A program made the translations under genes and the position numbers. Under the pieces are notes generated by a model. It ran no database searches. It had not been told where the DNA came from and was given only the letters and a program-made list of their open reading frames with translations. DNA of 64,000 bases from Nocardia wallacei (GTDB taxonomy: Bacteria; Actinomycetota; Actinomycetes; Mycobacteriales; Mycobacteriaceae), in the NCBI RefSeq assembly GCF_014466955.1, contig NZ_AP023396.1, positions 4,588,001 through 4,652,000 on the forward strand, given 5' to 3'. Positions 1-64,000 of this stretch are shown in pieces. Position 1 is the first letter of the stretch, and each line of letters begins with the position of its first letter.

Positions 1-59
1 GTGAGTTGGAACAGCCGGTCCGCCGCGGTGCTGGCTGGGCCGGCCTCGCCAGGTATATC

Positions 60-74
60 GTGAAGTGACTTCAC
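60..74. promoter_or_regulatory. Palindromic operator-like site upstream of the first methyltransferase
   Basis: A perfect inverted repeat, GTGAAGT, one base, ACTTCAC, lies about 65 bases before the methyltransferase start. Its size and position fit a dimeric repressor site for the methyltransferase/GerW pair. No regulator gene is visible beside it, because the window begins here, so the assignment is inference. Confidence 0.35.
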
Positions 75-140
75 TATGCATCCACCTCCTTATTGTCAGC
101 GTAGCGGGGTGGGTTTCGAGTTCGGAAGGCGGTGGCGGTC

Positions 141-800
141 ATGCCACAGCAGGTGAGACGTCGGCCGGTGTTCGCCCGGGTGTATGCCGGGTTGTTCGAG
201 CCGGGGCCGGAACGGGCGGGGGTGGCCGAGCATCGGGGCCGGTTGCTGGCGGGATTGTCCGGGCGGGTGGTGGAGGTCGGTGCGGGGCACGGCCCGAACT
301 TCGGCTTCTACCCGAGGGAGGTGACGCAGGTGGTGGCGGTGGAGCCCGAGCCAGTGTTGCGGGCACGCGCCGTGCGGGCGGCCGAGGCGGCGCCAGTGGA
401 GGTGATCGACGGTGCGGCGGAACAGCTTGCGTTCGGCGACGGGGAATTCGACGCGGCGGTGGCGTGTATGACGTTGTGCTCGGTGACCGATCCGTCGGTG
501 GCGCTGGCGGAGATGGCGCGGGTGGTGAAACCTGGTGGGCGGCTGCGGTTTTTCGAGCATGTCCGGCCGGAGTCGCCGCGGATGCGGCGGGTGCAGCGGG
601 TGGTGGACGCGACGGTGTGGCCGCTGCTGATGAGTGGCTGTCACACCGGCCGCGATCTTCTGTCCGCGCTCGGCGCGGCCGGGTTCACTGTCACCGAGGT
701 GGACCGTTTCCGGTTCCCCGACACCGCGTTTCCGTCACCGGCGGCCGAGCATGTCCTCGGCACCGCGGTGCTCACCTCGCGCGGCGAGGGTCTGCGATGA
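141..800 (+). CDS. Class I SAM-dependent methyltransferase (UbiE/Methyltransf_11 type)
   Basis: The protein (about 219 aa) is a soluble class I methyltransferase. Motif I is visible as VVEVGAGHGPN near residue 45, followed by the acidic end of strand 2 (VAVEPEP) and the post-motif segment FDAAVACMTLCSV, then RVVKPGGRLRFFEHV. This is the layout of UbiE/Methyltransf_11 enzymes, whose substrates are often small molecules or lipids; the substrate here is unknown. I chose ATG 141 over the in-frame GTG 132 because GGAAGG at 124-129 is well spaced for 141 and too close to 132. Its stop overlaps the start of the GerW-like gene, so the two are probably cotranscribed. Confidence 0.85.
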   Translation: MPQQVRRRPVFARVYAGLFEPGPERAGVAEHRGRLLAGLSGRVVEVGAGHGPNFGFYPREVTQVVAVEPEPVLRARAVRAAEAAPVEVIDGAAEQLAFGDGEFDAAVACMTLCSVTDPSVALAEMARVVKPGGRLRFFEHVRPESPRMRRVQRVVDATVWPLLMSGCHTGRDLLSALGAAGFTVTEVDRFRFPDTAFPSPAAEHVLGTAVLTSRGEGLR

Positions 801-1231
801 CCGGCGGCGCGGGCGCCACCGCGGATTCAGTGTCCGAGGACGGTGCGGGTGCCGCGGAGGCGTCGGTGCGGTTGCTCGAGCGGATGGCTACCCGGCTCGG
901 CGGAATAACCTCGGCGGCAACGGCATTCGGTACACCGATCATCTCCGAGGGGCTGACGGTGGTGCCGGTGGCGCGAGCAGGTTTCGGGTTCGGCGGCGGC
1001 GCGGGCCGGGAGGTGCGTACGGACGGGACCGGCGAGGGCGGCGGAGGTGGCGGCGGGGTGGATGTCCGGCCGCTGGGTTACCTCGAAATCCGTTCCGGCA
1101 CCGTGCGGTATCGGCCGATCCGCGATCCGTGGCGCGACGTCGCGATCCCGCTCACGTCGCTGGTGCTGGCCACCGCGGCACCCAAGCTGCTCCGCGGCAT
1201 CGCGCGGCTACGCCATGGTCGACGGCGGTGA
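797..1231 (+). CDS. GerW/YtfJ-family protein
   Basis: This 144-aa protein carries the GerW (YtfJ) signature in its middle: GTPIISEGLTVVPVARAGFG followed by a Gly-rich stretch, then a second Gly-rich run and the segment YLEIRSGTVRYRPI. The family is named after a spore protein of Bacillus but is widespread in non-sporulating actinobacteria, where its role is not established. The ATG at 797 overlaps the TGA of the preceding methyltransferase, indicating translational coupling. Its 3' end overlaps the convergent cysteine desulfurase by about 24 bases. Confidence 0.75.
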   Translation: MTGGAGATADSVSEDGAGAAEASVRLLERMATRLGGITSAATAFGTPIISEGLTVVPVARAGFGFGGGAGREVRTDGTGEGGGGGGGVDVRPLGYLEIRSGTVRYRPIRDPWRDVAIPLTSLVLATAAPKLLRGIARLRHGRRR

Positions 1232-2403
1232 GCGGCGGGCTCGGCCGTCGTGCGCCGTTGCAGCGTCGGTGAGCGTCGTGACGGCCGTGGTGAGGTCGTC
1301 GGGTGCGCTCCAGCGGCCAGGGACAGCCGTAGTGCCGCGAGGGCACGCTGATCGGTGAAGCCCATCGCGGTCAGCACTGGTGAGGGTGTGTGGGTGCCGC
1401 TGCGGCAGGCCGACCCGGTCGATGCCGCGAGCTGCGGTGCGGCAGTCAGGCTTTCGTGCCCGAGCGTGTCGTCGATGCTGATGTTCAGCGTGTTCGGCAG
1501 GCGCGCAGCGGCCGGGCCGTTGAGGTGCACACGGCCGGGCAGGGCCTCGGCCAGCCACCGGTGCAGGTCGTCGCGCAGGCGCCTGCTCCGATCGGCGGAA
1601 CCGGAAGCGAGGTCGGCGGCGGCACCGAGGGCGACGGCCAGGGCGACGTTCTCGGTGCCGGCGCGCAGCCCGTGCTCTTGGCCGCCGCCGTAGACCACCG
1701 GCTCCAGCACGACACCGCCGCGCACATACAGCGCGCCGATCCCCTTGGGCGCGTACATCTTGTGTCCCACGACAGTGAGCAGGTCGACTCCCAGCGCCTG
1801 CACGTCGAGAGGCATCTTCCCGGCGGCCTGGGCCGCGTCGCAGTGAAACACCGCATCGTGCCGGTGAGCGATCGCGGCGAGTTCCGAGATGGGTTGCAGG
1901 GCACCGGTTTCGTTGTTGGCCGCCATCACCGACACCAGCACCGTCTCGTCATCGACGACGGCGGCGAGCGTGGCGGGGTCGACGAGGCCATCCGAGTCGA
2001 CCGGCAGCAGTGTCACGCGGGCGCCGTGTGGTCGTTCGAGGGCCCGGCAGGTGTGCAGCACGGCGGGCTGCTCGCTGACCTGGGTGACGATGTGCGGGCG
2101 CGCCGACCGCGAGGCGAGGGCGGCGCCGCGCAGGGCGAGCAGGTTCGCCTCCGACCCGGACGCGGTGGACACCACCTCCTCGGCGGTGGCGCCGATGAGG
2201 GCCGCGACCTGAGCACGGGAGCGCGCCAGGGCGGTGCGCGGGGTGTCGGCGTAGCGGTGGCTGCTGGAGGGGTTGCCGAAGTCGTGGTGCAGATAGGGCA
2301 GCAGCGCGTCCACGACCCGGCGGTCGACCGGGGTGGTGGCGTTGTACTCCAGATACACCGGCCCGTCGGCCAGCGCGGCCGGGATCGGGGCCTGGCGGGT
2401 CAT
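1208..2403 (-). CDS. Cysteine desulfurase (NifS-like) with a frameshift near the C terminus
   Basis: This is a PLP-dependent class V aminotransferase that removes sulfur from cysteine as a persulfide. Visible are the N-terminal VYLEYNATTPVD, the His/Asp region FHCDAAQAAGK, the PLP lysine in GHKMYAPKG and the active-site Cys in GSACRSGTHTPS. The start (ATG, 2403) overlaps the stop of the ArsR-rhodanese gene. Around 1317 one G appears to be missing: the reading frame runs to LRLSL and then leaves the family sequence, while the next frame continues with GRWSAPDDLTTAVTTL, the expected C terminus, ending at 1208. Without the missing base the protein would read on to 1078 with an unrelated tail. 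The catalytic core is intact, so activity may survive. Confidence 0.8.
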
Positions 2404-3071
2404 GCCGGGACCGCGGTATCGGTGGGAAGCTCGGCGAGGCGCCATTCGAGCATGCCGTCGTGCAGGCGGACCGCGCGGCGACCACGCTCGGTGAGCAGCC
2501 GCACCGCGTCGTAGGCGAGCACGCAGTATTCGCCGCGGCAGTACACCACGATCTCGGCGTCGCCGGGCAACTCGCCGATCCGCTCGGCCAGCTCGCCCAC
2601 CGGAATGCTGACCGCGCCCGGGATGTGCCCGGCCCGGTACTCCTCGACCGGCCGCACATCCAGCACCAGCACCTCCCCGGCAGCGGCACGCCGCAGCAGC
2701 TCCTCGCGAGTCAGCTCCTCGCCACCACCAGGCCCGAGGTAGGCGTCGCGCGCCGGGGCCACGGCAGCCTGGTGCGTGTCGGCGACCTTGCGCAGCAGCG
2801 CGAACAGCTGCGCCACATCGTCGCCCGCGAGGCGGTAGTGAATGCGGACCCCGTCGCGGCGGGTGGCGACGAATCCCGCCTGCTTCAGCGTCTGCAGATG
2901 CGCCGACGCGGTCGTCAGGTTCAACCCGGCAGCGGTCGCCAGCGCCTCCACCGTCCGCTCGCCCTGCGCCAGCAGATCCAGCAATTCGAGACGCTTCCCG
3001 CTGGCCAGCGCCTTCCCGCTGGCCGCGAACGCCTCGTACAGCGCCGCCTTCGCCGACGGTGTCACACCCAT
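2400..3071 (-). CDS. ArsR-family repressor fused to a rhodanese domain
   Basis: This 223-aa protein has an ArsR winged helix (about residues 1-90; recognition region LNLTTASAHLQTLKQAGFV) followed by a single-domain rhodanese (LDVRPVEEYRAGHIPGAVSIP) ending in the catalytic loop CRGEYC. ArsR-rhodanese fusions are known regulators in which a cysteine persulfide on the rhodanese domain is thought to signal sulfane sulfur. ATG 3071 has a perfect GGAGGA five bases upstream; TTG 3083 is less likely. It is cotranscribed with the cysteine desulfurase and divergent from the persulfide dioxygenase-like gene. I infer that it represses both units through the palindromes at 3123-3158. Confidence 0.85.
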   Translation of the reverse strand: MGVTPSAKAALYEAFAASGKALASGKRLELLDLLAQGERTVEALATAAGLNLTTASAHLQTLKQAGFVATRRDGVRIHYRLAGDDVAQLFALLRKVADTHQAAVAPARDAYLGPGGGEELTREELLRRAAAGEVLVLDVRPVEEYRAGHIPGAVSIPVGELAERIGELPGDAEIVVYCRGEYCVLAYDAVRLLTERGRRAVRLHDGMLEWRLAELPTDTAVPA

Positions 3072-3122
3072 CAGATCCTCCAATCATCCGTGGAATACCG
3101 TACACCGGTTGCTTCTCCAAGG

Positions 3123-3158
3123 TTCCATGGAATAGTCTCTAACTCCGTTATTCCATGG
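3123..3158. promoter_or_regulatory. Palindromic operator region of the ArsR-rhodanese regulator
   Basis: The divergent intergenic region holds TTCCATGGAA (3123-3132, a perfect palindrome) and a matching TATTCCATGG at 3149-3158. Together they form a 10-base inverted repeat, CCATGGAATA and TATTCCATGG, with a 14-base loop. Further GGAATA half-sites lie at about 3093 and 3165. This is the only repeated motif between the two divergent genes, which fits a dimeric ArsR repressor; binding by this regulator is inferred. Confidence 0.6.
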
Positions 3159-3212
3159 TTTATTGGAATAATGCGGTGGCCTGCTCGGGCCGACGACACA
3201 CAGGAGCAACCG

Positions 3213-4580
3213 ATGCCGACCGATTTCACGCTCGTCCCCGTCATCGACGAGGGGCTGGGCAACTCGACCTACCTGCTCGACCTCGGCGACGGCCGGGCCA
3301 TGGTGCTCGATCCCGAACGCGACGTCCGCGCAGTCCGCGCCGAAGCCCAGCGGCGCAACCTGCGCATCGCCTACGCGATCGAGACCCACATGCATGCCGA
3401 CTTCATCTCCGGCGTGCGGGAACTCGCCGACACCGACGGCGCGACGGTGCTGGCCCCCGAGGTCGGACCACGCGGCTTCGAGGTCACCGGCATGAGCGAC
3501 GGCGACACGGTCGAGCTGGGCCGATTCCGGCTGCAAGCGTTGTTCACGCCGGGGCACTCGCCGGAGCATCTGTCGTACCTGCTGCACGACGGCGACCGGT
3601 TGCTGGGCGTGTTCACCGGCGGGTCGTTGATGGTCGGCACCGCCGGGCGCACCGACCTGGTCAGCCCCGACCAGACCGTGCCACTGGCCCGCGCCCAGTA
3701 CCACTCGCTGCAGCGGCTGATGGAGCTGCCCGACGACACCCCCGTCTGGCCCACTCATGGCGCCGGATCGTTCTGCTCCGCCGCCCCCGACGGCGAGCGC
3801 GTCAGCACCATCGGCCGCGAGCGCGACACCAATCCACTACTGCAGGTCGCCGGGGAAGACGAGTTCGTCGCCGCGCTGCTCGGCTCGCTCGGCAGCTTCC
3901 CCGGCTACTTCCTGCGCCTGGGCGAGATCAACCACACCGGCCCCGCCGTCCTCGGCGCCACCCCGGCACTCGCACCTCTGACCACCGCCGACGTACAGGA
4001 CCTGATCGCCGACGGCGCGCAGGTCGTCGACGTGCGCGCCGCCGCGGCCTTCGCCGGCGGGCACATCCCCGGCGCCCTGTCGATCACACTGCGGCCGGTG
4101 TTCGCGACCTGGCTGGGCTGGCTGGCCGACCCCGCCCGGCCCGTCGTCATCGTCCGCGACCCACACCAGAATCCCGACGACATCGCCTGGGAGGCAGCCA
4201 AAGTCGGCTTCGACACCCTCGCCGGAGAACTACACGGCGGCATGCCCGCCTGGACCGGGCCACACGACGCCGACACCACCACCCTGCTCAACGCCGACCG
4301 CCTCGCGACCCAGGCGGGCGCGGTGCTCGACGTCCGCCAGCACAGCGAATACACCGCCGGGCACGTGCCCGCCGCGCGCAACATCGAACTCGGCACCCTC
4401 ACCGCTCACCTGGATCAGGTGCCCGAGGGACCGGTCGTGGTGATGTGCGGGCACGGCGAACGCGCCATGACCGCCGCCAGCATCCTCGCCCGCACCGGAC
4501 GCACCGACATCGCGGTGCTCGACGGCGGCGCCGCGGACTACGCGCACGCCACCGGCGATGCCTTGCAGGTGGGGGCGTGA
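3213..4580 (+). CDS. MBL-fold persulfide dioxygenase-like protein with two rhodanese domains
   Basis: This 455-aa protein has an N-terminal metallo-beta-lactamase fold (about residues 1-235) with the metal motif THMHADFISG, the second-site region TPGHSPEHLSYLL and PTHGAGSFC. Two rhodanese domains follow. The first (VVDVRAAAAFAGGHIPGA) lacks the catalytic Cys in its loop; the second (VLDVRQHSEYTAGHVPAA) keeps it in MCGHGERA. The architecture matches CstB-type and related persulfide dioxygenases that oxidise sulfane sulfur to sulfite or thiosulfate. ATG 3213 is preceded by AGGAG. The gene is divergent from the ArsR-rhodanese regulator and overlaps the MFS transporter downstream, suggesting a sulfide/persulfide detoxification operon. 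Confidence 0.85.
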   Translation: MPTDFTLVPVIDEGLGNSTYLLDLGDGRAMVLDPERDVRAVRAEAQRRNLRIAYAIETHMHADFISGVRELADTDGATVLAPEVGPRGFEVTGMSDGDTVELGRFRLQALFTPGHSPEHLSYLLHDGDRLLGVFTGGSLMVGTAGRTDLVSPDQTVPLARAQYHSLQRLMELPDDTPVWPTHGAGSFCSAAPDGERVSTIGRERDTNPLLQVAGEDEFVAALLGSLGSFPGYFLRLGEINHTGPAVLGATPALAPLTTADVQDLIADGAQVVDVRAAAAFAGGHIPGALSITLRPVFATWLGWLADPARPVVIVRDPHQNPDDIAWEAAKVGFDTLAGELHGGMPAWTGPHDADTTTLLNADRLATQAGAVLDVRQHSEYTAGHVPAARNIELGTLTAHLDQVPEGPVVVMCGHGERAMTAASILARTGRTDIAVLDGGAADYAHATGDALQVGA

Positions 4581-5836
4581 GCGTGGGCACCGGCGCCCGG
4601 CCGCCGGTGCTCGGCCTGCAGGAGAACGCCGCCCAATTCACGCTGCTCGTCGCGGTCAACGCGCTGGTCGGCGGCATGGTCGGCCAGCAGCAAACCGTAC
4701 TGCCGCTGCTCGCGGACTCGGTGTTCGAGCTCACCGGCTACACCTTCATCTTCACCTACGTCGCCGCCTTCGGGATCACCAAAGCCGCCGCGAACTACCT
4801 CGCCGGAACCTTCTCCGACCGATACGGCCGCAAACCGGTACTCCTCGTCGGCTGGCTGTTCGCCGCCCCGGTGCCGGTGATGCTCATCGCCGCACCCAAC
4901 TGGTGGTGGGTCGTGGCCGCCAACATCCTGCTCGGCATCAACCAGGGCCTGACCTGGTCCACCACCGTCGTCATGAAAATCGACCTCGTCGGCCCCGCCC
5001 GCCGCGGGCTGGCCATGGGCCTCAACGAAGCCGCCGGATACGGCGCCGTCGCCATCAGCTCCCTGCTCGCCGGATACCTCGCCGAACACCACGGACTCCG
5101 CCCGGCACCATTCCTGCTCGGCCTCGCCTACACCGCCCTCGCCCTCGCCCTGTCCGGGATCTTCATCAGCGAAACCCGCGACCACGCCCGGCTCGAAGCC
5201 GCACACCACACACCCCGCGCCGACGGCCGCCACGACCACCTGCACGCCGACCTCACCAACCGCCAAATCCTCTGGCACACCAGCCTCAAAGAACCCGCCC
5301 TGTCCTCGGCCAGCCACGCCGGCCTGGTCAACAACCTCAACTTCGGCCTGTCCTGGGGCCTGTTCCCCCTGCTGTTCGCCACCGCCGACCTCACCACCGG
5401 CCAAATCGGACTACTATTCGCGCTCTACCCCGGCGTGTGGGGCGCCGGGCAACTCGTCACCGGCGGCCTGTCCGACCACCTCGGACGCAAACACCTCATC
5501 GTCGGCGGCATGGCCCTCCAGGCCATGGCGCTCGCAGTCATCGCCTACTCCAGCGAATTCGCCGGATGGGCCACCGGCGCCGTCCTGCTCGGCGCCGGAA
5601 CCGCAATGGTCTACCCCACCCTGCTCGCGGTCATCGGCGACGTCGCCCACCCCCACTGGCGCGGCCGCGCCGTCGGCATCTACCGGGTCTGGCGCGACCT
5701 CGGCTACGCCGCCGGCGCCATCCTCGGCGGCATCGTCGCCGACCTCCTCGGCCTGCACGCCGCCGTCTGGGCCGCCGCCACCGTCAGCGCCGCCTCCGCT
5801 CTCGCCGTCGCGATCCGCATGTACGAAACTCACTGA
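4577..5836 (+). CDS. MFS transporter
   Basis: This 419-aa integral membrane protein has about 12 hydrophobic segments and the MFS signature between helices 2 and 3 (GTFSDRYGRKPVLL), repeated in the second half as GGLSDHLGRKHLIV. A hydrophilic, His-rich loop (residues about 205-230) separates the two halves. The GTG start at 4577 overlaps the stop of the persulfide dioxygenase-like gene, so the two are translationally coupled. Position suggests export of a sulfur compound such as sulfite or thiosulfate, but the sequence does not identify the substrate. Confidence 0.8.
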   Translation: MSVGTGARPPVLGLQENAAQFTLLVAVNALVGGMVGQQQTVLPLLADSVFELTGYTFIFTYVAAFGITKAAANYLAGTFSDRYGRKPVLLVGWLFAAPVPVMLIAAPNWWWVVAANILLGINQGLTWSTTVVMKIDLVGPARRGLAMGLNEAAGYGAVAISSLLAGYLAEHHGLRPAPFLLGLAYTALALALSGIFISETRDHARLEAAHHTPRADGRHDHLHADLTNRQILWHTSLKEPALSSASHAGLVNNLNFGLSWGLFPLLFATADLTTGQIGLLFALYPGVWGAGQLVTGGLSDHLGRKHLIVGGMALQAMALAVIAYSSEFAGWATGAVLLGAGTAMVYPTLLAVIGDVAHPHWRGRAVGIYRVWRDLGYAAGAILGGIVADLLGLHAAVWAAATVSAASALAVAIRMYETH

Positions 5837-5994
5837 CCGCGAAAGGCACACGCACACAAACCATTGCCTCACACCGCGCGACTAAAGGGTCACCAGAGTG
5901 GACTGAACCGCCGACAGGGATTCCGAGCAGGCCGACCACGTGAACTGTGTAAATGCTTGCGCCGCAACATAACCCGCGCCGTTGGCGTTATGGG

Positions 5995-6237
5995 TCACGG
6001 TGCCCGAGAGCCGCTGACCGAATCTCGGCCCGCGATTTCCGCAGCGTAGGCGGCACTCTCGATGGCAGCGAGTCGGCACCATCGGACCGCGGCCGAAACC
6101 GAGAGTCCGAGCAGATCGCTGAGAACCTTGGCGGGCACTTCTGCCGCGGTCTGCATGAGCGCGGTGTTGCGGCCGACACGGGTCGAGACACCCAGGCGGC
6201 GCAGTCGTTTCCCAACGCTGCTGGCTGAAACCTCTAG
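5995..6237 (-). pseudogene. Remnant of an actinobacterial site-specific integrase (C-terminal part)
   Basis: About 80 codons read like the C-terminal tail of large actinobacterial integrases: LGVSTRVGRNTALMQTAAEV, LLGLSVSAAVRW and AAYAAEIAGRD, corresponding to the family pattern in which a short helical domain ends in a YAAE.ARR-like segment. Upstream codons in this frame do not resemble the rest of such a protein, and no catalytic RxxHxxR/Y region is visible. The family assignment rests on pattern memory and needs a database search. Confidence 0.45.
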
Positions 6238-6624
6238 TCGATGCCGTCTGCAGGCCGTCACAAAATGGCCTGGCCGCTGAATTGGTCTGCGACCACGCCG
6301 CGACGGCAGTACCGGCCGCGCTGCTGACGGCTTGCCCCGCATCGGGCGGCCTCGAGAATCGCGATGTAGAGCCGCTGGGCAGGAGGCGACGGACGGCGAA
6401 GACGGTGGCGTCTTGCCCGCCAGTAGACGGAAACGCCGCCCCGGCTGCGCGGCGGAGGTCCGGCGACCACGTTGCCGCGCGTGACTTCTACAGAAACCCA
6501 GGTCGATGGCAGCCGCGCACCGAAGGCGTCGATGCCCAGCTGCGGCAAACCCCACTCGAACCCGTTGTCACCCGTGTCCGTTGCCGGACAGGCTGTGCCG
6601 GGTTTCGACTGGGCTTGGAGGCCG

Positions 6625-6765
6625 AGCCGGCAGGGACAGTGCCTGGCCGGTACTACAACCCAGCACGAACAGGGCGAGCGTTCCTCTCCATTCGCGCAAG
6701 CACACAGGGCCCACCGCGAGGATCGTCGTCATCGGTGCGGCACCGGTGAGGATGCCCAGCCGCCG
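6625..6765 (-). pseudogene. Fragment related to the membrane protein at 20042-20740
   Basis: The translated fragment (ILTGAAPMTTILAVG and GTLALFVLGCSTGQALSL) matches VLTAAAAIITILAVG and ATLALLVLGCSAAQTLSV of the intact protein at 20042-20740. The match also holds at the nucleotide level from about 6625 to 6800. Flanking homologous sequence is out of frame and both ends of the gene are gone, so this is a decayed duplicate. Confidence 0.65.
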
Positions 6766-6897
6766 CTGAGGCGCACCAGATACGCCCTTTCGCCCCGGGT
6801 GTCCGCGGTGTTCGAGACGGCGGAGATTTGCGGGACATGCGCCGAGCGAGCCGGTGTTCCCGGGGTGCCGTGCCCGGGTTCGCCGATTTGCCACGGT

Positions 6898-6949
6898 GCG
6901 GCTGTTTACGGCATCTTTACTGCTTGGTGTGCCGGGAAGTCTGGTCGGC
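6898..6949 (+). promoter_or_regulatory. Conserved non-coding block, copy A
   Basis: The block contains TTTACGGCATCTTTAC (two TTTAC copies 11 bases apart) and, after 14 bases beginning at 6921, the start of GCCGGGAAGTCTGGTCGGC. A nearly identical block lies upstream of the CPA1 antiporter (17689-17738, minus strand). CCGGGAAGTCTGG can form a 5-bp hairpin with an AAG loop. It lies about 400 bases before the ArsB/NhaD-like transporter. Whether it acts as a DNA operator or an RNA leader is unknown. Confidence 0.5.
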
Positions 6950-7351
6950 GAGTCGTGCCCGTGACCTCGGGTGAGGCAGGTCGGACAGACGGAAGGCGCG
7001 CTGGGTGAACTACGGAACGATCTTGACGGAGCCGCTACGGGAGATCACGCCGGGCCCGAATCTATCCCGCTGGGCTTCGTGCTTGATCGAGGGCCGAGGC
7101 TCATCCGACGGTGGGGATGGACGTCGGCACGCAAGCCCCGGTTCGGCTTCCCGGCATCGTCATAACAGACCTGACTCGCCGCCGCGGTACGCGCGTACCC
7201 GCAGCGCAGCCGGAGCGGTCCGCGGCGGGCTACGTGCGGTACGGTTCGTCCCCGGTCGGGGCGGTGGTTGCCACCCGGCTGCCGACGGCGCTACGGGGCT
7301 ACTGAAGCCGCACCGAAATCGCCGCTCCGGCGTGGTCGAGGGGTGCGGTCG

Positions 7352-8644
7352 GTGACGGCCTCCGCGGTCGCTGCGGTTGTCGTTTTCGCTGTGGCCTATG
7401 TGCTGATCGCCACCGAGCGAATCCACAAGACGACCGCCGCGCTCGGCGGCGCGGCGATCGTGCTGGCGTTCGGGGTCGTCGACTCGGCCGACAGTTTCTT
7501 CTCCCACGAGACCGGTATCGACTGGGACGTCATATTCCTGCTGCTCGGGATGATGATCATCGTCGGTATCCTGCGGCAGACCGGTGTTTTCGAGTTCACC
7601 GCCATCTGGGCGGCCAAGCGCGCCAAGGGTTCTCCGCTGCGGGTCATGATCCTGCTGACCCTCATCACGGCGGTGGCGTCGGCGTTCCTCGACAATGTGA
7701 CCACCGTGCTGCTCATCGCGCCGGTGACGCTGCTGGTATGCGATCGACTCGAGATCAACCCCTCGCCGTTCCTGATCGCCGAGGTCCTCGCCTCCAATAT
7801 CGGCGGCGCCGCCACTCTGATCGGCGACCCGCCCAACATCATCATCGGTAGTCGCGCGGGGTTGACGTTCAACGACTTCCTCGTCCACATGGCGCCATTG
7901 GTGGTCGTCGAGCTGGTGGCATTCACAGTGATCCTGCCCTTGCTGTTCCGCGGCAGCTTCTCCGTCGACCCCGCGCGGGCTGCCGATGTGATGTCGCTGA
8001 GCGAACGCGAGGCGATCCGTGATCCGCGGCTGCTGATCAAATGCGGTCTGGTGCTGGGCGGTGTGTTCGCTGGATTCATCGGGCATTCGCTGTTCCATGT
8101 CGACCCGTCGGTGGTGGCGCTGCTGGGCGCCGGTGTGCTGGTGCTGGTTTCCGGTGTGCCGCAGCGCGATTACCTGTCGGCGGTGGAGTGGGAGACGTTG
8201 CTGTTCTTCGCCGGGTTGTTCGTCATGATCGGCGCGCTGGTGAAAACGGGGGTCATCGAAGACCTGTCGCGGCTCGCGGTGGACGCGACCGGGGGGAATG
8301 CTTTGGTCGCCACGATGCTGATCCTGGTGGGGTCGGCGCTGCTGTCCGGGGTGATCGACAACATTCCCTATGTCGCGACGATGAGCCCGCTGGTCGCGGA
8401 ACTGGTCGGGCAGGCCGGCCCCGGCGGTCACGTGCTGTGGTGGTCGCTGGCGGCCGGGGCCGACTTCGGTGGCAACCTCACCGCCGTCGGCGCGAGTGCC
8501 AACGTGGTGATGCTGGGTATCGCGAAACGCGCCGATACTCCGATCTCGTTCTGGGAGTTCACTCGCAAGGGTGCGATCGTCACGGCGATCACCATCGCTA
8601 TCGCTGCGCCCTACCTGTGGCTGCGGTACTTCCTCTGGGGATGA
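7352..8644 (+). CDS. ArsB/NhaD/SLC13-superfamily ion transporter
   Basis: This 430-aa membrane protein has about 11 hydrophobic segments and the paired signatures of the ion transporter superfamily: [18 protein letters not shown] in the first half and [18 protein letters not shown] in the second. Family members export arsenite, exchange Na+/H+ or take up dicarboxylates. ArsB and NhaD types are closest in pattern, and no ars genes are adjacent, so Na+/H+ exchange or another anion role is equally possible. GTG 7352 is chosen because GAGGGG lies 8 bases upstream; GTG 7343 is an alternative. Confidence 0.8.
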
Positions 8645-8685
8645 CGCACCCGGGTTGGTGCGGGGCATCGGCGCGCCGGGACCGG

Positions 8686-9252
8686 TTACCGGTGACCGTG
8701 GGCATACTGGTGCCATTCGGCGTCCAGAAGCCGGGTGTGTTGCCACCGCAACACCCGTGATAGCACTCCACAGACCAGCCCGCTAGTCACGACAGTGCCG
8801 ATCAGGACGGCGATTCCGGTGCCGATGCCGGTGAGCGCGGCAGAGCGCGACGAGGCCGGTGGTGTCGTCGGTGAGTGGTCGGGCCCGATCCAGACCGTCA
8901 CGAGGTCGCCGCGAGTCGCGGTGTCCGGCACCGGGGCAGTGCTGGACCCGGTGCGGCCGTCGTGGTCCCAGCGGAGGCGAGCACGCAGGCCGCCGCCTTC
9001 GGCGGGGGCCGGATCAGCGGTCACGGTAGCGGCGACAGGGGTCTTCGCCGCAGCATCGACACGGATACGCTCGGCGGAATCGGTGTAGGTGATCGTGCCG
9101 GCCGCGCCCGCGATCGGCACCGCCACCAGGCACGCCACCACCGCGAGCACGCGGACGACAGCCAAAACGCGATCCGAGGGCCGCATCAGCGGATTCGGGC
9201 TCCACGGCGCGGTCCGCCAGCAACGCACAACGATCGAGGGATACCCGGACAC
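8686..9252 (-). CDS. Rv1733c-like two-helix membrane protein
   Basis: This 188-aa protein has two transmembrane segments (about residues 28-55 and 140-165) flanking an extracytoplasmic domain of roughly 85 residues. The N-terminal WSPNPLMRPSDRVLAVV matches the Rv1733c family of Mycobacterium tuberculosis, a dormancy-regulon membrane protein of unknown function. A paralog lies at 23385-23918. GTG 9252 has GAGAGG 8 bases upstream; GTG 9261 is possible. Confidence 0.65.
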   Translation of the reverse strand: MSGYPSIVVRCWRTAPWSPNPLMRPSDRVLAVVRVLAVVACLVAVPIAGAAGTITYTDSAERIRVDAAAKTPVAATVTADPAPAEGGGLRARLRWDHDGRTGSSTAPVPDTATRGDLVTVWIGPDHSPTTPPASSRSAALTGIGTGIAVLIGTVVTSGLVCGVLSRVLRWQHTRLLDAEWHQYAHGHR

Positions 9253-9524
9253 CTCGATCACCTCTCTCGAGCGCGAAGTCTCTCCGGCGTTCGTCGCCGC
9301 GGCTGCCGGCCACTCCGGTGAGGCACGGCGATGACAGTGTGCCTACTGTGCCGTTCACGATACCGCCGACGACCGCGATCTCACGTCGCATCGCCGTAGC
9401 GCGGCGTCGGTCACCGCCGCGGCCCGGCTCGTGGCAGATCTCCTGCGAGCAGAGGCGGGGAATACTGTGCGATCGCGCGAAGTGGAGCGCGGCAGAGCGG
9501 ACGTGATAAGAGAATGGATGTGTC

Positions 9525-10517
9525 ATGGCCACGTCCGGTTCGTCCCGCCCGGCGCCGGGTGCGCGCGGCTACCGCCCTAGCAGGGACCGGCGCAGCGCGA
9601 TGACCGGCGACATCACCCACGCCGCCGCTACCGGCCGATCCGTTATCCGCCCAGCGACCACAGACCGTTCGTCGCTGCAGTACCGCGCGGATCTGGACGG
9701 GTTGCGTGGTGTCGCGATCGCGCTGGTGGTGGTGTTCCACGTCTGGTTCGGCCGGGTATCGGGCGGGGTCGATGTGTTCCTGGTACTGTCCGGGTTCTTC
9801 TTCACGGGCCTTCTGGTACGTCGCACCGACCGCACGGGTTCGGTCGGTGTGTGGTTCACCGTGCGCCGCACCGTGCGTCGGCTGCTCCCGGCATTGGTCG
9901 TCGTACTCGCCGCGGTGGTGGTCGCGGCGGTGGTGCTGCGCCCGTATACGCAATGGGCGGAGCTGGCCGCCCAGACCCTGGCATCGCTGTTCTACTACCA
10001 GAACTGGCATCTGGCGCTGACATGGTCGGACTACCTGGCCGCCGATCCGTCGGTGAGTCCGCTGCAGCATTTGTGGTCGATGGCGGTGCAAGGCCAGTAC
10101 TACCTGGCAGCAACCGTGGTGGTAGCGACCCTCGCGTGGGTATGCCGCCGCGCAGGCGCCGCCCGCAGGGTGTGCCCGATGCTGGCGGTGCTGGTGGCGA
10201 TAGCGGCTGCGGCGTCGTTCATCTACGCGATCTACGGCGCCGCCAACCACCAGGGCTGGAACTATTACGACAGCTACGCCCGAGCGTGGGAGTTACTCGC
10301 CGGTGCCGGACTGGCGCTGGCCGGCACGTATCTGACGCTACCGCGGCCGGCCCGCCACGTGCTGGCGTGGCTGGGCCTCGCGGGGGTCATCGGCTGTGGG
10401 TGGTTGATCCTCGACGGAGCCAATCGGTTCCCGGGGCCCAGCGCGCTGCTGCCGGTCAGCGCGTGCGCGGCGGTCATCCTGTCCGGCAACAATCTCACTC
10501 CCACCGTCCGGCCGTGA
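9525..10517 (+). CDS. Acyltransferase 3 family membrane protein, N-terminal part (split by in-frame stop)
   Basis: This 330-aa piece begins with the acyltransferase 3 (OatA/OafA) motif YRADLDGLRGVAIALVVVFH and GGVDVFLVLSGFFFTGLL, and contains about eight transmembrane segments and SPLQHLWSMAVQGQYY. A TGA at 10515-10517 interrupts the gene. Translation in the same frame then continues with WLGDIAYPLYLWHWPIL, the conserved next segment of this family, in the following entry. Such enzymes O-acylate cell-wall polymers, glycans or lipids at the membrane. The two pieces together (about 735 aa) have the normal full length of an acyltransferase-SGNH protein. Confidence 0.75.
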   Translation: MATSGSSRPAPGARGYRPSRDRRSAMTGDITHAAATGRSVIRPATTDRSSLQYRADLDGLRGVAIALVVVFHVWFGRVSGGVDVFLVLSGFFFTGLLVRRTDRTGSVGVWFTVRRTVRRLLPALVVVLAAVVVAAVVLRPYTQWAELAAQTLASLFYYQNWHLALTWSDYLAADPSVSPLQHLWSMAVQGQYYLAATVVVATLAWVCRRAGAARRVCPMLAVLVAIAAAASFIYAIYGAANHQGWNYYDSYARAWELLAGAGLALAGTYLTLPRPARHVLAWLGLAGVIGCGWLILDGANRFPGPSALLPVSACAAVILSGNNLTPTVRP

Positions 10518-10541
10518 CCCAACCGGCTGCTGGCCGGGAGG

Positions 10542-11735
10542 GTGACGCGGTGGCTCGGCGACATCGCCTACCCGCTGTATCTGTGGCACTGGCCGATCCT
10601 GATCTTCTACCTCGCCGATCGTTCCCGCCCGCACGCCGGATTCGGTGACGGCGCAGCCGTAATCGCCGCCTCCGTGCTGCTGGCGTGGGTCACCCACCGC
10701 TGGATCGAACAGCCCCTGCGACTGCGCTCCCAGCACAATACGGATCCGGGCCGAGACACCACACCGCGCCCGGCGCCGACCGGGATCGCTCGGCGAGTGG
10801 CCGGAGCCGGTGTGACGGTGCTGGCAGTGGGAGTGGTCGCGGTGACGACAGTGTGGCAAGTAGTGGTCGTCGGTCTCGGCCCACCCCAGCCGGTCGGCCC
10901 CCTGAACGCGGACCTCTATCCGGGAGCCGGGGCCCTCACCGCCGGGGCACAGGTCCCGAGGATGCCGATGCGGCCCACCGTGCTCGAGGCCGCCACGGAC
11001 CTGCCGCCACCCACCATCGACGGCTGTATCGCAGACTGGGACACCCGCGATGTCGTCACCTGTACCTATGGCGACCAGACCGCCACCCGCACCCTCGCCC
11101 TGGCCGGCAACTCACATGTCGAACATTGGCTTCCAGCCCTGCAGATTCTCGCCGAGCAGTACTCGTTCCGGATCCAGGTCTACCTGAAGATGGGCTGCCC
11201 ACTGACCCTCGCCGACGACGCAACCTACAAAGGCGAACCGATCCCGGACTGCCGCGACTGGTCCCGCGACGTCATCGACCGGCTCGGCACCGACAGGCCC
11301 GACTGGGTGCTGACCACCGGCACCCATCCCCGCCACGAGCACGGCGACGAAACGCCCGCCCACTACGTGGCCGTGTGGGCGGCCCTGGCTGAACGCGGTC
11401 TCAACGTCATCGCTGTTCGCGATACGCCCTGGCTGCGTCGCGACGGCGGCGTCGCCTACAAAGCCGCCGACTGCCTCGCCGCGCGGGGCAACCGCCGCAG
11501 CTGCGGCATGCCCCGCCACGACGCCCTCGACCCCATCGACCCAAGCCTCGAACCCGCCTCGCGATTCCCCAACGTGTACCCCATAGACCTCACCGACGCT
11601 GTCTGCGAACCCGACATCTGCCCCGTCGAGATCGGCAACATCCTCGTCTACCACGACGAACACCACCTCTCCGCCAGCTACTCCCGCTCCCTCGCCGCAC
11701 CCCTGGCCCACCGCCTGCGACCACTGCTCGAATGA
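10542..11735 (+). CDS. Acyltransferase 3 C-terminal part with SGNH hydrolase domain (same gene as 9525-10517)
   Basis: This is the in-frame continuation of the upstream piece: the last membrane helices (DIAYPLYLWHWPILIFYL, HRWIEQPLR) and one further helix, then a periplasmic SGNH-type domain. Its catalytic Ser is expected in LALAGNSHVEHW and the Asp/His pair is in DEHHLSASYS near the end. SGNH domains of OatA-like proteins complete acyl transfer to an extracytoplasmic acceptor. GTG 10542 could serve as a restart, but a separate functional protein is unlikely because the acyltransferase fold is cut in two. Either the stop is a real nonsense mutation, is read through, or is a sequence error. 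Confidence 0.7.
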   Translation: MTRWLGDIAYPLYLWHWPILIFYLADRSRPHAGFGDGAAVIAASVLLAWVTHRWIEQPLRLRSQHNTDPGRDTTPRPAPTGIARRVAGAGVTVLAVGVVAVTTVWQVVVVGLGPPQPVGPLNADLYPGAGALTAGAQVPRMPMRPTVLEAATDLPPPTIDGCIADWDTRDVVTCTYGDQTATRTLALAGNSHVEHWLPALQILAEQYSFRIQVYLKMGCPLTLADDATYKGEPIPDCRDWSRDVIDRLGTDRPDWVLTTGTHPRHEHGDETPAHYVAVWAALAERGLNVIAVRDTPWLRRDGGVAYKAADCLAARGNRRSCGMPRHDALDPIDPSLEPASRFPNVYPIDLTDAVCEPDICPVEIGNILVYHDEHHLSASYSRSLAAPLAHRLRPLLE

Positions 11736-11995
11736 TGGTAGCGCCGCCTGCGGCCCACCTCAGGACTCGACAGCGCGGGCACCCGAGCAACAGACCCCGA
11801 CGTGACGCCGGTCCCGCAAACGGCGGGATCGCCTCACCCAGCGCACAACATGATCGGCGGCTACGAACTCGCAACGCACGCTGTAGTGCCGCGTCGCGCT
11901 CGCGGTAGGTGACCCTCCTGGTTCCCGACCGACCGCACGCTTGGCAGCGACAGTGAACCGTGTGACGTGCCGCAGACGGGTCCGGACAGCGTGGA
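11736..11995. other. Intergenic region between convergent genes
   Basis: No gene is supported. The 15-base string TCGCGGTAGGTGACC at 11900-11914 recurs at 14273-14287, just after the CBS-domain gene. Otherwise nothing distinctive is seen. Confidence 0.4.
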
Positions 11996-13432
11996 CTACA
12001 CCGTGGTTTCCATCGAGGTCGCCGCCCGGGTCGTGCGGCGGCCGAAGTAGAGCAGTCCGACGGCGAGGGATCCGATCAGCAGTACGAGCATGCCACCGAA
12101 CAGCCAGCCGACACCGAAGTTGGCGATGATCGGTATCGAGCCCGCCGTGACCAGCCCGCCGCCGAAGAACGGTTCGAGGATGATCTGCTTGTATCCGAAC
12201 GCCTGATAGGCAGGGGTCTTCAGATCGGGGTCGGCTACCCGCAGCAGGATCAGTCCAGTGGAGGTGACTCCCATGGATTGGCCGATATCGGCGATGCCGC
12301 GTTCGAACCAGTAGTTCGGCAGCATCCGCCGGGCCAGGAACACGAACGATCCGATCGTCCATACCAGCCCGGCCACGGCCAGCATCAGAAACGGGCCGAT
12401 GTTGCCGGCGATCGCGGTCAGCGACAATGTGCCGAGTGCGGCGATGACCAAGACATCGAGGCTGAACCCTTGCAGTCGCTCGATCATTTGCTGGTCGACG
12501 ACTTCTTCGCGGTCGAACACCTGAATCGCCAGCTGCACGAGGATGCCGCCGATCATCGCGATGGGAAACAACGGGACGTGAGCGAACAGTTCCACGGTGC
12601 CGGCCCACAGCTTGGACTCGATCCACTGCAAGCCCGACAACAGCAGCCAGCCGATCAGTACCGCGACCGCGAGCAGGCCGAAATGCAGTGTCAGGGGCTC
12701 GATCGACGACGGCTGCACCGTCAGCGTGCCGGCCGAGCGACGCTGCTCCTTCTCGACCAGACCGGCCCGCTCGGCCACCGACGGTGCAGCGTCCGAACGC
12801 AATTCGGCCGTCTTGCCGGTCCGCACACCCCAGTTGATCAGAGCGATACCGCAAATGATCCCGGACAGGATCCCGACGGTCGCCAATCCCAGAGCCAAGT
12901 CTTCGCCCTCGGGAAACCCGAACTCGTGGAACGTGCCACTCATCCCCGCCGCGGTCCCGTGACCGCCTTCGAAACCGACCTCGATGAGCGTGCCCGCCAT
13001 CGCGGGCAACCCGAACACCGGACCCAGCACCAGGATCGCCAGCAGCAACCCGACCACATACTGGCCGCTGGCCAGCGTGATACCGAAGGTGATCTGCGGT
13101 CCGGCCACCTGCAGCGCCTCCCGCGGCGACGGCAATTTATGACCGAGGAACAGCCCGGCGAACACCAGTGATATCAGCAAGCCCGGCAACGTCTTCCACA
13201 CCTCGAGGATCTCGGGAGTGAACAACCCCGCCTCCGCGAACCGGTCGACACCGAGCGCGGACGCGATCCGGCCCCACACGTCCGGTCCGATCAGCAGTGC
13301 CAGCGCGCCACCGATGATCGAACTGGGGATGAACAAGCTCTGCGCCACCCGCCACTTCACCCTGATGATCTTCGAGATCAGCATCATGACCCCGATGAGC
13401 AGCAACGCGAAACCTATTGTGTTCGCCGACAT
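11996..13432 (-). CDS. Sodium:glutamate symporter family protein (GltS-like)
   Basis: This 478-aa membrane protein has about 12 hydrophobic segments. The GltS pattern appears as LFIPSSIIGGALALLIGP near the N terminus, EVGFEGGHGTAAGMSGTF in the first inverted repeat, and DIGQSMGVTSTGLILLRVADP in the second. Family members import glutamate with Na+, but diverged actinobacterial homologs may use another carboxylate. ATG 13432 is preferred to GTG 13441, which lies too close to the AGG of the ribosome binding site. No partner gene is adjacent. Confidence 0.8.
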   Translation of the reverse strand: MSANTIGFALLLIGVMMLISKIIRVKWRVAQSLFIPSSIIGGALALLIGPDVWGRIASALGVDRFAEAGLFTPEILEVWKTLPGLLISLVFAGLFLGHKLPSPREALQVAGPQITFGITLASGQYVVGLLLAILVLGPVFGLPAMAGTLIEVGFEGGHGTAAGMSGTFHEFGFPEGEDLALGLATVGILSGIICGIALINWGVRTGKTAELRSDAAPSVAERAGLVEKEQRRSAGTLTVQPSSIEPLTLHFGLLAVAVLIGWLLLSGLQWIESKLWAGTVELFAHVPLFPIAMIGGILVQLAIQVFDREEVVDQQMIERLQGFSLDVLVIAALGTLSLTAIAGNIGPFLMLAVAGLVWTIGSFVFLARRMLPNYWFERGIADIGQSMGVTSTGLILLRVADPDLKTPAYQAFGYKQIILEPFFGGGLVTAGSIPIIANFGVGWLFGGMLVLLIGSLAVGLLYFGRRTTRAATSMETTV

Positions 13433-13803
13433 TCCGAGCACACCTCAGCTCTTCGTTCACAGCCGACGGAAGTCTCGTCATCCGTGGCTCCCGCCACAAC
13501 AGCACCTTGCCGTTGAACAACGGTACATAGAATGGCGGCACAGAGAGCGACTCGTTCCCCACGACAGGGAAGGCCATCGCCATCCACCTCGGCAGCGGAG
13601 CGACCCGATGGTGTCCCTTCACGGACGCTCCCTGTGGCTACAACGGTCAGCCCGGACGACCACCGCATGCCAAGCGGTCTTTGCCGCGTAACCGGCGGCG
13701 CTACCCCGAATCTTCTCGACACCCATCGCGACTCGCGGTCACGAGGTGATCTCGGCGGTTTTCGTTCGGGCGATCATCACCGGCGCTGTCGTATCCTGCG
13801 GGT
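13433..13803. other. Intergenic region between divergent genes
   Basis: About 370 bases separate the GltS-like gene and the CBS-domain gene. It probably holds both promoters. I see no clear palindrome, RNA structure or gene. Confidence 0.35.
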
Positions 13804-14250
13804 GTGCACGCATCGCAGATGGCCGAGGAATACCCGGTGGTCACCATGGACACCGACGCGCTGGACGCCGCCCGGCTGCTGGCCGAGCACCGGCTGCCCG
13901 GCATCCTGGTCACCACGGCCGACGGGCGGCCGGAGGCGGTGCTACCGGCCTCGCAGGTCGTGCGGTTCCTCGTACCGCGGTATGTGCAGGACGATCCATC
14001 GCTGGCCGGGGTGATCGACGAATCGACCTGCGACCGGATGGTGACGAAGCTGCGGGGCAAGAAGGTCCGCGACGTCATTCCCGAACGGTTGATCAAGGTG
14101 CCCGCGGCCGCAGCCGACGACACCATCATCGAGGTCGCGGCCACCATGTCGCAGTACCGCAGCCCGCTGGTCGCGGTCATGAAGGACGCCGAACTGATCG
14201 GGGTCGTCACCGCCTCGCGCCTGCTGGCGGCGACGCTGCGTATCCAATGA
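13804..14250 (+). CDS. CBS-domain pair protein
   Basis: This 148-aa soluble protein consists of two CBS domains and little else. The first spans about residues 5-65 (PVVTMDTDALDAARLLAEHRLPGILVTTADGRP) and the second about 85-145 (IIEVAATMSQYRSPLVAVMK, LIGVVTASRLLAATL). Stand-alone CBS pairs bind adenine nucleotides and regulate partners; the partner is not evident here. GTG 13804 is the frame start; ATG 13819 is an alternative. Its neighbours are transporters. Confidence 0.75.
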   Translation: MHASQMAEEYPVVTMDTDALDAARLLAEHRLPGILVTTADGRPEAVLPASQVVRFLVPRYVQDDPSLAGVIDESTCDRMVTKLRGKKVRDVIPERLIKVPAAAADDTIIEVAATMSQYRSPLVAVMKDAELIGVVTASRLLAATLRIQ

Positions 14251-14307
14251 CCACACACCGCCTCGCCGCCGATCGCGGTAGGTGACCGCCTTGTAGGTGG
14301 TGTTGCG

Positions 14308-14439
14308 CTACTCCGCGCTCGTGTGATCGGAGCCGTCGCTGATACCGTCGGCGCCGGGATGAGTGTGGTTGTACCAGCGCAGTAACAGCGCTGCCGCGAC
14401 GAAGACACCAATCACCGCCAGCGCGATCAGTTCGGCCAT
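14308..14439 (-). CDS. Small single-pass membrane protein
   Basis: A 43-aa reading frame begins MAELIALAVIGVFVAAALLL and continues with a short hydrophilic, acidic tail (residues 22-43). It has one transmembrane helix and GGTGG upstream of the ATG at 14439. It is divergent from the SLC4-type transporter. Function unknown. Confidence 0.45.
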   Translation of the reverse strand: MAELIALAVIGVFVAAALLLRWYNHTHPGADGISDGSDHTSAE

Positions 14440-14627
14440 GCGGCCACCGTACAGCCGGTCACGGCGCGGCGAGGGCGGATTCACTCGCGCAGTGGCACCG
14501 CGAGTTCCGCCGCGGGACTCGCGACGGACGACTCCGAGTTTCGACCGCCGATTATCCATCGAATTCAGCTCGACGAGGTATCAGAATTCGCTCAGCGCAC
14601 CCTTACTATGTCCGCTAGGCTCGGCGC

Positions 14628-16208
14628 ATGGCAAGCGAACGAAACAGTGTGCCGGACGCCCCGCATGCGCAGGAGGTCGGGCCGCTGACCTATACGGGTC
14701 GGCTGGCCGGTGGTCTTCGAGCGGATCTGCGACGCAAACTTCCTTTCTATGCCAGCGACTTCAGGGACGGGCTGCACCCGAAAGTCGCGGCGTCTGTCAG
14801 TTTTCTGTTTTTCGCCTGCCTGGCGAATGCTATTGCTTTCGGCGGCCTCACCAGCGTCATGACCCACGGCGAAATCGGCATCGTGGAAATGATCGTGGCC
14901 ACCGCCATCGGCGGAATCCTCTTCGCGCTTTTCTCCGCCCAGCCTCTGACCGTGCTGGGCGGCACCGGGCCGATCGTTATCTTCACCGGCCTGTTGTTCA
15001 CGATGTGCCAGCGTTTCGACCTGCCATTTCTACCGGTCTACGCCTGGGTCGGAGTCTGGTCGGGCATTCTCATGCTCGTTCTCGCGGTAACCGACGCCAG
15101 CGCGCTCATGCGGTTCTTCACCCGTTTTGTCGACGAAATCTTCGCCGTCCTCATCGCCGTCATCTTCATCGTCGAAGCCGCACGCTCCGTGGTGTCACCG
15201 TTCACCGCGTCGCCACGCAACGATGCGACCGCCCTGATGACCGTGGTCCTGGCACTCGGGACGTTCCTGCTGGCCCGCACCTTCAAGACGTTCCTCCAGA
15301 CCAGATACCTCCAGCGCGGCGTGCGTGAGTTCGTAGCGGATTTCGGACCCACCATCGCCATCGCGTTGATGACGATATTCGCCTTGATGCTGCCGGAAGT
15401 CGAGGTCGAGGCCGCAGCCATCCCCGACCATTTCGGAACCACCACCGGACGGTCCTGGCTCGTCGACATGTTCTCGGTACCCGTCTGGCTGATTATCGCG
15501 TGCCTCGGACCGGCTATCCTGGTCACCGTACTGCTGTTTCTCGACCAGAATATTACAACTCGACTGGTGAACAGTCCCACACACGCGCTCCGAAAAGGCG
15601 GAGGTTATCACCAGGACCTAGCCGTCGTCGGTGTCATCACCGCAGTGTTCTCCGTGTTCGGGCTGCCCTGGATCGTCGCAGCCACCGTCCATTCCCTCAA
15701 CCACATCAAGAGCCTGGCGACAACCAAGCCACAAGACGACAATTCTGCCACCGAGCGCATCCTGGCTGTCCGAGAGAATCGAATCTCCCCCCTGGCCATC
15801 CACATCCTGATCGCGGCCTCGATTTTCATGTTGCCCGTGATAAAAAAGGTTCCGATGGAGGTACTGTTCGGCCTGTTCCTATTCATGGGATTCGTCACCC
15901 TCAACGGTACAGACTTCTTCGCGCGACTGAAACTGTGGTTGACCGATCGCAACCTCTACCCCGACACCCACTACGTTCGTCACGTCCCCTGGAAAGTCAT
16001 CCACCTCTTCACCCTGTTCCAACTGCTCTGCCTGGTCGTGCTGTGGATCCTCAAGAGCAGCCCCGCCGGCATCCTGTTCCCCTTGTTCATCGCGATGCTC
16101 GTACCGCTGCGCCTGCTGCTCAACCGGTGGATCGAGCCACAGCACCTGGCCCTGCTCGACGCCGACGAGGAAACCGACGACACCAGCATGGGAGACTTCC
16201 GCCCCTGA
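14628..16208 (+). CDS. SLC4-type bicarbonate/anion transporter
   Basis: This 526-aa protein matches the transmembrane domain of the HCO3- transporter (SLC4/Band 3) family: DFRDGLHPKVAASVSFLFFA, AIAFGGL, FSAQPLTVLGGTGPIVIFT and later GLPWIVAATVHSLNHIKSL. It has about 13-14 hydrophobic segments and lacks the large cytoplasmic domain of animal proteins, as bacterial members do. Substrate could be bicarbonate, borate or another anion. The gene is convergent with the CPA1 antiporter; together they suggest pH or ion homeostasis. Confidence 0.8.
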   Translation: MASERNSVPDAPHAQEVGPLTYTGRLAGGLRADLRRKLPFYASDFRDGLHPKVAASVSFLFFACLANAIAFGGLTSVMTHGEIGIVEMIVATAIGGILFALFSAQPLTVLGGTGPIVIFTGLLFTMCQRFDLPFLPVYAWVGVWSGILMLVLAVTDASALMRFFTRFVDEIFAVLIAVIFIVEAARSVVSPFTASPRNDATALMTVVLALGTFLLARTFKTFLQTRYLQRGVREFVADFGPTIAIALMTIFALMLPEVEVEAAAIPDHFGTTTGRSWLVDMFSVPVWLIIACLGPAILVTVLLFLDQNITTRLVNSPTHALRKGGGYHQDLAVVGVITAVFSVFGLPWIVAATVHSLNHIKSLATTKPQDDNSATERILAVRENRISPLAIHILIAASIFMLPVIKKVPMEVLFGLFLFMGFVTLNGTDFFARLKLWLTDRNLYPDTHYVRHVPWKVIHLFTLFQLLCLVVLWILKSSPAGILFPLFIAMLVPLRLLLNRWIEPQHLALLDADEETDDTSMGDFRP

Positions 16209-16405
16209 GCAAGATCCGAGGCATCAACACAACCCTCGCCACCACGGAATACCCCGGTACGGGGCGGTCTCGGGAGCCAGCAGGGCACCCGGCCAGTCGG
16301 AGTCTGTCGTGGGGCTGAGATACCTCAGGTCACCTCGATTCGGTGCGCCCCCAGCAGCACGCCAACATCGTTCCCGGGATGACCGCTCCGCACACCGGTA
16401 CCGGC

Positions 16406-17638
16406 CTACGTGTGTCCGGCTCCGTGCGCCACTGCCGGTATCGGTCTCATATCGGCCGGTGTTCCGGGTGGCAGGCTGTCCATGGGATCGACTCGCAACA
16501 GCCGCGCCACCGGGACATCGGTCGACGAGTGCGCGATGATCGACAACGCGATCGTTACCGCCACCAGATCGAACACCGCCTCGCTGTCGGCGATCCCCGA
16601 TTGCAGCGCCAGCAACCCGTACACCACCGACGCGAACCCCTTCGGCCCGAACCACGCCGCGGCCGCACGCTCCGGGCCCGACAACGGTGTGCGCAGCAAC
16701 GACACCAGCATCGCCGCCGGGCGGACGAGCACGATCGCCACCACGGCGAGCACCCAGCCGCCGATGCCCAAGTGGGACAGCCGGTCCGGGGTGATCAACG
16801 CTCCGAACACGAGCAACGCGGCGAACTTCGTCACCTCCGACAGCAGATCCCCGACCGGTTCGAAGACCTCGGCCGCGACCCTGTCCATGGTGGCCAGTGT
16901 CGATCCGGCCGCGAACGCCGCCAGATACGGATTAGCCCCAGTCACATGGCACACCCCGTACAGAGACACCGCAATGGCCAGGGGCCCCAACGCCTGCAAC
17001 CGCGGCTCCGCGGTCAGCACCGGCAGCCGCCACGCCAGCGCCACCACCGCCGGGATCGCGATGCCGAGCACCACACCCAGCACCAGCTCCACCGCGATGT
17101 GGCCGAGCCCGGAGTGCTGGTGCGCTGCGGTCGCGAGGAAGATCAGCACGAACGGTAGCGCCAGGCCGTCGTTGAGCCCGGACTCCACGTTCAGCAGCCG
17201 CCGCAATCGCAGCGGCACATCCACCCGCCCGACGATGGCCGAGGCGAACACCGGATCGGTCGGCGACAAGATCGCGCCGAGCAGAAACGCTGTCGGCCAA
17301 TCCAACCCGGCGAGCCAATGCGCCGGCACCGCGATCAACACCATCGTCAGCGGCATCGCCAACCCCAGCGCGCGCCCCGACAACCGCCACCCGTCCCGCA
17401 ACGCGGGCAGATTCGCCCGCTGGCCGTCGGTGAACAACACCGTGAACAGCGCGACGTCCGCCAGCACCACCACCAGATCGTCACCGGGCTCGATCGCGAC
17501 CAGCCCGACGCCGCCCTGCCCCAGCACCGCCCCCGCGAGGAGAAACAGCAACGCTGTCGACAACACCGTCCGCGCCGCGACCCCCGATAGCGACACGCTC
17601 ACCAGCAGTACCACCCCGAACGCCAGTACCAGCGCCAC
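16406..17638 (-). CDS. CPA1-family cation:proton antiporter
   Basis: This 410-aa membrane protein has about 12 helices and CPA1 motifs: LGAILSPTDPVFASAIVG, with the Asp of the ion site, and LLNVESGLNDGLALPFVLIF, with the ND pair, followed by FFGPKGF-like WFGPKGFASVVYG. Such proteins exchange Na+ or K+ for H+. GTG 17638 is chosen because the hydrophobic N terminus begins there and GTGGGA precedes it. A conserved block (17689-17738) lies 50 bases upstream. Confidence 0.8.
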   Translation of the reverse strand: MALVLAFGVVLLVSVSLSGVAARTVLSTALLFLLAGAVLGQGGVGLVAIEPGDDLVVVLADVALFTVLFTDGQRANLPALRDGWRLSGRALGLAMPLTMVLIAVPAHWLAGLDWPTAFLLGAILSPTDPVFASAIVGRVDVPLRLRRLLNVESGLNDGLALPFVLIFLATAAHQHSGLGHIAVELVLGVVLGIAIPAVVALAWRLPVLTAEPRLQALGPLAIAVSLYGVCHVTGANPYLAAFAAGSTLATMDRVAAEVFEPVGDLLSEVTKFAALLVFGALITPDRLSHLGIGGWVLAVVAIVLVRPAAMLVSLLRTPLSGPERAAAAWFGPKGFASVVYGLLALQSGIADSEAVFDLVAVTIALSIIAHSSTDVPVARLLRVDPMDSLPPGTPADMRPIPAVAHGAGHT

Positions 17639-17688
17639 AGATTCCCACCGTCCCTGATCGAACGCGACCCGCCACGTCGGACCACGCT

Positions 17689-17738
17689 GCCGACCAGACT
17701 TCCCGGCGCACCGCCGGTAAAGATGCCGTAAAGACCGC
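17689..17738 (-). promoter_or_regulatory. Conserved non-coding block, copy B (upstream of CPA1 antiporter)
   Basis: Read on the minus strand, this is TTTACGGCATCTTTAC followed after 12 bases by GCCGGGAAGTCTGGTCGGC, the same two cores as copy A (6898-6949) and separated by almost the same distance. It ends 50 bases before the GTG start, in the leader or promoter. The 11-base period of TTTAC resembles OmpR-family response-regulator sites; the second core can form a short RNA hairpin. Confidence 0.55.
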
Positions 17739-17930
17739 ACAGGCGCAACCGAACCGCCGAACCCCGGCCACGCCACCTTCCCGCGCCCGACGACCGAGCC
17801 GGCGTTCACGGTCACAGTTCGACGTCATCGGCAACGATCCGGGACACGTCGGCTCCAACCGGTCATCTGTGCGATAGCGTCGAGCCGCTATTCCGGCAGC
17901 ACGTACATCGGTGGAAGGGGTCGAGCGCGG

Positions 17931-18785
17931 ATGCGGCCGTTCGCCCGCATAGCGGTGGTCGTCGCAGCGGCGGCGATCCTCGCCACGACAGCCTGCGGCA
18001 GCCAAACCCGCTCACCCGGCGGCATCACGGCCGAGCGTCCCCGTCCGACGGTCGGTGCGAGTGTGGACTACACCTTTCCCGTCGCTTGGGCCGGTGATTA
18101 CACCTTCCGGTGGAGCGCCGCCGACGGCATCGGCCTGACCGACCCTCTGGCGGTGGTCGTCCGTGGTTTCGCCGAGAGCAGGAGGCTGTCGTTGTCCGTG
18201 GGCACTCGACTGGCCTACCCCGGCTACGCAGACACCATCGAAGCCATCGACTGGATGCACTACCCCGACGGCGGCTTCTACCCGGTAGGCGCCGACGAGG
18301 GCAACTGGCGCCTGCGCTGGAACGGCACCTTCCTGGCCCGCATCCTCGACATCCGCCGGACCGCCGCAGGATACGTCGCGGCCTATTGCGTCGACGCCAC
18401 CGACGTCATCGACTCGGACGACGGTGCCGCCACCTTCAATTGGCGGCGACCTACCAACTCGACTGCTGGCTACATCAGGTGGTTGGCCATCGCGCAGGAC
18501 CCCTCTCGGCCGCATCCACAGCCGCTGCCGACCCGGCACTCCATGACGGAACCACCGCTGCGCGCTCCCAACTACGACGTCTTCGACGGCTGGCTCATCA
18601 CCGACGTCTGGGGACCGACACCACGACCCACAGACGACGGCACACTCCCCGACACCTGCCGCAGTTGGGCCCGCACGAACGCGCACATCAACCCCCTCGC
18701 TGAGGACAGCGCGATCCGGACGACGCCCGCCACGCCGTCGCCCCCGGCCCCTCCGTCACCCGGCTGGCCCCAAAAACCTCGTTGA
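17931..18785 (+). CDS. Predicted lipoprotein of unknown function
   Basis: The 284-aa product has a lipoprotein signal peptide: Arg near the N terminus, a hydrophobic stretch and the lipobox ending ILATTAC at about residue 22. The mature part has no family I recognise. It is rich in Trp and Asp, contains isolated Cys residues that could form disulfides, and ends in a Pro-rich tail. A surface location under the outer mycolic layer is likely. No partner gene is evident. Confidence 0.55.
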   Translation: MRPFARIAVVVAAAAILATTACGSQTRSPGGITAERPRPTVGASVDYTFPVAWAGDYTFRWSAADGIGLTDPLAVVVRGFAESRRLSLSVGTRLAYPGYADTIEAIDWMHYPDGGFYPVGADEGNWRLRWNGTFLARILDIRRTAAGYVAAYCVDATDVIDSDDGAATFNWRRPTNSTAGYIRWLAIAQDPSRPHPQPLPTRHSMTEPPLRAPNYDVFDGWLITDVWGPTPRPTDDGTLPDTCRSWARTNAHINPLAEDSAIRTTPATPSPPAPPSPGWPQKPR

Positions 18786-18933
18786 TCGTGCGCGAACCGG
18801 CCGCTCGGCCCGATCGGCGGACACTGTGCGTTCGCGTCCGCGTGGATTGCCGTCGAGCGACGGGTACCACCGTCCGACACGTGCGCGTACTCGGCCGCTC
18901 CGGGCGGGACCTGCGGTATGGTCGGCGACCGGA

Positions 18934-18954
18934 GTGCCGGGAAGCCTGGTCGGC
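18934..18954 (+). promoter_or_regulatory. Conserved block, short copy C
   Basis: GTGCCGGGAAGCCTGGTCGGC repeats the second core of copies A and B with one change (T to C). That change keeps the predicted hairpin CCGGG-AAG-YCTGG paired, replacing a G-U with a G-C pair. The TTTAC repeats are absent. It ends 32 bases before the methyltransferase start at 18987. Confidence 0.45.
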
Positions 18955-18986
18955 GTATCGGATCGCCGTGCGAGCCAGGAGGATCT

Positions 18987-19727
18987 ATGCCGACCCAGTC
19001 GAAGCCCCGCACCCGTCGCGACGCTCGCCCGATGGCCCTTTCCGATGTGCTGGCCCCCCACTTCGCCTGCCCGCGCGGCGCGCTGGGCGTGATCGCCGGA
19101 GCGGTCATGGCACATCACCCGCGCTACCGCCTGCGCAGCCGGTGGGTATTGTCCCGCCTTCCGATCACCCCCGACACACGAGTTCTCGAACTCGGCCACG
19201 GCCCCGGCGTCACCCTCGGACAGGTCTGTACCCGGGTGCCCCGAGGACACGTCACAGGTATCGACCTGTCGCCGGTGATGAGCCGGCAGGCGCACCGACG
19301 CAACCGCCGCCATATCGAATCCGGACGTCTACACCTGCACTGTGGGGATGTCACCAACCCGGACACGCTGCGCGGCAGCTACGACCTGATCTACGGCATC
19401 AACATCTGGCAGTACTGGACCGACAGCCAATCCGTCATCGCACACCTGACCCAGCATCTGCGCCCCGGCGGACAACTGACCCTGGCCTACGTGCGCCCGT
19501 CCTACTTCTCCCTGACCACCGGACAGGCAGCCACCCGATTACATGAGCAGTTCGAGCACAGCCCCCTCGAACGTCTCGAGGTCGACTGGCTACCGTACGG
19601 CTCCGTCGCGGTCATGGTCAGTGGCCGTCGAATCCGCCAGGCCCACCAGCAAATCGAAGACTCATCCGGCTGGCCGCGGCAACGCGACCCGGCCAAGGGT
19701 GAAGCAGCGCCGGGAGCGCCTGGGTAA
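18987..19727 (+). CDS. Class I SAM-dependent methyltransferase
   Basis: This 246-aa protein has the SAM motif VLELGHGPGVTLGQV near residue 65, the strand-2 acidic residue in VTGIDLSPVM, YDLIYGINIWQYW, and LRPGGQLTLAYV. It is a Methyltransf_25/11 type; the substrate is unknown. ATG 18987 has AGGAGG five bases upstream. The shared block C precedes it directly. The C terminus is hydrophilic and probably disordered. Confidence 0.75.
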   Translation: MPTQSKPRTRRDARPMALSDVLAPHFACPRGALGVIAGAVMAHHPRYRLRSRWVLSRLPITPDTRVLELGHGPGVTLGQVCTRVPRGHVTGIDLSPVMSRQAHRRNRRHIESGRLHLHCGDVTNPDTLRGSYDLIYGINIWQYWTDSQSVIAHLTQHLRPGGQLTLAYVRPSYFSLTTGQAATRLHEQFEHSPLERLEVDWLPYGSVAVMVSGRRIRQAHQQIEDSSGWPRQRDPAKGEAAPGAPG

Positions 19728-20041
19728 CTCCAACAGCATCACGCCGCGAAGTAGCCTTAGTTTCAGCGCAACCGGTGAAATCTGACCGGCCGCTCGACGC
19801 CTGGCACGCGGGTTGCGGGAACGACCGTCACCGGCTGCGGTGGTTCGAGGGACAATTCGCAACCGCCATGTGGCCATCCCCGGGTGATACCGTGGTGTGG
19901 AAGGCGCTATGCGTGAGTCTCGGTAATTCCGGTGGTCGTCCAATACCCCACCGATGCGAACCACGTATCCGGCCGACGATGGTAGGCGGCCCTCGTTCGC
20001 CGCACCGCTCAGCGAATGCAACAAGTCCTTGGTCTCAGAAG
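19728..20041. other. Intergenic region
   Basis: About 310 bases without a supported gene or a clear regulatory structure. Confidence 0.35.
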
Positions 20042-20740
20042 ATGGTTCAGTCGAATCTGCGGCGTAGCAATGACACGGGCCTTCGCCGGCCCGTATACGG
20101 GCGACAGGTCAGCGATCCCGCGCTGTCGGGTCGTGATCTGCGCGCGTACTGGGGTTTCCTCTGCGCAGCGGCGCTGAGCCTCACCACGACGGTCCTCCTG
20201 TTCCAGCCCTGGCTGATCGCACAGGGACCCAGCGGGCGGGTGCTGGCCGACGCCTTCGGCCGAGCTCAGCACTCCACCGGCGCGAACATCGCGCATACGT
20301 GGGGTGAGGGTGTGTATCCGACGCACATCAGCGCCGCCTGGGGAGTCCTCACCGCAGCAGCAGCGATCATCACGATCCTCGCGGTCGGTCTGTATCTGCG
20401 CGACGGGCGAGCCACACTCGCCCTGCTCGTGCTGGGCTGCAGCGCCGCGCAGACACTGTCGGTGTTCTGCACCCTGCTCTACCTCAACGGTAAGGGGGCG
20501 GCGTTCAAGACCCTCGTCGAGGGACCGCGCACCGGTGGGTTGCGTGATCTGCTGTCCGGCAAGGGTTCGGTCAATATTCGCGAGGTCGCGAGTGTCAGCC
20601 CCGGCGCCGCCGCGATGCTCGCCAGCATCACCGCGCTGGGCTCCGTCGTGATCGTGGTGACCTCGATCATGCCGATTCGCGGCACCAGCGAGGCCGTCAC
20701 CGCACTGCCATCCGCAACCAGCCGGGATGCATCGGCATAG
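20042..20740 (+). CDS. Four-helix membrane protein of unknown function
   Basis: The 232-aa product has a hydrophilic N terminus of about 35 residues and four transmembrane segments: around AYWGFLCAAALSLTTTVLLF, GVLTAAAAIITILAVGLYL, TLALLVLGCSAAQTLSVFC and SITALGSVVIVVTSIMPI. A Gly-rich extracytoplasmic loop lies between helices 1 and 2. I do not recognise the family. A decayed paralog lies at 6625-6765. The start is weakly supported because the ribosome binding site is poor. Confidence 0.55.
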   Translation: MVQSNLRRSNDTGLRRPVYGRQVSDPALSGRDLRAYWGFLCAAALSLTTTVLLFQPWLIAQGPSGRVLADAFGRAQHSTGANIAHTWGEGVYPTHISAAWGVLTAAAAIITILAVGLYLRDGRATLALLVLGCSAAQTLSVFCTLLYLNGKGAAFKTLVEGPRTGGLRDLLSGKGSVNIREVASVSPGAAAMLASITALGSVVIVVTSIMPIRGTSEAVTALPSATSRDASA

Positions 20741-20803
20741 CCCGGCCAGCCTGAACAATCGCGATATCATCCGCGCCGCCGGGACAGGAGCTGCGGTGGC
20801 CCG

Positions 20804-21418
20804 TCAGGATCGACTGGCACGAACCGCCCAGAAAGCTTGCCCGCCCACCGTATAGCGGTCCGCCCGCAGGTCGGCGAAATGCGCGGCGCGGCACTGCTCG
20901 GCGAACGACTGCGCCTGGCCCTCGGTCCAGCCATGACTCGCCAGCCCGGTCGCACCGACCGGAGACAGCCGCTCGATGACTACGAACCGACCACCGGAGG
21001 TCAAGACCCGACGGACCTCCGCCAGTGCGCCAGTGATGTCAGGCCAATGATGTACCGTCGAGATCGCCCACGCCACCGTGGCCACCTCGTCGGGTATCGG
21101 CAAATTCTCCGCCGCGCCCTCTGCCCATCGAATCTCATTCCCACGCACAAGATTCCGGGCCAGACGCAACATCATCGGCGACGGGTCCACGCCGGTCACC
21201 CGGGCGCCGCGCCGCGCGGCCGCTGCTACCGCAACGCCGGGACCGCACCCGATGTCCACCACGTGGTCGTCGCCCCCCACCGCGACGAGTTCGGCTACCG
21301 TCCGGGCACGGCGACGACCCGTAACGTACATGCCGAGCCCCACCACGAGCCCGATCGGTCCCGAAAAGCCGGGTCGGCCCGCGTGATGGTTGACAACGGG
21401 AGCCGGTTGCCTCTCCAT
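20804..21418 (-). CDS. Class I SAM-dependent methyltransferase
   Basis: This 204-aa protein contains VVDIGCGPGVAVAAAA (motif I), VTGVDPSPMMLRLA, NLPIPDEVATVAWAISTVHH and VRRVLTSGGRFVVIERL, a UbiE/Methyltransf_11 layout. ATG 21418 is preceded by GAGGAGGAG at good spacing. It is divergent from the TetR gene at 21617 and may be one of its targets. The substrate is unknown. Confidence 0.8.
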   Translation of the reverse strand: MERQPAPVVNHHAGRPGFSGPIGLVVGLGMYVTGRRRARTVAELVAVGGDDHVVDIGCGPGVAVAAAARRGARVTGVDPSPMMLRLARNLVRGNEIRWAEGAAENLPIPDEVATVAWAISTVHHWPDITGALAEVRRVLTSGGRFVVIERLSPVGATGLASHGWTEGQAQSFAEQCRAAHFADLRADRYTVGGQAFWAVRASRS

Positions 21419-21590
21419 TCGGACATCTCCTCCTCGACAGCGTTCGCGTGTGCGAAGTTTGCCAGTTCGGGTCGTCACGCAGGCAGTATTGCGTGCCTCC
21501 GGCATCGGCGGAATCGCCTATCCTCGCGGCCGGACTCGAGCCGGATCGCTCGCCCTCGAATCGCGGCCCCTTCCGCACCTCGACAATCAG

Positions 21591-21626
21591 GTGAACAATT
21601 GTTTACCATAGTGAACATGAGTTCAC
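21591..21626. promoter_or_regulatory. Two tandem TetR-type operators
   Basis: GTGAACAATTGTTTAC (21591-21606) and GTGAACATGAGTTCAC (21611-21626) share the pattern GTGAAC-N4-GTTYAC and start 20 bases apart, two helical turns. The second contains the ATG of the TetR gene itself. The arrangement fits autorepression and control of the divergent methyltransferase. Confidence 0.65.
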
Positions 21627-22246
21627 CCGATGATCGGACCGCGCGAGCGAGGATCCGCGACGAGGCACTGCGGCTGTTCACCGATCACGGGCCCGATGTG
21701 GTGACCGTTCGTGATGTCGCCGCGGCAGCGGGTGTGTCACCGGCGCTGGTCATGCGCCACTACAAGACCAAGGAAGGGCTGCGGGCCGCGGTCGACGCCC
21801 ATGTGACCGCCGTCTACGAGTCCCTGCTCGGCGGGATCGCCGCGCCGGGTGACAGCGATCCCTTCGCGGCCGATGCGGTGCCGTCGATGACCGAATTACT
21901 GGTTCAGCAGTTGCCGCCGGATTCCCCGATCCCGGCCTACCTCGGCCGGATGCTGCTCCACGGTGGCCCTGCGGCCACGGCGTTGTTCGAGCGGCTGTAC
22001 ACGGCCAGCGTCGAAACGCTCGAGGCGATGGGCCGCGCCGGGCACGCCGATCCGGGCGAGGATCCGGCGGTGCGCGCGGCGTTCCTGCTCGTCAATGATC
22101 TGGCGGTCATCCTGCTGCGGGCGCGCCTGGGGGAAGTGCTGGGGGTGGATCCGCTGTCGCGCGACGGTATTCGCCGCTGGGCCGGTGAGGTGTTGACGGT
22201 ATATCGCACCGGATTGCGGGGTGTGCCCGGCGACCAGACTTTGTGA
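21617..22246 (+). CDS. TetR-family transcriptional regulator
   Basis: This 209-aa protein has an N-terminal TetR helix-turn-helix (IRDEALRLFTDHGPDVVTVRDVAAAAGVSPALVMRHYKTKEGL, residues about 12-55) and a helical ligand-binding domain. The ATG lies inside the second of two palindromes, so the protein probably represses itself. It sits immediately upstream of the DUF385 gene with a 46-base gap, suggesting an operon. The ligand is unknown. Confidence 0.8.
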   Translation: MSSPDDRTARARIRDEALRLFTDHGPDVVTVRDVAAAAGVSPALVMRHYKTKEGLRAAVDAHVTAVYESLLGGIAAPGDSDPFAADAVPSMTELLVQQLPPDSPIPAYLGRMLLHGGPAATALFERLYTASVETLEAMGRAGHADPGEDPAVRAAFLLVNDLAVILLRARLGEVLGVDPLSRDGIRRWAGEVLTVYRTGLRGVPGDQTL

Positions 22247-22292
22247 TCTCGCTGCGTAGTCCGCCTATGTTCTGCCCGAAAGAGGTTTTCCC

Positions 22293-22799
22293 GTGTCGCA
22301 CAACTCGGTTCTGCCCTCGGCCGTCGCCGATACCCTTGTCCGGCTGGCGACCCGCGCGTTGCGCAACCGCCGACTGATGCGGGCCCCGATCTGGTTGTAC
22401 CGCGCCCGGCTGGGATTCCTGTTCGGATCCCGGATGCTGTTGCTGGAACACACCGGACGCCGGTCCGGTGCCCGCCGATACGTGGTGCTCGAAGTGATCG
22501 ACCCGCCCGAAAAAAACTGCTACGTGGTGGTTTCCGGTTTCGGTGACCGTTCCCAGTGGTTCCGCAACCTCCGCGCCGATCCCCGAGCGCGGGTATGGGT
22601 CCGCCACCACGGCCCGGCCGACGCGATGGCACGGACCCTCGACCCCGACGAAACCGCCGCCGCGCTGCACTCCTACATCACCGCTCATACACGCGCCTGG
22701 CAGACGATGAAACCCGCGATCGAGAACACACTGGGGGCGCCGATCGACGACCGCGGCACCGGCCTCCCGATGGTCATGCTCCGAATCACCGGACGCTGA
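22293..22799 (+). CDS. Nitroreductase/deazaflavin-dependent oxidoreductase (DUF385, Ddn-like)
   Basis: This 168-aa protein has the DUF385 pattern: LLEHTGRRSGARRYVVLEVI, YVVVSGFGDRSQWFRNLRADP and VRHHG. The family binds coenzyme F420 and includes mycobacterial Ddn, which reduces quinones and nitroimidazoles. GTG 22293 has GAAAGAGG 9 bases upstream. It follows the TetR gene and is probably cotranscribed with it. Confidence 0.75.
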   Translation: MSHNSVLPSAVADTLVRLATRALRNRRLMRAPIWLYRARLGFLFGSRMLLLEHTGRRSGARRYVVLEVIDPPEKNCYVVVSGFGDRSQWFRNLRADPRARVWVRHHGPADAMARTLDPDETAAALHSYITAHTRAWQTMKPAIENTLGAPIDDRGTGLPMVMLRITGR

Positions 22800-23134
22800 C
22801 GGGTCGCTCAGCAGCATGGTTGTCCGCGTACGGCATCCTCGAACGCGACCCGTTGGACGACGATGGTCCCGGGCACCCGGAAACAGGCGCGTCGCATCAG
22901 CTGCTCGCCGTGATCAGCTAACGGCAAACGGTACGCGACGTCCACGGCCCTTCACGGCGGGCCCTACAGTGACCTGAGAAACGTCCCCCGTGTTCACTCG
23001 GTGCGGTGCCTTGTCGCGCGACCGATTCAGGATCGACGAGCGCCCGGAACTCCCGGCCACGGCACCACCTGCTTGCCCGTGACCGGACACGGAAATCCTC
23101 CGACCGTGATCACCAAGAACTTCGCCGTTTTCGT
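22800..23134. other. Intergenic region
   Basis: About 335 bases without a supported gene. A short frame ending near 22921 has plausible composition but no recognisable start or family. Confidence 0.35.
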
Positions 23135-23289
23135 TTACCGAACCGGAGACTCGCACAGCGCAGCCACCGGCACGACGGTCCCCGCGCCGAGCGCGAGACG
23201 AATGAGCACAGCGCGCATCCGCGCGCCGCCGATCGCCACGATCCGTGCCCCGCACTCAACCTCGAGCGGACCGAGAACACCCACCCGCA
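23135..23289 (-). pseudogene. N-terminal remnant of an AfsR/SARP-type regulator
   Basis: About 50 codons from ATG 23289 read MRVGVLGPLEVECGARI, then IGGARMRAVLIRLALGAGTVV, the start of the winged-helix domain of AfsR/SARP (BTAD) regulators. A stop follows at 23135. The remainder of the DNA-binding, BTAD and NTPase domains is absent downstream, so the gene is a truncated remnant. Confidence 0.55.
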
Positions 23290-23384
23290 TACCGTCCAAA
23301 CTACCCATCCCGCCGCAGCTCGTGGCGAGTCTGTCGCGTCGCTCCACGATCGGACCGTGACAGGACGGCCACCGCACCCGCGGC

Positions 23385-23918
23385 TCACAGACCACCGTCA
23401 CGGCGCCATGCGGCATCCCATTGCGCAGCGTGATGCCGCGTGATTCCCCACCGTGTCAGTTCGACGACCCCGGCCGCCGCGACCCCGGTAACCACCAGAA
23501 CGACCAGCGCACCCCCGACACCCGCCCAGGCTGCGCCGGCCGGCGAACCCGGAGCGGGGGCGAGGGCGCCGTCGTCATCGACCCACAGCTCGAGCCGATC
23601 ACCGCGCACCACGTCCACCGGCACCCGCGCCGTCGTCGTCCGGACCCGCCCGCCCCAACGCCACCGCACCGACGCCTCGGCCCGCCGCGCAGCCCGGACG
23701 TAGCGCGCGTCGGCCACCACCGTCGCCGTCACCAGCGACCGCGCGGCCTTCTCCGCCGCCATCCGGTGCACCGCGGTGCTGTAACGCCCATACCCGATGA
23801 CACCGGCGACCGGCACAGCCACCGCACAACACACCACAGCGAGCAACGTGATCACCGCGAGCAGCCGATCCGACCGCCGGATCAGCGGATTACGGCTCCA
23901 CGGCGAACTGCGCCACAT
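23385..23918 (-). CDS. Rv1733c-like two-helix membrane protein
   Basis: This 177-aa protein begins WRSSPWSRNPLIRRSDRLLAV, then has a transmembrane helix, an extracytoplasmic domain with an Arg-rich strand region, and a second helix (ALVVLVVTGVAAAGVVELTRW). It is a paralog of 8686-9252 with the same layout. The Rv1733c family belongs to the mycobacterial dormancy regulon; its function is unknown. ATG 23918 has GGGA just upstream; GTG 23966 is an alternative. Confidence 0.65.
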   Translation of the reverse strand: MWRSSPWSRNPLIRRSDRLLAVITLLAVVCCAVAVPVAGVIGYGRYSTAVHRMAAEKAARSLVTATVVADARYVRAARRAEASVRWRWGGRVRTTTARVPVDVVRGDRLELWVDDDGALAPAPGSPAGAAWAGVGGALVVLVVTGVAAAGVVELTRWGITRHHAAQWDAAWRRDGGL

Positions 23919-24178
23919 ACGTCCCGCCGCCGACACCGCCGACGGCCATCCCCGCCCGAACCACACGATCGCGAATCGTAGGCGAAACCGGACACGACGT
24001 CATCACCACCCGAGAAGCGCTGGCGCGCAGGCATTCAGCACACTCCGGCAGCACCGAACGGCCGAGTCCCCGGCGCCTGGACGACCAGGACCGCCAGCCG
24101 CATCTGCCTCGGCCCACTCCGCTCCGCACACCCTCCGACGGGACGCGGTGCGGGACAGTCACTGGCGAAGCCGGGCGT

Positions 24179-25369
24179 CTAGGTGTGCTGTGCCGACACG
24201 TTCTCGTTGCGGGCGCGTAGCAACGCGGGCCGGTGGTCACCATCTTTCGGCCAGTGGTGCGTCCCGGGCTTGTGCGCCTCGGTCACCAGGTGCTTGACGC
24301 TGGCGGCGCAGGAGAATTCCTTCAGCTTGCGGCCCATGAACCCGGTGAAGTACAAACGCTTCGCCGTGTCGTCTTTATGCAGGAGTTGGAAAATCCCGGC
24401 ACCACGCCCGAAGCTGAAGCACATGGCCTGGAATGCCAGGTCGACCGGCGCGGCTCGATTGCCCGCGATTCGGGCCAGCACCGTATCGGCGGCGTGCGCA
24501 CCCAGGCATCCAGCGATGTAGGCACTCATCCGGAACGGCAGGTCCGATGGGGCCGACGCATCGCCCGCCGCGACGATGCGATCGCTGTCGACGCTGGTCA
24601 GCGTCTCGTCGGTGAGCATTCGCCCGACGGCGTCGGTCCGCAACCCGCTGCGGACAGCCAGATCCGGAACACCGAAGCCCGCGGCCCAGACGGTGACCTC
24701 CCCGGCCAGGACGCGACCGTCGGCGAGTTCCACGGTTCCCGAACTCACCGAGGTGACCGAGGTATCCGGACCCTCGATCACCTCGACACCCAGTCGAGCG
24801 AGGTACTTGCGCGCCGTGCGCCGAGCGCTGGGGTGCAGGGACGGGCCGACCACCCCGCCACAGACGAGCCTGACATTGCGACCCTGTGCCGCGAGTTCGG
24901 CAGCAGTCTCGATACCCACCGGACCGCCCCCGACGACCGTCACCCTGGCTGTCGTAGGTGTGTCGAGAAGCGCCGATCGCAGCCGCTGTGCTGCTTCCAG
25001 AGTGGCCACCGGATAAGCGAATTCGGCCGCGCCCGGTACCTGCGGGCCACCGCTGTGGCTGCCTACTGCGTAGATCAGGTAGTCGTAGCCGATGCTGCCG
25101 CCCTCGGCGAGGGTCACGGTGCGTTCGGCCGCGTCGATGTGCGTCGCGTTGCCGACCAGCAACTCGGCGCCCTCAGCGAGTACCTCCTGATAGTCGACAA
25201 CCGCGTCATGGGTACCGCCAACCAGTTGGTGCAGCCGCAGCCGCGGTACGAAGACCTGCCGCGGATTGATCACTGTCACCGACACGTCCTCCCGCTGACG
25301 TAGACGATTGGCCGCCATCACTCCGGCGTACCCGCCGCCGACCACGACTACCTCGATGCCCTTGCCCAT
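24179..25369 (-). CDS. NAD(P)/FAD-dependent oxidoreductase (type II NADH dehydrogenase-like)
   Basis: This 396-aa flavoprotein has two Rossmann motifs: VVVVGGGYAGVMAANRL at the N terminus for FAD, and VTVVGGGPVGIETAAEL near residue 146 for NAD(P)H. VTVWAAGFGVPDL and RIVAAGDAS complete the FAD site. The layout matches NDH-2-like enzymes that pass electrons from NAD(P)H to quinone at the membrane surface. ATG 25369 follows GGAGA. The ECF41-type promoter (25404-25430) lies just upstream, placing it in the sigma-controlled group with the paralog at 28163-29353. Confidence 0.8.
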   Translation of the reverse strand: MGKGIEVVVVGGGYAGVMAANRLRQREDVSVTVINPRQVFVPRLRLHQLVGGTHDAVVDYQEVLAEGAELLVGNATHIDAAERTVTLAEGGSIGYDYLIYAVGSHSGGPQVPGAAEFAYPVATLEAAQRLRSALLDTPTTARVTVVGGGPVGIETAAELAAQGRNVRLVCGGVVGPSLHPSARRTARKYLARLGVEVIEGPDTSVTSVSSGTVELADGRVLAGEVTVWAAGFGVPDLAVRSGLRTDAVGRMLTDETLTSVDSDRIVAAGDASAPSDLPFRMSAYIAGCLGAHAADTVLARIAGNRAAPVDLAFQAMCFSFGRGAGIFQLLHKDDTAKRLYFTGFMGRKLKEFSCAASVKHLVTEAHKPGTHHWPKDGDHRPALLRARNENVSAQHT

Positions 25370-25403
25370 GGTGTCTCCTTCACTTCGAGAGGGTCGAGAA
25401 CAA

Positions 25404-25430
25404 GACACCGCGTCGGCGAGAATCCTGACG
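25404..25430 (-). promoter_or_regulatory. ECF41-type promoter of the first flavoprotein
   Basis: On the minus strand: CGTCAGG, 16 bases, TGTC (in GTGTCTTGTT). Spacing and bases match the six other sites here and the published ECF41 consensus TGTCACA-N16-CGTC. The -10 element lies about 35 bases before the start codon. Confidence 0.75.
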
Positions 25431-25552
25431 TGTTGTGAAACAGGTCATAATTCCGTTCGACATGCGGGTTTGCAGGCTATCGACACGCCACGGTTCCGCG
25501 GGGCCACCGTCGGCGGAAAGATGCCTCAGTGATCCAGGTCACTGGCCGACGC

Positions 25553-25579
25553 TGTCAGAAAATCGCGACTGGCGGTGTC
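25553..25579 (+). promoter_or_regulatory. ECF41-type promoter of the first DoxX-like gene
   Basis: TGTCAGA, 16 bases, TGTC (GGTGTCT). It precedes the DoxX-like start at 25677 by about 97 bases. It is divergent from the flavoprotein promoter, with about 120 bases between the two. Confidence 0.75.
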
Positions 25580-25676
25580 TCATCTCCGACCAACGGCATT
25601 GCCGACCGACCGTCGGCGGCGATCGGTTCGGCCCACGATGCCAGGCCAGAACCGCCGGCTGATGAAAGCGAAGCTC

Positions 25677-26054
25677 ATGAACCTCACCCTCTGGATCGTC
25701 GCCGGGTTGCTTGCCGCACTCGCCCTGTTCAGCGGCGCCACCAAAGTGTTCTTGCCCAAGGCCAAGCTGGACGAGGCATCGGATTGGACCGAAAACACCG
25801 GCACTGGTTTCGTCAGAACCCTCGGGGGCCTCGAGATACTGGCCGCGGCGGGTCTGACACTGCCTGCGGCGCTCGACATCGCGCCGGTGATGGTGCCGGT
25901 GACCGCCGTCTGCTGGGTTCTGTTGATGATCGGCGGGATCATCACCCACGCCCGGTACGGGCATTACAAGTACGTCGTGCTGTGTTTCGCTCTCCTCGCC
26001 GTGGCCGCCTTCGTGGCCTGGGGCCGCTTCGGTCCCGAATCTTTCACCGGCTGA
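25677..26054 (+). CDS. DoxX-like four-helix membrane protein
   Basis: This 125-aa protein has four hydrophobic helices and the DoxX-like pattern LWIVAGLLAALALFSGATKVFLP, FVRTLGGLEILAAAGLTLP and HARYGHYKYVVLCFALLA. DoxX-family proteins are small quinone-linked membrane proteins, often encoded with oxidoreductases, and are typical ECF41 targets. The start was set at ATG 25677 by comparison with its paralog at 33818-34210, which begins with the same sequence. Confidence 0.8.
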   Translation: MNLTLWIVAGLLAALALFSGATKVFLPKAKLDEASDWTENTGTGFVRTLGGLEILAAAGLTLPAALDIAPVMVPVTAVCWVLLMIGGIITHARYGHYKYVVLCFALLAVAAFVAWGRFGPESFTG

Positions 26055-26357
26055 GCGGCGACAATCGACGCAGATGTACGTCGGACCGAATCCGCAGTCA
26101 GCAGTGTGACCGGCGCAAACCGGAATCGCACTGAGCGGCCGCAGCTGAGCGACACCGGGACAGACGGGGTTACACCGGCCCCAGGCCACGTGCGTCGAGA
26201 GAATTCCGATCGAGCGAGTACAGTCGATTCGCTTGGCAATTGCCGTCGCGGTATACCCGGATTCCTTCCCTCACCCGGGTCGATCCCCGATGCGGTTCAA
26301 TGGCTTTGGTGCCACAGATCGCTAGGCAATCGACACTTATCGAGGGGAGGCAAGGGG
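26055..26357. other. Intergenic region
   Basis: About 300 bases after the DoxX-like gene. No gene or clear regulatory site is seen until the ribosome binding site of the lipoprotein gene (GAGGGGAGG, 26342-26350). Confidence 0.35.
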
Positions 26358-26696
26358 GTGCTGCGAAGCTTGATCGTGGCGACGACGATTGCCGGGGCTT
26401 TGCTCCTGGGCGGTTGCCGATTTCCCAGTCACCCGGTCAATGCCAAGGTCGGCAGTTGCCTGGGCTACAGCGAGCCGAGCAAGGCTCAAACCGAGAAGTA
26501 CCGTGAGCGAGTCCATTTGGTCGAGGTCGTGGCGTGCGAGGACGCCGAGGCCGCGTACCGAGTGCTCGCGCGCCTCGACCATGGAGCGGCGCAGGGCCTC
26601 GGCGACTGCGGGCCCTTTCCTGAGGCGGTCAAGTACTACACGACTACCCGCCGGTCCGGATCGAAGGAGTTCACGCTGTGCCTGGCGGTAAAGTGA
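26358..26696 (+). CDS. Small predicted lipoprotein
   Basis: The 112-aa product has a lipoprotein signal peptide (SLIVATTIAGALLLGGC, lipobox LGGC near residue 19) and a mature domain of about 90 residues with four or five Cys residues, suggesting disulfides. HLVEVVACEDAEAAYRVLARL resembles small secreted actinobacterial proteins of unknown role. GTG 26358 has GAGGGGAGG 8 bases upstream. Confidence 0.65.
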   Translation: MLRSLIVATTIAGALLLGGCRFPSHPVNAKVGSCLGYSEPSKAQTEKYRERVHLVEVVACEDAEAAYRVLARLDHGAAQGLGDCGPFPEAVKYYTTTRRSGSKEFTLCLAVK

Positions 26697-27118
26697 CCTT
26701 GCGCTGACACTCGCGTGCTGTTTATCGAGTGATCCTTCGATGCCCGCAACCGGTGTGGTCATGCTGGGGTGCTCGTTCGCCGAGTGCCTGGTGTGGCCTG
26801 ATCATTTGTCGATGCTGCGGAATCTGTGGACTTTCCCGCTCGACAACACTGTTGGTCCGGGCATGACCGCACCCGGGTGCGGTCATGCCGTAGCAGTGGG
26901 TCTTCCCGCCGAATGCCGTCTTGAACACCCTGCGCCGCAACATCGCCCACGATTTCCGGTCGGCGCGATGCCCACGCGCGCCTGACGGGATCCGTGATGA
27001 GCCGGAGGCAATCCCCTGGTTCGGCCGACCACCGATCTCATGTCGGTGAACGGACGAACCGAGAGGCCGGATCCCGTGGTTCGGCCGACCGGCACGGCAG
27101 AGGCGGTGGAGTCGTGCT
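26697..27118. other. Intergenic region with transposase traces, a palindrome and a direct repeat
   Basis: On the minus strand at about 26790-26840 the frame reads IRPHQALGERAP, like the C terminus of IS481/IS3-type transposases (RPHQALG..TP), without the rest of a transposase. It also holds a 30-base perfect palindrome (26860-26889) and a 20-base repeat, ATCCCSTGGTTCGGCCGACC, at 27011 and 27071 (60 bases apart). Confidence 0.45.
26860..26889. repeat. Perfect 30-base palindrome
   Basis: Each 15-base arm reads GGCATGACCGCACCC towards the centre, with no loop. A diverged half-copy lies near 26745. As RNA it would fold into a strong GC-rich hairpin, but there is no U-run; terminator, IS end or recombination site are all possible. 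Confidence 0.6.
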
Positions 27119-28048
27119 TCAGCTTCTCGGCGCCGCTATGTCGAAGACAGCCTTACCGCGCAAGCTGTGTGCGCGGTGGGCGGCGACCGCAGCCTCCATT
27201 TCGGTCCAGCTGTCCCGCCACACGATGACGGGACGCAGCGCACCGGTTGCGACCAAGCCGACGAGTATTTCCAGTTGCCGCCGCCGGTCGTCGAGCCCCG
27301 ACCCGTTGTACACAGAGGCGATCGATACGGGCCGGGGGTAACCCAGCGTGGAGCCGACCGGAAGCACGGCGGGCTGTCCGGAAGCCCAGCCGACACTCTG
27401 CAACGATCCGCCGGAGGTGAGCAAGCGATAGGCATCGGCCATGTGCTCTCCGCCGACCATATCGACGACGACATCGACGGGCTCCAGGTCCGCCAGGCCC
27501 GTCACCACGGCTTGCGCGCCCAACTCGAGCAGTCCGGCACGATCGGTATCCCGTCCCGCCACGGCTACCACGTGGGCGCCCGCGAGGGCCGCCAACTGTA
27601 CGGCGAAACCGCCGACTCCACCGGCGGCCCCGGTGACCAGAACTCGCCGGCCCAGCAGCGGACCGGCTTGCTCGAGTGCGCGCAGGGCCGTGCCCGCCGC
27701 CACGGGCAGGGTTGCCGCGACCCCGAGGTCCACCTCCCCGGGCACCACTGCGAGGTCGCGGGTGTCGACGGCCCGTAGCTCCGCCCAGCCGCCCCGATCG
27801 CCGTAGGACACGACACGGCTGCCGACCTGTGGCCCCGAACCGTCCGCGGCCGCCTCGACGACGATGCCCGCCGCGTCGAAGCCGAGTACGGTCCCGGCCG
27901 CGCTGTGCTGGGCGAAATACAGTTCGGCCGGGTTCAGCGACGAATGGGTGACCCGCAGCAGCGCCTGACAAGACGCGGGAACGGGATCCGGTGCGGAACC
28001 CAGCGCGAGTCGGCTGGGAGTATTCGGATCGACGACGACAGCGCGCAT
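27119..28048 (-). CDS. NAD(P)H:quinone oxidoreductase-like medium-chain dehydrogenase
   Basis: This 309-aa soluble protein belongs to the MDR superfamily: a GroES-like N-terminal part (LLRVTHSSLNPAELYF, GFDAAGIVVEA) and a Rossmann domain with VLVTGAAGGVGGFAVQLA and VDVVVDMVGG. The structural zinc-binding Cys cluster is absent, as in quinone oxidoreductases. ATG 28048 follows GGAGG with 8-base spacing. It lies between ECF41-controlled units but has no matching promoter upstream, so it may be regulated separately. Confidence 0.75.
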   Translation of the reverse strand: MRAVVVDPNTPSRLALGSAPDPVPASCQALLRVTHSSLNPAELYFAQHSAAGTVLGFDAAGIVVEAAADGSGPQVGSRVVSYGDRGGWAELRAVDTRDLAVVPGEVDLGVAATLPVAAGTALRALEQAGPLLGRRVLVTGAAGGVGGFAVQLAALAGAHVVAVAGRDTDRAGLLELGAQAVVTGLADLEPVDVVVDMVGGEHMADAYRLLTSGGSLQSVGWASGQPAVLPVGSTLGYPRPVSIASVYNGSGLDDRRRQLEILVGLVATGALRPVIVWRDSWTEMEAAVAAHRAHSLRGKAVFDIAAPRS

Positions 28049-28162
28049 GCGCGATACCTCCGGGTAAGTAGCCAGCCGAGCGCTGCTCGAGCCGGGTGTT
28101 GCGAAAAAAGTTGCGGCACAATCACTCCGGCACACACCGAAGTGGTGTTCGTGAAGGGCGGG

Positions 28163-29353
28163 CTACGCTGGAGCCTCGCTGGGCGAGTGCTTGCCGGCTT
28201 CGGTCAGGCGGTACTTGTGATCGGGCTTTCCGAATGTCGGGTGGCTGACGGCCCAGGCGGCGGTGTCGATGATCGCCGATTTGACGCGCGCGGCCGTCCG
28301 GCCGCGCAGCGCTCCGGGCTTGGCTCGCGCGGCACCGTCGACGAACTGGAACAGTCCATCCTTGCGGCCGAGGCTGATGTGGTTGCCGATGTAGGAGAAC
28401 GTGGTCGGCGCGACCCTGCGCCCGGTCAGGTCACCGATGATCGCCGCTGTCGCCGCTTTGCTGGTGGGGCCCGCCGAGGCGCACGACATCGGATACGGCA
28501 GACCGTTGTCGCCGATGACGAAGGCGCTGTCACCGGCAGCGTAAACGTTCGAGTGCGAGACCGACCGCATCTGGCGGTCGACGGTGATCTGCCCGTTGGG
28601 TTCCACGCGCAGGCCACTCGCGGCGGCGATCGGGTGCGCGGCGAAGCCCGCGGCCCACACGATCGCGTCCGCGGTGAAGCCGGTGCCGTCGGCGGCGATC
28701 GCGGCAGCTTTCTCGACGCGTTCGATGGGGGCGTGCTCGTGGACGGTGATCTCGAATCGGTCGAACGCACGGCGCATGTGGCGCTGCGCCTTGGGGCCCA
28801 GCCAGCCGCCGAGTTCGCCGCGGGTGACAAGGCCGACCCGAAACCCCGGACGGGATTCGGCGAGTTCGGTGGCGGCCTCGATCGCGGTCAGATTGCCGCC
28901 GACGACCAGCACCTGCCCGCCCTCGCCGAGTTGGTCCAGGTGTGCGCGCAGGCGCAGCGCGGCCGGCCGCGCCGCGACATGGTAAGCGTGCTCGGCGACG
29001 CCCGGCACGCCGTGATCGGCGATGCTGCTGCCGAGCGCGTAGAGCAGGGTGTCGTAGCCGAGCCGACTGGTCTCGCCGCCCTCGGTGACGGTGACAGTTC
29101 GATGCTCGGGGTCGAGACCGATGACGCGGGCCAGCCGGAGCCGGATGCCGGTGCCCGCGAAGACCTTGTCCAGCGGCCGATGGCGTAGCTCCTGCCCGGC
29201 CGCGAGCTGATGCAGCCGCAACCGCTCGACGAAATCGGGTTCGGCGTTGACCACGGTGATCTCGAAATCGTCGGGGTGGAGCTGTCGCGCCAGGAATGTC
29301 GCGGAGAATGCTCCGGCGTATCCGGCCCCGAGAACGACGATGCGGTGCTTCAT
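28163..29353 (-). CDS. NAD(P)/FAD-dependent oxidoreductase (type II NADH dehydrogenase-like), second copy
   Basis: This 396-aa flavoprotein has the FAD motif VVLGAGYAGAFSATFLA at the N terminus, the NAD(P) motif VLVVGGNLTAIEAATELAE near residue 148, AIVWAAGFAAHPI and NVYAAGDSAFV. It is a diverged paralog of 24179-25369 of the same length. In the second motif the usual GxGxxG is altered (GGNLTAIE). ATG 29353 follows CAGGAG. Its ECF41-type promoter (29393-29419) is divergent from that of the sigma gene. Confidence 0.8.
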   Translation of the reverse strand: MKHRIVVLGAGYAGAFSATFLARQLHPDDFEITVVNAEPDFVERLRLHQLAAGQELRHRPLDKVFAGTGIRLRLARVIGLDPEHRTVTVTEGGETSRLGYDTLLYALGSSIADHGVPGVAEHAYHVAARPAALRLRAHLDQLGEGGQVLVVGGNLTAIEAATELAESRPGFRVGLVTRGELGGWLGPKAQRHMRRAFDRFEITVHEHAPIERVEKAAAIAADGTGFTADAIVWAAGFAAHPIAAASGLRVEPNGQITVDRQMRSVSHSNVYAAGDSAFVIGDNGLPYPMSCASAGPTSKAATAAIIGDLTGRRVAPTTFSYIGNHISLGRKDGLFQFVDGAARAKPGALRGRTAARVKSAIIDTAAWAVSHPTFGKPDHKYRLTEAGKHSPSEAPA

Positions 29354-29392
29354 GGCTGAGACTCCTGTCGGATTCGTGTACTCGCCGAACAA

Positions 29393-29419
29393 GACACCGC
29401 TCGCCACGATTCTCTGACA
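29393..29419 (-). promoter_or_regulatory. ECF41-type promoter of the second flavoprotein
   Basis: On the minus strand: TGTCAGA, 16 bases, TGTC (GTGTCTTGTTC). The -10 lies about 40 bases before the start codon. Confidence 0.75.
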
Positions 29420-29452
29420 GCCATCACCACTGTTGTGACCTGCCCCACACGA

Positions 29453-29479
29453 TGTCAGGTTTTTCGGCGCGGCGGTGTC
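29453..29479 (+). promoter_or_regulatory. ECF41-type promoter of the sigma factor gene
   Basis: TGTCAGG, 16 bases, TGTC (GTGTCTTGTTG), about 130 bases before the sigma gene start. This indicates autoregulation, as is common for ECF sigma factors. Confidence 0.75.
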
Positions 29480-29609
29480 TTGTTGTCGCCCTGCGGCTCG
29501 GAAGGAGTCCCAAGTCGAAGTCGGCGAGACCGGACGGCCGAGGGTAATGGCACGGCTATCAGCCACAAGTCGGCCCTGACGGGCCGCCCGACAACATGCG
29601 GAGCGACCA

Positions 29610-30569
29610 ATGAACATGTCCGCGGCAGGCGAATTCGGTGGGCGGCAGGCCCGCGACGAGAGTACCGGCCTCGCAGACGGCCACGCCGTCTTCGTGGCGA
29701 CAAGAACCTTTGTCGCGCATCGTAATCTGCTGTTCACCGTCGCCTACGAGATACTCGGGTCCGCGGCGGATGCCGACGACGTCCTGCAGGAAACGTGGTT
29801 GCGCTGGGTCGGAGTCGATACCGTCCACGTCGAGCGCCAGCGGGCCTACCTGGTCCGGATCACCACGCGGCGAGCGCTCAACCGACTGCGCTCGGCGAAA
29901 CGCCGACGTGAGGCGTATGTGGGTTCCTGGCTGCCCGAACCGCTGCTCACCGCCCCGGACGTGGCCGCCGATGTCGAACTCGCCGAGAGCGTGTCGATGG
30001 GTCTGATGGTGGTGCTCGAAACCCTGGCGCCGGCCGAGCGTGCGGTGTTCGTGCTGCGCGAGGCGTTCGGTCTCGGCTACGAGGAGATCGCCGCCGCGGT
30101 GGACAAGTCGGTGGCTGCGGTACATCAGATCGCCCACCGTGCCCGCCGCCACGTCGAGGCCCGCCGACCGCGCCGCACAGTCACCGCGGGCGAGGCGCGA
30201 GCGGTCGTCGAAGCGTTCCGTGCGGCCCTCGAGACCCGTGACCTGCAGGGCCTGCTCGACGTCCTCGCCGCCGACGTGGTGGTGATCAGTGACGGCGGCG
30301 GCATCAAACAGGCCAACCCGCGGCCCGTCATCGGCGCGGAGAAGGTCGCGCGGTTCATCGTCACGGGCTTGACCAAACACAACATCGCACTGACGGTCAC
30401 CACGACCGCGATCAACGCCGGGCCCGCGCTGGCGCTGCACATCGACGGAGAACTCGACGGGGTTCTCGCCGTACGCGTCGAAGACACCCGCATCACCGGT
30501 CTCTACTTCGTCCGCAACCCGCACAAACTGACCCATATCGATACCGAAAACCCACTCACCCTGCACTGA
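29610..30569 (+). CDS. ECF41-group RNA polymerase sigma factor with SnoaL-like C-terminal domain
   Basis: This 319-aa protein has sigma region 2 (HRNLLFTVAYEILGSAADADDVLQETWLRW), region 4 (AERAVFVLREAFGLGYEEIAAAVDKSVAAVHQIAHRAR) and a C-terminal NTF2/SnoaL-like domain. The hallmarks of ECF41 are present: WLPEPL in the linker, DGGGIK (family DGGGR/K) and NPHKL near the end (family NPDKL). In this group the fused domain controls activity instead of a separate anti-sigma factor, and classical targets are DoxX-like and oxidoreductase genes. The same promoter occurs before it and its neighbours. A paralog is at 55378-56277. Confidence 0.9.
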   Translation: MNMSAAGEFGGRQARDESTGLADGHAVFVATRTFVAHRNLLFTVAYEILGSAADADDVLQETWLRWVGVDTVHVERQRAYLVRITTRRALNRLRSAKRRREAYVGSWLPEPLLTAPDVAADVELAESVSMGLMVVLETLAPAERAVFVLREAFGLGYEEIAAAVDKSVAAVHQIAHRARRHVEARRPRRTVTAGEARAVVEAFRAALETRDLQGLLDVLAADVVVISDGGGIKQANPRPVIGAEKVARFIVTGLTKHNIALTVTTTAINAGPALALHIDGELDGVLAVRVEDTRITGLYFVRNPHKLTHIDTENPLTLH

Positions 30570-30603
30570 CACCAGCCACCATTCGACGGTTGAAGGATTA
30601 GGC

Positions 30604-31647
30604 ATGATCGCGCGAGCACCGCTGAGCCCCAGCTCATTTCCGTCCCGATGGCCGACTGTGATCAGCGCGGTCATCGTGCTCACCGCGGTGACCAGCGCAC
30701 TATTGGTTGCCTTCGCCTGGCCCTCGGTGCGGTCCTCGGTGCACGACGTCCCGATCGCTGTCGCCGGACCGGCGCCCGCAGCCGCCCAGATCCGGACCGC
30801 GCTGCAACAGCGAGCACCGGACGCGTTCGACATCACCGAAGTCGCCGACACCGCCCGCGCAGAAGAACTCATTCGCGACCGGCAGGTGTACGGAGCCGTG
30901 GACCTCACCTCCGGCTCCCCGCAGATCCTCATCGCTTCCGCCGCCGGCACCGCAGTGGCCCAAACCTTGCAGACCATGGCGAACGGGCTCGGACACGACA
31001 GCACTGCGGCTACGCCGATGCCGGTCCGAGACCTCGCCGCACTCCCCGCGGCCGACCCGCGCGGCGCCGGCCTCGCCGCGGGCGCACTCCCGCTGGTCAT
31101 GGGCGGACTGCTCGCCGCGGTGGTGCTCACCCGGCTCGTCCGCGGCACCGACCGCCGCGTCGTCGGGGCGTCGCTCTTCGCCATCACCGGTGGCCTGGCG
31201 ATCGCGGGGATACTGCAATTCTGGTTCGGCTCGCTGAGCGGCTGCTATCTCGCCAACGCCGGTGCCATCGCCGTGAGCATCGCGGCCACCTCCGTGACCA
31301 TCCTCGGACTCGAATCGACATTCGGGTACGCCGGGATCGGAATCGGTGCCGTCATCATGATGCTCATCGGCAACCCGCTCTCGGGAACCGCCACCGCTCC
31401 GGAGATGCTGCCCGGCTGGTCCGGCGCACTCGGACAGTTACTGCCACCCGGGGCGGGCGGCCGGCTACTGCGCTCGACCGCGTTCTTCGACGGCCGCGGG
31501 GCGGCATCGGCCGTCGCTGTCCTGGTCGCCTGGATCCTACTGGGCATTGCACTGTGCGCTGTCGGCACCGTGCGCGCACACCGCCGACGTGGACTTCGGC
31601 ACGAACCACCTGCATCAGCAGCGGCCGAAGACGCTGTCCTGCGGTGA
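30604..31647 (+). CDS. Membrane protein resembling ABC-2/YhgE-type permeases
   Basis: This 347-aa protein has one N-terminal transmembrane helix (VISAVIVLTAVTSALLVAF), an extracytoplasmic domain of about 130 residues (HDVPIAVAGPAPAAAQIRTAL onwards), and five more helices. This matches ABC-2 or YhgE/Pip-like proteins, but no ATPase is adjacent. It starts 34 bases after the ECF41 sigma gene with AAGGA upstream, so it is probably transcribed with it. Its role in the module is unknown. Confidence 0.6.
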   Translation: MIARAPLSPSSFPSRWPTVISAVIVLTAVTSALLVAFAWPSVRSSVHDVPIAVAGPAPAAAQIRTALQQRAPDAFDITEVADTARAEELIRDRQVYGAVDLTSGSPQILIASAAGTAVAQTLQTMANGLGHDSTAATPMPVRDLAALPAADPRGAGLAAGALPLVMGGLLAAVVLTRLVRGTDRRVVGASLFAITGGLAIAGILQFWFGSLSGCYLANAGAIAVSIAATSVTILGLESTFGYAGIGIGAVIMMLIGNPLSGTATAPEMLPGWSGALGQLLPPGAGGRLLRSTAFFDGRGAASAVAVLVAWILLGIALCAVGTVRAHRRRGLRHEPPASAAAEDAVLR

Positions 31648-31703
31648 CAGAGCAAACCTGGGATCTCCCCGCTCGGGTATCTCCCAGTCTCCGCACATCC
31701 GAC

Positions 31704-31753
31704 TGTCAGTGATTCGGGTCACGGTGTGTCATGGATCGGCGGCCTGCGGTGTC
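31704..31753 (+). promoter_or_regulatory. ECF41-type promoter (possibly overlapping tandem) of the cytochrome b gene
   Basis: The main site is TGTCATG (31727-31733), 16 bases, TGTC (31750-31753, in GTGTCTTGTTG). A second match, TGTCAGT (31704-31710), 16 bases, TGTC (31727-31730), shares its -10 with the -35 of the first. The main site is 42 bases before the start codon. Confidence 0.7.
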
Positions 31754-31794
31754 TTGTTGCCAGCCATCGTCGACGAGCAGGAGGCCAGGAAGCA

Positions 31795-33411
31795 ATGAGT
31801 ACTGTGCTGCGCGGTGCGGATGCGGCGGACCAGCGCTATCACGCGGCCGCATTCGTCAAACGCTCCATCAACAAGGTCTTTCCCACGCACTGGTCGTTTC
31901 TGCTCGGTGAGATCGCCCTGTACAGCTTCATCATCCTGCTGCTGTCGGGTGTGTACCTGACGTTGTTCTTCGACCCGTCGATGAGCGAGGTCGTCTACGA
32001 CGGCGCGTATCAGCCTTTGCGGGGACTGACCATGTCGCGGGCCTACGAGTCGGCACTGAACATCAGTTTCGAGGTCCGCGGCGGATTGTTCGTGCGGCAG
32101 CTGCACCATTGGACAGCGCTGCTGTTCGTAGCGTCGATGATCGTGCACATGTGCCGGATATTCTTCACCGGCGCGTTCCGCCGCCCGCGTGAAATCACCT
32201 GGGTCCTCGGCTCGCTGCTGCTGATACTCGCCCTGTTCGAAGGCTTCTTCGGCTATTCGCTGCCCGACGACCTGCTGTCGGGTACCGGGCTGCGCGCGGC
32301 GTTCTCCGGCATCACGCTGTCGATCCCCGTGGTCGGCACCTGGCTGCACTGGATGCTGTTCGACGGCGACTTCCCCGGGACCCTCATCATTCCGCGCCTG
32401 TACATCACCCATGTCCTGCTGTTCCCCGCGATCATGTCGGCGCTGGTCATCGCCCACATCGGCATCGTCTGGTACCAGAAGCACACCCAGTTCCCCGGCC
32501 CGGCACGCACCGAGAACAACGTGGTGGGAACGCGGATCGTGCCGGTGTTCTCCCTCGACCAGAGCGCGTTCTTCATGTTCACCCTCGCGACGGTCGCGTT
32601 GATGGGCGGCCTGCTCCAGATCAACCCGATCTGGAATATGGGCCCCTACAACCCCTCCCAGGTGTCGGCGGGTTCGCAACCGGACTTCTACATGATGTGG
32701 ACCGACGGCATGGTCCGCCTGATGCCGCCGTGGGAAATCTATCTGGGGCGCTACACGATTCCGGCCCCTTTCTGGGTCGCCCTGATGATGGCGCTCGTGC
32801 TCGCCGTCCTGATCGCGTATCCGTGGATCGAGAAGCGGCTGTCGAAGGACACCGCGCATCACAATCTGCTGCAACGGCCACGAGATGTCCCGGTGCGCAC
32901 CGCGATCGGAGCCATGGCACTGACCTTCTATCTGGTGCTGACCCTGGCGTGCGTCAACGACATCATCGCGTTGCAGTTCCATGTCTCGCTCAACGCGACC
33001 ACCTGGTTCTTCCGCATCGCAGTACTGCTCGGCCCGCCGATCTCCTACTACCTCGCCTACCGGATGTGCCTGGGCCTGCAACGCAGCGACCGCGCCGTAC
33101 TCGAACACGGCATCGAAACGGGCCTGCTCAAACGGTTGCCACACGGCGAGTACATCGAGATGCACCAGCCGCTCGGGCCGGCCGACGAGCACGGCCACCC
33201 GGCCCGGCTGGAATACCAGGGCGCGCCGGTGCGGAAAAAGATGAACGCGCTCGGCGCGGCCGGCAAGCCCGGCCGAGGATCGTTCCTGCGCCCCGACCCC
33301 GAGTCCGAGGCCCAGCGCCTCGCGGCGTCCGAACATGCCGAGGAGAGTCGGCAACTGGCCGTGCTGCGCCAGATCCAGCGGCACCGAAACAATGTGGGGA
33401 GCGGCGAATGA
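31795..33411 (+). CDS. Stand-alone cytochrome b (QcrB-like)
   Basis: This 538-aa membrane protein is a full-length actinobacterial QcrB homolog. Haem ligands are expected in [17 protein letters not shown] and [22 protein letters not shown], and the quinol-site segment reads [19 protein letters not shown]. It has about nine helices and a hydrophilic C-terminal tail. In the respiratory bc1 complex QcrB is encoded with QcrC and the Rieske protein QcrA; neither is here. Instead it has an ECF41-type promoter and overlaps a 78-aa gene. I infer a paralog in a stress-induced quinol-linked electron path. Confidence 0.85.
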
Positions 33412-33644
33412 GGCCGCGCGCTCGTGGCGCCGCAACTACCGCCTACGACTACGGCTTGCTGTTCCCGGTGGCGACAACCGCCACCGAGGACGCCGCTCAC
33501 TACATCCGCGACATGCTCCGCGCCAGCGGAATCCGCGCCACGACAGCCCGATCCCAGATGCGGAGCGGGTGCCTGCGGGTACTTGTGTTCCCTGAGGACG
33601 CGGCCTGCGCCTACGACCTGATCTGCAAATACACCACCGAGTAA
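33408..33644 (+). CDS. Small soluble protein coupled to the cytochrome b gene
   Basis: The 78-aa product starts at the ATG overlapping the cytochrome b stop (ATGA), so translation is coupled. The sequence [20 protein letters not shown], then [13 protein letters not shown] and [16 protein letters not shown] has the beta-alpha-beta periodicity of small ferredoxin-like-fold domains such as DUF2007, but contains only two Cys and no cofactor motif. Conserved coupling would make it a partner or regulator of the cytochrome b. Confidence 0.6.
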
Positions 33645-33703
33645 TGCTCCGCTGACATACCAGCCGCGGCAGCAGTGGTGTGGCACACGCCACCACGGCC
33701 CGG

Positions 33704-33730
33704 CGTCACACGCCTCCTGCCGGCGGTGTC
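33704..33730 (+). promoter_or_regulatory. ECF41-type promoter of the second DoxX-like gene
   Basis: CGTCACA, 16 bases, TGTC (GGTGTCTGG). It precedes the start at 33818 by about 88 bases. Confidence 0.75.
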
Positions 33731-33817
33731 TGGTTTCGATCGAATACACCCTTCGGGCGAACGGCTCGGCCGCATCGAGGACCAATCGGCACGCCCGCAA
33801 GCCATGAGGAGAAGCTC

Positions 33818-34210
33818 ATGAACCTCGCTCTCTGGATCGTCGCAGGGCTACTCGCGGCGCTCGCCTTGTCCGGTGGCGCGACCAAGACCTTCATGCCGAA
33901 GAACAAGCTGGACGAATTGGGCGCGAAGTCCGGCGGCGGCTGGACCCAGCACGCCAGCGCGGGGTTCGTCAGAACCCTCGGGGTCCTCGAGATACTGGCC
34001 GCGGCAGGCTTCACCCTGCCCGCTGTGCTCGACATCGCACCGATCATGGTGGCGGTGACCGCGGTCTGCTGGATCCTGTTGATGATCGGCGCGATGGCCA
34101 CCCACGCCCGCTACGGACAGTACAGATATGTCGCGCTGAACCTGGTCTACCTCGCCCTGGCGGCCTTCGTCGCCTGGGGCCGGTTCGGCCCCGAGTCCTT
34201 CATCGGCTGA
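33818..34210 (+). CDS. DoxX-like four-helix membrane protein, second copy
   Basis: This 130-aa protein is a close paralog of 25677-26054: LWIVAGLLAALALSGGATKTFMP, GFVRTLGVLEILAAAGFTLP, HARYGQYRYVALNLVYLAL and FVAWGRFGPESF. It has four membrane helices and DoxX-like family membership. ATG 33818 follows GAGGAG. Having two near-identical DoxX copies under the same promoter type suggests recent duplication within the regulon. Confidence 0.8.
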   Translation: MNLALWIVAGLLAALALSGGATKTFMPKNKLDELGAKSGGGWTQHASAGFVRTLGVLEILAAAGFTLPAVLDIAPIMVAVTAVCWILLMIGAMATHARYGQYRYVALNLVYLALAAFVAWGRFGPESFIG

Positions 34211-34365
34211 CCCCGGCGACGCCGGATACACTGCGGGCGGCATGCGCCGAAACCGTCGATGCCCACCGCGCGACCGGCGACGAGCGCCCGAATGACCTGT
34301 GAGGAGCCATTGTTCAGAATCTGCACGGCAGCCGCGTCGCCGGCTGCGCTCGGCGACTGAACGTC

Positions 34366-35747
34366 ATGCGCCGCACTGCTGTGCCGATCGTGGCCAGGCT
34401 GGGCCCGCTGGGCCACCCGGCCCGGCTGACCGTCACCGGGTTCCTGGTCATGAACATCGTCGGGGCGCTGGTGCTCATGCTTCCGGTGTCCTCCCGCACC
34501 GGCGATTGGACCGGCCTGATCACTGCCCTGTTCACCGCCACGTCGGCGGTCTGCGTCACTGGGCTGGTCGTGGTCGATACCGCGACCTATTGGTCGCCGC
34601 TCGGGCAAGCCGTGGTGCTCGGGCTGATCCAGATCGGTGGTTTGGGCATCATGACCGCTGCCTCACTGTTGGGGCTGCTGCCCGCTCGCCGGATGGGGTT
34701 ACGTATGCAGCTGATCGCCCAAGCCGAAACGAAGACACTGCGGCTGGGCGAAACCCGGCGCGTGGTGCGCGGAGTGCTGGCGATGAGCTTGGTGATCGAG
34801 GTGGTCGTCGCCGCGGTCCTTGCTGCCCGCCGTCTGGCCACGACGAGCGAGTCGTTCGGTTCCGCGGTGTATTTACGGTGTGTTTCACGCCATTTCGGCG
34901 TACAACAACGCCGGTTTCGCACTGCACGAGGACAGCCTCGTCCGGCACGCGACCGATGCGTGGACGATCGTGCCGATCACCGTCGCGTTCATGCTGGGCG
35001 GTATTCGGATTCCCGGTGGTGTTCGAGACGACGCGCTGGATCGCCGCCCGCCGCCGCGGTACACGGCTGCCGGGTTGGTCGCTGCACACCAAGATCACTG
35101 TGCTCACCTACTTCGGACTGCTGGTGGCCGGGATCATGCTGGTGACCGCGCTGGAGTGGGGCAACCCCGGCACTCTCGGACCGCTGTCACTTCCGGGAAA
35201 GCTGCTCACCGGTGCCTTCCACGGCGCCACCCCGCGCACGGCCGGCTTCAATTCCGTCGACATGGGCGCGATGCATCCCACCACGTTGCTGGTCAATGAC
35301 GCGCTGATGTTCGTCGGAGGCGGCAGCGCCGGCACCGCGGGCGGAATCAAGGTGACCACGTTCGCGTTGCTGGCGTTCGTGGTGGCCGCAGAGATTCGCG
35401 GCCAGCCGACCGTCCACGTCATGGGCCGGCGGCTGGCCGCGACCGTCCAGCGGCAGGCGATCACTGTCGCCCTGCTCGGTGTGGCGGTCGTCCTGGTCGC
35501 GACCATGACGCTGTTGTGGATGTCGGACCGACCGCTCGATGCGGTGTTGTTCGAAGTGGTGTCCGCGTTCGGCACCGTCGGCCTGTCGACCGGCATCACC
35601 GCGAGCCTTCCTGCCACCGGCCAGCTGCTGCTGATCGTCGTGATGTTCATCGGCCGCGTCGGGCCGATCACCCTGGCGTCCGCGCTCGCACTGCGCGAGC
35701 ACGAACGGCGCTACGAACTACCGGAGGAGCGACCCATCGTTGGCTAG
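34366..35747 (+). pseudogene. TrkH-type potassium uptake membrane subunit, two frameshifts
   Basis: The protein would be a K+ translocating subunit: MNIVGALVLMLPVSS, the selectivity-like segments TATSAVCVTGL, FHAISAYNNAGF, GATPRTAGFNSVDM and SAFGTVGLSTGI are all present. They lie in three different frames. One extra base near 34876 (TATTTACGGTG) and one near 35003 (GGTATTCGG) break the gene; removing both restores a continuous TrkH. TrkA follows, overlapping its end. Either uptake through this pair has been lost or these are sequence errors. Confidence 0.75.
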
Positions 35748-36426
35748 GACATCGTTCACCAAACCCCCGAAGCATCCCACCACCCGGGTCGTGGTCATCG
35801 GGCTCGGCCGCTTCGGCGCCTCACTGGCCCACGAGCTCGTCGAGCACGGCTCCGAAGTCCTGGCCATCGACGCCGATCCTCGTCTGGTGCAACAGTATTC
35901 CGACGAACTCACCCACGTCGCCGTCGCCGACACCACCGACCCCGACGCGCTCGAACAGCTCGGCGTGGCCGACTTCCCGCATGCCGTGGTGGGTATCGGC
36001 AGTGACCTGGAGGCCAGCATCCTCACCACCTCTCTGCTGGTCGATTTCCGCATCCCGCGCATCTGGGCCAAGGCCAACAGCCGCCAGCACGGCCGCATCC
36101 TCGAGCGTATCGGCGCCCACCACGTGGTCCTGCCGGAGTTCGACATGGGTGAACGCATCGCGCACCTGGTCACCGGGCGCATGCTCGATTACATCGAATT
36201 CGACGACGACTACGCGATGGTGCGCACCACTGCCCCGCACGCGGTGATCGGCACGACGCTCACCGAGAGCGGACTTCGCGAACACTTCGATGTCACGGTC
36301 GTGGCAATCAAACGCCGCGGCGGCGAATTCACCTACGCCACACCCGAAACCGTCGTCGCCCACGGCGACCAGCTGATCGTCTCCGGCAGCATCGCCTGCG
36401 TGGAATCCTTCGCCGACCTCGTCTGA
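35740..36426 (+). CDS. TrkA-type potassium channel regulatory subunit
   Basis: This 228-aa cytosolic protein has an RCK N domain with the nucleotide motif VVVIGLGRFGASLAHELVEHG and an acidic end of strand 2 (IDADPRL), then an RCK C domain (TTLTESGLREHFDVTVVAI, GDQLIVSG). It gates TrkH-type K+ transporters in response to NAD(H)/ATP. TTG 35740 is the start that fits GGAGGAG at 35722-35728. It overlaps the TrkH frame by 8 bases. Confidence 0.8.
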   Translation: MARTSFTKPPKHPTTRVVVIGLGRFGASLAHELVEHGSEVLAIDADPRLVQQYSDELTHVAVADTTDPDALEQLGVADFPHAVVGIGSDLEASILTTSLLVDFRIPRIWAKANSRQHGRILERIGAHHVVLPEFDMGERIAHLVTGRMLDYIEFDDDYAMVRTTAPHAVIGTTLTESGLREHFDVTVVAIKRRGGEFTYATPETVVAHGDQLIVSGSIACVESFADLV

Positions 36427-36454
36427 CGACCCCGCGTCGAAGGCGCGCTGTCGG

Positions 36455-36973
36455 CTACGAAGCGCAGTCGGCTGATCCGGGGCTCGCGGCGTTCCCGGCG
36501 AGTCGTCGAGCGTGCCACCGGTCGAACAGCGCGGGCAGCTCGGCGGCGAAGAAGTCGAAGAAGTCGCGCATCTCGGTGAGCCGACGACCGATCGGAGAAT
36601 TCGCGCCGACGAGATCGATGCCCTCACTGGCGGTTTCGGACCACAACTTCATCATCCGGTCTCGTTTGAGGAAGCTGGCATACCAGAAATCGTCGTGCAG
36701 CCGGTAGGTGTCGCGGCGTTCGCCGGGCACGCGTTCGCGGGTCACCAACCCGACCTGTTCGAGGTAGCGCACCGCGCCCGAGACCGCGGCAGCGCTGACC
36801 GACAGCGTCGATCGCAGCGCACCGGCACTCAATCGGCCCTGCTCGGACATCATGAGCGCGGCGAACACCCGCGCGGGCGTGCGCGGCCAGCCCATCTCGG
36901 CCAGACCGAGCGCGAGTTTCTCCACGAAGCGCACGGTGGCGTCTCCTGGATGCGCCGCGTCCGGATCCGCCAC
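36455..36973 (-). CDS. GbsR/MarR-type transcriptional regulator
   Basis: This 172-aa protein has the winged-helix pattern of GbsR/MarR regulators: FVEKLALGLAEMGWPRTPARVFAALMM, then LSVSAAAVSGAVRYLEQVGLVTRERVPGERRDTY. A helical C-terminal part (TEMRDFFDFFAAELPALFDRW) follows. GTG 36973 follows AGAGG. It lies 16 bases after a paralog (36990-37499); both are divergent from an ABC exporter. Confidence 0.75.
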   Translation of the reverse strand: MADPDAAHPGDATVRFVEKLALGLAEMGWPRTPARVFAALMMSEQGRLSAGALRSTLSVSAAAVSGAVRYLEQVGLVTRERVPGERRDTYRLHDDFWYASFLKRDRMMKLWSETASEGIDLVGANSPIGRRLTEMRDFFDFFAAELPALFDRWHARRLAGNAASPGSADCAS

Positions 36974-36989
36974 TGTGCCCTCTTCTCCG

Positions 36990-37499
36990 TCAGTCCGATG
37001 GGTATGCCTCCGGGAACAGCTCCCGGCGGCGCCGCTGCCATCGTCGCATCGTTTCCGGCAATTCAGCGCGCATGAACCGGTAGTACTCGAGTGTTTCGCG
37101 GACCCGCCGCCCACCCGGGCGGGCACGATCGAGCAACTCGACGCCTTCGGTGAGGAATCGCACCGACCGGTCCAGCGCCTCCTGCCGCTGCATGGTGATC
37201 GCGAACCAGACGTCGTCGTCGTAGACACGGTAGGTGTCCTGCCGCGCGCCGGGCTCACGCTCGCGACCGAGCAGGCCGATCAGCGTCAGGTGCCGCACGG
37301 CACCGGAGATCGCTGCGGCACTGACCTGCAATCCGCGCGACAAGTCCTGAGCGGTGTACCGCTCGGCATCGTCGGCGAGCACATAAGCGAACACCCGCGC
37401 CGACATCCGCGGCATCCCCGATTCGGTGAGCAGCAGCGCGAACTGTTCGACGAATCGCAGGACGGCTTCCTCCTGGCGATCCTCCGGCGCTGCCGACAC
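36990..37499 (-). CDS. GbsR/MarR-type transcriptional regulator
   Basis: A 169-aa paralog of the next gene: FVEQFALLLTESGMPRMSARVFAYVLAD, LQVSAAAISGAVRHLTLIGLLGREREPGARQDTY and YYRFMRAELPETMRRWQRRR. GTG 37499 has GGAGGTGA just upstream; the in-frame ATG 37523 lacks a site. It is divergent from the ABC ATPase gene; the palindrome at 37558-37573 is its likely operator. Confidence 0.75.
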   Translation of the reverse strand: MSAAPEDRQEEAVLRFVEQFALLLTESGMPRMSARVFAYVLADDAERYTAQDLSRGLQVSAAAISGAVRHLTLIGLLGREREPGARQDTYRVYDDDVWFAITMQRQEALDRSVRFLTEGVELLDRARPGGRRVRETLEYYRFMRAELPETMRRWQRRRRELFPEAYPSD

Positions 37500-37557
37500 T
37501 CGCTCACCTCCACTCGGAAACATCCAACGACCAGCTACATCATAGCTTTTAAGTAGA

Positions 37558-37573
37558 TTCACAAATTTGTGAA
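37558..37573. promoter_or_regulatory. Operator of the first GbsR/ABC locus
   Basis: TTCACAAATTTGTGAA is a perfect 16-base palindrome between the divergent regulator and exporter genes. The second ABC/GbsR locus has TTCAGAGATTTGTGAA at 44023-44038, which supports a shared operator type. Confidence 0.7.
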
Positions 37574-37592
37574 ACATGTGTACGATCTCGGC

Positions 37593-38510
37593 ATGGACAA
37601 CGCGATCGCCATCGCCGGACTGCACAAATCCTTCGGCCCCACCAAGGCACTCGACGGCTTGGACCTCGACGTCGCCCGCGGCGAGGTGCACGGATTCCTG
37701 GGCCCCAACGGAGCGGGCAAGACGACCACCATCCGCGTACTGCTCGGCCTGCTCAAGGCCGATCACGGCACGGTGTCGCTGCTCGGCGGAGACCCCTGGA
37801 CCGACGCGGTCGAGCTACACCGCCGTCTGGCGTATGTGCCCGGCGACGTGGAGCTGTGGCCCAATCTGACCGGCGGCGAGGCGATCGATTTGTTCGGCCG
37901 GCTGCGCGGCGGGCTCGACGAGGCCCGCCGCGACGAGCTCGTGGAGCGTTTCGATCTCGACCCCACCAAGAAGGGCCGTACCTACTCCAAGGGCAACCGC
38001 CAGAAAGTCGCCCTCATCGCCGCCCTCGCCTCCGATGTGGAACTGTTGCTGCTCGACGAACCGACCGCGGGGCTGGACCCGCTGATGGAGGTCGTGTTCC
38101 AGGACGTCGTCCACGAAGCGAAAGCCGCCGGCACGACGGTGCTGTTGTCCAGCCACATCCTCGCTCAGGTGGAGAAACTGGCCGACCGGGTCAGCATCGT
38201 CCGGCTCGGCCGGATCGTGCAATCGGGAACATTGGCCGAGATGCGCTATCTGACCCGTACCACCGTCGAGGCGGTGACCGCCCGGCCGGTGCACGGACTT
38301 CACGACCTCGACGGGGTCCACCATGTGGTCACCGATGACGGCCGGATCCGGTTCGACGTCGACGGACCCGCGCTCGATGCGGCCATCGGCACACTCAGTG
38401 CCGCCGGTCTGCGCGCGCTCACCAGCCATCCACCCACTCTCGAAGAGCTGATGCTGCGCCATTACGGTGACGAACTCGCCGCCAACGGCAACGCGGGAGC
38501 GGAACGATGA
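37593..38510 (+). CDS. ABC exporter ATP-binding protein
   Basis: This 305-aa ATPase has Walker [11 protein letters not shown], the signature [11 protein letters not shown], Walker [13 protein letters not shown] and the H-loop SSH. A C-terminal extension of about 80 residues is typical of drug-export (DrrA/CcmA-like) ATPases. ATG 37593 is the start. Its stop overlaps the permease start. The pair plus GbsR regulators resembles antibiotic (tetronasin-type) efflux loci, an inference from architecture. Confidence 0.85.
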
Positions 38511-40156
38511 CCGTATCGACCGGAGAAGCCATCGGCAGGAGGGTTTCGGTCGGCCGGGGCCGGTTCACCGGCACCGGCACACTGATCCGATTCATGCTGC
38601 GCCGTGACCGCGTCAAACTACCGGCGTGGATCCTCGGCATCACCATCATGGGCCTGTACTACGCCAGCGTGCTGCCGCAGACCTATCAGACCGAGGAGGA
38701 TCTGAAAGCCATCAGCAGCTTCGCCGAAGGCACAATGGGCGCCCTCATCTCCGGTCCCGGCTACGGTCTGGACCACCCGACCGTCGAGTCGGTGATCGTC
38801 GCGGTCTACGGGCTGTACTTCCTGCTGCTGGCCGCGCTGATGAACATCCTGCTCGTCTCCCGGCACACCCGTGTCGAGGAGCAAACCGGCCGCGCCGAAC
38901 TCATCCGGGCTAACGTGGTCGGCCGCCACGCCCAACTGACCGCCGCGCTCGCTGTGGCCCTCGCCGCGAACGCGATCCTGTCGGTCTTCGTGGCGGGCAG
39001 TTTCGCTGTCGCCGGGCTCGACACCGGCGGCGCGCCCTTGTTCGGCGCCGGTGTCGGGGCGGCCGGGCTCGTCTTCGCCGCGATCACCGCGATCACCGTC
39101 CAGATCACCGAATACTCCCGCGCCGCTGCGGGTCTGGCAGGGCTGGGCCTCGGCGTCGCCTACGTCCTGCGCGCGGCCGGCGACTCGATCCGGGAGGGCG
39201 GCAGCGCGCTGTCGTGGCTGTCCCCGCTGGCCTGGTCGCAGCAAACCCGTGCTTACGTCGACCCGCGGTGGTGGCCGCTGGCCCTGTCGGGGCTGTTCGC
39301 CGCGGCCGCAGCCGCACTCGGCTATGTCCTGTCCTCGCGCCGCGACCTCGATGCCGGCCTCGTCGCGCCTCGGCGTGGGCACCCCCGCGCGGCCGCATGG
39401 CTCAATTCTCCTGTCGCACTGGCCTTCCGGCTGCAACGAGCCAGTCTCATCGGCTGGGGCGCCGCGCTGGCAGCGGCCGGGCTGCTCTACGGCGCACTCA
39501 CCAAGACCCTCGTCGACTCGTTCGAAGACCTCCCCGACCAGATGATCGACATCATGGGCGGCAACCCCGACCGCATGCTCGACGGCTACGTCAGCACGAT
39601 GGCGATCTTCGACGCCTTGCTGGTCGTCGTCTTCGCCATTCTCGGCGTGCAGTCGCTCCGCGGCGAGGAGACCAAAGGCCGCGCCGAACCCGTTCTCGCC
39701 ACCGGCACCGGACGCTGGGCACTGTTCGGCAGTTGGATCGGCGTCCTCGCCGTCGGCGCCGCCATCCTGTTGCTGCTCACCGGCGTCGCGCTCGGGTCGT
39801 CGGCGGCGATCTCGATCGGCGACGCCGGCTACCTGTGGAAGGTGACCGGCGCACACCTCGCCTATCTTCCGGCCGTTCTGGTCGTCCTCGCGGTGGCGGC
39901 CCTGCTGTTCGGTGTCCTGCCCTCGGCCATCGGCGCGGCCTGGGCACTGTTCGGCTTCTCGATGATTCTCGGATTCTTCGGGCCCATCATGAATCTGCCG
40001 CAGCCGGTGATGAATCTGTCACCCTTCGAGCACGTCGCCGGTCTGCCACTCGAACCTGTGTCGTGGCCACCGCTGATCACCCTGACCAGCCTCGCCGCCG
40101 CATTCGCCGCGGTCGGTGGGTACCTGTTCCGGCGCCGCGACCTCGACACGAAATAG
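38507..40156 (+). CDS. ABC-2 exporter permease, duplicated form
   Basis: This 549-aa membrane protein has about 12 helices in two similar halves, each starting with a short amphipathic region ([20 protein letters not shown] and [20 protein letters not shown]). Each half carries an EExxGRAE-type motif ([10 protein letters not shown] and [12 protein letters not shown]). This is the layout of TnrB3-like polyketide antibiotic exporters. It overlaps the ATPase gene by four bases (ATGA). Confidence 0.8.
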
Positions 40157-40239
40157 CCTGGTATGCCTGCGACCCGGACGAACACCATCCGTTCGGGATT
40201 GCAGGCAGGCAGCGCTTGCACGTCGGGACTCGGCGGACG

Positions 40240-40392
40240 CTAATCGTGTGGCTTCCGGTCGCGTCCACGGCGTCGGCTTCTCCCCCAGCCCACGCCCAGG
40301 CCGACCACGACCACCACAGCGCCCGACAGCCACAGCAGGGCCGCCACGACCATCATCGATTCCCACAGACCGGATTCACCGCCGCTCGACAT
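40240..40392 (-). CDS. Small single-pass membrane protein
   Basis: A 50-codon frame begins MSSGGESGLWESMMVVAALL and has one transmembrane helix (residues about 12-36) followed by an Arg-rich cytoplasmic tail. GAGGCGAGGA lies 5 bases before the ATG, an excellent ribosome binding site. The gap it fills would otherwise be empty. Function unknown. Confidence 0.5.
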   Translation of the reverse strand: MSSGGESGLWESMMVVAALLWLSGAVVVVVGLGVGWGRSRRRGRDRKPHD

Positions 40393-40415
40393 ACGTTCCT
40401 CGCCTCACGAAATCG

Positions 40416-40907
40416 CTACAGTGCCAGCATGACCGCCAGCACGGTCGCGTACAACAGGCCCGCACCGGCGCCTGCGAGCGCGCCGAAGACCGCACAGCGA
40501 ACGACCGTGATCCATGTCAGCGGATAAGCGCGGTTGCTCCGGTAGCTGACACGGACAACGATCTCGGAGCCGACCGGGTACCGGCCCGGGACGTGGTGGC
40601 GCCGCGTCAGCCAATCCGCGCCCCGATACTCCACCACCGACCGCAACCGTCGCGGCGGACACCCGCAGGCAACCGGCTCGTGGTCATCCCGGCAGGTGTG
40701 CGCGACCACCCGCGCCGCACGGCGACCGGTATACACCGGACCACCGTAGGACCGGAACGCCTCGTTGAACGGCACGATCACATGGTGGTACGCCGCCCCC
40801 ACCACAGCCCCGAACACCGCACTGGACGCCACACCAGCGAGCAACGGCCCAAGCAGATCCAGCACTGCCGGATCATAAGGCCCGCCTACCGATCCGATAC
40901 ACGTCAT
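40416..40907 (-). CDS. DUF3592-like membrane protein
   Basis: This 163-aa protein has an N-terminal helix (DLLGPLLAGVASSAVFGAVVG), an extracytoplasmic domain of about 80 residues with VVEYRGADWLTRRH and YPVGSEIVVRVSYRSNRAYPL, which is the DUF3592 pattern, and a C-terminal helix. A Cys-rich turn (CGCPPRR) is notable. The start is uncertain. Function unknown. Confidence 0.5.
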   Translation of the reverse strand: MTCIGSVGGPYDPAVLDLLGPLLAGVASSAVFGAVVGAAYHHVIVPFNEAFRSYGGPVYTGRRAARVVAHTCRDDHEPVACGCPPRRLRSVVEYRGADWLTRRHHVPGRYPVGSEIVVRVSYRSNRAYPLTWITVVRCAVFGALAGAGAGLLYATVLAVMLAL

Positions 40908-41052
40908 GCCGGGCCGTCTGGCAGCAGCTACACCGGTTTCAGGCCACCATCGGTGGTGATGATGTCGCCGCTCGCGCTTCGTGATATTCGCCGGCTCGCT
41001 TCCTACGTCGATGACGGTGCCCGGTCCGTTGCTCCGAATTCGCCTGTGCAGC

Positions 41053-41991
41053 TCAGGATGTGAATATCAGCGGGAGGGTTGCGATGTAGCCGAGGAGCAG
41101 GAGACCGGCTTCGGCGGTGGTCAGCCGCAGGTCGCGGCGGAGCAGCAGCCAGGCGAGACCGGTAGTGGCGACCATGGCGAGGACGAGGACGGTCCGGATG
41201 GGGACGGAGTCGCCAGGCCCGGTGAGGATTCCCACGAGGCCGCCGCCGATGAGGCTGTTGAACATGTTGCTGCCGAAGACGTTTCCGATGAGCAATTCGG
41301 TCTCACCGCGGCGCTGGGCTTGCACCGCGGCGACGAGTTCGGGAATCGAGGTACCGAGCGCGACGAGGGTGGCGCCGATGACGACCTGCGGGACTCCGAA
41401 CCGGGTGGCGATCGCCGCGGCGTTGCTGACCAGCAGTTGCGCGGCGAGCAGGACCCCGGCCAATCCTGCTGCGGTGCGCGCCATCTCGCGGCCCGCGCGC
41501 GGCGGCGTGTCCGAGCCGGTCGTGGTGAACTCGACGGCTTGCTCGGTGACCGCGAGGTTGTTCTGGTCGGTGCGGGCCCAGCGCACCAGCGCGGTGATCG
41601 CGATGACGGCACCGGCACACAGCAGCAGTCCGGTCCACAGGTTCAGGCCGATGAGCATGGCCGCGGCGAACAGTGCGACGGCGGCCGTGGAAACGAACAC
41701 CTCGCGGTTGATGACTGCCGAGGTCGCGCTGACCGTGCCGGCGAGAGCGGCCACACCGAGCACGAGCGTGATGTTGAGGATGTTGGAGCCCACCAGGTTC
41801 CCGGCGGCGATGCCGCCGTTTCCTGTCCCGGCAGCGGTGCCGGAGACGACGAATTCCGGTGCGGACGTGCCCAATCCGATGATGATGACACCGACGATCG
41901 CGGGTGCCACGCGCAGCTGCCGGGCCACGCGCGCAGCCCCCAGCACCAGCTGGTCGGCGGCGAGCGGAAGAACGGCGAGCCCGGCGAGCAC
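41053..41991 (-). CDS. CaCA-family calcium/sodium:proton antiporter (YrbG-like)
   Basis: This 312-aa membrane protein has the two inverted alpha-repeats of the CaCA family: GLGTSAPEFVVSG with GNLVGSNILNITLVLG, and ALGTSIPELVAAVQ with GNVFGSNMFNSLIGG. About ten helices are visible. Both acidic residues (Glu in SAPE and SIPE) are present. GTG 41991 leaves a slightly short first helix; no better start exists in frame, so the true start may be a rare codon a few residues upstream. Confidence 0.75.
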   Translation of the reverse strand: MLAGLAVLPLAADQLVLGAARVARQLRVAPAIVGVIIIGLGTSAPEFVVSGTAAGTGNGGIAAGNLVGSNILNITLVLGVAALAGTVSATSAVINREVFVSTAAVALFAAAMLIGLNLWTGLLLCAGAVIAITALVRWARTDQNNLAVTEQAVEFTTTGSDTPPRAGREMARTAAGLAGVLLAAQLLVSNAAAIATRFGVPQVVIGATLVALGTSIPELVAAVQAQRRGETELLIGNVFGSNMFNSLIGGGLVGILTGPGDSVPIRTVLVLAMVATTGLAWLLLRRDLRLTTAEAGLLLLGYIATLPLIFTS

Positions 41992-42199
41992 ACCGAGAAC
42001 CTGAACGAGCAGACGACCCTCCCACCCTCGGCAGGCGCCGTCCCGTCCGCCCGCTCCTCGATCTTCATCGTAACGGTCTCGCGATGAGCGGCCCTCCCAC
42101 GAGTGCGGGCCCACGCGAATCGGTGTGCCGCGTGGCCTGAGGAACAGCGTGATCGGCTCACCGCCTCGGTGTTGCGAGCCGGCGAGCCGATCACTGAGG

Positions 42200-43039
42200 T
42201 CAGGCGAGGTCGCGGTGGTTGAACCGGTACGTCCCTGCGGTAACCAGAACGGCCGACACGGCGGCCAGGACGAGCAGGCCGGTCCAGCCGAAGCCGTTCC
42301 GCAGTGGTTCGCTGTCGATGTAGTAGTGGAACGGCGACAGGTAAGCGGCCCATCCCAGGCCGATCTGGTCGGCAAAGGCGTGTGCCGCGTAGGCCGCGAC
42401 ACCGACGACCGCGGTGACCGCGAACACCACGGCGCGACGTCCGGAAGCGGCGCCGATACCGGTGGCCAAGGCACCGAAGGTGACGGTCAGCAGGATCAGA
42501 TGCACGCATTGGGCGGCGAACTGCCCGGCGCCGATCGCGGTCAGGTCGGCCCCGCCGCGGATGGCGAGCATCGCCAGCCACAGCACGACACCGATGCCCG
42601 TGGCCGCCAGCACCAGTGCGGCGAAACGCTGCAGTATCAACGACGTTCGCGTGATCGGGTGCGCCAGCAGCAGATCCAGGGTGCCGGACTCCTCGTCGGC
42701 GGCGGTAACGCGTGCGCCGACCGCGGCACCGAAGAACATCGCCAGCAACGGCACGATCAACCCGAACACTGTGGAACCGAGATACCCTGCCGCCGAGCCG
42801 ATGTCCTCCATATGCAGCGCGCTGCGCAGGCTCTCGGGCATGTTCTCCGCTTGGGCGGCACCGCTTTCCGCCATCTGCGGATAGAAAGACGCGTACATCA
42901 CCGCGGCGAGCGTGATCCCGGCGGTCCAGCCCAGCAGACCGCGGCGGTTGACGCGCAGGGTCTTGGTGAGCACAACTGTGCGAGCGGTGGCCATCGCGGG
43001 CTCGATCATCGGCACGACAGCGGCGGATACGGTGGTCAT
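42200..43039 (-). CDS. ABC-2 exporter permease
   Basis: This 279-aa membrane protein has six helices and the ABC-2 pattern: short amphipathic start (RVNRRGLLGWTAGITLAAVM), the motif DEESGTLDLLLAHPITRTSLI, and a C-terminal NGFGWTGLLVLAAVSAVLVTAG before NHRDL. ATG 43039 follows GGA. It lies 45 bases after the ATPase gene and would form a homodimeric exporter with it. Confidence 0.8.
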   Translation of the reverse strand: MTTVSAAVVPMIEPAMATARTVVLTKTLRVNRRGLLGWTAGITLAAVMYASFYPQMAESGAAQAENMPESLRSALHMEDIGSAAGYLGSTVFGLIVPLLAMFFGAAVGARVTAADEESGTLDLLLAHPITRTSLILQRFAALVLAATGIGVVLWLAMLAIRGGADLTAIGAGQFAAQCVHLILLTVTFGALATGIGAASGRRAVVFAVTAVVGVAAYAAHAFADQIGLGWAAYLSPFHYYIDSEPLRNGFGWTGLLVLAAVSAVLVTAGTYRFNHRDLA

Positions 43040-43084
43040 GGCACGAATTCCTTATCGGAGTACGAGTTGGGTTGTGTCTAGAAG

Positions 43085-44002
43085 TCAGGCCGCGGGCTGT
43101 GGTGCGGCATCGGCGCTCGCATAGTGGCTGTGGAAGATCTCGTCCAGATGCGGCTCGGTGGTGAGCAACGCGGTCACGGTGTGCCGGGCCGCGGCCTTGA
43201 CGACCGCATCGGGGGTACCGGTCAGCCGGGCACGCAGCACCGTGCCCGAATCATCGAGAACCGGGTCCACCAGACCGGGCAGAGCACAGAACTCGTCGAC
43301 CGCAACCGGTGCGGCGAACCGGATTTCGATCCGCCTGGTGGCGCCCGCGCGGAGATCGGCGACGGTGTCGAGTGCGACCACCGCACCGTCGCGCAGGATG
43401 GCGATACGGTCGGCCACGGCTTCGACCTCGTCCATGATGTGACTGGACATGAACACCGTCTGGCCGTTCGCGGCGGCTTCGGTGACCATTTCCAGGAACG
43501 TCTGTTGCACCAGCGGATCCAGTCCCGACGTGGGCTCGTCCAGGATCAGCAGCTCAGGGGTGTGCATGAACGCCTGGACCAGCCCGACCTTCTGCCGGTT
43601 GCCCTTGGACAGACTCTTGATCGTCGCGGTCTGGTCGAGACCGAGCCGGGCGGCGAGGTCATCGATGCGGTGCTGCGCGACACCGCCCCGCAGGTCACCC
43701 AGGAACCGCAGGCAGTCCCGCACTCTCTGGCGGCCGTCGACAACGAAATCACCTGCCAGGTAACCGATCCGGCGCCGCATCGCGACACCGTCGGCACGGG
43801 GATCCAGGCCCAGCACGGTGGCCGAGCCGGAGGTGGGCCGGATCAGGTCCAGAAGGAGCCGGATGGTGGTCGACTTCCCGGCACCGTTGGGGCCCAGGTA
43901 ACCGAACACCTCCCCTTCGCGGACGTCGAGGGTCAGTCCGGCCAAGCCGCGACGCGTCCCGTAGGTCTTGGTGAGGTCGCGGATCTCGATGGCGTTGCTC
44001 AT
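43085..44002 (-). CDS. ABC exporter ATP-binding protein
   Basis: This 305-aa ATPase has Walker A GPNGAGKSTT, signature [12 protein letters not shown], Walker B LLILDEPTSGLD and H-loop SSH, with a C-terminal extension like that of 37593-38510. ATG 44002 has no strong ribosome binding site and may be leaderless. It is divergent from the GbsR-type gene at 44076; the operator 44023-44038 lies between. Confidence 0.85.
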   Translation of the reverse strand: MSNAIEIRDLTKTYGTRRGLAGLTLDVREGEVFGYLGPNGAGKSTTIRLLLDLIRPTSGSATVLGLDPRADGVAMRRRIGYLAGDFVVDGRQRVRDCLRFLGDLRGGVAQHRIDDLAARLGLDQTATIKSLSKGNRQKVGLVQAFMHTPELLILDEPTSGLDPLVQQTFLEMVTEAAANGQTVFMSSHIMDEVEAVADRIAILRDGAVVALDTVADLRAGATRRIEIRFAAPVAVDEFCALPGLVDPVLDDSGTVLRARLTGTPDAVVKAAARHTVTALLTTEPHLDEIFHSHYASADAAPQPAA

Positions 44003-44022
44003 GACCCACACACTAACGAACT

Positions 44023-44038
44023 TTCAGAGATTTGTGAA
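44023..44038. promoter_or_regulatory. Operator of the second GbsR/ABC locus
   Basis: TTCAGAGATTTGTGAA is an imperfect palindrome differing at two positions from the perfect one at 37558-37573. It sits in the same position, between an ABC exporter and a divergent GbsR/MarR gene. Confidence 0.6.
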
Positions 44039-44075
44039 GATACTGATATTTCGGAGGTCTCTGTATGGTGGTGGC

Positions 44076-44552
44076 ATGGACTCCACACAGCGACTTCGCG
44101 ATGCGGCCGAACGGCTCGCACTGACCCTGGCGCAGGGCGGAATGCAGAAGACGACGGCGCGGGTGATGACCGCACTGCTGTATACCGAGCAGGAGACGAT
44201 GACAGCAGCGGACCTGTGCGAGCAGCTGTCGATCAGCACCGGCGCGGTATCGTCCGCAGTGAAGCAGCTGACCCAGTCGGGAATGATCGAGCGCGTACCC
44301 GCGCCGGGCAGCCGGCGCGAGCACTACCGCTTCCCGGCAGGCGCGTGGGCGCGGCTGTACACCTATCAGAACGCCTTGCTGAAAACGATGCAGGACTCCG
44401 CCCAGGAAGGGCTCGACGCCACCACCGACGACAGCCCGGCCGTCGACCGGCTCCGCGAGATGCAGGACTTCTACTCCTACATGGCCCAACAGATGCCCGC
44501 ACTCATCGAACGCTGGCAGGAAAACTACGGCAGGCACCGCGCTACCACCTGA
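44076..44552 (+). CDS. GbsR/MarR-type transcriptional regulator
   Basis: This 158-aa protein has RLALTLAQGGMQKTTARVMTALL, LSISTGAVSSAVKQLTQSGMIERVPAPGSRREHY and LREMQDFYSYMAQQMPALIERW, the same layout as the pair at 36455-37499. It is divergent from the ABC exporter 43085-42200 and probably represses it. ATG 44076 follows GGTGG. Confidence 0.75.
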   Translation: MDSTQRLRDAAERLALTLAQGGMQKTTARVMTALLYTEQETMTAADLCEQLSISTGAVSSAVKQLTQSGMIERVPAPGSRREHYRFPAGAWARLYTYQNALLKTMQDSAQEGLDATTDDSPAVDRLREMQDFYSYMAQQMPALIERWQENYGRHRATT

Positions 44553-45120
44553 CACGGAAGCCGGACACAGGAGAGGAAATCTCGCAGACTCTCATCGAGA
44601 TCGGTGACGAGCCGATAAATGGCCGCACCGCCAGTAGCCACCGACATCATCGCCACCTGATCGCGCACCCCGGTATCCGGGTCTCCCGGTCAGTACGGTG
44701 AACCGCTATTCCCTCAAAGCGATGGAACGGCTCATGCCCTGGGCAAAACCCGACGACGAGGGAATCACTTTGCAGCGCAACGGCACACGCACGGTAAACA
44801 TCAATGACAAACGCGCACCTGCAACCGCGTGGTACCAGGCACCGGCAACTTACACACTCGTCACCGACATCTGCCGGGTCCGCGACTAACGCTGCTGCCT
44901 TGCCCGCCACCGGAATTGTTGGTCACCGCACCCACATCGACCAGCACGGTGCCGCCATACCCACCACCAGGGCACAGCCCGTACCCTCCAACGGGCGTTC
45001 AATCTGGCTTCGAATAACTGAATCGCGTTTCGATCGTCAACGTCCCCCAAGAAAAACGCTGTTCACGACCGGTCCCATCCTTATAGTGCCCCGCCGAGGG
45101 CACGGACCTGCGACAGTCGA
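44553..45120. other. Gene-poor region
   Basis: About 570 bases with short open frames on both strands but no family features or convincing starts. Together with 45568-46164 it looks like an old insertion region. Confidence 0.4.
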
Positions 45121-45567
45121 CTACACCCGGGGTCGCCCCTGGCTGTCCCTCGTAACGATCCCGTGTTCGCGGAGCTTATTCAGAACGGTCATACCGTCAA
45201 CGCCCAGATGCTGGCCGGCTCGTGCGAGGGACCAGCCCATGCCATAGAGCCGGATTGCGTCATCCATCTGCTCGGACGTCAGGCCACGGCGACGCATCGG
45301 CACGTGATGGCGACGCAGGATCTCGCTGACCGTCCGCCGCTCGATCCCGAACCGCTCCCCCAGCTCGTACACCGTCGCCCCACTCTGATACCCGGCGATC
45401 AGCTCCCGAACCTGACCATCATCGAGACGACAAACCCGCCTACCCGAACCGATCGGCTTGATCCGAAGTTCGGGACCGTCGGCCACCGGACGGTTCGGAT
45501 TGATTAGCGTTAGGCCCGGCAACGTGGAATCGAACCCAAGGATATCCAGCGCGGCCAAATGCCTCAC
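45121..45567 (-). CDS. Helix-turn-helix protein, possible serine recombinase C-terminal remnant
   Basis: The 148-aa frame contains two successive helix-turn-helix segments: [41 protein letters not shown] and [37 protein letters not shown]. This arrangement is seen in Hin-like tails of serine recombinases and in stand-alone HTH proteins. No resolvase catalytic domain is adjacent, so it may be a remnant. The start is uncertain. Confidence 0.5.
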
Positions 45568-46164
45568 CTACCCGGCTCGATGACAGCGCACACCGCCTTC
45601 GACGCGGCCGTCCGGCTCGTCGCAGACGAGCGTGGCCACCCGCCGCTCACGTTCGCCTATACCAGCCGAACTGATTCCCGTTCCGTACCACCGACGTCGC
45701 CAAAACCTTCGGGGAGACCACCGTCCACAGGCTCTGGCGGCGCGGGCAAGAGCGCGCCGCCGGCAATCATCAGGCGGATCAAGATCAGGAATGTAGTCGT
45801 CGAAAAGCTTTGTGCGCCAGTTTTTCCGGCCGAGACCAACCAGGCGGCCAGCTCACCGATCCCGGCCGGCCCGCAATCGTGCCCGCGGTGAGGGAGGACC
45901 CGGCAGCCCAGCGTCAGGCTGGGCGCGAACTCCTCCTATGTCCCACAACGGCTGTGCGCCACCGAACTCGGGTGACCAGCGTGGTCCAGGCGTCGCCGGT
46001 CACACTAGCGCCCCGGACTGCGCTATGTGCATGCTGCGCGTCTGGGCCATTAGTGTCGTTGCCCGCGCGGGAACCGACAGGGATCGAGCGGCGAACCCGC
46101 GACGATTGACAACCCGACGTACTGTTGGAAACGCCGAGATATCAACGCCTCCAGGGGGTCTGCC
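45568..46164. other. Gene-poor region with a possible HTH trace
   Basis: About 600 bases without a supported gene. A plus-strand stretch near 45675-45740 reads TTDVAKTFGETTVHRLWRRG, like part of a helix-turn-helix, but has no surrounding gene. Confidence 0.35.
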
Positions 46165-46542
46165 ATGCCCAGTTGGGAAGAGCTGTACAACGAGCTCATC
46201 GCAAAGGCCAAGCGACTCGGCCACAACCCCGCCCCCGCCCGCCTGCGCGTGCTACGTGAAGAACTCGACCACATCGACCACCGGATCCGTCACGAAGTAC
46301 CCGCCGGCGAGCGACGCTACGAACTGGCTCTGCTGAGCCAGGAAGCCGATACCTTCCTCACCGCCGCCGAATCCCGCGTTCAGATCGCCCGCAACGTCGC
46401 CCGCGCCCAGCGCGAACGCGAAGCCCACGACGCGGCGCACCCGAACATCCTGAGCCCACGCAGTGCGCTCGCAGACTGGACCCCCGACCCGATCGCCCGG
46501 GCTGAACGCAACCACCGCGAGGGCAGCGAGCGCGACCACTGA
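46165..46542 (+). CDS. Hypothetical helical protein
   Basis: The 125-aa product is soluble, charged and probably mostly helical (WEELYNELIAKAKRLG; LREELDHIDHRIRHEV; VARAQREREAHDAAH). I do not recognise the family. ATG 46165 is preceded by AGGGGGT. Its neighbours give no functional hint. Confidence 0.5.
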   Translation: MPSWEELYNELIAKAKRLGHNPAPARLRVLREELDHIDHRIRHEVPAGERRYELALLSQEADTFLTAAESRVQIARNVARAQREREAHDAAHPNILSPRSALADWTPDPIARAERNHREGSERDH

Positions 46543-46604
46543 CCGCCGAAATCCCATGCGCGATCGGCCATTCGTGTCGGCGCCCGCGGGGATAATGCTC
46601 GGGC

Positions 46605-46961
46605 ATGGGGTTCGAGACACCACGCACATACGGGGGCCGCTCGCACAAGATCGGCGGCCGGTCGGTAGGACCGACGACCCGCTTCACCGACCGCCGACGC
46701 GCGGGGCGTCCGGGGCGCTACCGGTCCATGCACGTCCACGGCATCCGCAGCGCCTCGCCCATGCCGATCCTGTGGGTCGGCGCGGCGGTCCTCGGCGGTG
46801 TCGCTGTCCTGCTGGCCGTGCTGACCGTCATCCTCGCACTCACCTCCGGACCGCCGGCGGCCGACACCCGGCCGACCGCGTCCTCAACCGCCGCGCCCGC
46901 GCCCGTCCGGCAAGCCCCGCCGATCGCGCCGGCACCGTGCTACCCGTTCCAACCGTGCTGA
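46605..46961 (+). CDS. Small membrane protein with Pro/Ala-rich tail
   Basis: The 118-aa product has an Arg/Gly-rich cytoplasmic N terminus of about 50 residues, one transmembrane helix (PILWVGAAVLGGVAVLLAVLTVILAL) and a Pro/Ala/Thr-rich tail ending CYPFQPC, which could form a disulfide. No family recognised. The ribosome binding site is weak. Confidence 0.45.
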   Translation: MGFETPRTYGGRSHKIGGRSVGPTTRFTDRRRAGRPGRYRSMHVHGIRSASPMPILWVGAAVLGGVAVLLAVLTVILALTSGPPAADTRPTASSTAAPAPVRQAPPIAPAPCYPFQPC

Positions 46962-47557
46962 CCACGTAGACCGGGCTATATGAGCACGTGTTCGGCGCCC
47001 TCGATCTCGACGACCCCGAACACCGACACGCCCCGCTCGCCGATTCGCACTCGCTGCCCAATTTGCAGCACATGTCAAGAATAGCGGCGCGAGCACCAAC
47101 TCGCACATGCGTACGAATGCGAGAGCGTGCCGCGCGCCGAGGGCGCCGAGCCGCCGCTGCTCGACCCCGACGGCGGCGGGCACCGATCGACGGCTGCCGA
47201 CACCACGCCTGATCAGCGCTTATCCAGCGAAAATGACACCAAAGTGACACTTTGAGGCCCAGGTCAACCGACCAGAATCCACTTACCAGCGGAAAGACCT
47301 AGTCCTTCGTCATCACCTCGTAGAGGCAAGGGAATCACACAATCGCCCGGCTTGCTCCTACCACGAAACTACGCCGCCCGAAAGAGCCTGCCGAAAGCGC
47401 TGCGGCACAAACCAATTTGGTGCATACCGATCCGACCCAGCAACGTACCCGGGCCCGGCGGCGTGACCCGCGACGTCCCGGAACATCTCTCCCAAACGGT
47501 TCACCGAGCGGCGGCCGGTACCCTCACCCACCCAGACACCGGCCACACCAACCGATC
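46962..47557. other. Intergenic region before lsr2
   Basis: About 600 bases without a supported gene. CAAAGTGACACTTTG at 47240-47254 is a perfect inverted repeat (7-base arms, one-base centre) of unknown role. Confidence 0.4.
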
Positions 47558-47896
47558 TCAGCTCGCCTTGTTGTACGCCGCCACCACATCAGCCTGAATA
47601 CGACCACGACTCGACACGTTATAGCCATTGCGCCGCGCCCAATCCCGAATCGCCGCGGTCTGCTCACGATCCGTGGTCGAACGGCCTACCACCCGGCCAC
47701 TCCTACCCTTCGAGACACGACCGACCTTCCGCGCCGGCCCCGTCCACTGCTCGAACACCTCACGCAACTTGCCCGCATTCCTCACCGACAAGTCGATCTC
47801 ATACTCCACACCATCCACACCGAACCGAACCGTCTCCTCCGCCTTCGACTTACCGTCGAAGTCGTCCACCAACTCGACGATCACCTTCTTCGCCAT
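47558..47896 (-). CDS. lsr2: Lsr2-type nucleoid-associated protein
   Basis: This 112-aa protein has the Lsr2 N-terminal dimerisation domain ([35 protein letters not shown]) and the C-terminal AT-rich-DNA-binding domain with the AT-hook-like RGR ([23 protein letters not shown]). Lsr2 is the actinobacterial H-NS analogue that bridges and silences AT-rich foreign DNA. ATG 47896 follows AGGAGG. It is divergent from Ku across a long, compositionally skewed intergenic region. Nocardia and relatives often carry more than one Lsr2. Confidence 0.9.
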
Positions 47897-48538
47897 ACAA
47901 CCCGCCTCCTTCGCCAGAAATACAAGAACAAACAACCTTAAACCGCTCACGAAACAACAACCAATCCAACAAGCAACGACAGCACGGACACCCACTCCCC
48001 CAGCCCGTCTCTCCGACCGCGCCTCACTCGCCTCCGCACGCTACGCGTCACCGTGCCGGACGCCTCCGACACCGGCCAACCCGAAGATCCGCCGCCATCC
48101 GAGCCCACCGACCCACCTCATTACACCGGGAAAAACACAGACAAAAACACCACAGAGACGACAACCCGCCACCACCGACACAATCCCCCTTCAATAGATG
48201 CCAGCATCCACATTCCTGCTCACGCCCGCCACCGCACGACGACAGCGACCCCGACCAACCACTGCCACACCACCACCCCGAACCAATACCGGCCGCCCGC
48301 ACAACGCACCCACCTCAACATGCGACACGCCCGGCGACACGCCGAATATCGATCACAGCGATACGCCCGCCACAACCGACCCCAGCGCAAAATCCCAGGC
48401 CCGACCCCCGATTCCCAGGCCGTCTACAGGCCGTCACAGGCCCGCCAGCCACACCCACCAACACCCATCAACACCTTGAAACCGCAGGTCACGGCAGAAC
48501 GGCTGCGAAGGAGAGGGGGTCAAAAGTACAGTATCCAT
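47897..48538. other. Long divergent intergenic region with strand asymmetry
   Basis: From about 47930 to 48480 the plus strand is strongly enriched in A and C with few G and T, unlike the surroundings. It contains no supported gene. It may be a long lsr2 5' leader or a control region rich in DNA-binding sites. Confidence 0.45.
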
Positions 48539-49462
<924 letters not shown>

Positions 49463-49466
49463 ACCG

Positions 49467-50000
49467 GTGCCCGAGGCGGCGATCGTCCCCATGGGGCTCG
49501 GGCACCTGCGTGAGGTCCTCGATCTCGGGGCCGAGGTATTCGACACCGAGGCCAAGCCCTACACGTCCTGGTCGCTGACGTCGGTGGCGGAACACCTCGA
49601 CAGCCCGGACGGCTCGTGCTGGGTGGCGCTGGATTCCGATCGGGTTGTGGGCTTCGTGCTCGGCTCCATGGAATTCGAGCTGCGCGACGACTGGGCGTAT
49701 CTGGAGTGGATCGCCGTCGCGCCGGACATGCAGGGCCGCGGCATCGCCGGGCGGCTGGTGGAGATCTGCTGCGCGACGCTGTTCGAACGGGGCGCGCGGC
49801 GCATCGTCACCGACGTCGAATCCGGCAATACGGCGTCGGCGACCATGATGACGCGGCACGGCTTCACCGATACGACCACGGTCACGCTGTTCGTGCGCCC
49901 GAGTCCGGACGAGTCGGAGCCCGCCCGCGCCGACGCCGCCCCGGGCCTGTCCCCCGCCACCAAGCGCACGTTCGCCCGCACGGGACGGCTGCGCCGCTGA
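49467..50000 (+). CDS. GNAT-family N-acetyltransferase
   Basis: This 177-aa protein has the acetyl-CoA motif A (WIAVAPDMQGRGIAGRLVEI) preceded by VGFVLGSMEFELRDDWAYLE and followed by VESGNTASATMMTRHGFTDTTT, the full GNAT core. The substrate is unknown. GTG 49467 lies 4 bases after Ku, so the two may be cotranscribed; ATG 49491 is a possible later start. Confidence 0.75.
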   Translation: MPEAAIVPMGLGHLREVLDLGAEVFDTEAKPYTSWSLTSVAEHLDSPDGSCWVALDSDRVVGFVLGSMEFELRDDWAYLEWIAVAPDMQGRGIAGRLVEICCATLFERGARRIVTDVESGNTASATMMTRHGFTDTTTVTLFVRPSPDESEPARADAAPGLSPATKRTFARTGRLRR

Positions 50001-50033
50001 TTTCTGTCGGTGGCTGCCCGTACGGTGATCGCC

Positions 50034-50516
50034 ATGACACAGACGGATGCGACGATGGCCGCCATCACCGAAGCGGTAGGCGTTGGGCGGCAAGGGGATT
50101 CGGCCACGGCCCGGCAGCGGCTGACGGCCTTGTGGGAGTCGATCGGCGCCGACGGCGACCCGTTGCACCGCTGCACCCTCGCACATTATCTGGCCGATCT
50201 CTGCGATCACGCCGCCGAATCCCTGACCTGGGATGTCCGTGCCCTCGACGCCGCCGACTCACTCACCGACGAGCGCGCCCAGCAGCACCACGCGTCGCTG
50301 AGCGTGCGGGGGTTCTACCCGTCGCTGCACCTCAACCTGGCCGACAATTACCGCCGGCTGGGCGCTTTCGAGGCCGCCCACCGCCATCTCGCGGCGGCCG
50401 AGGCCCGCACCGACGCGCTGGCCGACGACGGATACGGCGCCGGAGTGCGCGGCGGAATCGACAACGTGCGCCGGGCGCTCGCCGAGGGTTCCACCGAACG
50501 CCTTCCGACGCACTGA
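50034..50516 (+). CDS. TPR-like helical protein of unknown function
   Basis: The 160-aa product is helical with tetratricopeptide-like helices: ARQRLTALWESIGADGDPLH, LAHYLADLCDHAAESLTWDV and PSLHLNLADNYRRLGAFEAAHRHLAAAE. No catalytic motif is visible. Similar short actinobacterial proteins are annotated only as hypothetical. ATG 50034 is chosen over 50010 because the family-like sequence begins there. Confidence 0.6.
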   Translation: MTQTDATMAAITEAVGVGRQGDSATARQRLTALWESIGADGDPLHRCTLAHYLADLCDHAAESLTWDVRALDAADSLTDERAQQHHASLSVRGFYPSLHLNLADNYRRLGAFEAAHRHLAAAEARTDALADDGYGAGVRGGIDNVRRALAEGSTERLPTH

Positions 50517-50552
50517 TTTTCCCCGGCGACGGCGCCCGGCTGTCGAGCCCGG

Positions 50553-51203
50553 TCACCCGGTCGGCTCCTGGACTCCCGTGTGCCGGGCCGTGATCCGCCA
50601 GACCGGGCGGCGGGTGCCCGCACCGAGGCGCTTGCCCCAGCTGGAGCCGACGGCGGCGACCTCGTCCGGCGTAACCGGGCGAATGGCCGTGACCGACAGT
50701 CCGTGCGCCGCGTACGAATCCGCCAGTGCCGACAGGGTTTCCGGGCCGGAGATGGCGGGCAGCCCCGGCAGCCCGTCGCGCTCCACGACTGACAGCAGGA
50801 TATCCAGTGCCGCACCGGATTTCATCAGGCGAGCCACGCCGTCGAGGACCGCCGGGTCGGCCGTCAGCAGGCCGCGCAGCAGGGAGCCCCAGGGGAACAG
50901 CACGGTCAGCTCGTCGGCGACGCCGTCCAGCTCGGGCGGCGGCTTTTCCGCGGCCGCCGCGACGAATACCGCGTTCGGCAGACCCTGCCGGGCGCGTGCC
51001 GCCTTGCGGGATGATTCGGCCATTCCGGCCGCGTGCGCGTCGATGCCGATGACCAGCAGGTCGGGGTCGGCCGCCGCGGCGGCCAGTACGGCCCGTCCGT
51101 CGCCGGTGCCCAGGTCGATTCGCACCGCCCGGCACCGGGCGATCAGCTGATCGGCTTAGCCGATGTCCACGTCCTGGATGCGTTTGCCACATACGATTCG
51201 CAT
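50553..51203 (-). pseudogene. KamB/NpmA-like 16S rRNA methyltransferase with an in-frame stop
   Basis: The body (LGTGDGRAVLAAAAADPDLLVIGIDAHAAGM; ADELTVLFPWGSLLRGLL; VGSSWGKRLGAG) matches the family of 16S rRNA A1408 N1-methyltransferases that confer aminoglycoside resistance, and housekeeping relatives of unknown target. In frame, ATG 51203 begins MRIVCGKRIQDVDIG, then a TAA at 51156-51158, then ADQLIARCRAVRIDLG, so codon 16 is a stop. Restart at GTG 51125 would lose the N-terminal strands of the family. It is probably inactive unless the stop is a sequence error. Confidence 0.65.
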
Positions 51204-51309
51204 GCCGACACGCTAGCCACACCGGGCCGGGCCGCGCATCCGATTTTCCGCCCGGAAACGGCGACGGCCGGCCCGGAACACATCCGGACCGGCCGAGGCA
51301 GCGAGTGAA

Positions 51310-51729
51310 TCAGGCGGCGTTCGCCGTGCAGGCGTGCAGCACGATGGTCGCCGGGCGCGGGTTGGCGCTGCCCAGGTCCGGGAACGGCGGGGCACTGAGG
51401 CCCAGCACGTCGCGGGCCTGCTTCTCCGCCTCCGCTTGGGTCGGGCCCCAGCCGACGGCCACCTTCCGGTCGACGCCCTGCGCCACCGCGCCGCACCCGT
51501 CGGTGAAGTGCAGCACGACGCGGCAGTCACGAACACCGCAGTGCGCGTTGGCGGCGGCGTCCGCGGCGCCGGGGTCGTCGTAGTTGACTGCCGACGCCAC
51601 CGTTCCGGTGCTGTCGGACAATGCGATCGCACCGTGCTGGGTGCCGGCGGCCGAGGCGGGCCCGGCGATCCCGAAACCCGCGATCGCCGCGCCGGCCAGC
51701 ACGACGGCTGCCTTGGATACCAAGGACAT
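51310..51729 (-). CDS. Secreted DUF4189-family protein
   Basis: This 139-aa protein has a Sec signal peptide (SKAAVVLAGAAIAGFGIAGPASA, residues about 5-28) and a DUF4189 domain: GAIALSDSTGTVASAVNYD, AANAHCGVRDCRVVLHFTDGCGAVAQG and VGWGPTQAEAEKQARDVLG, with paired Cys. The family is common in mycobacteria and Nocardia; its function is unknown. ATG 51729 is preceded by GGAGTGGA. Confidence 0.75.
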   Translation of the reverse strand: MSLVSKAAVVLAGAAIAGFGIAGPASAAGTQHGAIALSDSTGTVASAVNYDDPGAADAAANAHCGVRDCRVVLHFTDGCGAVAQGVDRKVAVGWGPTQAEAEKQARDVLGLSAPPFPDLGSANPRPATIVLHACTANAA

Positions 51730-52242
51730 AGAAAGTTCCACTCCAATCGAGACGGCAATCTGACGACTGGATCCTTCTCCACCGCGCGCGGTTCTGTCCA
51801 CCACCCGCCGGTGGGCGCTACCGTTTCGAAATGTTCCGGCCGCCGCGGTTTTACCCACCGGTGACACGAGCGAACGCTCCCGGCATACGAATACCGGATT
51901 CGGGCAGGCGCCGCCGGTGAACTCGGCGATCCGATGGCCCGCTGGACCGACGAGTGCCGACTGTCGATGAGCGTACGCATCGGGTCCGGCTGCCGATCGT
52001 GCACGGCACCGCCGAAAGACGCGGGAGCGCTGCGTATTTCCACGGTAACGATGTCGATGCGGTGATCGAGTCGACGCGGTGATCGCGACGCTGCCGTCGT
52101 GCGCCGGCGCGGGCAGCCGGTACCGGCCTATTCCGCGCGAATGTGCTCGGCGACGGCCACCGACAACCCGCAACGTTTGTGAGGCGAGACAAATCCGAGA
52201 ATTCCGGGTGGTGGATCCCCGTTGGTCTGCAAGCATGTTCTC
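51730..52242. other. Intergenic region between divergent genes
   Basis: About 510 bases without a supported gene between the DUF4189 gene and the esterase gene. No clear operator seen. Confidence 0.35.
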
Positions 52243-53247
52243 ATGTTCGGAAGTCAGATTTCCCACCGCGCTGCCGCGTTCGCCGCGGCACTGATCTGCT
52301 GCGCCGGGTTCGTGGTGGGCGGCGCGTATGCCGACGAGCCCGCACCTGTGGCCTCCGGCGGTTGCGCGGTCGCGGTGTCGCCAGGAGAATCAGTCCAGCA
52401 GTTCGCGGCGGCGGGGAAAGCGGGCAGTTTCATTCGGGATGTGCCGAACCACACCGGTCCGCTGCCCGTGGTGGTCGATCTGCACGGCTATCTCGAGCCC
52501 GCCGTCATCGCGCACGACGTCTCGGGCCTGAGCCGCCTCGGCGCTGAGCGGGGGTTCGTGACCATCACGCCGCAACTCGACGAACCCGGTGTGCCGCGCT
52601 GGGACTACGGCCCCGGCAGCACCGATATCGCCTATCTGTCCGAACTGCTCACGCACGTGGAATCGACGCTGTGCGTGGACCGCGCCCGCGTGTACGTCGC
52701 GGGAATGTCGATGGGCGCCTTCACCGCCTCCTCGGTCGCGTGCCAGCTCTCCGGTCGCGTCGCGGCCATCGCCGCCGTGGCCGGGCTGCAGGACTTCCCG
52801 TGGTGCCGGACCGGCCGGGCCGTGCCCGTGGTCGCCTTCCACGGCACGGCCGACCCGATCGTCGCCTACACCGGCGGTCTGGGTCCCAACGCCCGCTTCC
52901 TGCCGAACCCGGACGGCACCGGTTCGGTGGAACCCGGCGACAACAGCGCACCGCCCGGCGGCCCCGGCCCGCAGAGCGTTCCGGACAACGCGGCCGCGTG
53001 GGCCGAGCGCAACGGCTGCGGCGCGCACCCCGCGACACAGCGCACCGCCCCGGATGTGACCCTGACCGCCTACCCGTGTCCCGCGGGTGGAGCCGTCGAG
53101 TTGTATTCGGTCGACGGTGGCGGGCACACCTGGCCGGGCTCGTCCTCCGCGCTGTACCCCACTCCCCTCGTCGGCGCTCCCATGCACTCGATCGACGCCT
53201 CCGCGGTCATGTGGGACTTCTTCCGGGCGCATCCGCTACGGCCCTGA
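52243..53247 (+). CDS. Secreted esterase of the PHB depolymerase/LpqC family
   Basis: This 334-aa protein has a signal peptide (about residues 1-33) and an alpha/beta-hydrolase domain: oxyanion-side PLPVVVDLHGYLEP, nucleophile elbow GMSMGAFTAS, acid GTADPIVAYTGG and the catalytic His in DGGGHTWPGS. Six Cys could make disulfides. Family members hydrolyse polyhydroxybutyrate, feruloyl or other esters outside the cell. No operon partner. Confidence 0.75.
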   Translation: MFGSQISHRAAAFAAALICCAGFVVGGAYADEPAPVASGGCAVAVSPGESVQQFAAAGKAGSFIRDVPNHTGPLPVVVDLHGYLEPAVIAHDVSGLSRLGAERGFVTITPQLDEPGVPRWDYGPGSTDIAYLSELLTHVESTLCVDRARVYVAGMSMGAFTASSVACQLSGRVAAIAAVAGLQDFPWCRTGRAVPVVAFHGTADPIVAYTGGLGPNARFLPNPDGTGSVEPGDNSAPPGGPGPQSVPDNAAAWAERNGCGAHPATQRTAPDVTLTAYPCPAGGAVELYSVDGGGHTWPGSSSALYPTPLVGAPMHSIDASAVMWDFFRAHPLRP

Positions 53248-53726
53248 CATCCGGCCGTAACCTGCTGTTCGTACACAGCTGAAATCTTCAGTGCGACAAG
53301 GTAATGCGGCCGCGAAAACCTGGCGGATCCCGGGCACATACCCTAGCCTGCAGGGGCAGCATTTCAGCCGTGACCGCGCGATGCGGACGCAGGCCCGCTC
53401 GGGAGGGGGACACCTGAATGGATCCGAAGACCGTGGTGGCCAAGGTGTCTGCGCCGGGACGTGTCGGCGACGCGAGCGAGCTACCGCCGGACACACCGCT
53501 TCGGATTTCCCTATTACGCCGCAGCGCGAATGCTGCTGCGTGTGCGGTCCGTCGGGCCCGGGCGTAAGCATAGGGCGCCGAGACCGGCTGTCCGACAGAA
53601 GAATTCGAGCCTGAATCGGCGCGCTCGGGGTGAATCACGGCCCGCGCGGGCCTCACGATGTCCACATCACGGCCCGCCTCCGGCGGTTGCCGCGCGAACG
53701 ATCTTCCATGTCAGGAGACGCCCACA
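53248..53726. other. Intergenic region before the P450 gene
   Basis: About 480 bases. The only candidate gene is the small frame at 53418-53567; otherwise nothing is supported. Confidence 0.35.
53418..53567 (+). CDS. Small open reading frame of unknown function
   Basis: A 49-aa frame (MDPKTVVAKVSAPGRVGDAS onwards, basic C-terminal half) starts at ATG 53418 with GGAGGGGG about 8 bases upstream. No membrane segment or family. It lacks Trp, Tyr and His, which makes it a poor candidate for a P450-modified peptide precursor despite its position before the P450. Confidence 0.3.
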   Translation: MDPKTVVAKVSAPGRVGDASELPPDTPLRISLLRRSANAAACAVRRARA

Positions 53727-54953
53727 GTGAGAATCGACGTGCCGTACGGATCACCCACCGAGATCCACAGCGCCGGAGTGGCATTGAGCGCACCCGAGTT
53801 CGCCGCCGATCCGCACGGCGCGTACCGCGATCTGCGCAAGCGATACGGCTCACTGGCACCGGTGGAACTCGCGCCGGGTGTCCCGGCGACGCTCGTGCTC
53901 GGCTACCGGGCCGCGCTCGAGATCCTCAACGACGAGTTCCGCTTTCCGGCCGACCCTCGGATGTGGCAGCGCAACGTGCCCGACGACAACCCGGTCAAGC
54001 AGATGCTCGAGTACCGGCAGAACGCGCTGCGCACCGCGTTCGACGAGCACGACCGCTATCGGCGCGCGCTGTCCTGCCTGGCCGCGGTCGACCTGAACCG
54101 GATGGAACGAGCGGTCGATCGCGTAGCGGAGGAGCTGATCAACGGCTTCTGCGAATCCGGCACCGCCGACATCCGGATGGATTACGCGCTCCCCCTGACC
54201 TTCCGGGTGCTCAGCGAGGTGATGGGCTTCCCGCACGAGGCCGCGCAGCGGGCGTACCGGGGCATGGTCGCCGTCCTGGCGGGCATCGGCGCGGAGGAGG
54301 GCAATGCCGCCTTCGCCGCCACCCTGTGCGAGGTGATCGTGCAGAAGCGCGCCGCGCCGGGCGACGACCTCATCTCACGGCTACTGGCCTCGGCCGAGCA
54401 ACTCGACGACATGGAGATGGTGCAGCAGGTGGCCCTGCTGTACGCGGCGGGCACCGAACCGACCGCCAACCTCATCCTCAACACGCTGCGCTTGGCGCTG
54501 ACCGACGACCGGTTCGCCCTCGGCCTGACCAGCGGCACCCTGCACACCCGCGACGCGGTCGACGAGACGCTGTTCCACGATCCTCCGCTGGCGAACTTCT
54601 GCGTCAGCTATCCGCGGCGGCCGATGCTGATCGACGATGTGTGGCTGCCCGCCCATCAACCCGTGGTGATCAGCCTGGCGGCGTGCAACAACGATCCGGC
54701 CGTCAATCGCGGCGACCGCACCGGCAACCGGTCGCACCTGGCGTGGGGCGCCGGGCAGCACGCCTGCCCGGCGCAGGCAGTGGCGCTGGTCATCGCCCAG
54801 CGCGCGCTCGATCAGCTACTCGACGCGCTGCCGGACCTGCGGCCGGCCGTCCCCGTGGCCGAATTGGCCTGGCGGCCGGGGCCCTTTCATCGCGCCCTGG
54901 CCGCGCTGCCGGTGGTGTTCCCACCGTCCGCACCGATGATCCTCACCCGATAA
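53727..54953 (+). CDS. Cytochrome P450, CYP157-like, without the ExxR arginine
   Basis: This 408-aa soluble P450 has the haem-ligand region HLAWGAGQHACPAQ with its Cys, and an I-helix reading LYAAGTEPTANLI. The K-helix motif normally ExxR reads ETLF followed by HDPP, so the Arg is missing; streptomycete CYP157 proteins likewise lack it. The C terminus (AELAWRPGPFHRALAALPV) also resembles CYP157. Those usually sit in conservons beside CYP154 and small GTPase genes, which are absent here. GTG 53727 follows AGGAG. Confidence 0.75.
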   Translation: MRIDVPYGSPTEIHSAGVALSAPEFAADPHGAYRDLRKRYGSLAPVELAPGVPATLVLGYRAALEILNDEFRFPADPRMWQRNVPDDNPVKQMLEYRQNALRTAFDEHDRYRRALSCLAAVDLNRMERAVDRVAEELINGFCESGTADIRMDYALPLTFRVLSEVMGFPHEAAQRAYRGMVAVLAGIGAEEGNAAFAATLCEVIVQKRAAPGDDLISRLLASAEQLDDMEMVQQVALLYAAGTEPTANLILNTLRLALTDDRFALGLTSGTLHTRDAVDETLFHDPPLANFCVSYPRRPMLIDDVWLPAHQPVVISLAACNNDPAVNRGDRTGNRSHLAWGAGQHACPAQAVALVIAQRALDQLLDALPDLRPAVPVAELAWRPGPFHRALAALPVVFPPSAPMILTR

Positions 54954-55052
54954 GCCGAGGCCACGCGCATCCCGTGGTCCGGCGTGATCGAGGGGAGGCT
55001 GTGGCACGAACCGTTTCGCGCGCATACCACTCGGCGCCTCCGCGTCGGGGCG

Positions 55053-55196
55053 CTACTTCTCCTCCCCCGATTCGCCGCCGCTGCGCAGGGCCTTGTCGAG
55101 TTCCTTGCGCAGCCGGTCGGCGGTCTCCTGATCACCGGCGTCCGACGCGGTGGTGATGTCCTGGCGGAGCTGGGCGATGATGTCCTGGAATGCCAC
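55053..55196 (-). CDS. Small hydrophilic helical protein
   Basis: A 47-aa frame reads MAFQDIIAQLRQDITTASDA and continues as a charged helix (DRLRKELDKALRS) ending in EEK. GTG 55196 has AGGAG upstream at good spacing. Codon use is typical. It is divergent from the second ECF41 sigma gene and its promoter. No family recognised. Confidence 0.55.
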   Translation of the reverse strand: MAFQDIIAQLRQDITTASDAGDQETADRLRKELDKALRSGGESGEEK

Positions 55197-55293
55197 GGTC
55201 GCGTTCTCCTTCCGTGCGGGGGCTTACGTCCTTCGGATGTCCGGTGAGCCAAGATCGAAACGGCTGGGCCGCGACGTGAACCGGATCACCCGC

Positions 55294-55320
55294 TGTCACA
55301 CTCGGGCACCGGGCGGTGTC
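55294..55320 (+). promoter_or_regulatory. ECF41-type promoter of the second sigma factor gene
   Basis: TGTCACA, 16 bases, TGTC (GGTGTCCTATC), 57 bases before the start codon. The -35 is the exact published ECF41 consensus. It indicates autoregulation or cross-regulation by the first ECF41 factor. Confidence 0.75.
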
Positions 55321-55377
55321 CTATCGTCGATCGCACCGAGCCGCTCGATCGACGGCCAGACAGAACAGGACCCCGCT

Positions 55378-56277
55378 GTGGATACCGACCCCGCCACCGA
55401 CCCGGCCACCGAGGCGTTCGTCGCCCACCGCAACCTGCTGTTCACCGTCGCCTACGAAATGCTCGGCTCGGCCGCCGACGCCGAGGACGTGCTGCAGGAG
55501 ACGTGGCTGCGGTGGAGCAAGGTCGACCCCGGCCAGATCGAGGACCCGCGCGCCTACCTGGTCCGGATCACCACCCGGCAGTCCCTGAACCGGCTGCGAA
55601 CCCTGAAGCGCCGCAAGGAGTCCTACGTCGGCCCCTGGCTGCCCGAGCCGCTGCTCACCACCCCCGATGTCGCCGAGAACGTGGAGCTCGCCGAGAGCAT
55701 GTCGATGGCGCTGATGCTCGTGCTCGAGACGCTCTCGCCCACCGAGCGCGCCGTCTTCGTGCTCCGGGAGGTCTTCGACATGGGGTACGACGACATCGCG
55801 GCCGCGGTCGACAAGACGCCCGCGGCCGTGCGCCAGATCGCCCACCGCGCCCGCGGGCACGTCGATGCCCGCCGACCGCGCGCCACCGTCACTCCCGGCC
55901 AGGCCAGGGCCGCACTCGAATCGTTCCAGCGGGCGATCGAGACGGGCGACCCGCAGGGCCTGCTCGACGTCCTCGCGCCGGAGGTCGTGCTGCTCGGTGA
56001 CGGCGGCGGCGTCAAACGCGCCGCGCTGCGCCCGGTCGTCGGCGCGGAGAAGGTGGCTCGCTACATGTCCTCGGGCATCCGCAAGCTCGGCGCCACGCTC
56101 ACCACCGAGCCGACCACCATCAACGGCAACCCCGCCCTCCTGTTCCGCGTCGACGGCGAGATCGAGGGGATCATGGCGTTCCGGATGGAGGACGGCCGGT
56201 TCACCGGCCTCTATTTCGTCCGCAACCCGGAGAAGCTGACCCGCATAGAATCCGCGACCACCCTCAGTCTCGGCTGA
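55378..56277 (+). CDS. ECF41-group RNA polymerase sigma factor, second copy
   Basis: This 299-aa protein parallels 29610-30569: region 2 (HRNLLFTVAYEMLGSAADAEDVLQETWLRW), WLPEPL, region 4 (TERAVFVLREVFDMGYDDIAAAVDKTPAAVRQIAHRAR), and a SnoaL-like domain with DGGGVK and NPEKL. GTG 55378 follows CAGGA. No oxidoreductase or DoxX gene is beside it, so its targets lie elsewhere, possibly the 24-34 kb module, whose promoters match its own. Confidence 0.9.
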   Translation: MDTDPATDPATEAFVAHRNLLFTVAYEMLGSAADAEDVLQETWLRWSKVDPGQIEDPRAYLVRITTRQSLNRLRTLKRRKESYVGPWLPEPLLTTPDVAENVELAESMSMALMLVLETLSPTERAVFVLREVFDMGYDDIAAAVDKTPAAVRQIAHRARGHVDARRPRATVTPGQARAALESFQRAIETGDPQGLLDVLAPEVVLLGDGGGVKRAALRPVVGAEKVARYMSSGIRKLGATLTTEPTTINGNPALLFRVDGEIEGIMAFRMEDGRFTGLYFVRNPEKLTRIESATTLSLG

Positions 56278-56369
56278 ATCCCCGCCCCGGCGTTACCTTT
56301 TCGCGGCGGCTCGCGTGATATCGGCGACGGCCGATCCATTCGTGGCCGTCGACCGAGAAGGGGAGCGGC

Positions 56370-56480
56370 ATGCTGACGAACATCATGTTCGTGACGGTCT
56401 GTGCCCGGCTCGCGGCGATGCGGCTGCCGGGCCCGGCGGGAGCGGAACGGCCGTGCTCCGCGTACCGAAGGGCCGGGTGA
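56370..56480 (+). pseudogene. Truncated VOC/glyoxalase-like N terminus
   Basis: The frame begins MLTNIMFVTV, a common start of VOC (glyoxalase-fold) proteins, with AAGGGGAG upstream. It then diverges into sequence unrelated to the family and stops after 36 codons. I read it as the surviving 5' end of a deleted gene. Confidence 0.4.
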
Positions 56481-56530
56481 CCGCGTGGATACCGGTCACA
56501 TTTGTCGGGTGCGGCTGATAATTTGCGGGC

Positions 56531-57187
56531 GTGGATCTGTTCTCACGTGCTTGGGCGGCGTTGCGGGTGGCGGTGGCCGGACTCTCGGAGGAGGACTTCA
56601 CGCAGCCGTCGGGATGCACGGGGTGGCTGGTGCGAGATCTGGTGTGCCACTTGGTGATCGACGCCCAGGACGTGCTGATCACACTCGTCACACCCGCCGA
56701 CACCGAGCCGACGCGTGACGCGGTGACCTACTGGGAGATCGCCGACAAACCGCCGACGGGTGACGAGCCGCTCGATGCCCTCACCGTCCGGCTGGCCGCC
56801 GCCTACGAGGACCCGCGCCTACTGCAGTTCCACCTGGACGACGTCGGGTCCGCCGCCGGGCGTGCGGCCGAACTCGCCGACCCGAATCTGTGGCTGCGCA
56901 CCCGCGACGAGGTCATCACCGCGGGCGACTATCTCGCCGCCTACGTCCTGGAATGGACACTGCACCACCTCGATCTCGTCGCCCACCTGCCGCATGTGGC
57001 CGCGCCGCCGGAGGAGACACTGGCCCGGTCCCGGCGAATCCTGGAAAACATCGCCGGGACAACATTTCCCGCGACCTGGTCGGACAGCGACGCGCTGCTG
57101 ATCGGCACGGGACGGCGTACGCCGACCGAGGCGGAAGAAGCCGAACTGGGCGAACTGGCGAGCAAGGTTCCCCTGATCCTCGGCTGA
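56531..57187 (+). CDS. Mycothiol-dependent/maleylpyruvate isomerase-like protein (TIGR03083 type)
   Basis: This 218-aa protein has the DinB-like four-helix pattern of this family: LSEEDFTQPSGCTGWLVRDLVCHLVIDAQ at the N terminus, with the family's metal-ligand His, and EWTLHHLDLVAHLP in the middle. The group includes mycothiol-dependent isomerases and transferases of actinobacteria. GTG 56531 is the start. The substrate is unknown. Confidence 0.7.
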   Translation: MDLFSRAWAALRVAVAGLSEEDFTQPSGCTGWLVRDLVCHLVIDAQDVLITLVTPADTEPTRDAVTYWEIADKPPTGDEPLDALTVRLAAAYEDPRLLQFHLDDVGSAAGRAAELADPNLWLRTRDEVITAGDYLAAYVLEWTLHHLDLVAHLPHVAAPPEETLARSRRILENIAGTTFPATWSDSDALLIGTGRRTPTEAEEAELGELASKVPLILG

Positions 57188-57240
57188 GGGCTCTCGAACC
57201 AGCTGCCCGCAGCGCGCGGACAGCCTGCCGGAGGGCCGAA

Positions 57241-57603
57241 TCACCAAGAGCCGATGGCGTATTCGAGGGTCGCCAGCACGACCGCGGCGACGACCGCCAC
57301 CGCGAACGCTCCCAGCATGGTCAATGTGGCGGAACGCCATGACCCGCGCGCCGTCCGCCGCTGCGCCAGCCATCCGACCACCGCACCCGCACCGGCCAGC
57401 ACGACAGCGCCACCGAGAATCAGATAGAACACGCTCGCCAGCGCGGCGTCACCGGCGGCCGACGGACCGCGGGCGTACTCGCCGAACGGAACCGGGAAGC
57501 GGTAGACGCCCGCCACCGCCGCCGCGGCCGCCGGTGCGGTCAGCACGGCGGCCATCGCTCCCCACAGCGGCAGTACCCAGCGGCGAGGCGACGGCGTCGT
57601 CAA
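57241..57603 (-). CDS. Small membrane protein downstream of the suf operon
   Basis: The 120-aa product has three transmembrane helices (VLPLWGAMAAVLTAPAAAAA, VFYLILGGAVVLAGAGAVVG and LTMLGAFAVAVVAAVVLATL). TTG 57603 is the likeliest start: it avoids the overlapping SufT gene. It may be the last gene of the suf transcript. Family not recognised. Confidence 0.5.
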   Translation of the reverse strand: MTTPSPRRWVLPLWGAMAAVLTAPAAAAAVAGVYRFPVPFGEYARGPSAAGDAALASVFYLILGGAVVLAGAGAVVGWLAQRRTARGSWRSATLTMLGAFAVAVVAAVVLATLEYAIGSW

Positions 57604-57629
57604 TCGTGCGTCCGCATCACGCGGCCGGA

Positions 57630-58004
57630 TCAGACGGTGAAGCCCAAGGCGCGCAATTGTTCCCGGCCGTCCTCGGTGATCTTGTCCGGGCCCCATGGCG
57701 GCATCCAGACCCAGTTGATCTTCAGGTCTTCCACCAGGCCGCTGCGCACCAGCGCGTTGCGGGACTGGTCCTCGATGACGTCGGTGAGGGGGCAGGCCGC
57801 CGAGGTCAGCGTCATGTCCAGCACCGCGACCTCGTTCTCCAGGCGCAGGCCGTAGACCAGGCCGAGGTCGACGACGTTGATGCCCAGTTCCGGGTCGACG
57901 ACGTCGCGCATCGCCTCTTCGATGTTCTCGAGCTGCTCGAGCTCCTCGGCGGACAGCTGCCGCTCGTCCGCGGGCGCGTCGGTCTGTGCGGGTGTGTCAG
58001 TCAT
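57630..58004 (-). CDS. sufT: SufT-like metal-sulfur cluster assembly protein (MIP18/DUF59)
   Basis: This 124-aa protein has the DUF59 pattern: EAMRDVVDPELGINVVDLGLVYGL and the Cys-containing TLTSAACPLTDVIEDQ, then MPPWGPDKITEDGREQL. SufT-type proteins help mature Fe-S proteins. It overlaps the SufU gene by eight bases and ends the core suf operon. Confidence 0.85.
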   Translation of the reverse strand: MTDTPAQTDAPADERQLSAEELEQLENIEEAMRDVVDPELGINVVDLGLVYGLRLENEVAVLDMTLTSAACPLTDVIEDQSRNALVRSGLVEDLKINWVWMPPWGPDKITEDGREQLRALGFTV

Positions 58005-58485
58005 GGCGTTCCCCGTTCGTGGAAAAGCTGTTGCGCTCGTTCTGGTCTGCGGAGGTTATCCGCACCACGGCATCCTTGAACGCCATCCAGCCCAGCAGTG
58101 CGCATTTGACGCGCGCCGGGTACTTCGAGACGCCGGAGAGGGCGATGCCGTCGCCGAGGACCTCCTCGTCGCCCTCGATGGTGCCGCGGCTGGAGATCAT
58201 CTCGCTGTACGAGTCGACCGTCTTCAGCGCCTGCTGCACCGGCAGGCCGATGACCTGGTCGGTCAGGATGGACGTGGCGGCCTGGCTGATCGAGCAGCCC
58301 TGGCCGTCGTAGGAGACGTCGGCGACATCGCCGTTGCCGTCGATGTGGACGCGCAAGGTCACCTCGTCGCCGCAGGTCGGGTTGACGTGGTGCACCTCGG
58401 CACCGAACGGCTCCCGCAGCCCGCGGTGATGCGGATGCTTGTAGTGGTCCAGGATCACTTCCTGGTACATCTGCTCCATGCGCAT
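57997..58485 (-). CDS. sufU: SufU Fe-S assembly sulfurtransferase/zinc protein
   Basis: This 162-aa protein has the three Cys of SufU: NPTCGDEVTLRV, GQGCSISQAATSIL and VKCALLGWMAFKDAV, with the Asp of the first segment completing the zinc site. SufU accepts persulfide sulfur from SufS. ATG 58485 or 58479 may be used. It lies four bases after sufS. Confidence 0.9.
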   Translation of the reverse strand: MRMEQMYQEVILDHYKHPHHRGLREPFGAEVHHVNPTCGDEVTLRVHIDGNGDVADVSYDGQGCSISQAATSILTDQVIGLPVQQALKTVDSYSEMISSRGTIEGDEEVLGDGIALSGVSKYPARVKCALLGWMAFKDAVVRITSADQNERNSFSTNGERHD

Positions 58486-58488
58486 GAT

Positions 58489-60550
<2,062 letters not shown>

Positions 60551-60578
60551 TGCGTTCCTTCTGGGCTGGGAGTGAGTG

Positions 60579-61766
60579 TCAGGCGCCGATCGCGGCGAGT
60601 TCGGCCTCCACGGCCGCCTCGAGCCGCTCCCGGACCTGGGGGACCGCGATCTTCTGGATGATCTCGTGGAAGAACCCGCGCACCACCAGGCGGCGGGCGG
60701 CCTCCTCCGGGATACCGCGAGCGCGCAGGTAGAACAGCTGCTCGTCGTCGAAGCGGCCGGTGGCCGAGGCGTGGCCGGCTCCGACGATCTCGCCGGTCTC
60801 GATCTCCAGATTCGGCACCGAGTCGGCGCGGGCGCCGTCGGTGAGGACCAGGTTGCGGTTCACCTCGAAGGTGTCGGTGCCCTCGGCCGCCGCGCGGATC
60901 AGCACGTCGCCCACCCACACGGTGCGGGCGTCGCCCTTCGGTGAGTGCGGATCGCCTTGCAGCGCGCCCTTGTACAGCACGTTGGACTTGCAGTTCGGCA
61001 CCGCGTGGTCGACCAGCAGGCGCTGCTCGAAATGCTGACCGGCGTCGGCGAAGTACAGGCCCAGCAGCTCGGCGTCGCCACCGGGGCCGGCGTAGCGGAC
61101 GGTGCCGGTGAGCCGCACCAGGTCGCCGCCCAGGGTGACCGCGGTGTGGCGCAGCGTGGCGTCGCGGCCGAGGCGCGCGTGATGCGCGGTGGCGTGCACG
61201 GCGTCGTCGGCCCAGTCCTGCACCGCGACGACGGTCAGCCGGGCGCTGTCGCCGAGCACGAATTCCACGTTCTCGGCGTAGGTGCCGCTGCCGCGCTGGT
61301 CGATCACGACGGTGGCGGCGGCGAAGGCGTCCAGCCGGATCTGCAGGTGGCCGTACGCGGTTCTGCCCTCGCCCGGGCCGGTGACGGTGATCGCAACGGG
61401 CTCGGCGACTTCGGTCTCCTTGCCGATCGACACGATGGTGGCCTGCTCGAAGCCCGAGTATGCCTGCGCCGCAACGCGATCGGTGGGAGTACCGCCCTCG
61501 CCGAGACGGGCGTCGCCACGCTCGACCGTCTCCACCGAGACACCGGCGACCGGGCTCACCTCGACCGTCGCCCGGCCGTCGGCCTCGGCGGTGCCGTCGT
61601 GCAGGCCGCGCAGCCGGCGCAGCGGGGTGAATCGCCACGCCTCGTCCTTGGCGGAGGGCACCTCGAAGGCGTTCACGTCGAACGACGCGAACACCTCCCC
61701 CTTGTTGATCGCGGGGGTGCGGGCCGCCGCGCCCTCCAGGGCCTCGGCCACGTTCTCGACCGGCAT
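60579..61766 (-). CDS. sufD: Fe-S cluster assembly protein SufD
   Basis: This 395-aa protein has the SufD beta-helix core (VVAVQDWADDAVHATAHHARLGRDA, DHAVPNCKSNVLYKG) and C terminus (SATGRFDDEQLFYLRARGIPEEAARRLVVRGFF). SufD pairs with SufB. Its ATG overlaps the SufB stop (ATGA), indicating coupled synthesis of the partners. Confidence 0.92.
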   Translation of the reverse strand: MPVENVAEALEGAAARTPAINKGEVFASFDVNAFEVPSAKDEAWRFTPLRRLRGLHDGTAEADGRATVEVSPVAGVSVETVERGDARLGEGGTPTDRVAAQAYSGFEQATIVSIGKETEVAEPVAITVTGPGEGRTAYGHLQIRLDAFAAATVVIDQRGSGTYAENVEFVLGDSARLTVVAVQDWADDAVHATAHHARLGRDATLRHTAVTLGGDLVRLTGTVRYAGPGGDAELLGLYFADAGQHFEQRLLVDHAVPNCKSNVLYKGALQGDPHSPKGDARTVWVGDVLIRAAAEGTDTFEVNRNLVLTDGARADSVPNLEIETGEIVGAGHASATGRFDDEQLFYLRARGIPEEAARRLVVRGFFHEIIQKIAVPQVRERLEAAVEAELAAIGA

Positions 61767-63202
61767 CAGCCGACCGCTCCTTCCATCTGCAGTTCGATCA
61801 GGCGGTTGAGTTCCAGCGCGTACTCCATCGGGAGTTCCTTGGCGATCGGCTCGACGAAGCCGCGCACCACCATCGCCATCGCCTCGTCCTCGGTGAGGCC
61901 GCGGCTCATCAGGTAGAACAGCTGGTCCTCGGACACCTTGGAGACCGTCGCCTCGTGGCCCATCGTGACGTCGTCCTCGCGGATGTCGACGTAGGGGTAG
62001 GTGTCGGAGCGGCTGATCGTGTCGACCAGCAGCGCGTCGCACTTCACCGACGAACTCGAGCCGTGCGCGCCCTTGTTGACCTGGACCAGGCCGCGGTAGG
62101 AGGCCCGCCCGCCGCCGCGCGCCACCGACTTCGACACGATGTTCGAGGAGGTGTGCGGCGCCAGGTGCAGCATCTTCGCGCCGGTGTCCTGGTGCTGGCC
62201 CTCGCCCGCGAACGCGACCGAGAGGACCTCGCCCTTGGCGTACTCGCCGGTCATCCAGACCGCCGGGTACTTCATGGTGACCTTGGAGCCGATGTTGCCG
62301 TCGATCCACTCCATGGTCGCGCCCGCCTCGGCCTTGGCCCGCTTGGTGACCAGGTTGTAGACGTTGTTGGACCAGTTCTGGATGGTGGTGTAGCGGCAGC
62401 GGCCGCCCTTCTTGACGATGATCTCGACGACCGCGGAGTGCAGCGAGTCCGACTTGTAGATCGGCGCGGTGCAGCCCTCGACGTAGTGCACGTAGGCGCC
62501 CTCGTCGACGATGATCAGGGTGCGCTCGAACTGGCCCATGTTCTCGGTGTTGATCCGGAAGTAGGCCTGCAGCGGAATGTCGACGTGCACGCCCGGGGGC
62601 ACGTAGATGAACGAGCCGCCCGACCACACGGACGTGTTCAGCGCGGAGAACTTGTTGTCACCGGCGGGGATGACCGAGCCGAAGTACTCCCGGAACAGCT
62701 CCGGGTGCTCCTTGAGGCCGGTGTCGGTGTCGAGGAAGATGACGCCCTGCGACTCCAGGTCCTCGCGGATCTGGTGGTAGACCACCTCGGACTCGTACTG
62801 CGCGGCGACACCGGCGATCAGCCGCTGCTTCTCCGCCTCGGGGATGCCCAGCTTGTCGTAGGTGTTCTTGATGTCCTCGGGCAGCTCCTCCCAGGAGGCC
62901 GCCTGCTTCTCCGTGGAGCGCACGAAGTACTTGATGTTGTCGAAGTCGATGCCCTCGAGGTTGGAGCCCCAGCTCGGCATCGGCTTGCGGTCGAAGATGC
63001 GCAGCGCCTTCAGGCGGATGTCGAGCATCCAGTCGGGCTCGCTCTTCTTGGCCGAGATGTCGCGCACGACCTCTTCGGACAGGCCACGCTTGGCACTGGC
63101 ACCGGCGGTATCCGAGTCTGCCCAGCCGTAGCCGTACTTGCCCAGCGAGGCAATGGTCTCCTCCTGGGTCAACGGCTGCGCCTGGTCGGCAGTGGTCGTC
63201 AT
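61766..63202 (-). CDS. sufB: Fe-S cluster assembly scaffold SufB
   Basis: This 478-aa protein has the SufB N-terminal domain ([33 protein letters not shown]) and core with [40 protein letters not shown] and [23 protein letters not shown]. It is the main scaffold on which clusters are built. Its ATG overlaps the SufR stop. Confidence 0.92.
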
Positions 63203-64000
63203 TCGGCACTCCTTCCGGAGTCGTTCGTGTTCGCCGCTGCGGGCTGTGCAGCGGTCGGGGCGGGGTCGGGGGTGGTGGCTTCGGGCGTAGTGGCGGGCAG
63301 CACGAACAGCGGTACGTGCGTGGTGCAGGCGCAGTCGCCGTTGGCGATGGTGGCCAGCCGCTGCACGTGGGTGCCCAGCAACTCGCGGAACGCCTCCAGC
63401 TCGGCGGCGCACAGTTCCGGGAACTCCTCGGCCACGTGCGAGACCGGGCAGTGGTGCTGGCAGATCTGCACGCCGGCACCCACCTTGCGGGTGGACGCCG
63501 CGAAACCGGCCGCCGAGAACGCCTCGGCGATCTCCTCGGCCTTCGCGGCGGTGGATTCGGGGGTGTGGCGGGCCAGTTTGTCGATTCCCGTGACGATGGT
63601 CGCCACCCGCTTGCGGGCGAATTCGGCGATGGCGGAATCTCCGCCCAGCTCGCGCAGCTGGCGCATGGCGGCGCCGGCGAGGTCGTCGTAGGCGTGGCCG
63701 AGCCGGCCCCGGCCCGTCGCGGTGAGCTGGTACTGCTTGGCGGGACGGCCGCGGCCCTGCTGCTGCCAGGGCGCCGAGCGGGTGGCGCGGGCCTCGCCGG
63801 ATTCGATCAGCGCGTCGAGGTGGCGGCGGACCCCGGCCGGGCTCAGGCCCAGCCGCTTGCCGATGGCCGTCGCCGTGATCGGGCCCTGTTCCAGCAGCAG
63901 CTGGATCACGGCCTCCCGGGTGTGCCCCTCACCCGCGGGCGCCGCGGGCGCGACAGTGTTCCGGGCGCCTTCGCGACGCCCGGTGCCTGTCTCCGTCCGC
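63199..64000 (-). CDS. sufR: SufR-type [Fe-S] transcriptional repressor of the suf operon (5' end outside the window)
   Basis: The product has an N-terminal winged helix ([37 protein letters not shown]) and C-terminal cluster-binding Cys residues in [17 protein letters not shown] and GDCACTTH. SufR senses Fe-S status and represses suf transcription. GTG 63909 is possible, but the frame stays open to the window edge with sequence typical of an N-terminal extension and no better start, so the gene is probably truncated here. Confidence 0.88.

What the first reader, a model, noticed from the sequence alone, without database searches (positions are those of the whole stretch)
24179..34210. ECF41 sigma regulon with six matching promoters inside 10 kb
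Seen directly: YGTCANN, 16 bases, TGTC occurs on the correct strand before the flavoprotein (25404-25430), DoxX-like gene (25553-25579), second flavoprotein (29393-29419), sigma gene (29453-29479), cytochrome b (31727-31753) and second DoxX-like gene (33704-33730). The spacing is identical in all. Known: ECF41 sigma factors carry a SnoaL-like domain, recognise TGTCACA-N16-CGTC and control DoxX-like, oxidoreductase and similar genes. Inferred: one sigma factor runs a whole membrane redox module, with the -10 shifted to TGTC in this lineage.
Basis: partly seen in the sequence, partly recalled or inferred. Interest (0 to 1): 0.85.

Follow-up and report, generated by a model that had tools for sequence, protein, structure and literature searches.

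The report
Sigma-factor regulon with two-part promoters
A Nocardia-type bacterium carries a cluster of redox genes whose promoters share the signature of one kind of sigma factor and, in several of them, a second conserved DNA site that looks like the landing place of the cAMP-sensing regulator CRP, which suggests how a sigma factor with no known signal might be switched on.

Summary
The real motif is longer, YGTCA-N14-GCGGTGTC, and far above chance: 7 in the window, shuffle mean 0.04. The sigma gene is ECF41/SigJ-type. The same promoter precedes the flavoprotein-sigma unit (or the sigma gene) in 37 of 40 relatives' loci, so the TGTC -10 is not peculiar to this strain.

(1) A second conserved element, the palindrome GTGA-N6-TCAC, sits 4 bp (or about 10) upstream of the -35. 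The composite occurs 305 times in 112 of 118 same-genus genomes against 3 control matches and in other actinomycetes. It fits the CRP consensus, and the genome encodes a CRP nearly identical to a solved one. CRP binding is inferred. (2) His in the sigma's -35 recognition helix goes with TGTCAG, Arg with YGTCAC (37 of 37, 36 of 36). One of six hold-out pairs contradicts this, and the tree gives only two independent co-changes.

By that code the sigma would read four of six sites. The DoxB site looks like a paralog's; accessory cytochrome b is supported by its orthologs' promoters.

The parts
29610..30569 (+). ECF41/SigJ-type sigma factor gene (319 aa; WLPEP linker motif; C-terminal extension; recognition helix ...AAVHQIAHRAR)
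   Evidence: NCBIfam TIGR02957 350 bits over cut-off, PRK09636 SigJ 296.6 over cut-off; SigJ 5xe7 148.7 bits over residues 25-308
29453..29479 (+). ECF41-type promoter of the sigma gene, TGTCAGG...GCGGTGTC
   Evidence: same kind of site before the orthologous unit in 37 of 40 relatives' loci
29435..29448 (+). CRP-like palindrome GTGACCTGCCCCAC, 4 bp upstream of the -35 of the sigma gene
25404..25430 (-). ECF41-type promoter of flavoprotein A
25435..25448 (-). CRP-like palindrome ATGACCTGTTTCAC, 4 bp upstream of the FlavA -35
24179..25369 (-). flavoprotein A: FAD/NAD(P) oxidoreductase, distantly related to NADH-dehydrogenase-like and FSP1 flavoproteins (ATG at 25369; the longer ORF starts upstream)
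   Evidence: Pfam Pyr_redox_2 134 bits; weak PDB relatives, best 65.5 bits
25553..25579 (+). ECF41-type promoter of DoxX-like gene A
25529..25542 (+). CRP-like palindrome GTGATCCAGGTCAC, 10 bp upstream of the DoxA -35
25677..26054 (+). DoxX_2-family membrane protein A
   Evidence: Pfam DoxX_2 66.3 bits
29393..29419 (-). ECF41-type promoter of flavoprotein B (divergent from the sigma gene; no palindrome by pattern, the sigma promoter's palindrome lies 15 bp upstream in weak form)
28163..29353 (-). flavoprotein B: FAD/NAD(P) oxidoreductase
   Evidence: Pfam Pyr_redox_2 125 bits
31727..31753 (+). ECF41-type promoter of the accessory cytochrome b gene (TGTCAT)
   Evidence: 5 of 6 close orthologs carry a composite promoter before the gene
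31709..31722 (+). CRP-like palindrome GTGATTCGGGTCAC, 4 bp upstream of the QcrB2 -35; it lies inside the overlapping loose hit 31704-31730
31795..33411 (+). accessory QcrB (cytochrome b of the bc1 complex), one of three QcrB genes in the genome
   Evidence: NF050120 747 bits over cut-off; 867 bits to solved bc1 cytochrome b; three matches in G000
33704..33730 (+). ECF41-type promoter of DoxX-like gene B (CGTCAC form); only a weak GTGG-N6-CCAC palindrome at 33680-33693, 10 bp upstream
33818..34210 (+). DoxX_2-family membrane protein B
   Evidence: Pfam DoxX_2 65.2 bits
55294..55320 (+). seventh strict site, promoter of a second ECF41-type sigma gene (TGTCAC form)
55276..55289 (+). CRP-like palindrome GTGAACCGGATCAC, 4 bp upstream of the second sigma's -35
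55378..56277 (+). second ECF41/SigJ-type sigma gene (recognition helix ...AAVRQIAHRAR)
   Evidence: TIGR02957 373.8 bits over cut-off; start and helix (L224, L180)
30604..31647 (+). membrane protein of no known family, just downstream of the sigma gene here and matched beside the sigma in about half of the 40 relatives' loci
   Evidence: no Pfam or NCBIfam match; tblastn matches

Best explanation
This is a local regulon of an ECF41 (SigJ-type) sigma factor. The sigma directs RNA polymerase to YGTCA(G)-N13/14-GCGGTGTC promoters before two FAD oxidoreductases, a DoxX-like membrane protein and its own gene (positive autoregulation), and probably before an accessory cytochrome b. Four of the six promoters, like most such sigma-linked promoters examined in the genus, are composite: a palindrome GTGA-N6-TCAC at a preferred 4 bp (less often about 10) upstream of the -35 is most likely bound by the CRP-family regulator, which would contact the ECF41 holoenzyme and activate jointly. 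Strong transcription would then need both an active sigma (its C-terminal extension permitting) and CRP. A His or Arg in the region 4.2 helix would set whether TGTCAG or TGTCAC is read and so keep paralogous ECF41 sigmas apart. Shown: the sites, their conservation, the palindrome, the sigma and CRP genes, the His/Arg association. Inferred: promoter activity, CRP as the binder, activation rather than repression, the role of the residue, and the redox function.
For: Sites exact and non-random. Sigma family. Same kind of promoter before the FlavA-sigma unit or sigma gene in 37 of 40 relatives' loci, 39 of 40 if the spacer may be one longer. Footprint over 37 promoters: 0-0.6 bit per column in the 42 columns above the palindrome, 1.5-2.0 bits in GTGA and TCAC, 0.1-0.3 in the three bases before TGTCA; palindrome strict at spacing 4 in 33 of 37. 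Among 73 sigma-linked promoters chosen by the sigma and not by the palindrome, 63 have a relaxed palindrome within 36 bases (counted by hand). Composite pattern: 305 matches in 112 of 118 genomes vs 3 control; spacing 4 in 49 and 9-10 in 46 of the 109 matches copied. Own genome: 10 relaxed composites, 0 control. CRP: one CRP-type HTH gene at 65 bits, six others just over the cut-off at 27-33 bits; the first matches a solved CRP (3h3u, recalled as M. tuberculosis CRP) with 444 bits, the recognition-helix stretch identical in the printed alignment. CRP consensus TGTGA-N6-TCACA and binding often at -60 to -40 in M. tuberculosis (passages of PMC4117774). QcrB2 composite promoter in 5 of 6 close orthologs; no palindrome before any of 23 other QcrB loci. 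His/Arg code.
Against: No expression, binding or start-site data. By pattern only four of the six window promoters carry the palindrome; FlavB and DoxB have weak versions at most. The loose motif alone is only twofold enriched genome-wide. Outside the genus the strict TGTCAY composite is sparse: 14 of 141 other-genus genomes of the family (7 of 10 in the genus), 10 of 393 in the phylum sample. Of 11 FlavA homologs outside the genus with an ECF41-type site, 6 have a relaxed palindrome and 5 do not (three of the five show a degenerate half site by eye); four further oriented homologs have no site by pattern. One sigma with Arg follows a TGTCAG promoter (L483; its gene appears frame-shifted). Six TGTCAG flavoprotein genes have no ECF41-like sigma in the 10-kb locus (L473-L477, L482), and one of those genomes (G097) had no sigma match at E <= 1e-60. 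Three cytochrome b loci (L488, L490, L491) hold distant ECF41-like sigmas with Arg or Tyr nearby that I did not count as pairs. Phylogenetically the code rests on 3 independent pairs, 2 agreeing, 1 neutral, p 0.5.
Confidence: 0.6

Rival explanations
1. Plain ECF41 regulon: the sigma alone drives these promoters and the palindrome is the site of an unrelated repressor or of a regulator other than CRP.
For: ECF41 sigmas of B. licheniformis and R. sphaeroides activated their target promoter when expressed, with no co-activator mentioned in the passages read (PMC3426412); some promoters here lack the palindrome.
Against: The preferred spacings of 4 or 9-10 bp to the -35 are expected of a protein that touches polymerase and less of a repressor; the half sites are the CRP consensus and the genome has one clear CRP gene.
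Confidence: 0.3
2. Several paralogous ECF41 sigmas share these promoters, so the cluster is a meeting point of a network and not one sigma's regulon.
For: 13 paralogs matching most of the SigX4 model, 7 over the cut-off, the window's own sigma included; near-identical sites before the second sigma and elsewhere; the DoxB site has the CGTCAC form.
Against: TGTCAG sites associate with His-type sigmas, and of the 10 paralogs in this genome whose helix was read none has His (two were not read).
Confidence: 0.35
3. The repeated motif is a binding site of some other protein and not a promoter.
For: No transcript data are at hand.
Against: Two blocks at ECF spacing with an ECF41-type -35, 30-62 bases before the called start codon in 47 of 62 composite loci (counted), often beside ECF41 sigma genes.
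Confidence: 0.04
4. The palindrome's TCAC/GTGA halves are decayed extra -35 elements (TGTCAC forward and its reverse) of overlapping or divergent ECF41 promoters.
For: GTCAC occurs in both; FlavB and sigma promoters are divergent.
Against: The base before TCAC is not fixed as G (G 108, C 63, A 58, T 10 of 239 distinct composites) and both halves are about equally conserved.
Confidence: 0.03

Closest known systems
ECF41 sigma factors (Wecke et al. 2012, PMC3426412; passages read)
   Same: Sigma domains plus C-terminal extension, WLPEP linker, promoter TGTCACA-n16-CGTC with the same spacing, neighbouring oxidoreductase as target
   Different: That study concludes that ECF41 sigmas generally control a single target gene or operon; here six matching promoters lie in 10 kb, the sixth -35 base is G in four, the -10 is GGTGTC, and a conserved palindrome lies upstream
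SigJ (PDB 5xe7; M. tuberculosis by the review PMC8999054)
   Same: Best solved relative, aligned over residues 25-308; the His position falls in its ...AARQLASRARK helix
   Different: Arg at that position in SigJ; a SigJ-dependent sigI promoter with GTCACA is recalled, not looked up
CRP of M. tuberculosis / GlxR of Corynebacterium (names of 3h3u and 4byy recalled)
   Same: The genome's CRP matches 3h3u with 444 bits and 4byy with 380 bits; CRP consensus has GTGA-N6-TCAC
   Different: CRP partnering an ECF sigma holoenzyme was not met in the listings of the searches made
ECF promoter-specificity rewiring (Todor et al. 2020, PNAS; seen only as a reference, not held)
   Same: Residue-base relations that set ECF promoter choice, as recalled
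   Different: The His-G / Arg-C pair in ECF41 is from this work; whether that paper has it was not checked

Membership tests
ECF41 sigma factor | Sigma region 2 and 4 with a C-terminal SnoaL-type extension | tested here: met
   Pfam r2 and r4 over cut-off; full-length match to SigX4, PRK09636 SigJ and SigJ 5xe7 to residue 308; Pfam itself did not call a SnoaL domain
ECF41 sigma factor | WLPEP motif in the linker between regions 2 and 4 | tested here: met
   GSWLPEPLL in the translation; motif named in PMC3426412
ECF41 sigma factor | Neighbouring carboxymuconolactone decarboxylase, oxidoreductase or epimerase gene with the promoter motif | tested here: met
   FlavA and FlavB with the motif; in most of the 40 relatives' loci FlavA lies directly before the sigma gene
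ECF41 sigma factor | Target promoter TGTCACA-n16-CGTC | tested here: inconclusive
   Spacing and TGTCA match; sixth base G in four sites and -10 GGTGTC differ from the consensus, though a TGTT -10 is reported in that paper
ECF41 sigma factor | No anti-sigma gene beside it | tested here: inconclusive
   No anti-sigma family hit among the 9 neighbouring proteins scanned, but the co-oriented membrane protein 30604-31647 has no family
ECF41 sigma factor | Activity controlled by the extension | not testable with these tools
   needs truncation assays
CRP-dependent promoter | TGTGA-N6-TCACA-like site | tested here: met
   33 of 37 aligned promoters of relatives strict GTGA-N6-TCAC at spacing 4; 4 of 6 window promoters by relaxed pattern
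CRP-dependent promoter | CRP binds and activates there | not testable with these tools
   needs ChIP or binding assay and a crp mutant

The most novel reading that the evidence does not exclude
ECF41 promoters of actinomycetes are built as two-key gates: a CRP-family dimer at 4, about 10 or about 15 bp from the -35 recruits or licenses the ECF41 holoenzyme, so a global cAMP/CRP state and the extension-bearing sigma are read together, while a single His/Arg switch in region 4.2 (TGTCAG vs TGTCAC) insulates a dozen paralogs in one cell. This would supply a missing input of a sigma group that has no anti-sigma and no agreed signal.
Probability: 0.42. Interest if true: 0.82.

Novelty: new variant of a known kind. 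Interest (0 to 1): 0.66.

Why it matters
ECF41 is a widespread ECF group whose activating signal is unsettled and which is thought to control one neighbouring target. A conserved second element at a preferred distance from the -35, shared by hundreds of promoters in one genus and seen from Nocardia to Streptomyces, would mean that these sigmas do not act alone, and it names a testable partner. It also gives a rule for telling which paralogous sigma reads which promoter, and ties an accessory cytochrome b, flavoproteins and a DoxX-like protein into one switchable electron-transfer module.

Tried and rejected
Rejected: the hit at 24938 (inside the FlavA coding sequence; similar hits recur within FlavA in many relatives' loci). 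Rejected: 31704-31730 as a separate promoter; it contains the palindrome of the QcrB2 promoter. Of the 17 strict genome-wide matches, seven (L010, L013, L025, L031, L041, L043, L044) show no strict palindrome upstream in the flanks printed; whether they lie in coding sequence was not tested.

Rejected: the idea that the palindrome is a duplicated -35. Considered from recall and not tested: Rex, BldD and other palindrome binders; as recalled, Rex sites have an 8-base gap and the BldD box differs.

The family and phylum searches used the TGTCAY form only, so they do not count TGTCAG promoters. The class-wide FlavA test matched 14 of 148 genomes. Goutam 2017 and Todor 2020 are not held; Wu 2019 and the ECF reclassification paper were not looked up.

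Dropped before counts: thirteen sigma matches of 59% identity or more had no promoter found by the script (two of them, L131 and L154, do have TGTCAG sites and have His), and more distant paralogs without a site were left out; the sigmas of L488, L490 and L491 were not counted as pairs; five of 80 loci had no called downstream ORF; one of 63 loci did not parse; one of 22 could not be oriented; one (L446) could not be read and was taken.

Own slips mended: a note says five of the six reader sites carry the palindrome by pattern; one search shows four.


Full report
The six sites are real. The loose form occurs 9 times in the window against a shuffle mean of 1.47, the tight form YGTCA-N14-SCGGTGTC 7 times against 0.04.

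Gene contents: two FAD/NAD(P) oxidoreductases (FlavA, FlavB), two DoxX_2 proteins, the sigma gene, a membrane protein without family, and a QcrB-type cytochrome b. The sigma passes the curated cut-offs of SigX4 and SigJ, and its best solved relative is SigJ 5xe7. The cytochrome b matches solved bc1 cytochrome b subunits with up to 867 bits and is one of three QcrB matches in the genome, hence called accessory here.

Conservation. The sigma was sought in 118 same-genus genomes, and loci around the 40 best matches outside the own genome were taken. In most of them FlavA and the sigma gene form one unit, and a TGTCA...GGTGTC-type site stands before the unit or the sigma gene in 37 of 40 (TGTCAG in 36, TGTCAC in L168); two of the remaining three have a spacer one base longer. 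FlavB or DoxA has its own site in eight. A 32-base version of the motif occurred in 9 of 118 genomes, own included, with no control match; in 7 of the 8 others it lies on the same contig within about 1.4 kb of a sigma ortholog. The window is thus a rearranged, enlarged form in which flavoproteins, sigma, DoxX and cytochrome b each have a separate promoter.

The new element. Aligning the 37 promoters shows a second block. Columns -60 to -19 upstream of the -35 carry 0-0.6 bit, then GTGATC and TCACA carry 1.4-2.0 bits, then three bases carry 0.1-0.3 before TGTCA. The palindrome GTGA-N6-TCAC is strict, 4 bp from the -35, in 33 of 37. Four of the six window promoters have it by relaxed pattern (FlavA, Sig and QcrB2 at 4 bp, DoxA at 10), as does the second sigma's promoter at 55294; DoxB and FlavB have weak versions at best. 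In the 73 promoters, chosen by their sigma and not by the palindrome, 63 have a relaxed palindrome within 36 bases (my count from the printout). As a free pattern the composite has 305 matches in 112 of 118 genomes and 3 in the reversed control. Of 109 matches copied, 49 have spacing 4, 21 have 9 and 25 have 10. The first downstream ORF opens with the flavoprotein motif in 29 of 62 genus and family loci; the others include DoxX-like, carboxymuconolactone-decarboxylase-like, epimerase-like, hydrolase-like and sigma genes and accessory QcrB, named by eye from their first residues. The 80 shown are actinomycetes by title (Nocardia, Mycobacterium in the wide sense, Streptomyces, Saccharothrix, Nonomuraea and others); 59 of the 75 with a called downstream ORF open with the flavoprotein motif, and 56 of 80 loci hold an ECF41-like sigma.

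A less biased test started from the FlavA protein across the class: 22 loci, 21 oriented, 17 with an ECF41-type site upstream. The -10 is GGTGTC in 16 of 17. Of these 17, six are from the own genus, all with a relaxed palindrome at 4 or 5 bp; of the 11 from other genera, 6 have one (at 4, 9, 14 or 15 bp) and 5 do not, though three of those five show GTGATCTG at the same place by eye. The strict TGTCAY composite occurs in 7 of 10 same-genus and 14 of 141 other genomes of the family sample and in 10 of 393 genomes outside the genus in the phylum sample. The full form is therefore most frequent in this genus and scattered elsewhere.

Who binds? GTGA-N6-TCAC is the core of the CRP consensus (passages of PMC4117774). 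The genome has one clear CRP-type HTH gene (65 bits; six more just over the cut-off), nearly identical to a solved CRP/FNR-family protein, 3h3u, recalled as M. tuberculosis CRP (444 bits). CRP sites in that species cluster 60 to 40 bases before starts; with a start 5-8 bases after TGTC, spacing 4 would put the centre here at about -42 to -46. Binding and activation remain inferred.

The specificity code. Reading the region 4.2 helix of each sigma beside its promoter: His (AAVHQIAHRAR) with TGTCAG in 37 of 37, Arg with YGTCAC in 36 of 36; 13 further sigmas of 59% identity or more had no promoter found by the script and were left out, as were more distant paralogs without a site. A hold-out of 20 loci chosen for TGTCAG or TGTCAT composites or cytochrome b gave six sigma-promoter pairs: three more His-TGTCAG in a sigma clade only about 50% identical, two Arg-TGTCAT, and one contradiction, Arg with TGTCAG (L483), whose sigma gene appears frame-shifted. 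Six TGTCAG flavoprotein genes had no ECF41-like sigma in the locus, and three cytochrome b loci hold distant ECF41-like sigmas that were not counted as pairs. On a tree of 80 sigmas the residue changes three times; in three independent pairs the base follows twice and stays once (p 0.5), so this is a striking pattern with few independent events. In this genome the window's sigma is the only His type among 11 helices read (two paralogs not read).

Consequences for the window. FlavA, DoxA, FlavB and sigma sites have YGTCAG and fit the local sigma. QcrB2 has TGTCAT, but 5 of its 6 closest orthologs carry a TGTCAG composite some 40 bases before the gene, and none of 23 other QcrB loci has a palindrome in the 200 bases upstream (one has a loose ECF41-like site), so its membership is well supported. 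DoxB has CGTCAC, the form found with Arg-type sigmas such as the one at 55378-56277.

Literature. Wecke 2012 (PMC3426412, passages) gives TGTCACA-n16-CGTC, a TGTT or CGTC -10 in the two organisms studied, and the conclusion that ECF41 sigmas generally control a single target. A 2022 review (PMC8999054, passages) treats the extension as inhibitory and its ligand as likely a small molecule. No paper joining ECF41 with CRP or this palindrome showed in the listings of searches of an open-licence library (titles and abstract starts; passages of five papers were read: PMC3426412, PMC4117774, PMC9205884, PMC8999054, PMC8103513). Wu 2019, Goutam 2017, Todor 2020 and most subscription papers were not read, so novelty is provisional.

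Noticed in passing
window 30604-31647: Membrane protein with no Pfam or NCBIfam match, directly downstream of the sigma gene here and matched beside it in about half of the 40 relatives' loci; a possible signal-input partner.
   Followed up: partly
window 31795-33411: Third QcrB copy; no qcrA or qcrC was recognised among the genes scanned around it. How a bc1 complex would use it is unclear.
   Followed up: partly
window 34366-35747: TrkH-like potassium-transporter reading seems spread over more than one frame (straight translation has six stops), followed by a TrkA-like ORF at 35740-36426; judged by eye from the ORF list.
   Followed up: no
L483 (G007:C77): Sigma gene of the same clade that appears frame-shifted in its C-terminal extension, has Arg in the helix and still a TGTCAG promoter before its flavoprotein gene; sequencing error or decay cannot be told apart.
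   Followed up: partly
L473-L477, L482: Flavoprotein genes with palindrome plus TGTCAG (five with a GCGTTGTC or GCGCTGTC -10) but no ECF41-like sigma in the 10-kb locus; which sigma reads them is open.
   Followed up: no
own genome C1:4927626, 7525924, 5167887, 3852789, 6098040: Further composite promoters outside the window: before two FlavA paralogs, another FAD oxidoreductase near an ECF41 paralog, an alcohol-dehydrogenase-like gene, and one gene not identified.
   Followed up: partly
family genus g29, L236-L238 and L240: In another genus the palindrome stands 14-15 bp from the -35, about one helical turn further than 4.
   Followed up: no
window 26358-26696: LppU/SCO3897-family small protein (NF049863, 40.9 bits, over cut-off) between DoxA and the quinone-reductase-like gene.
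   Followed up: no
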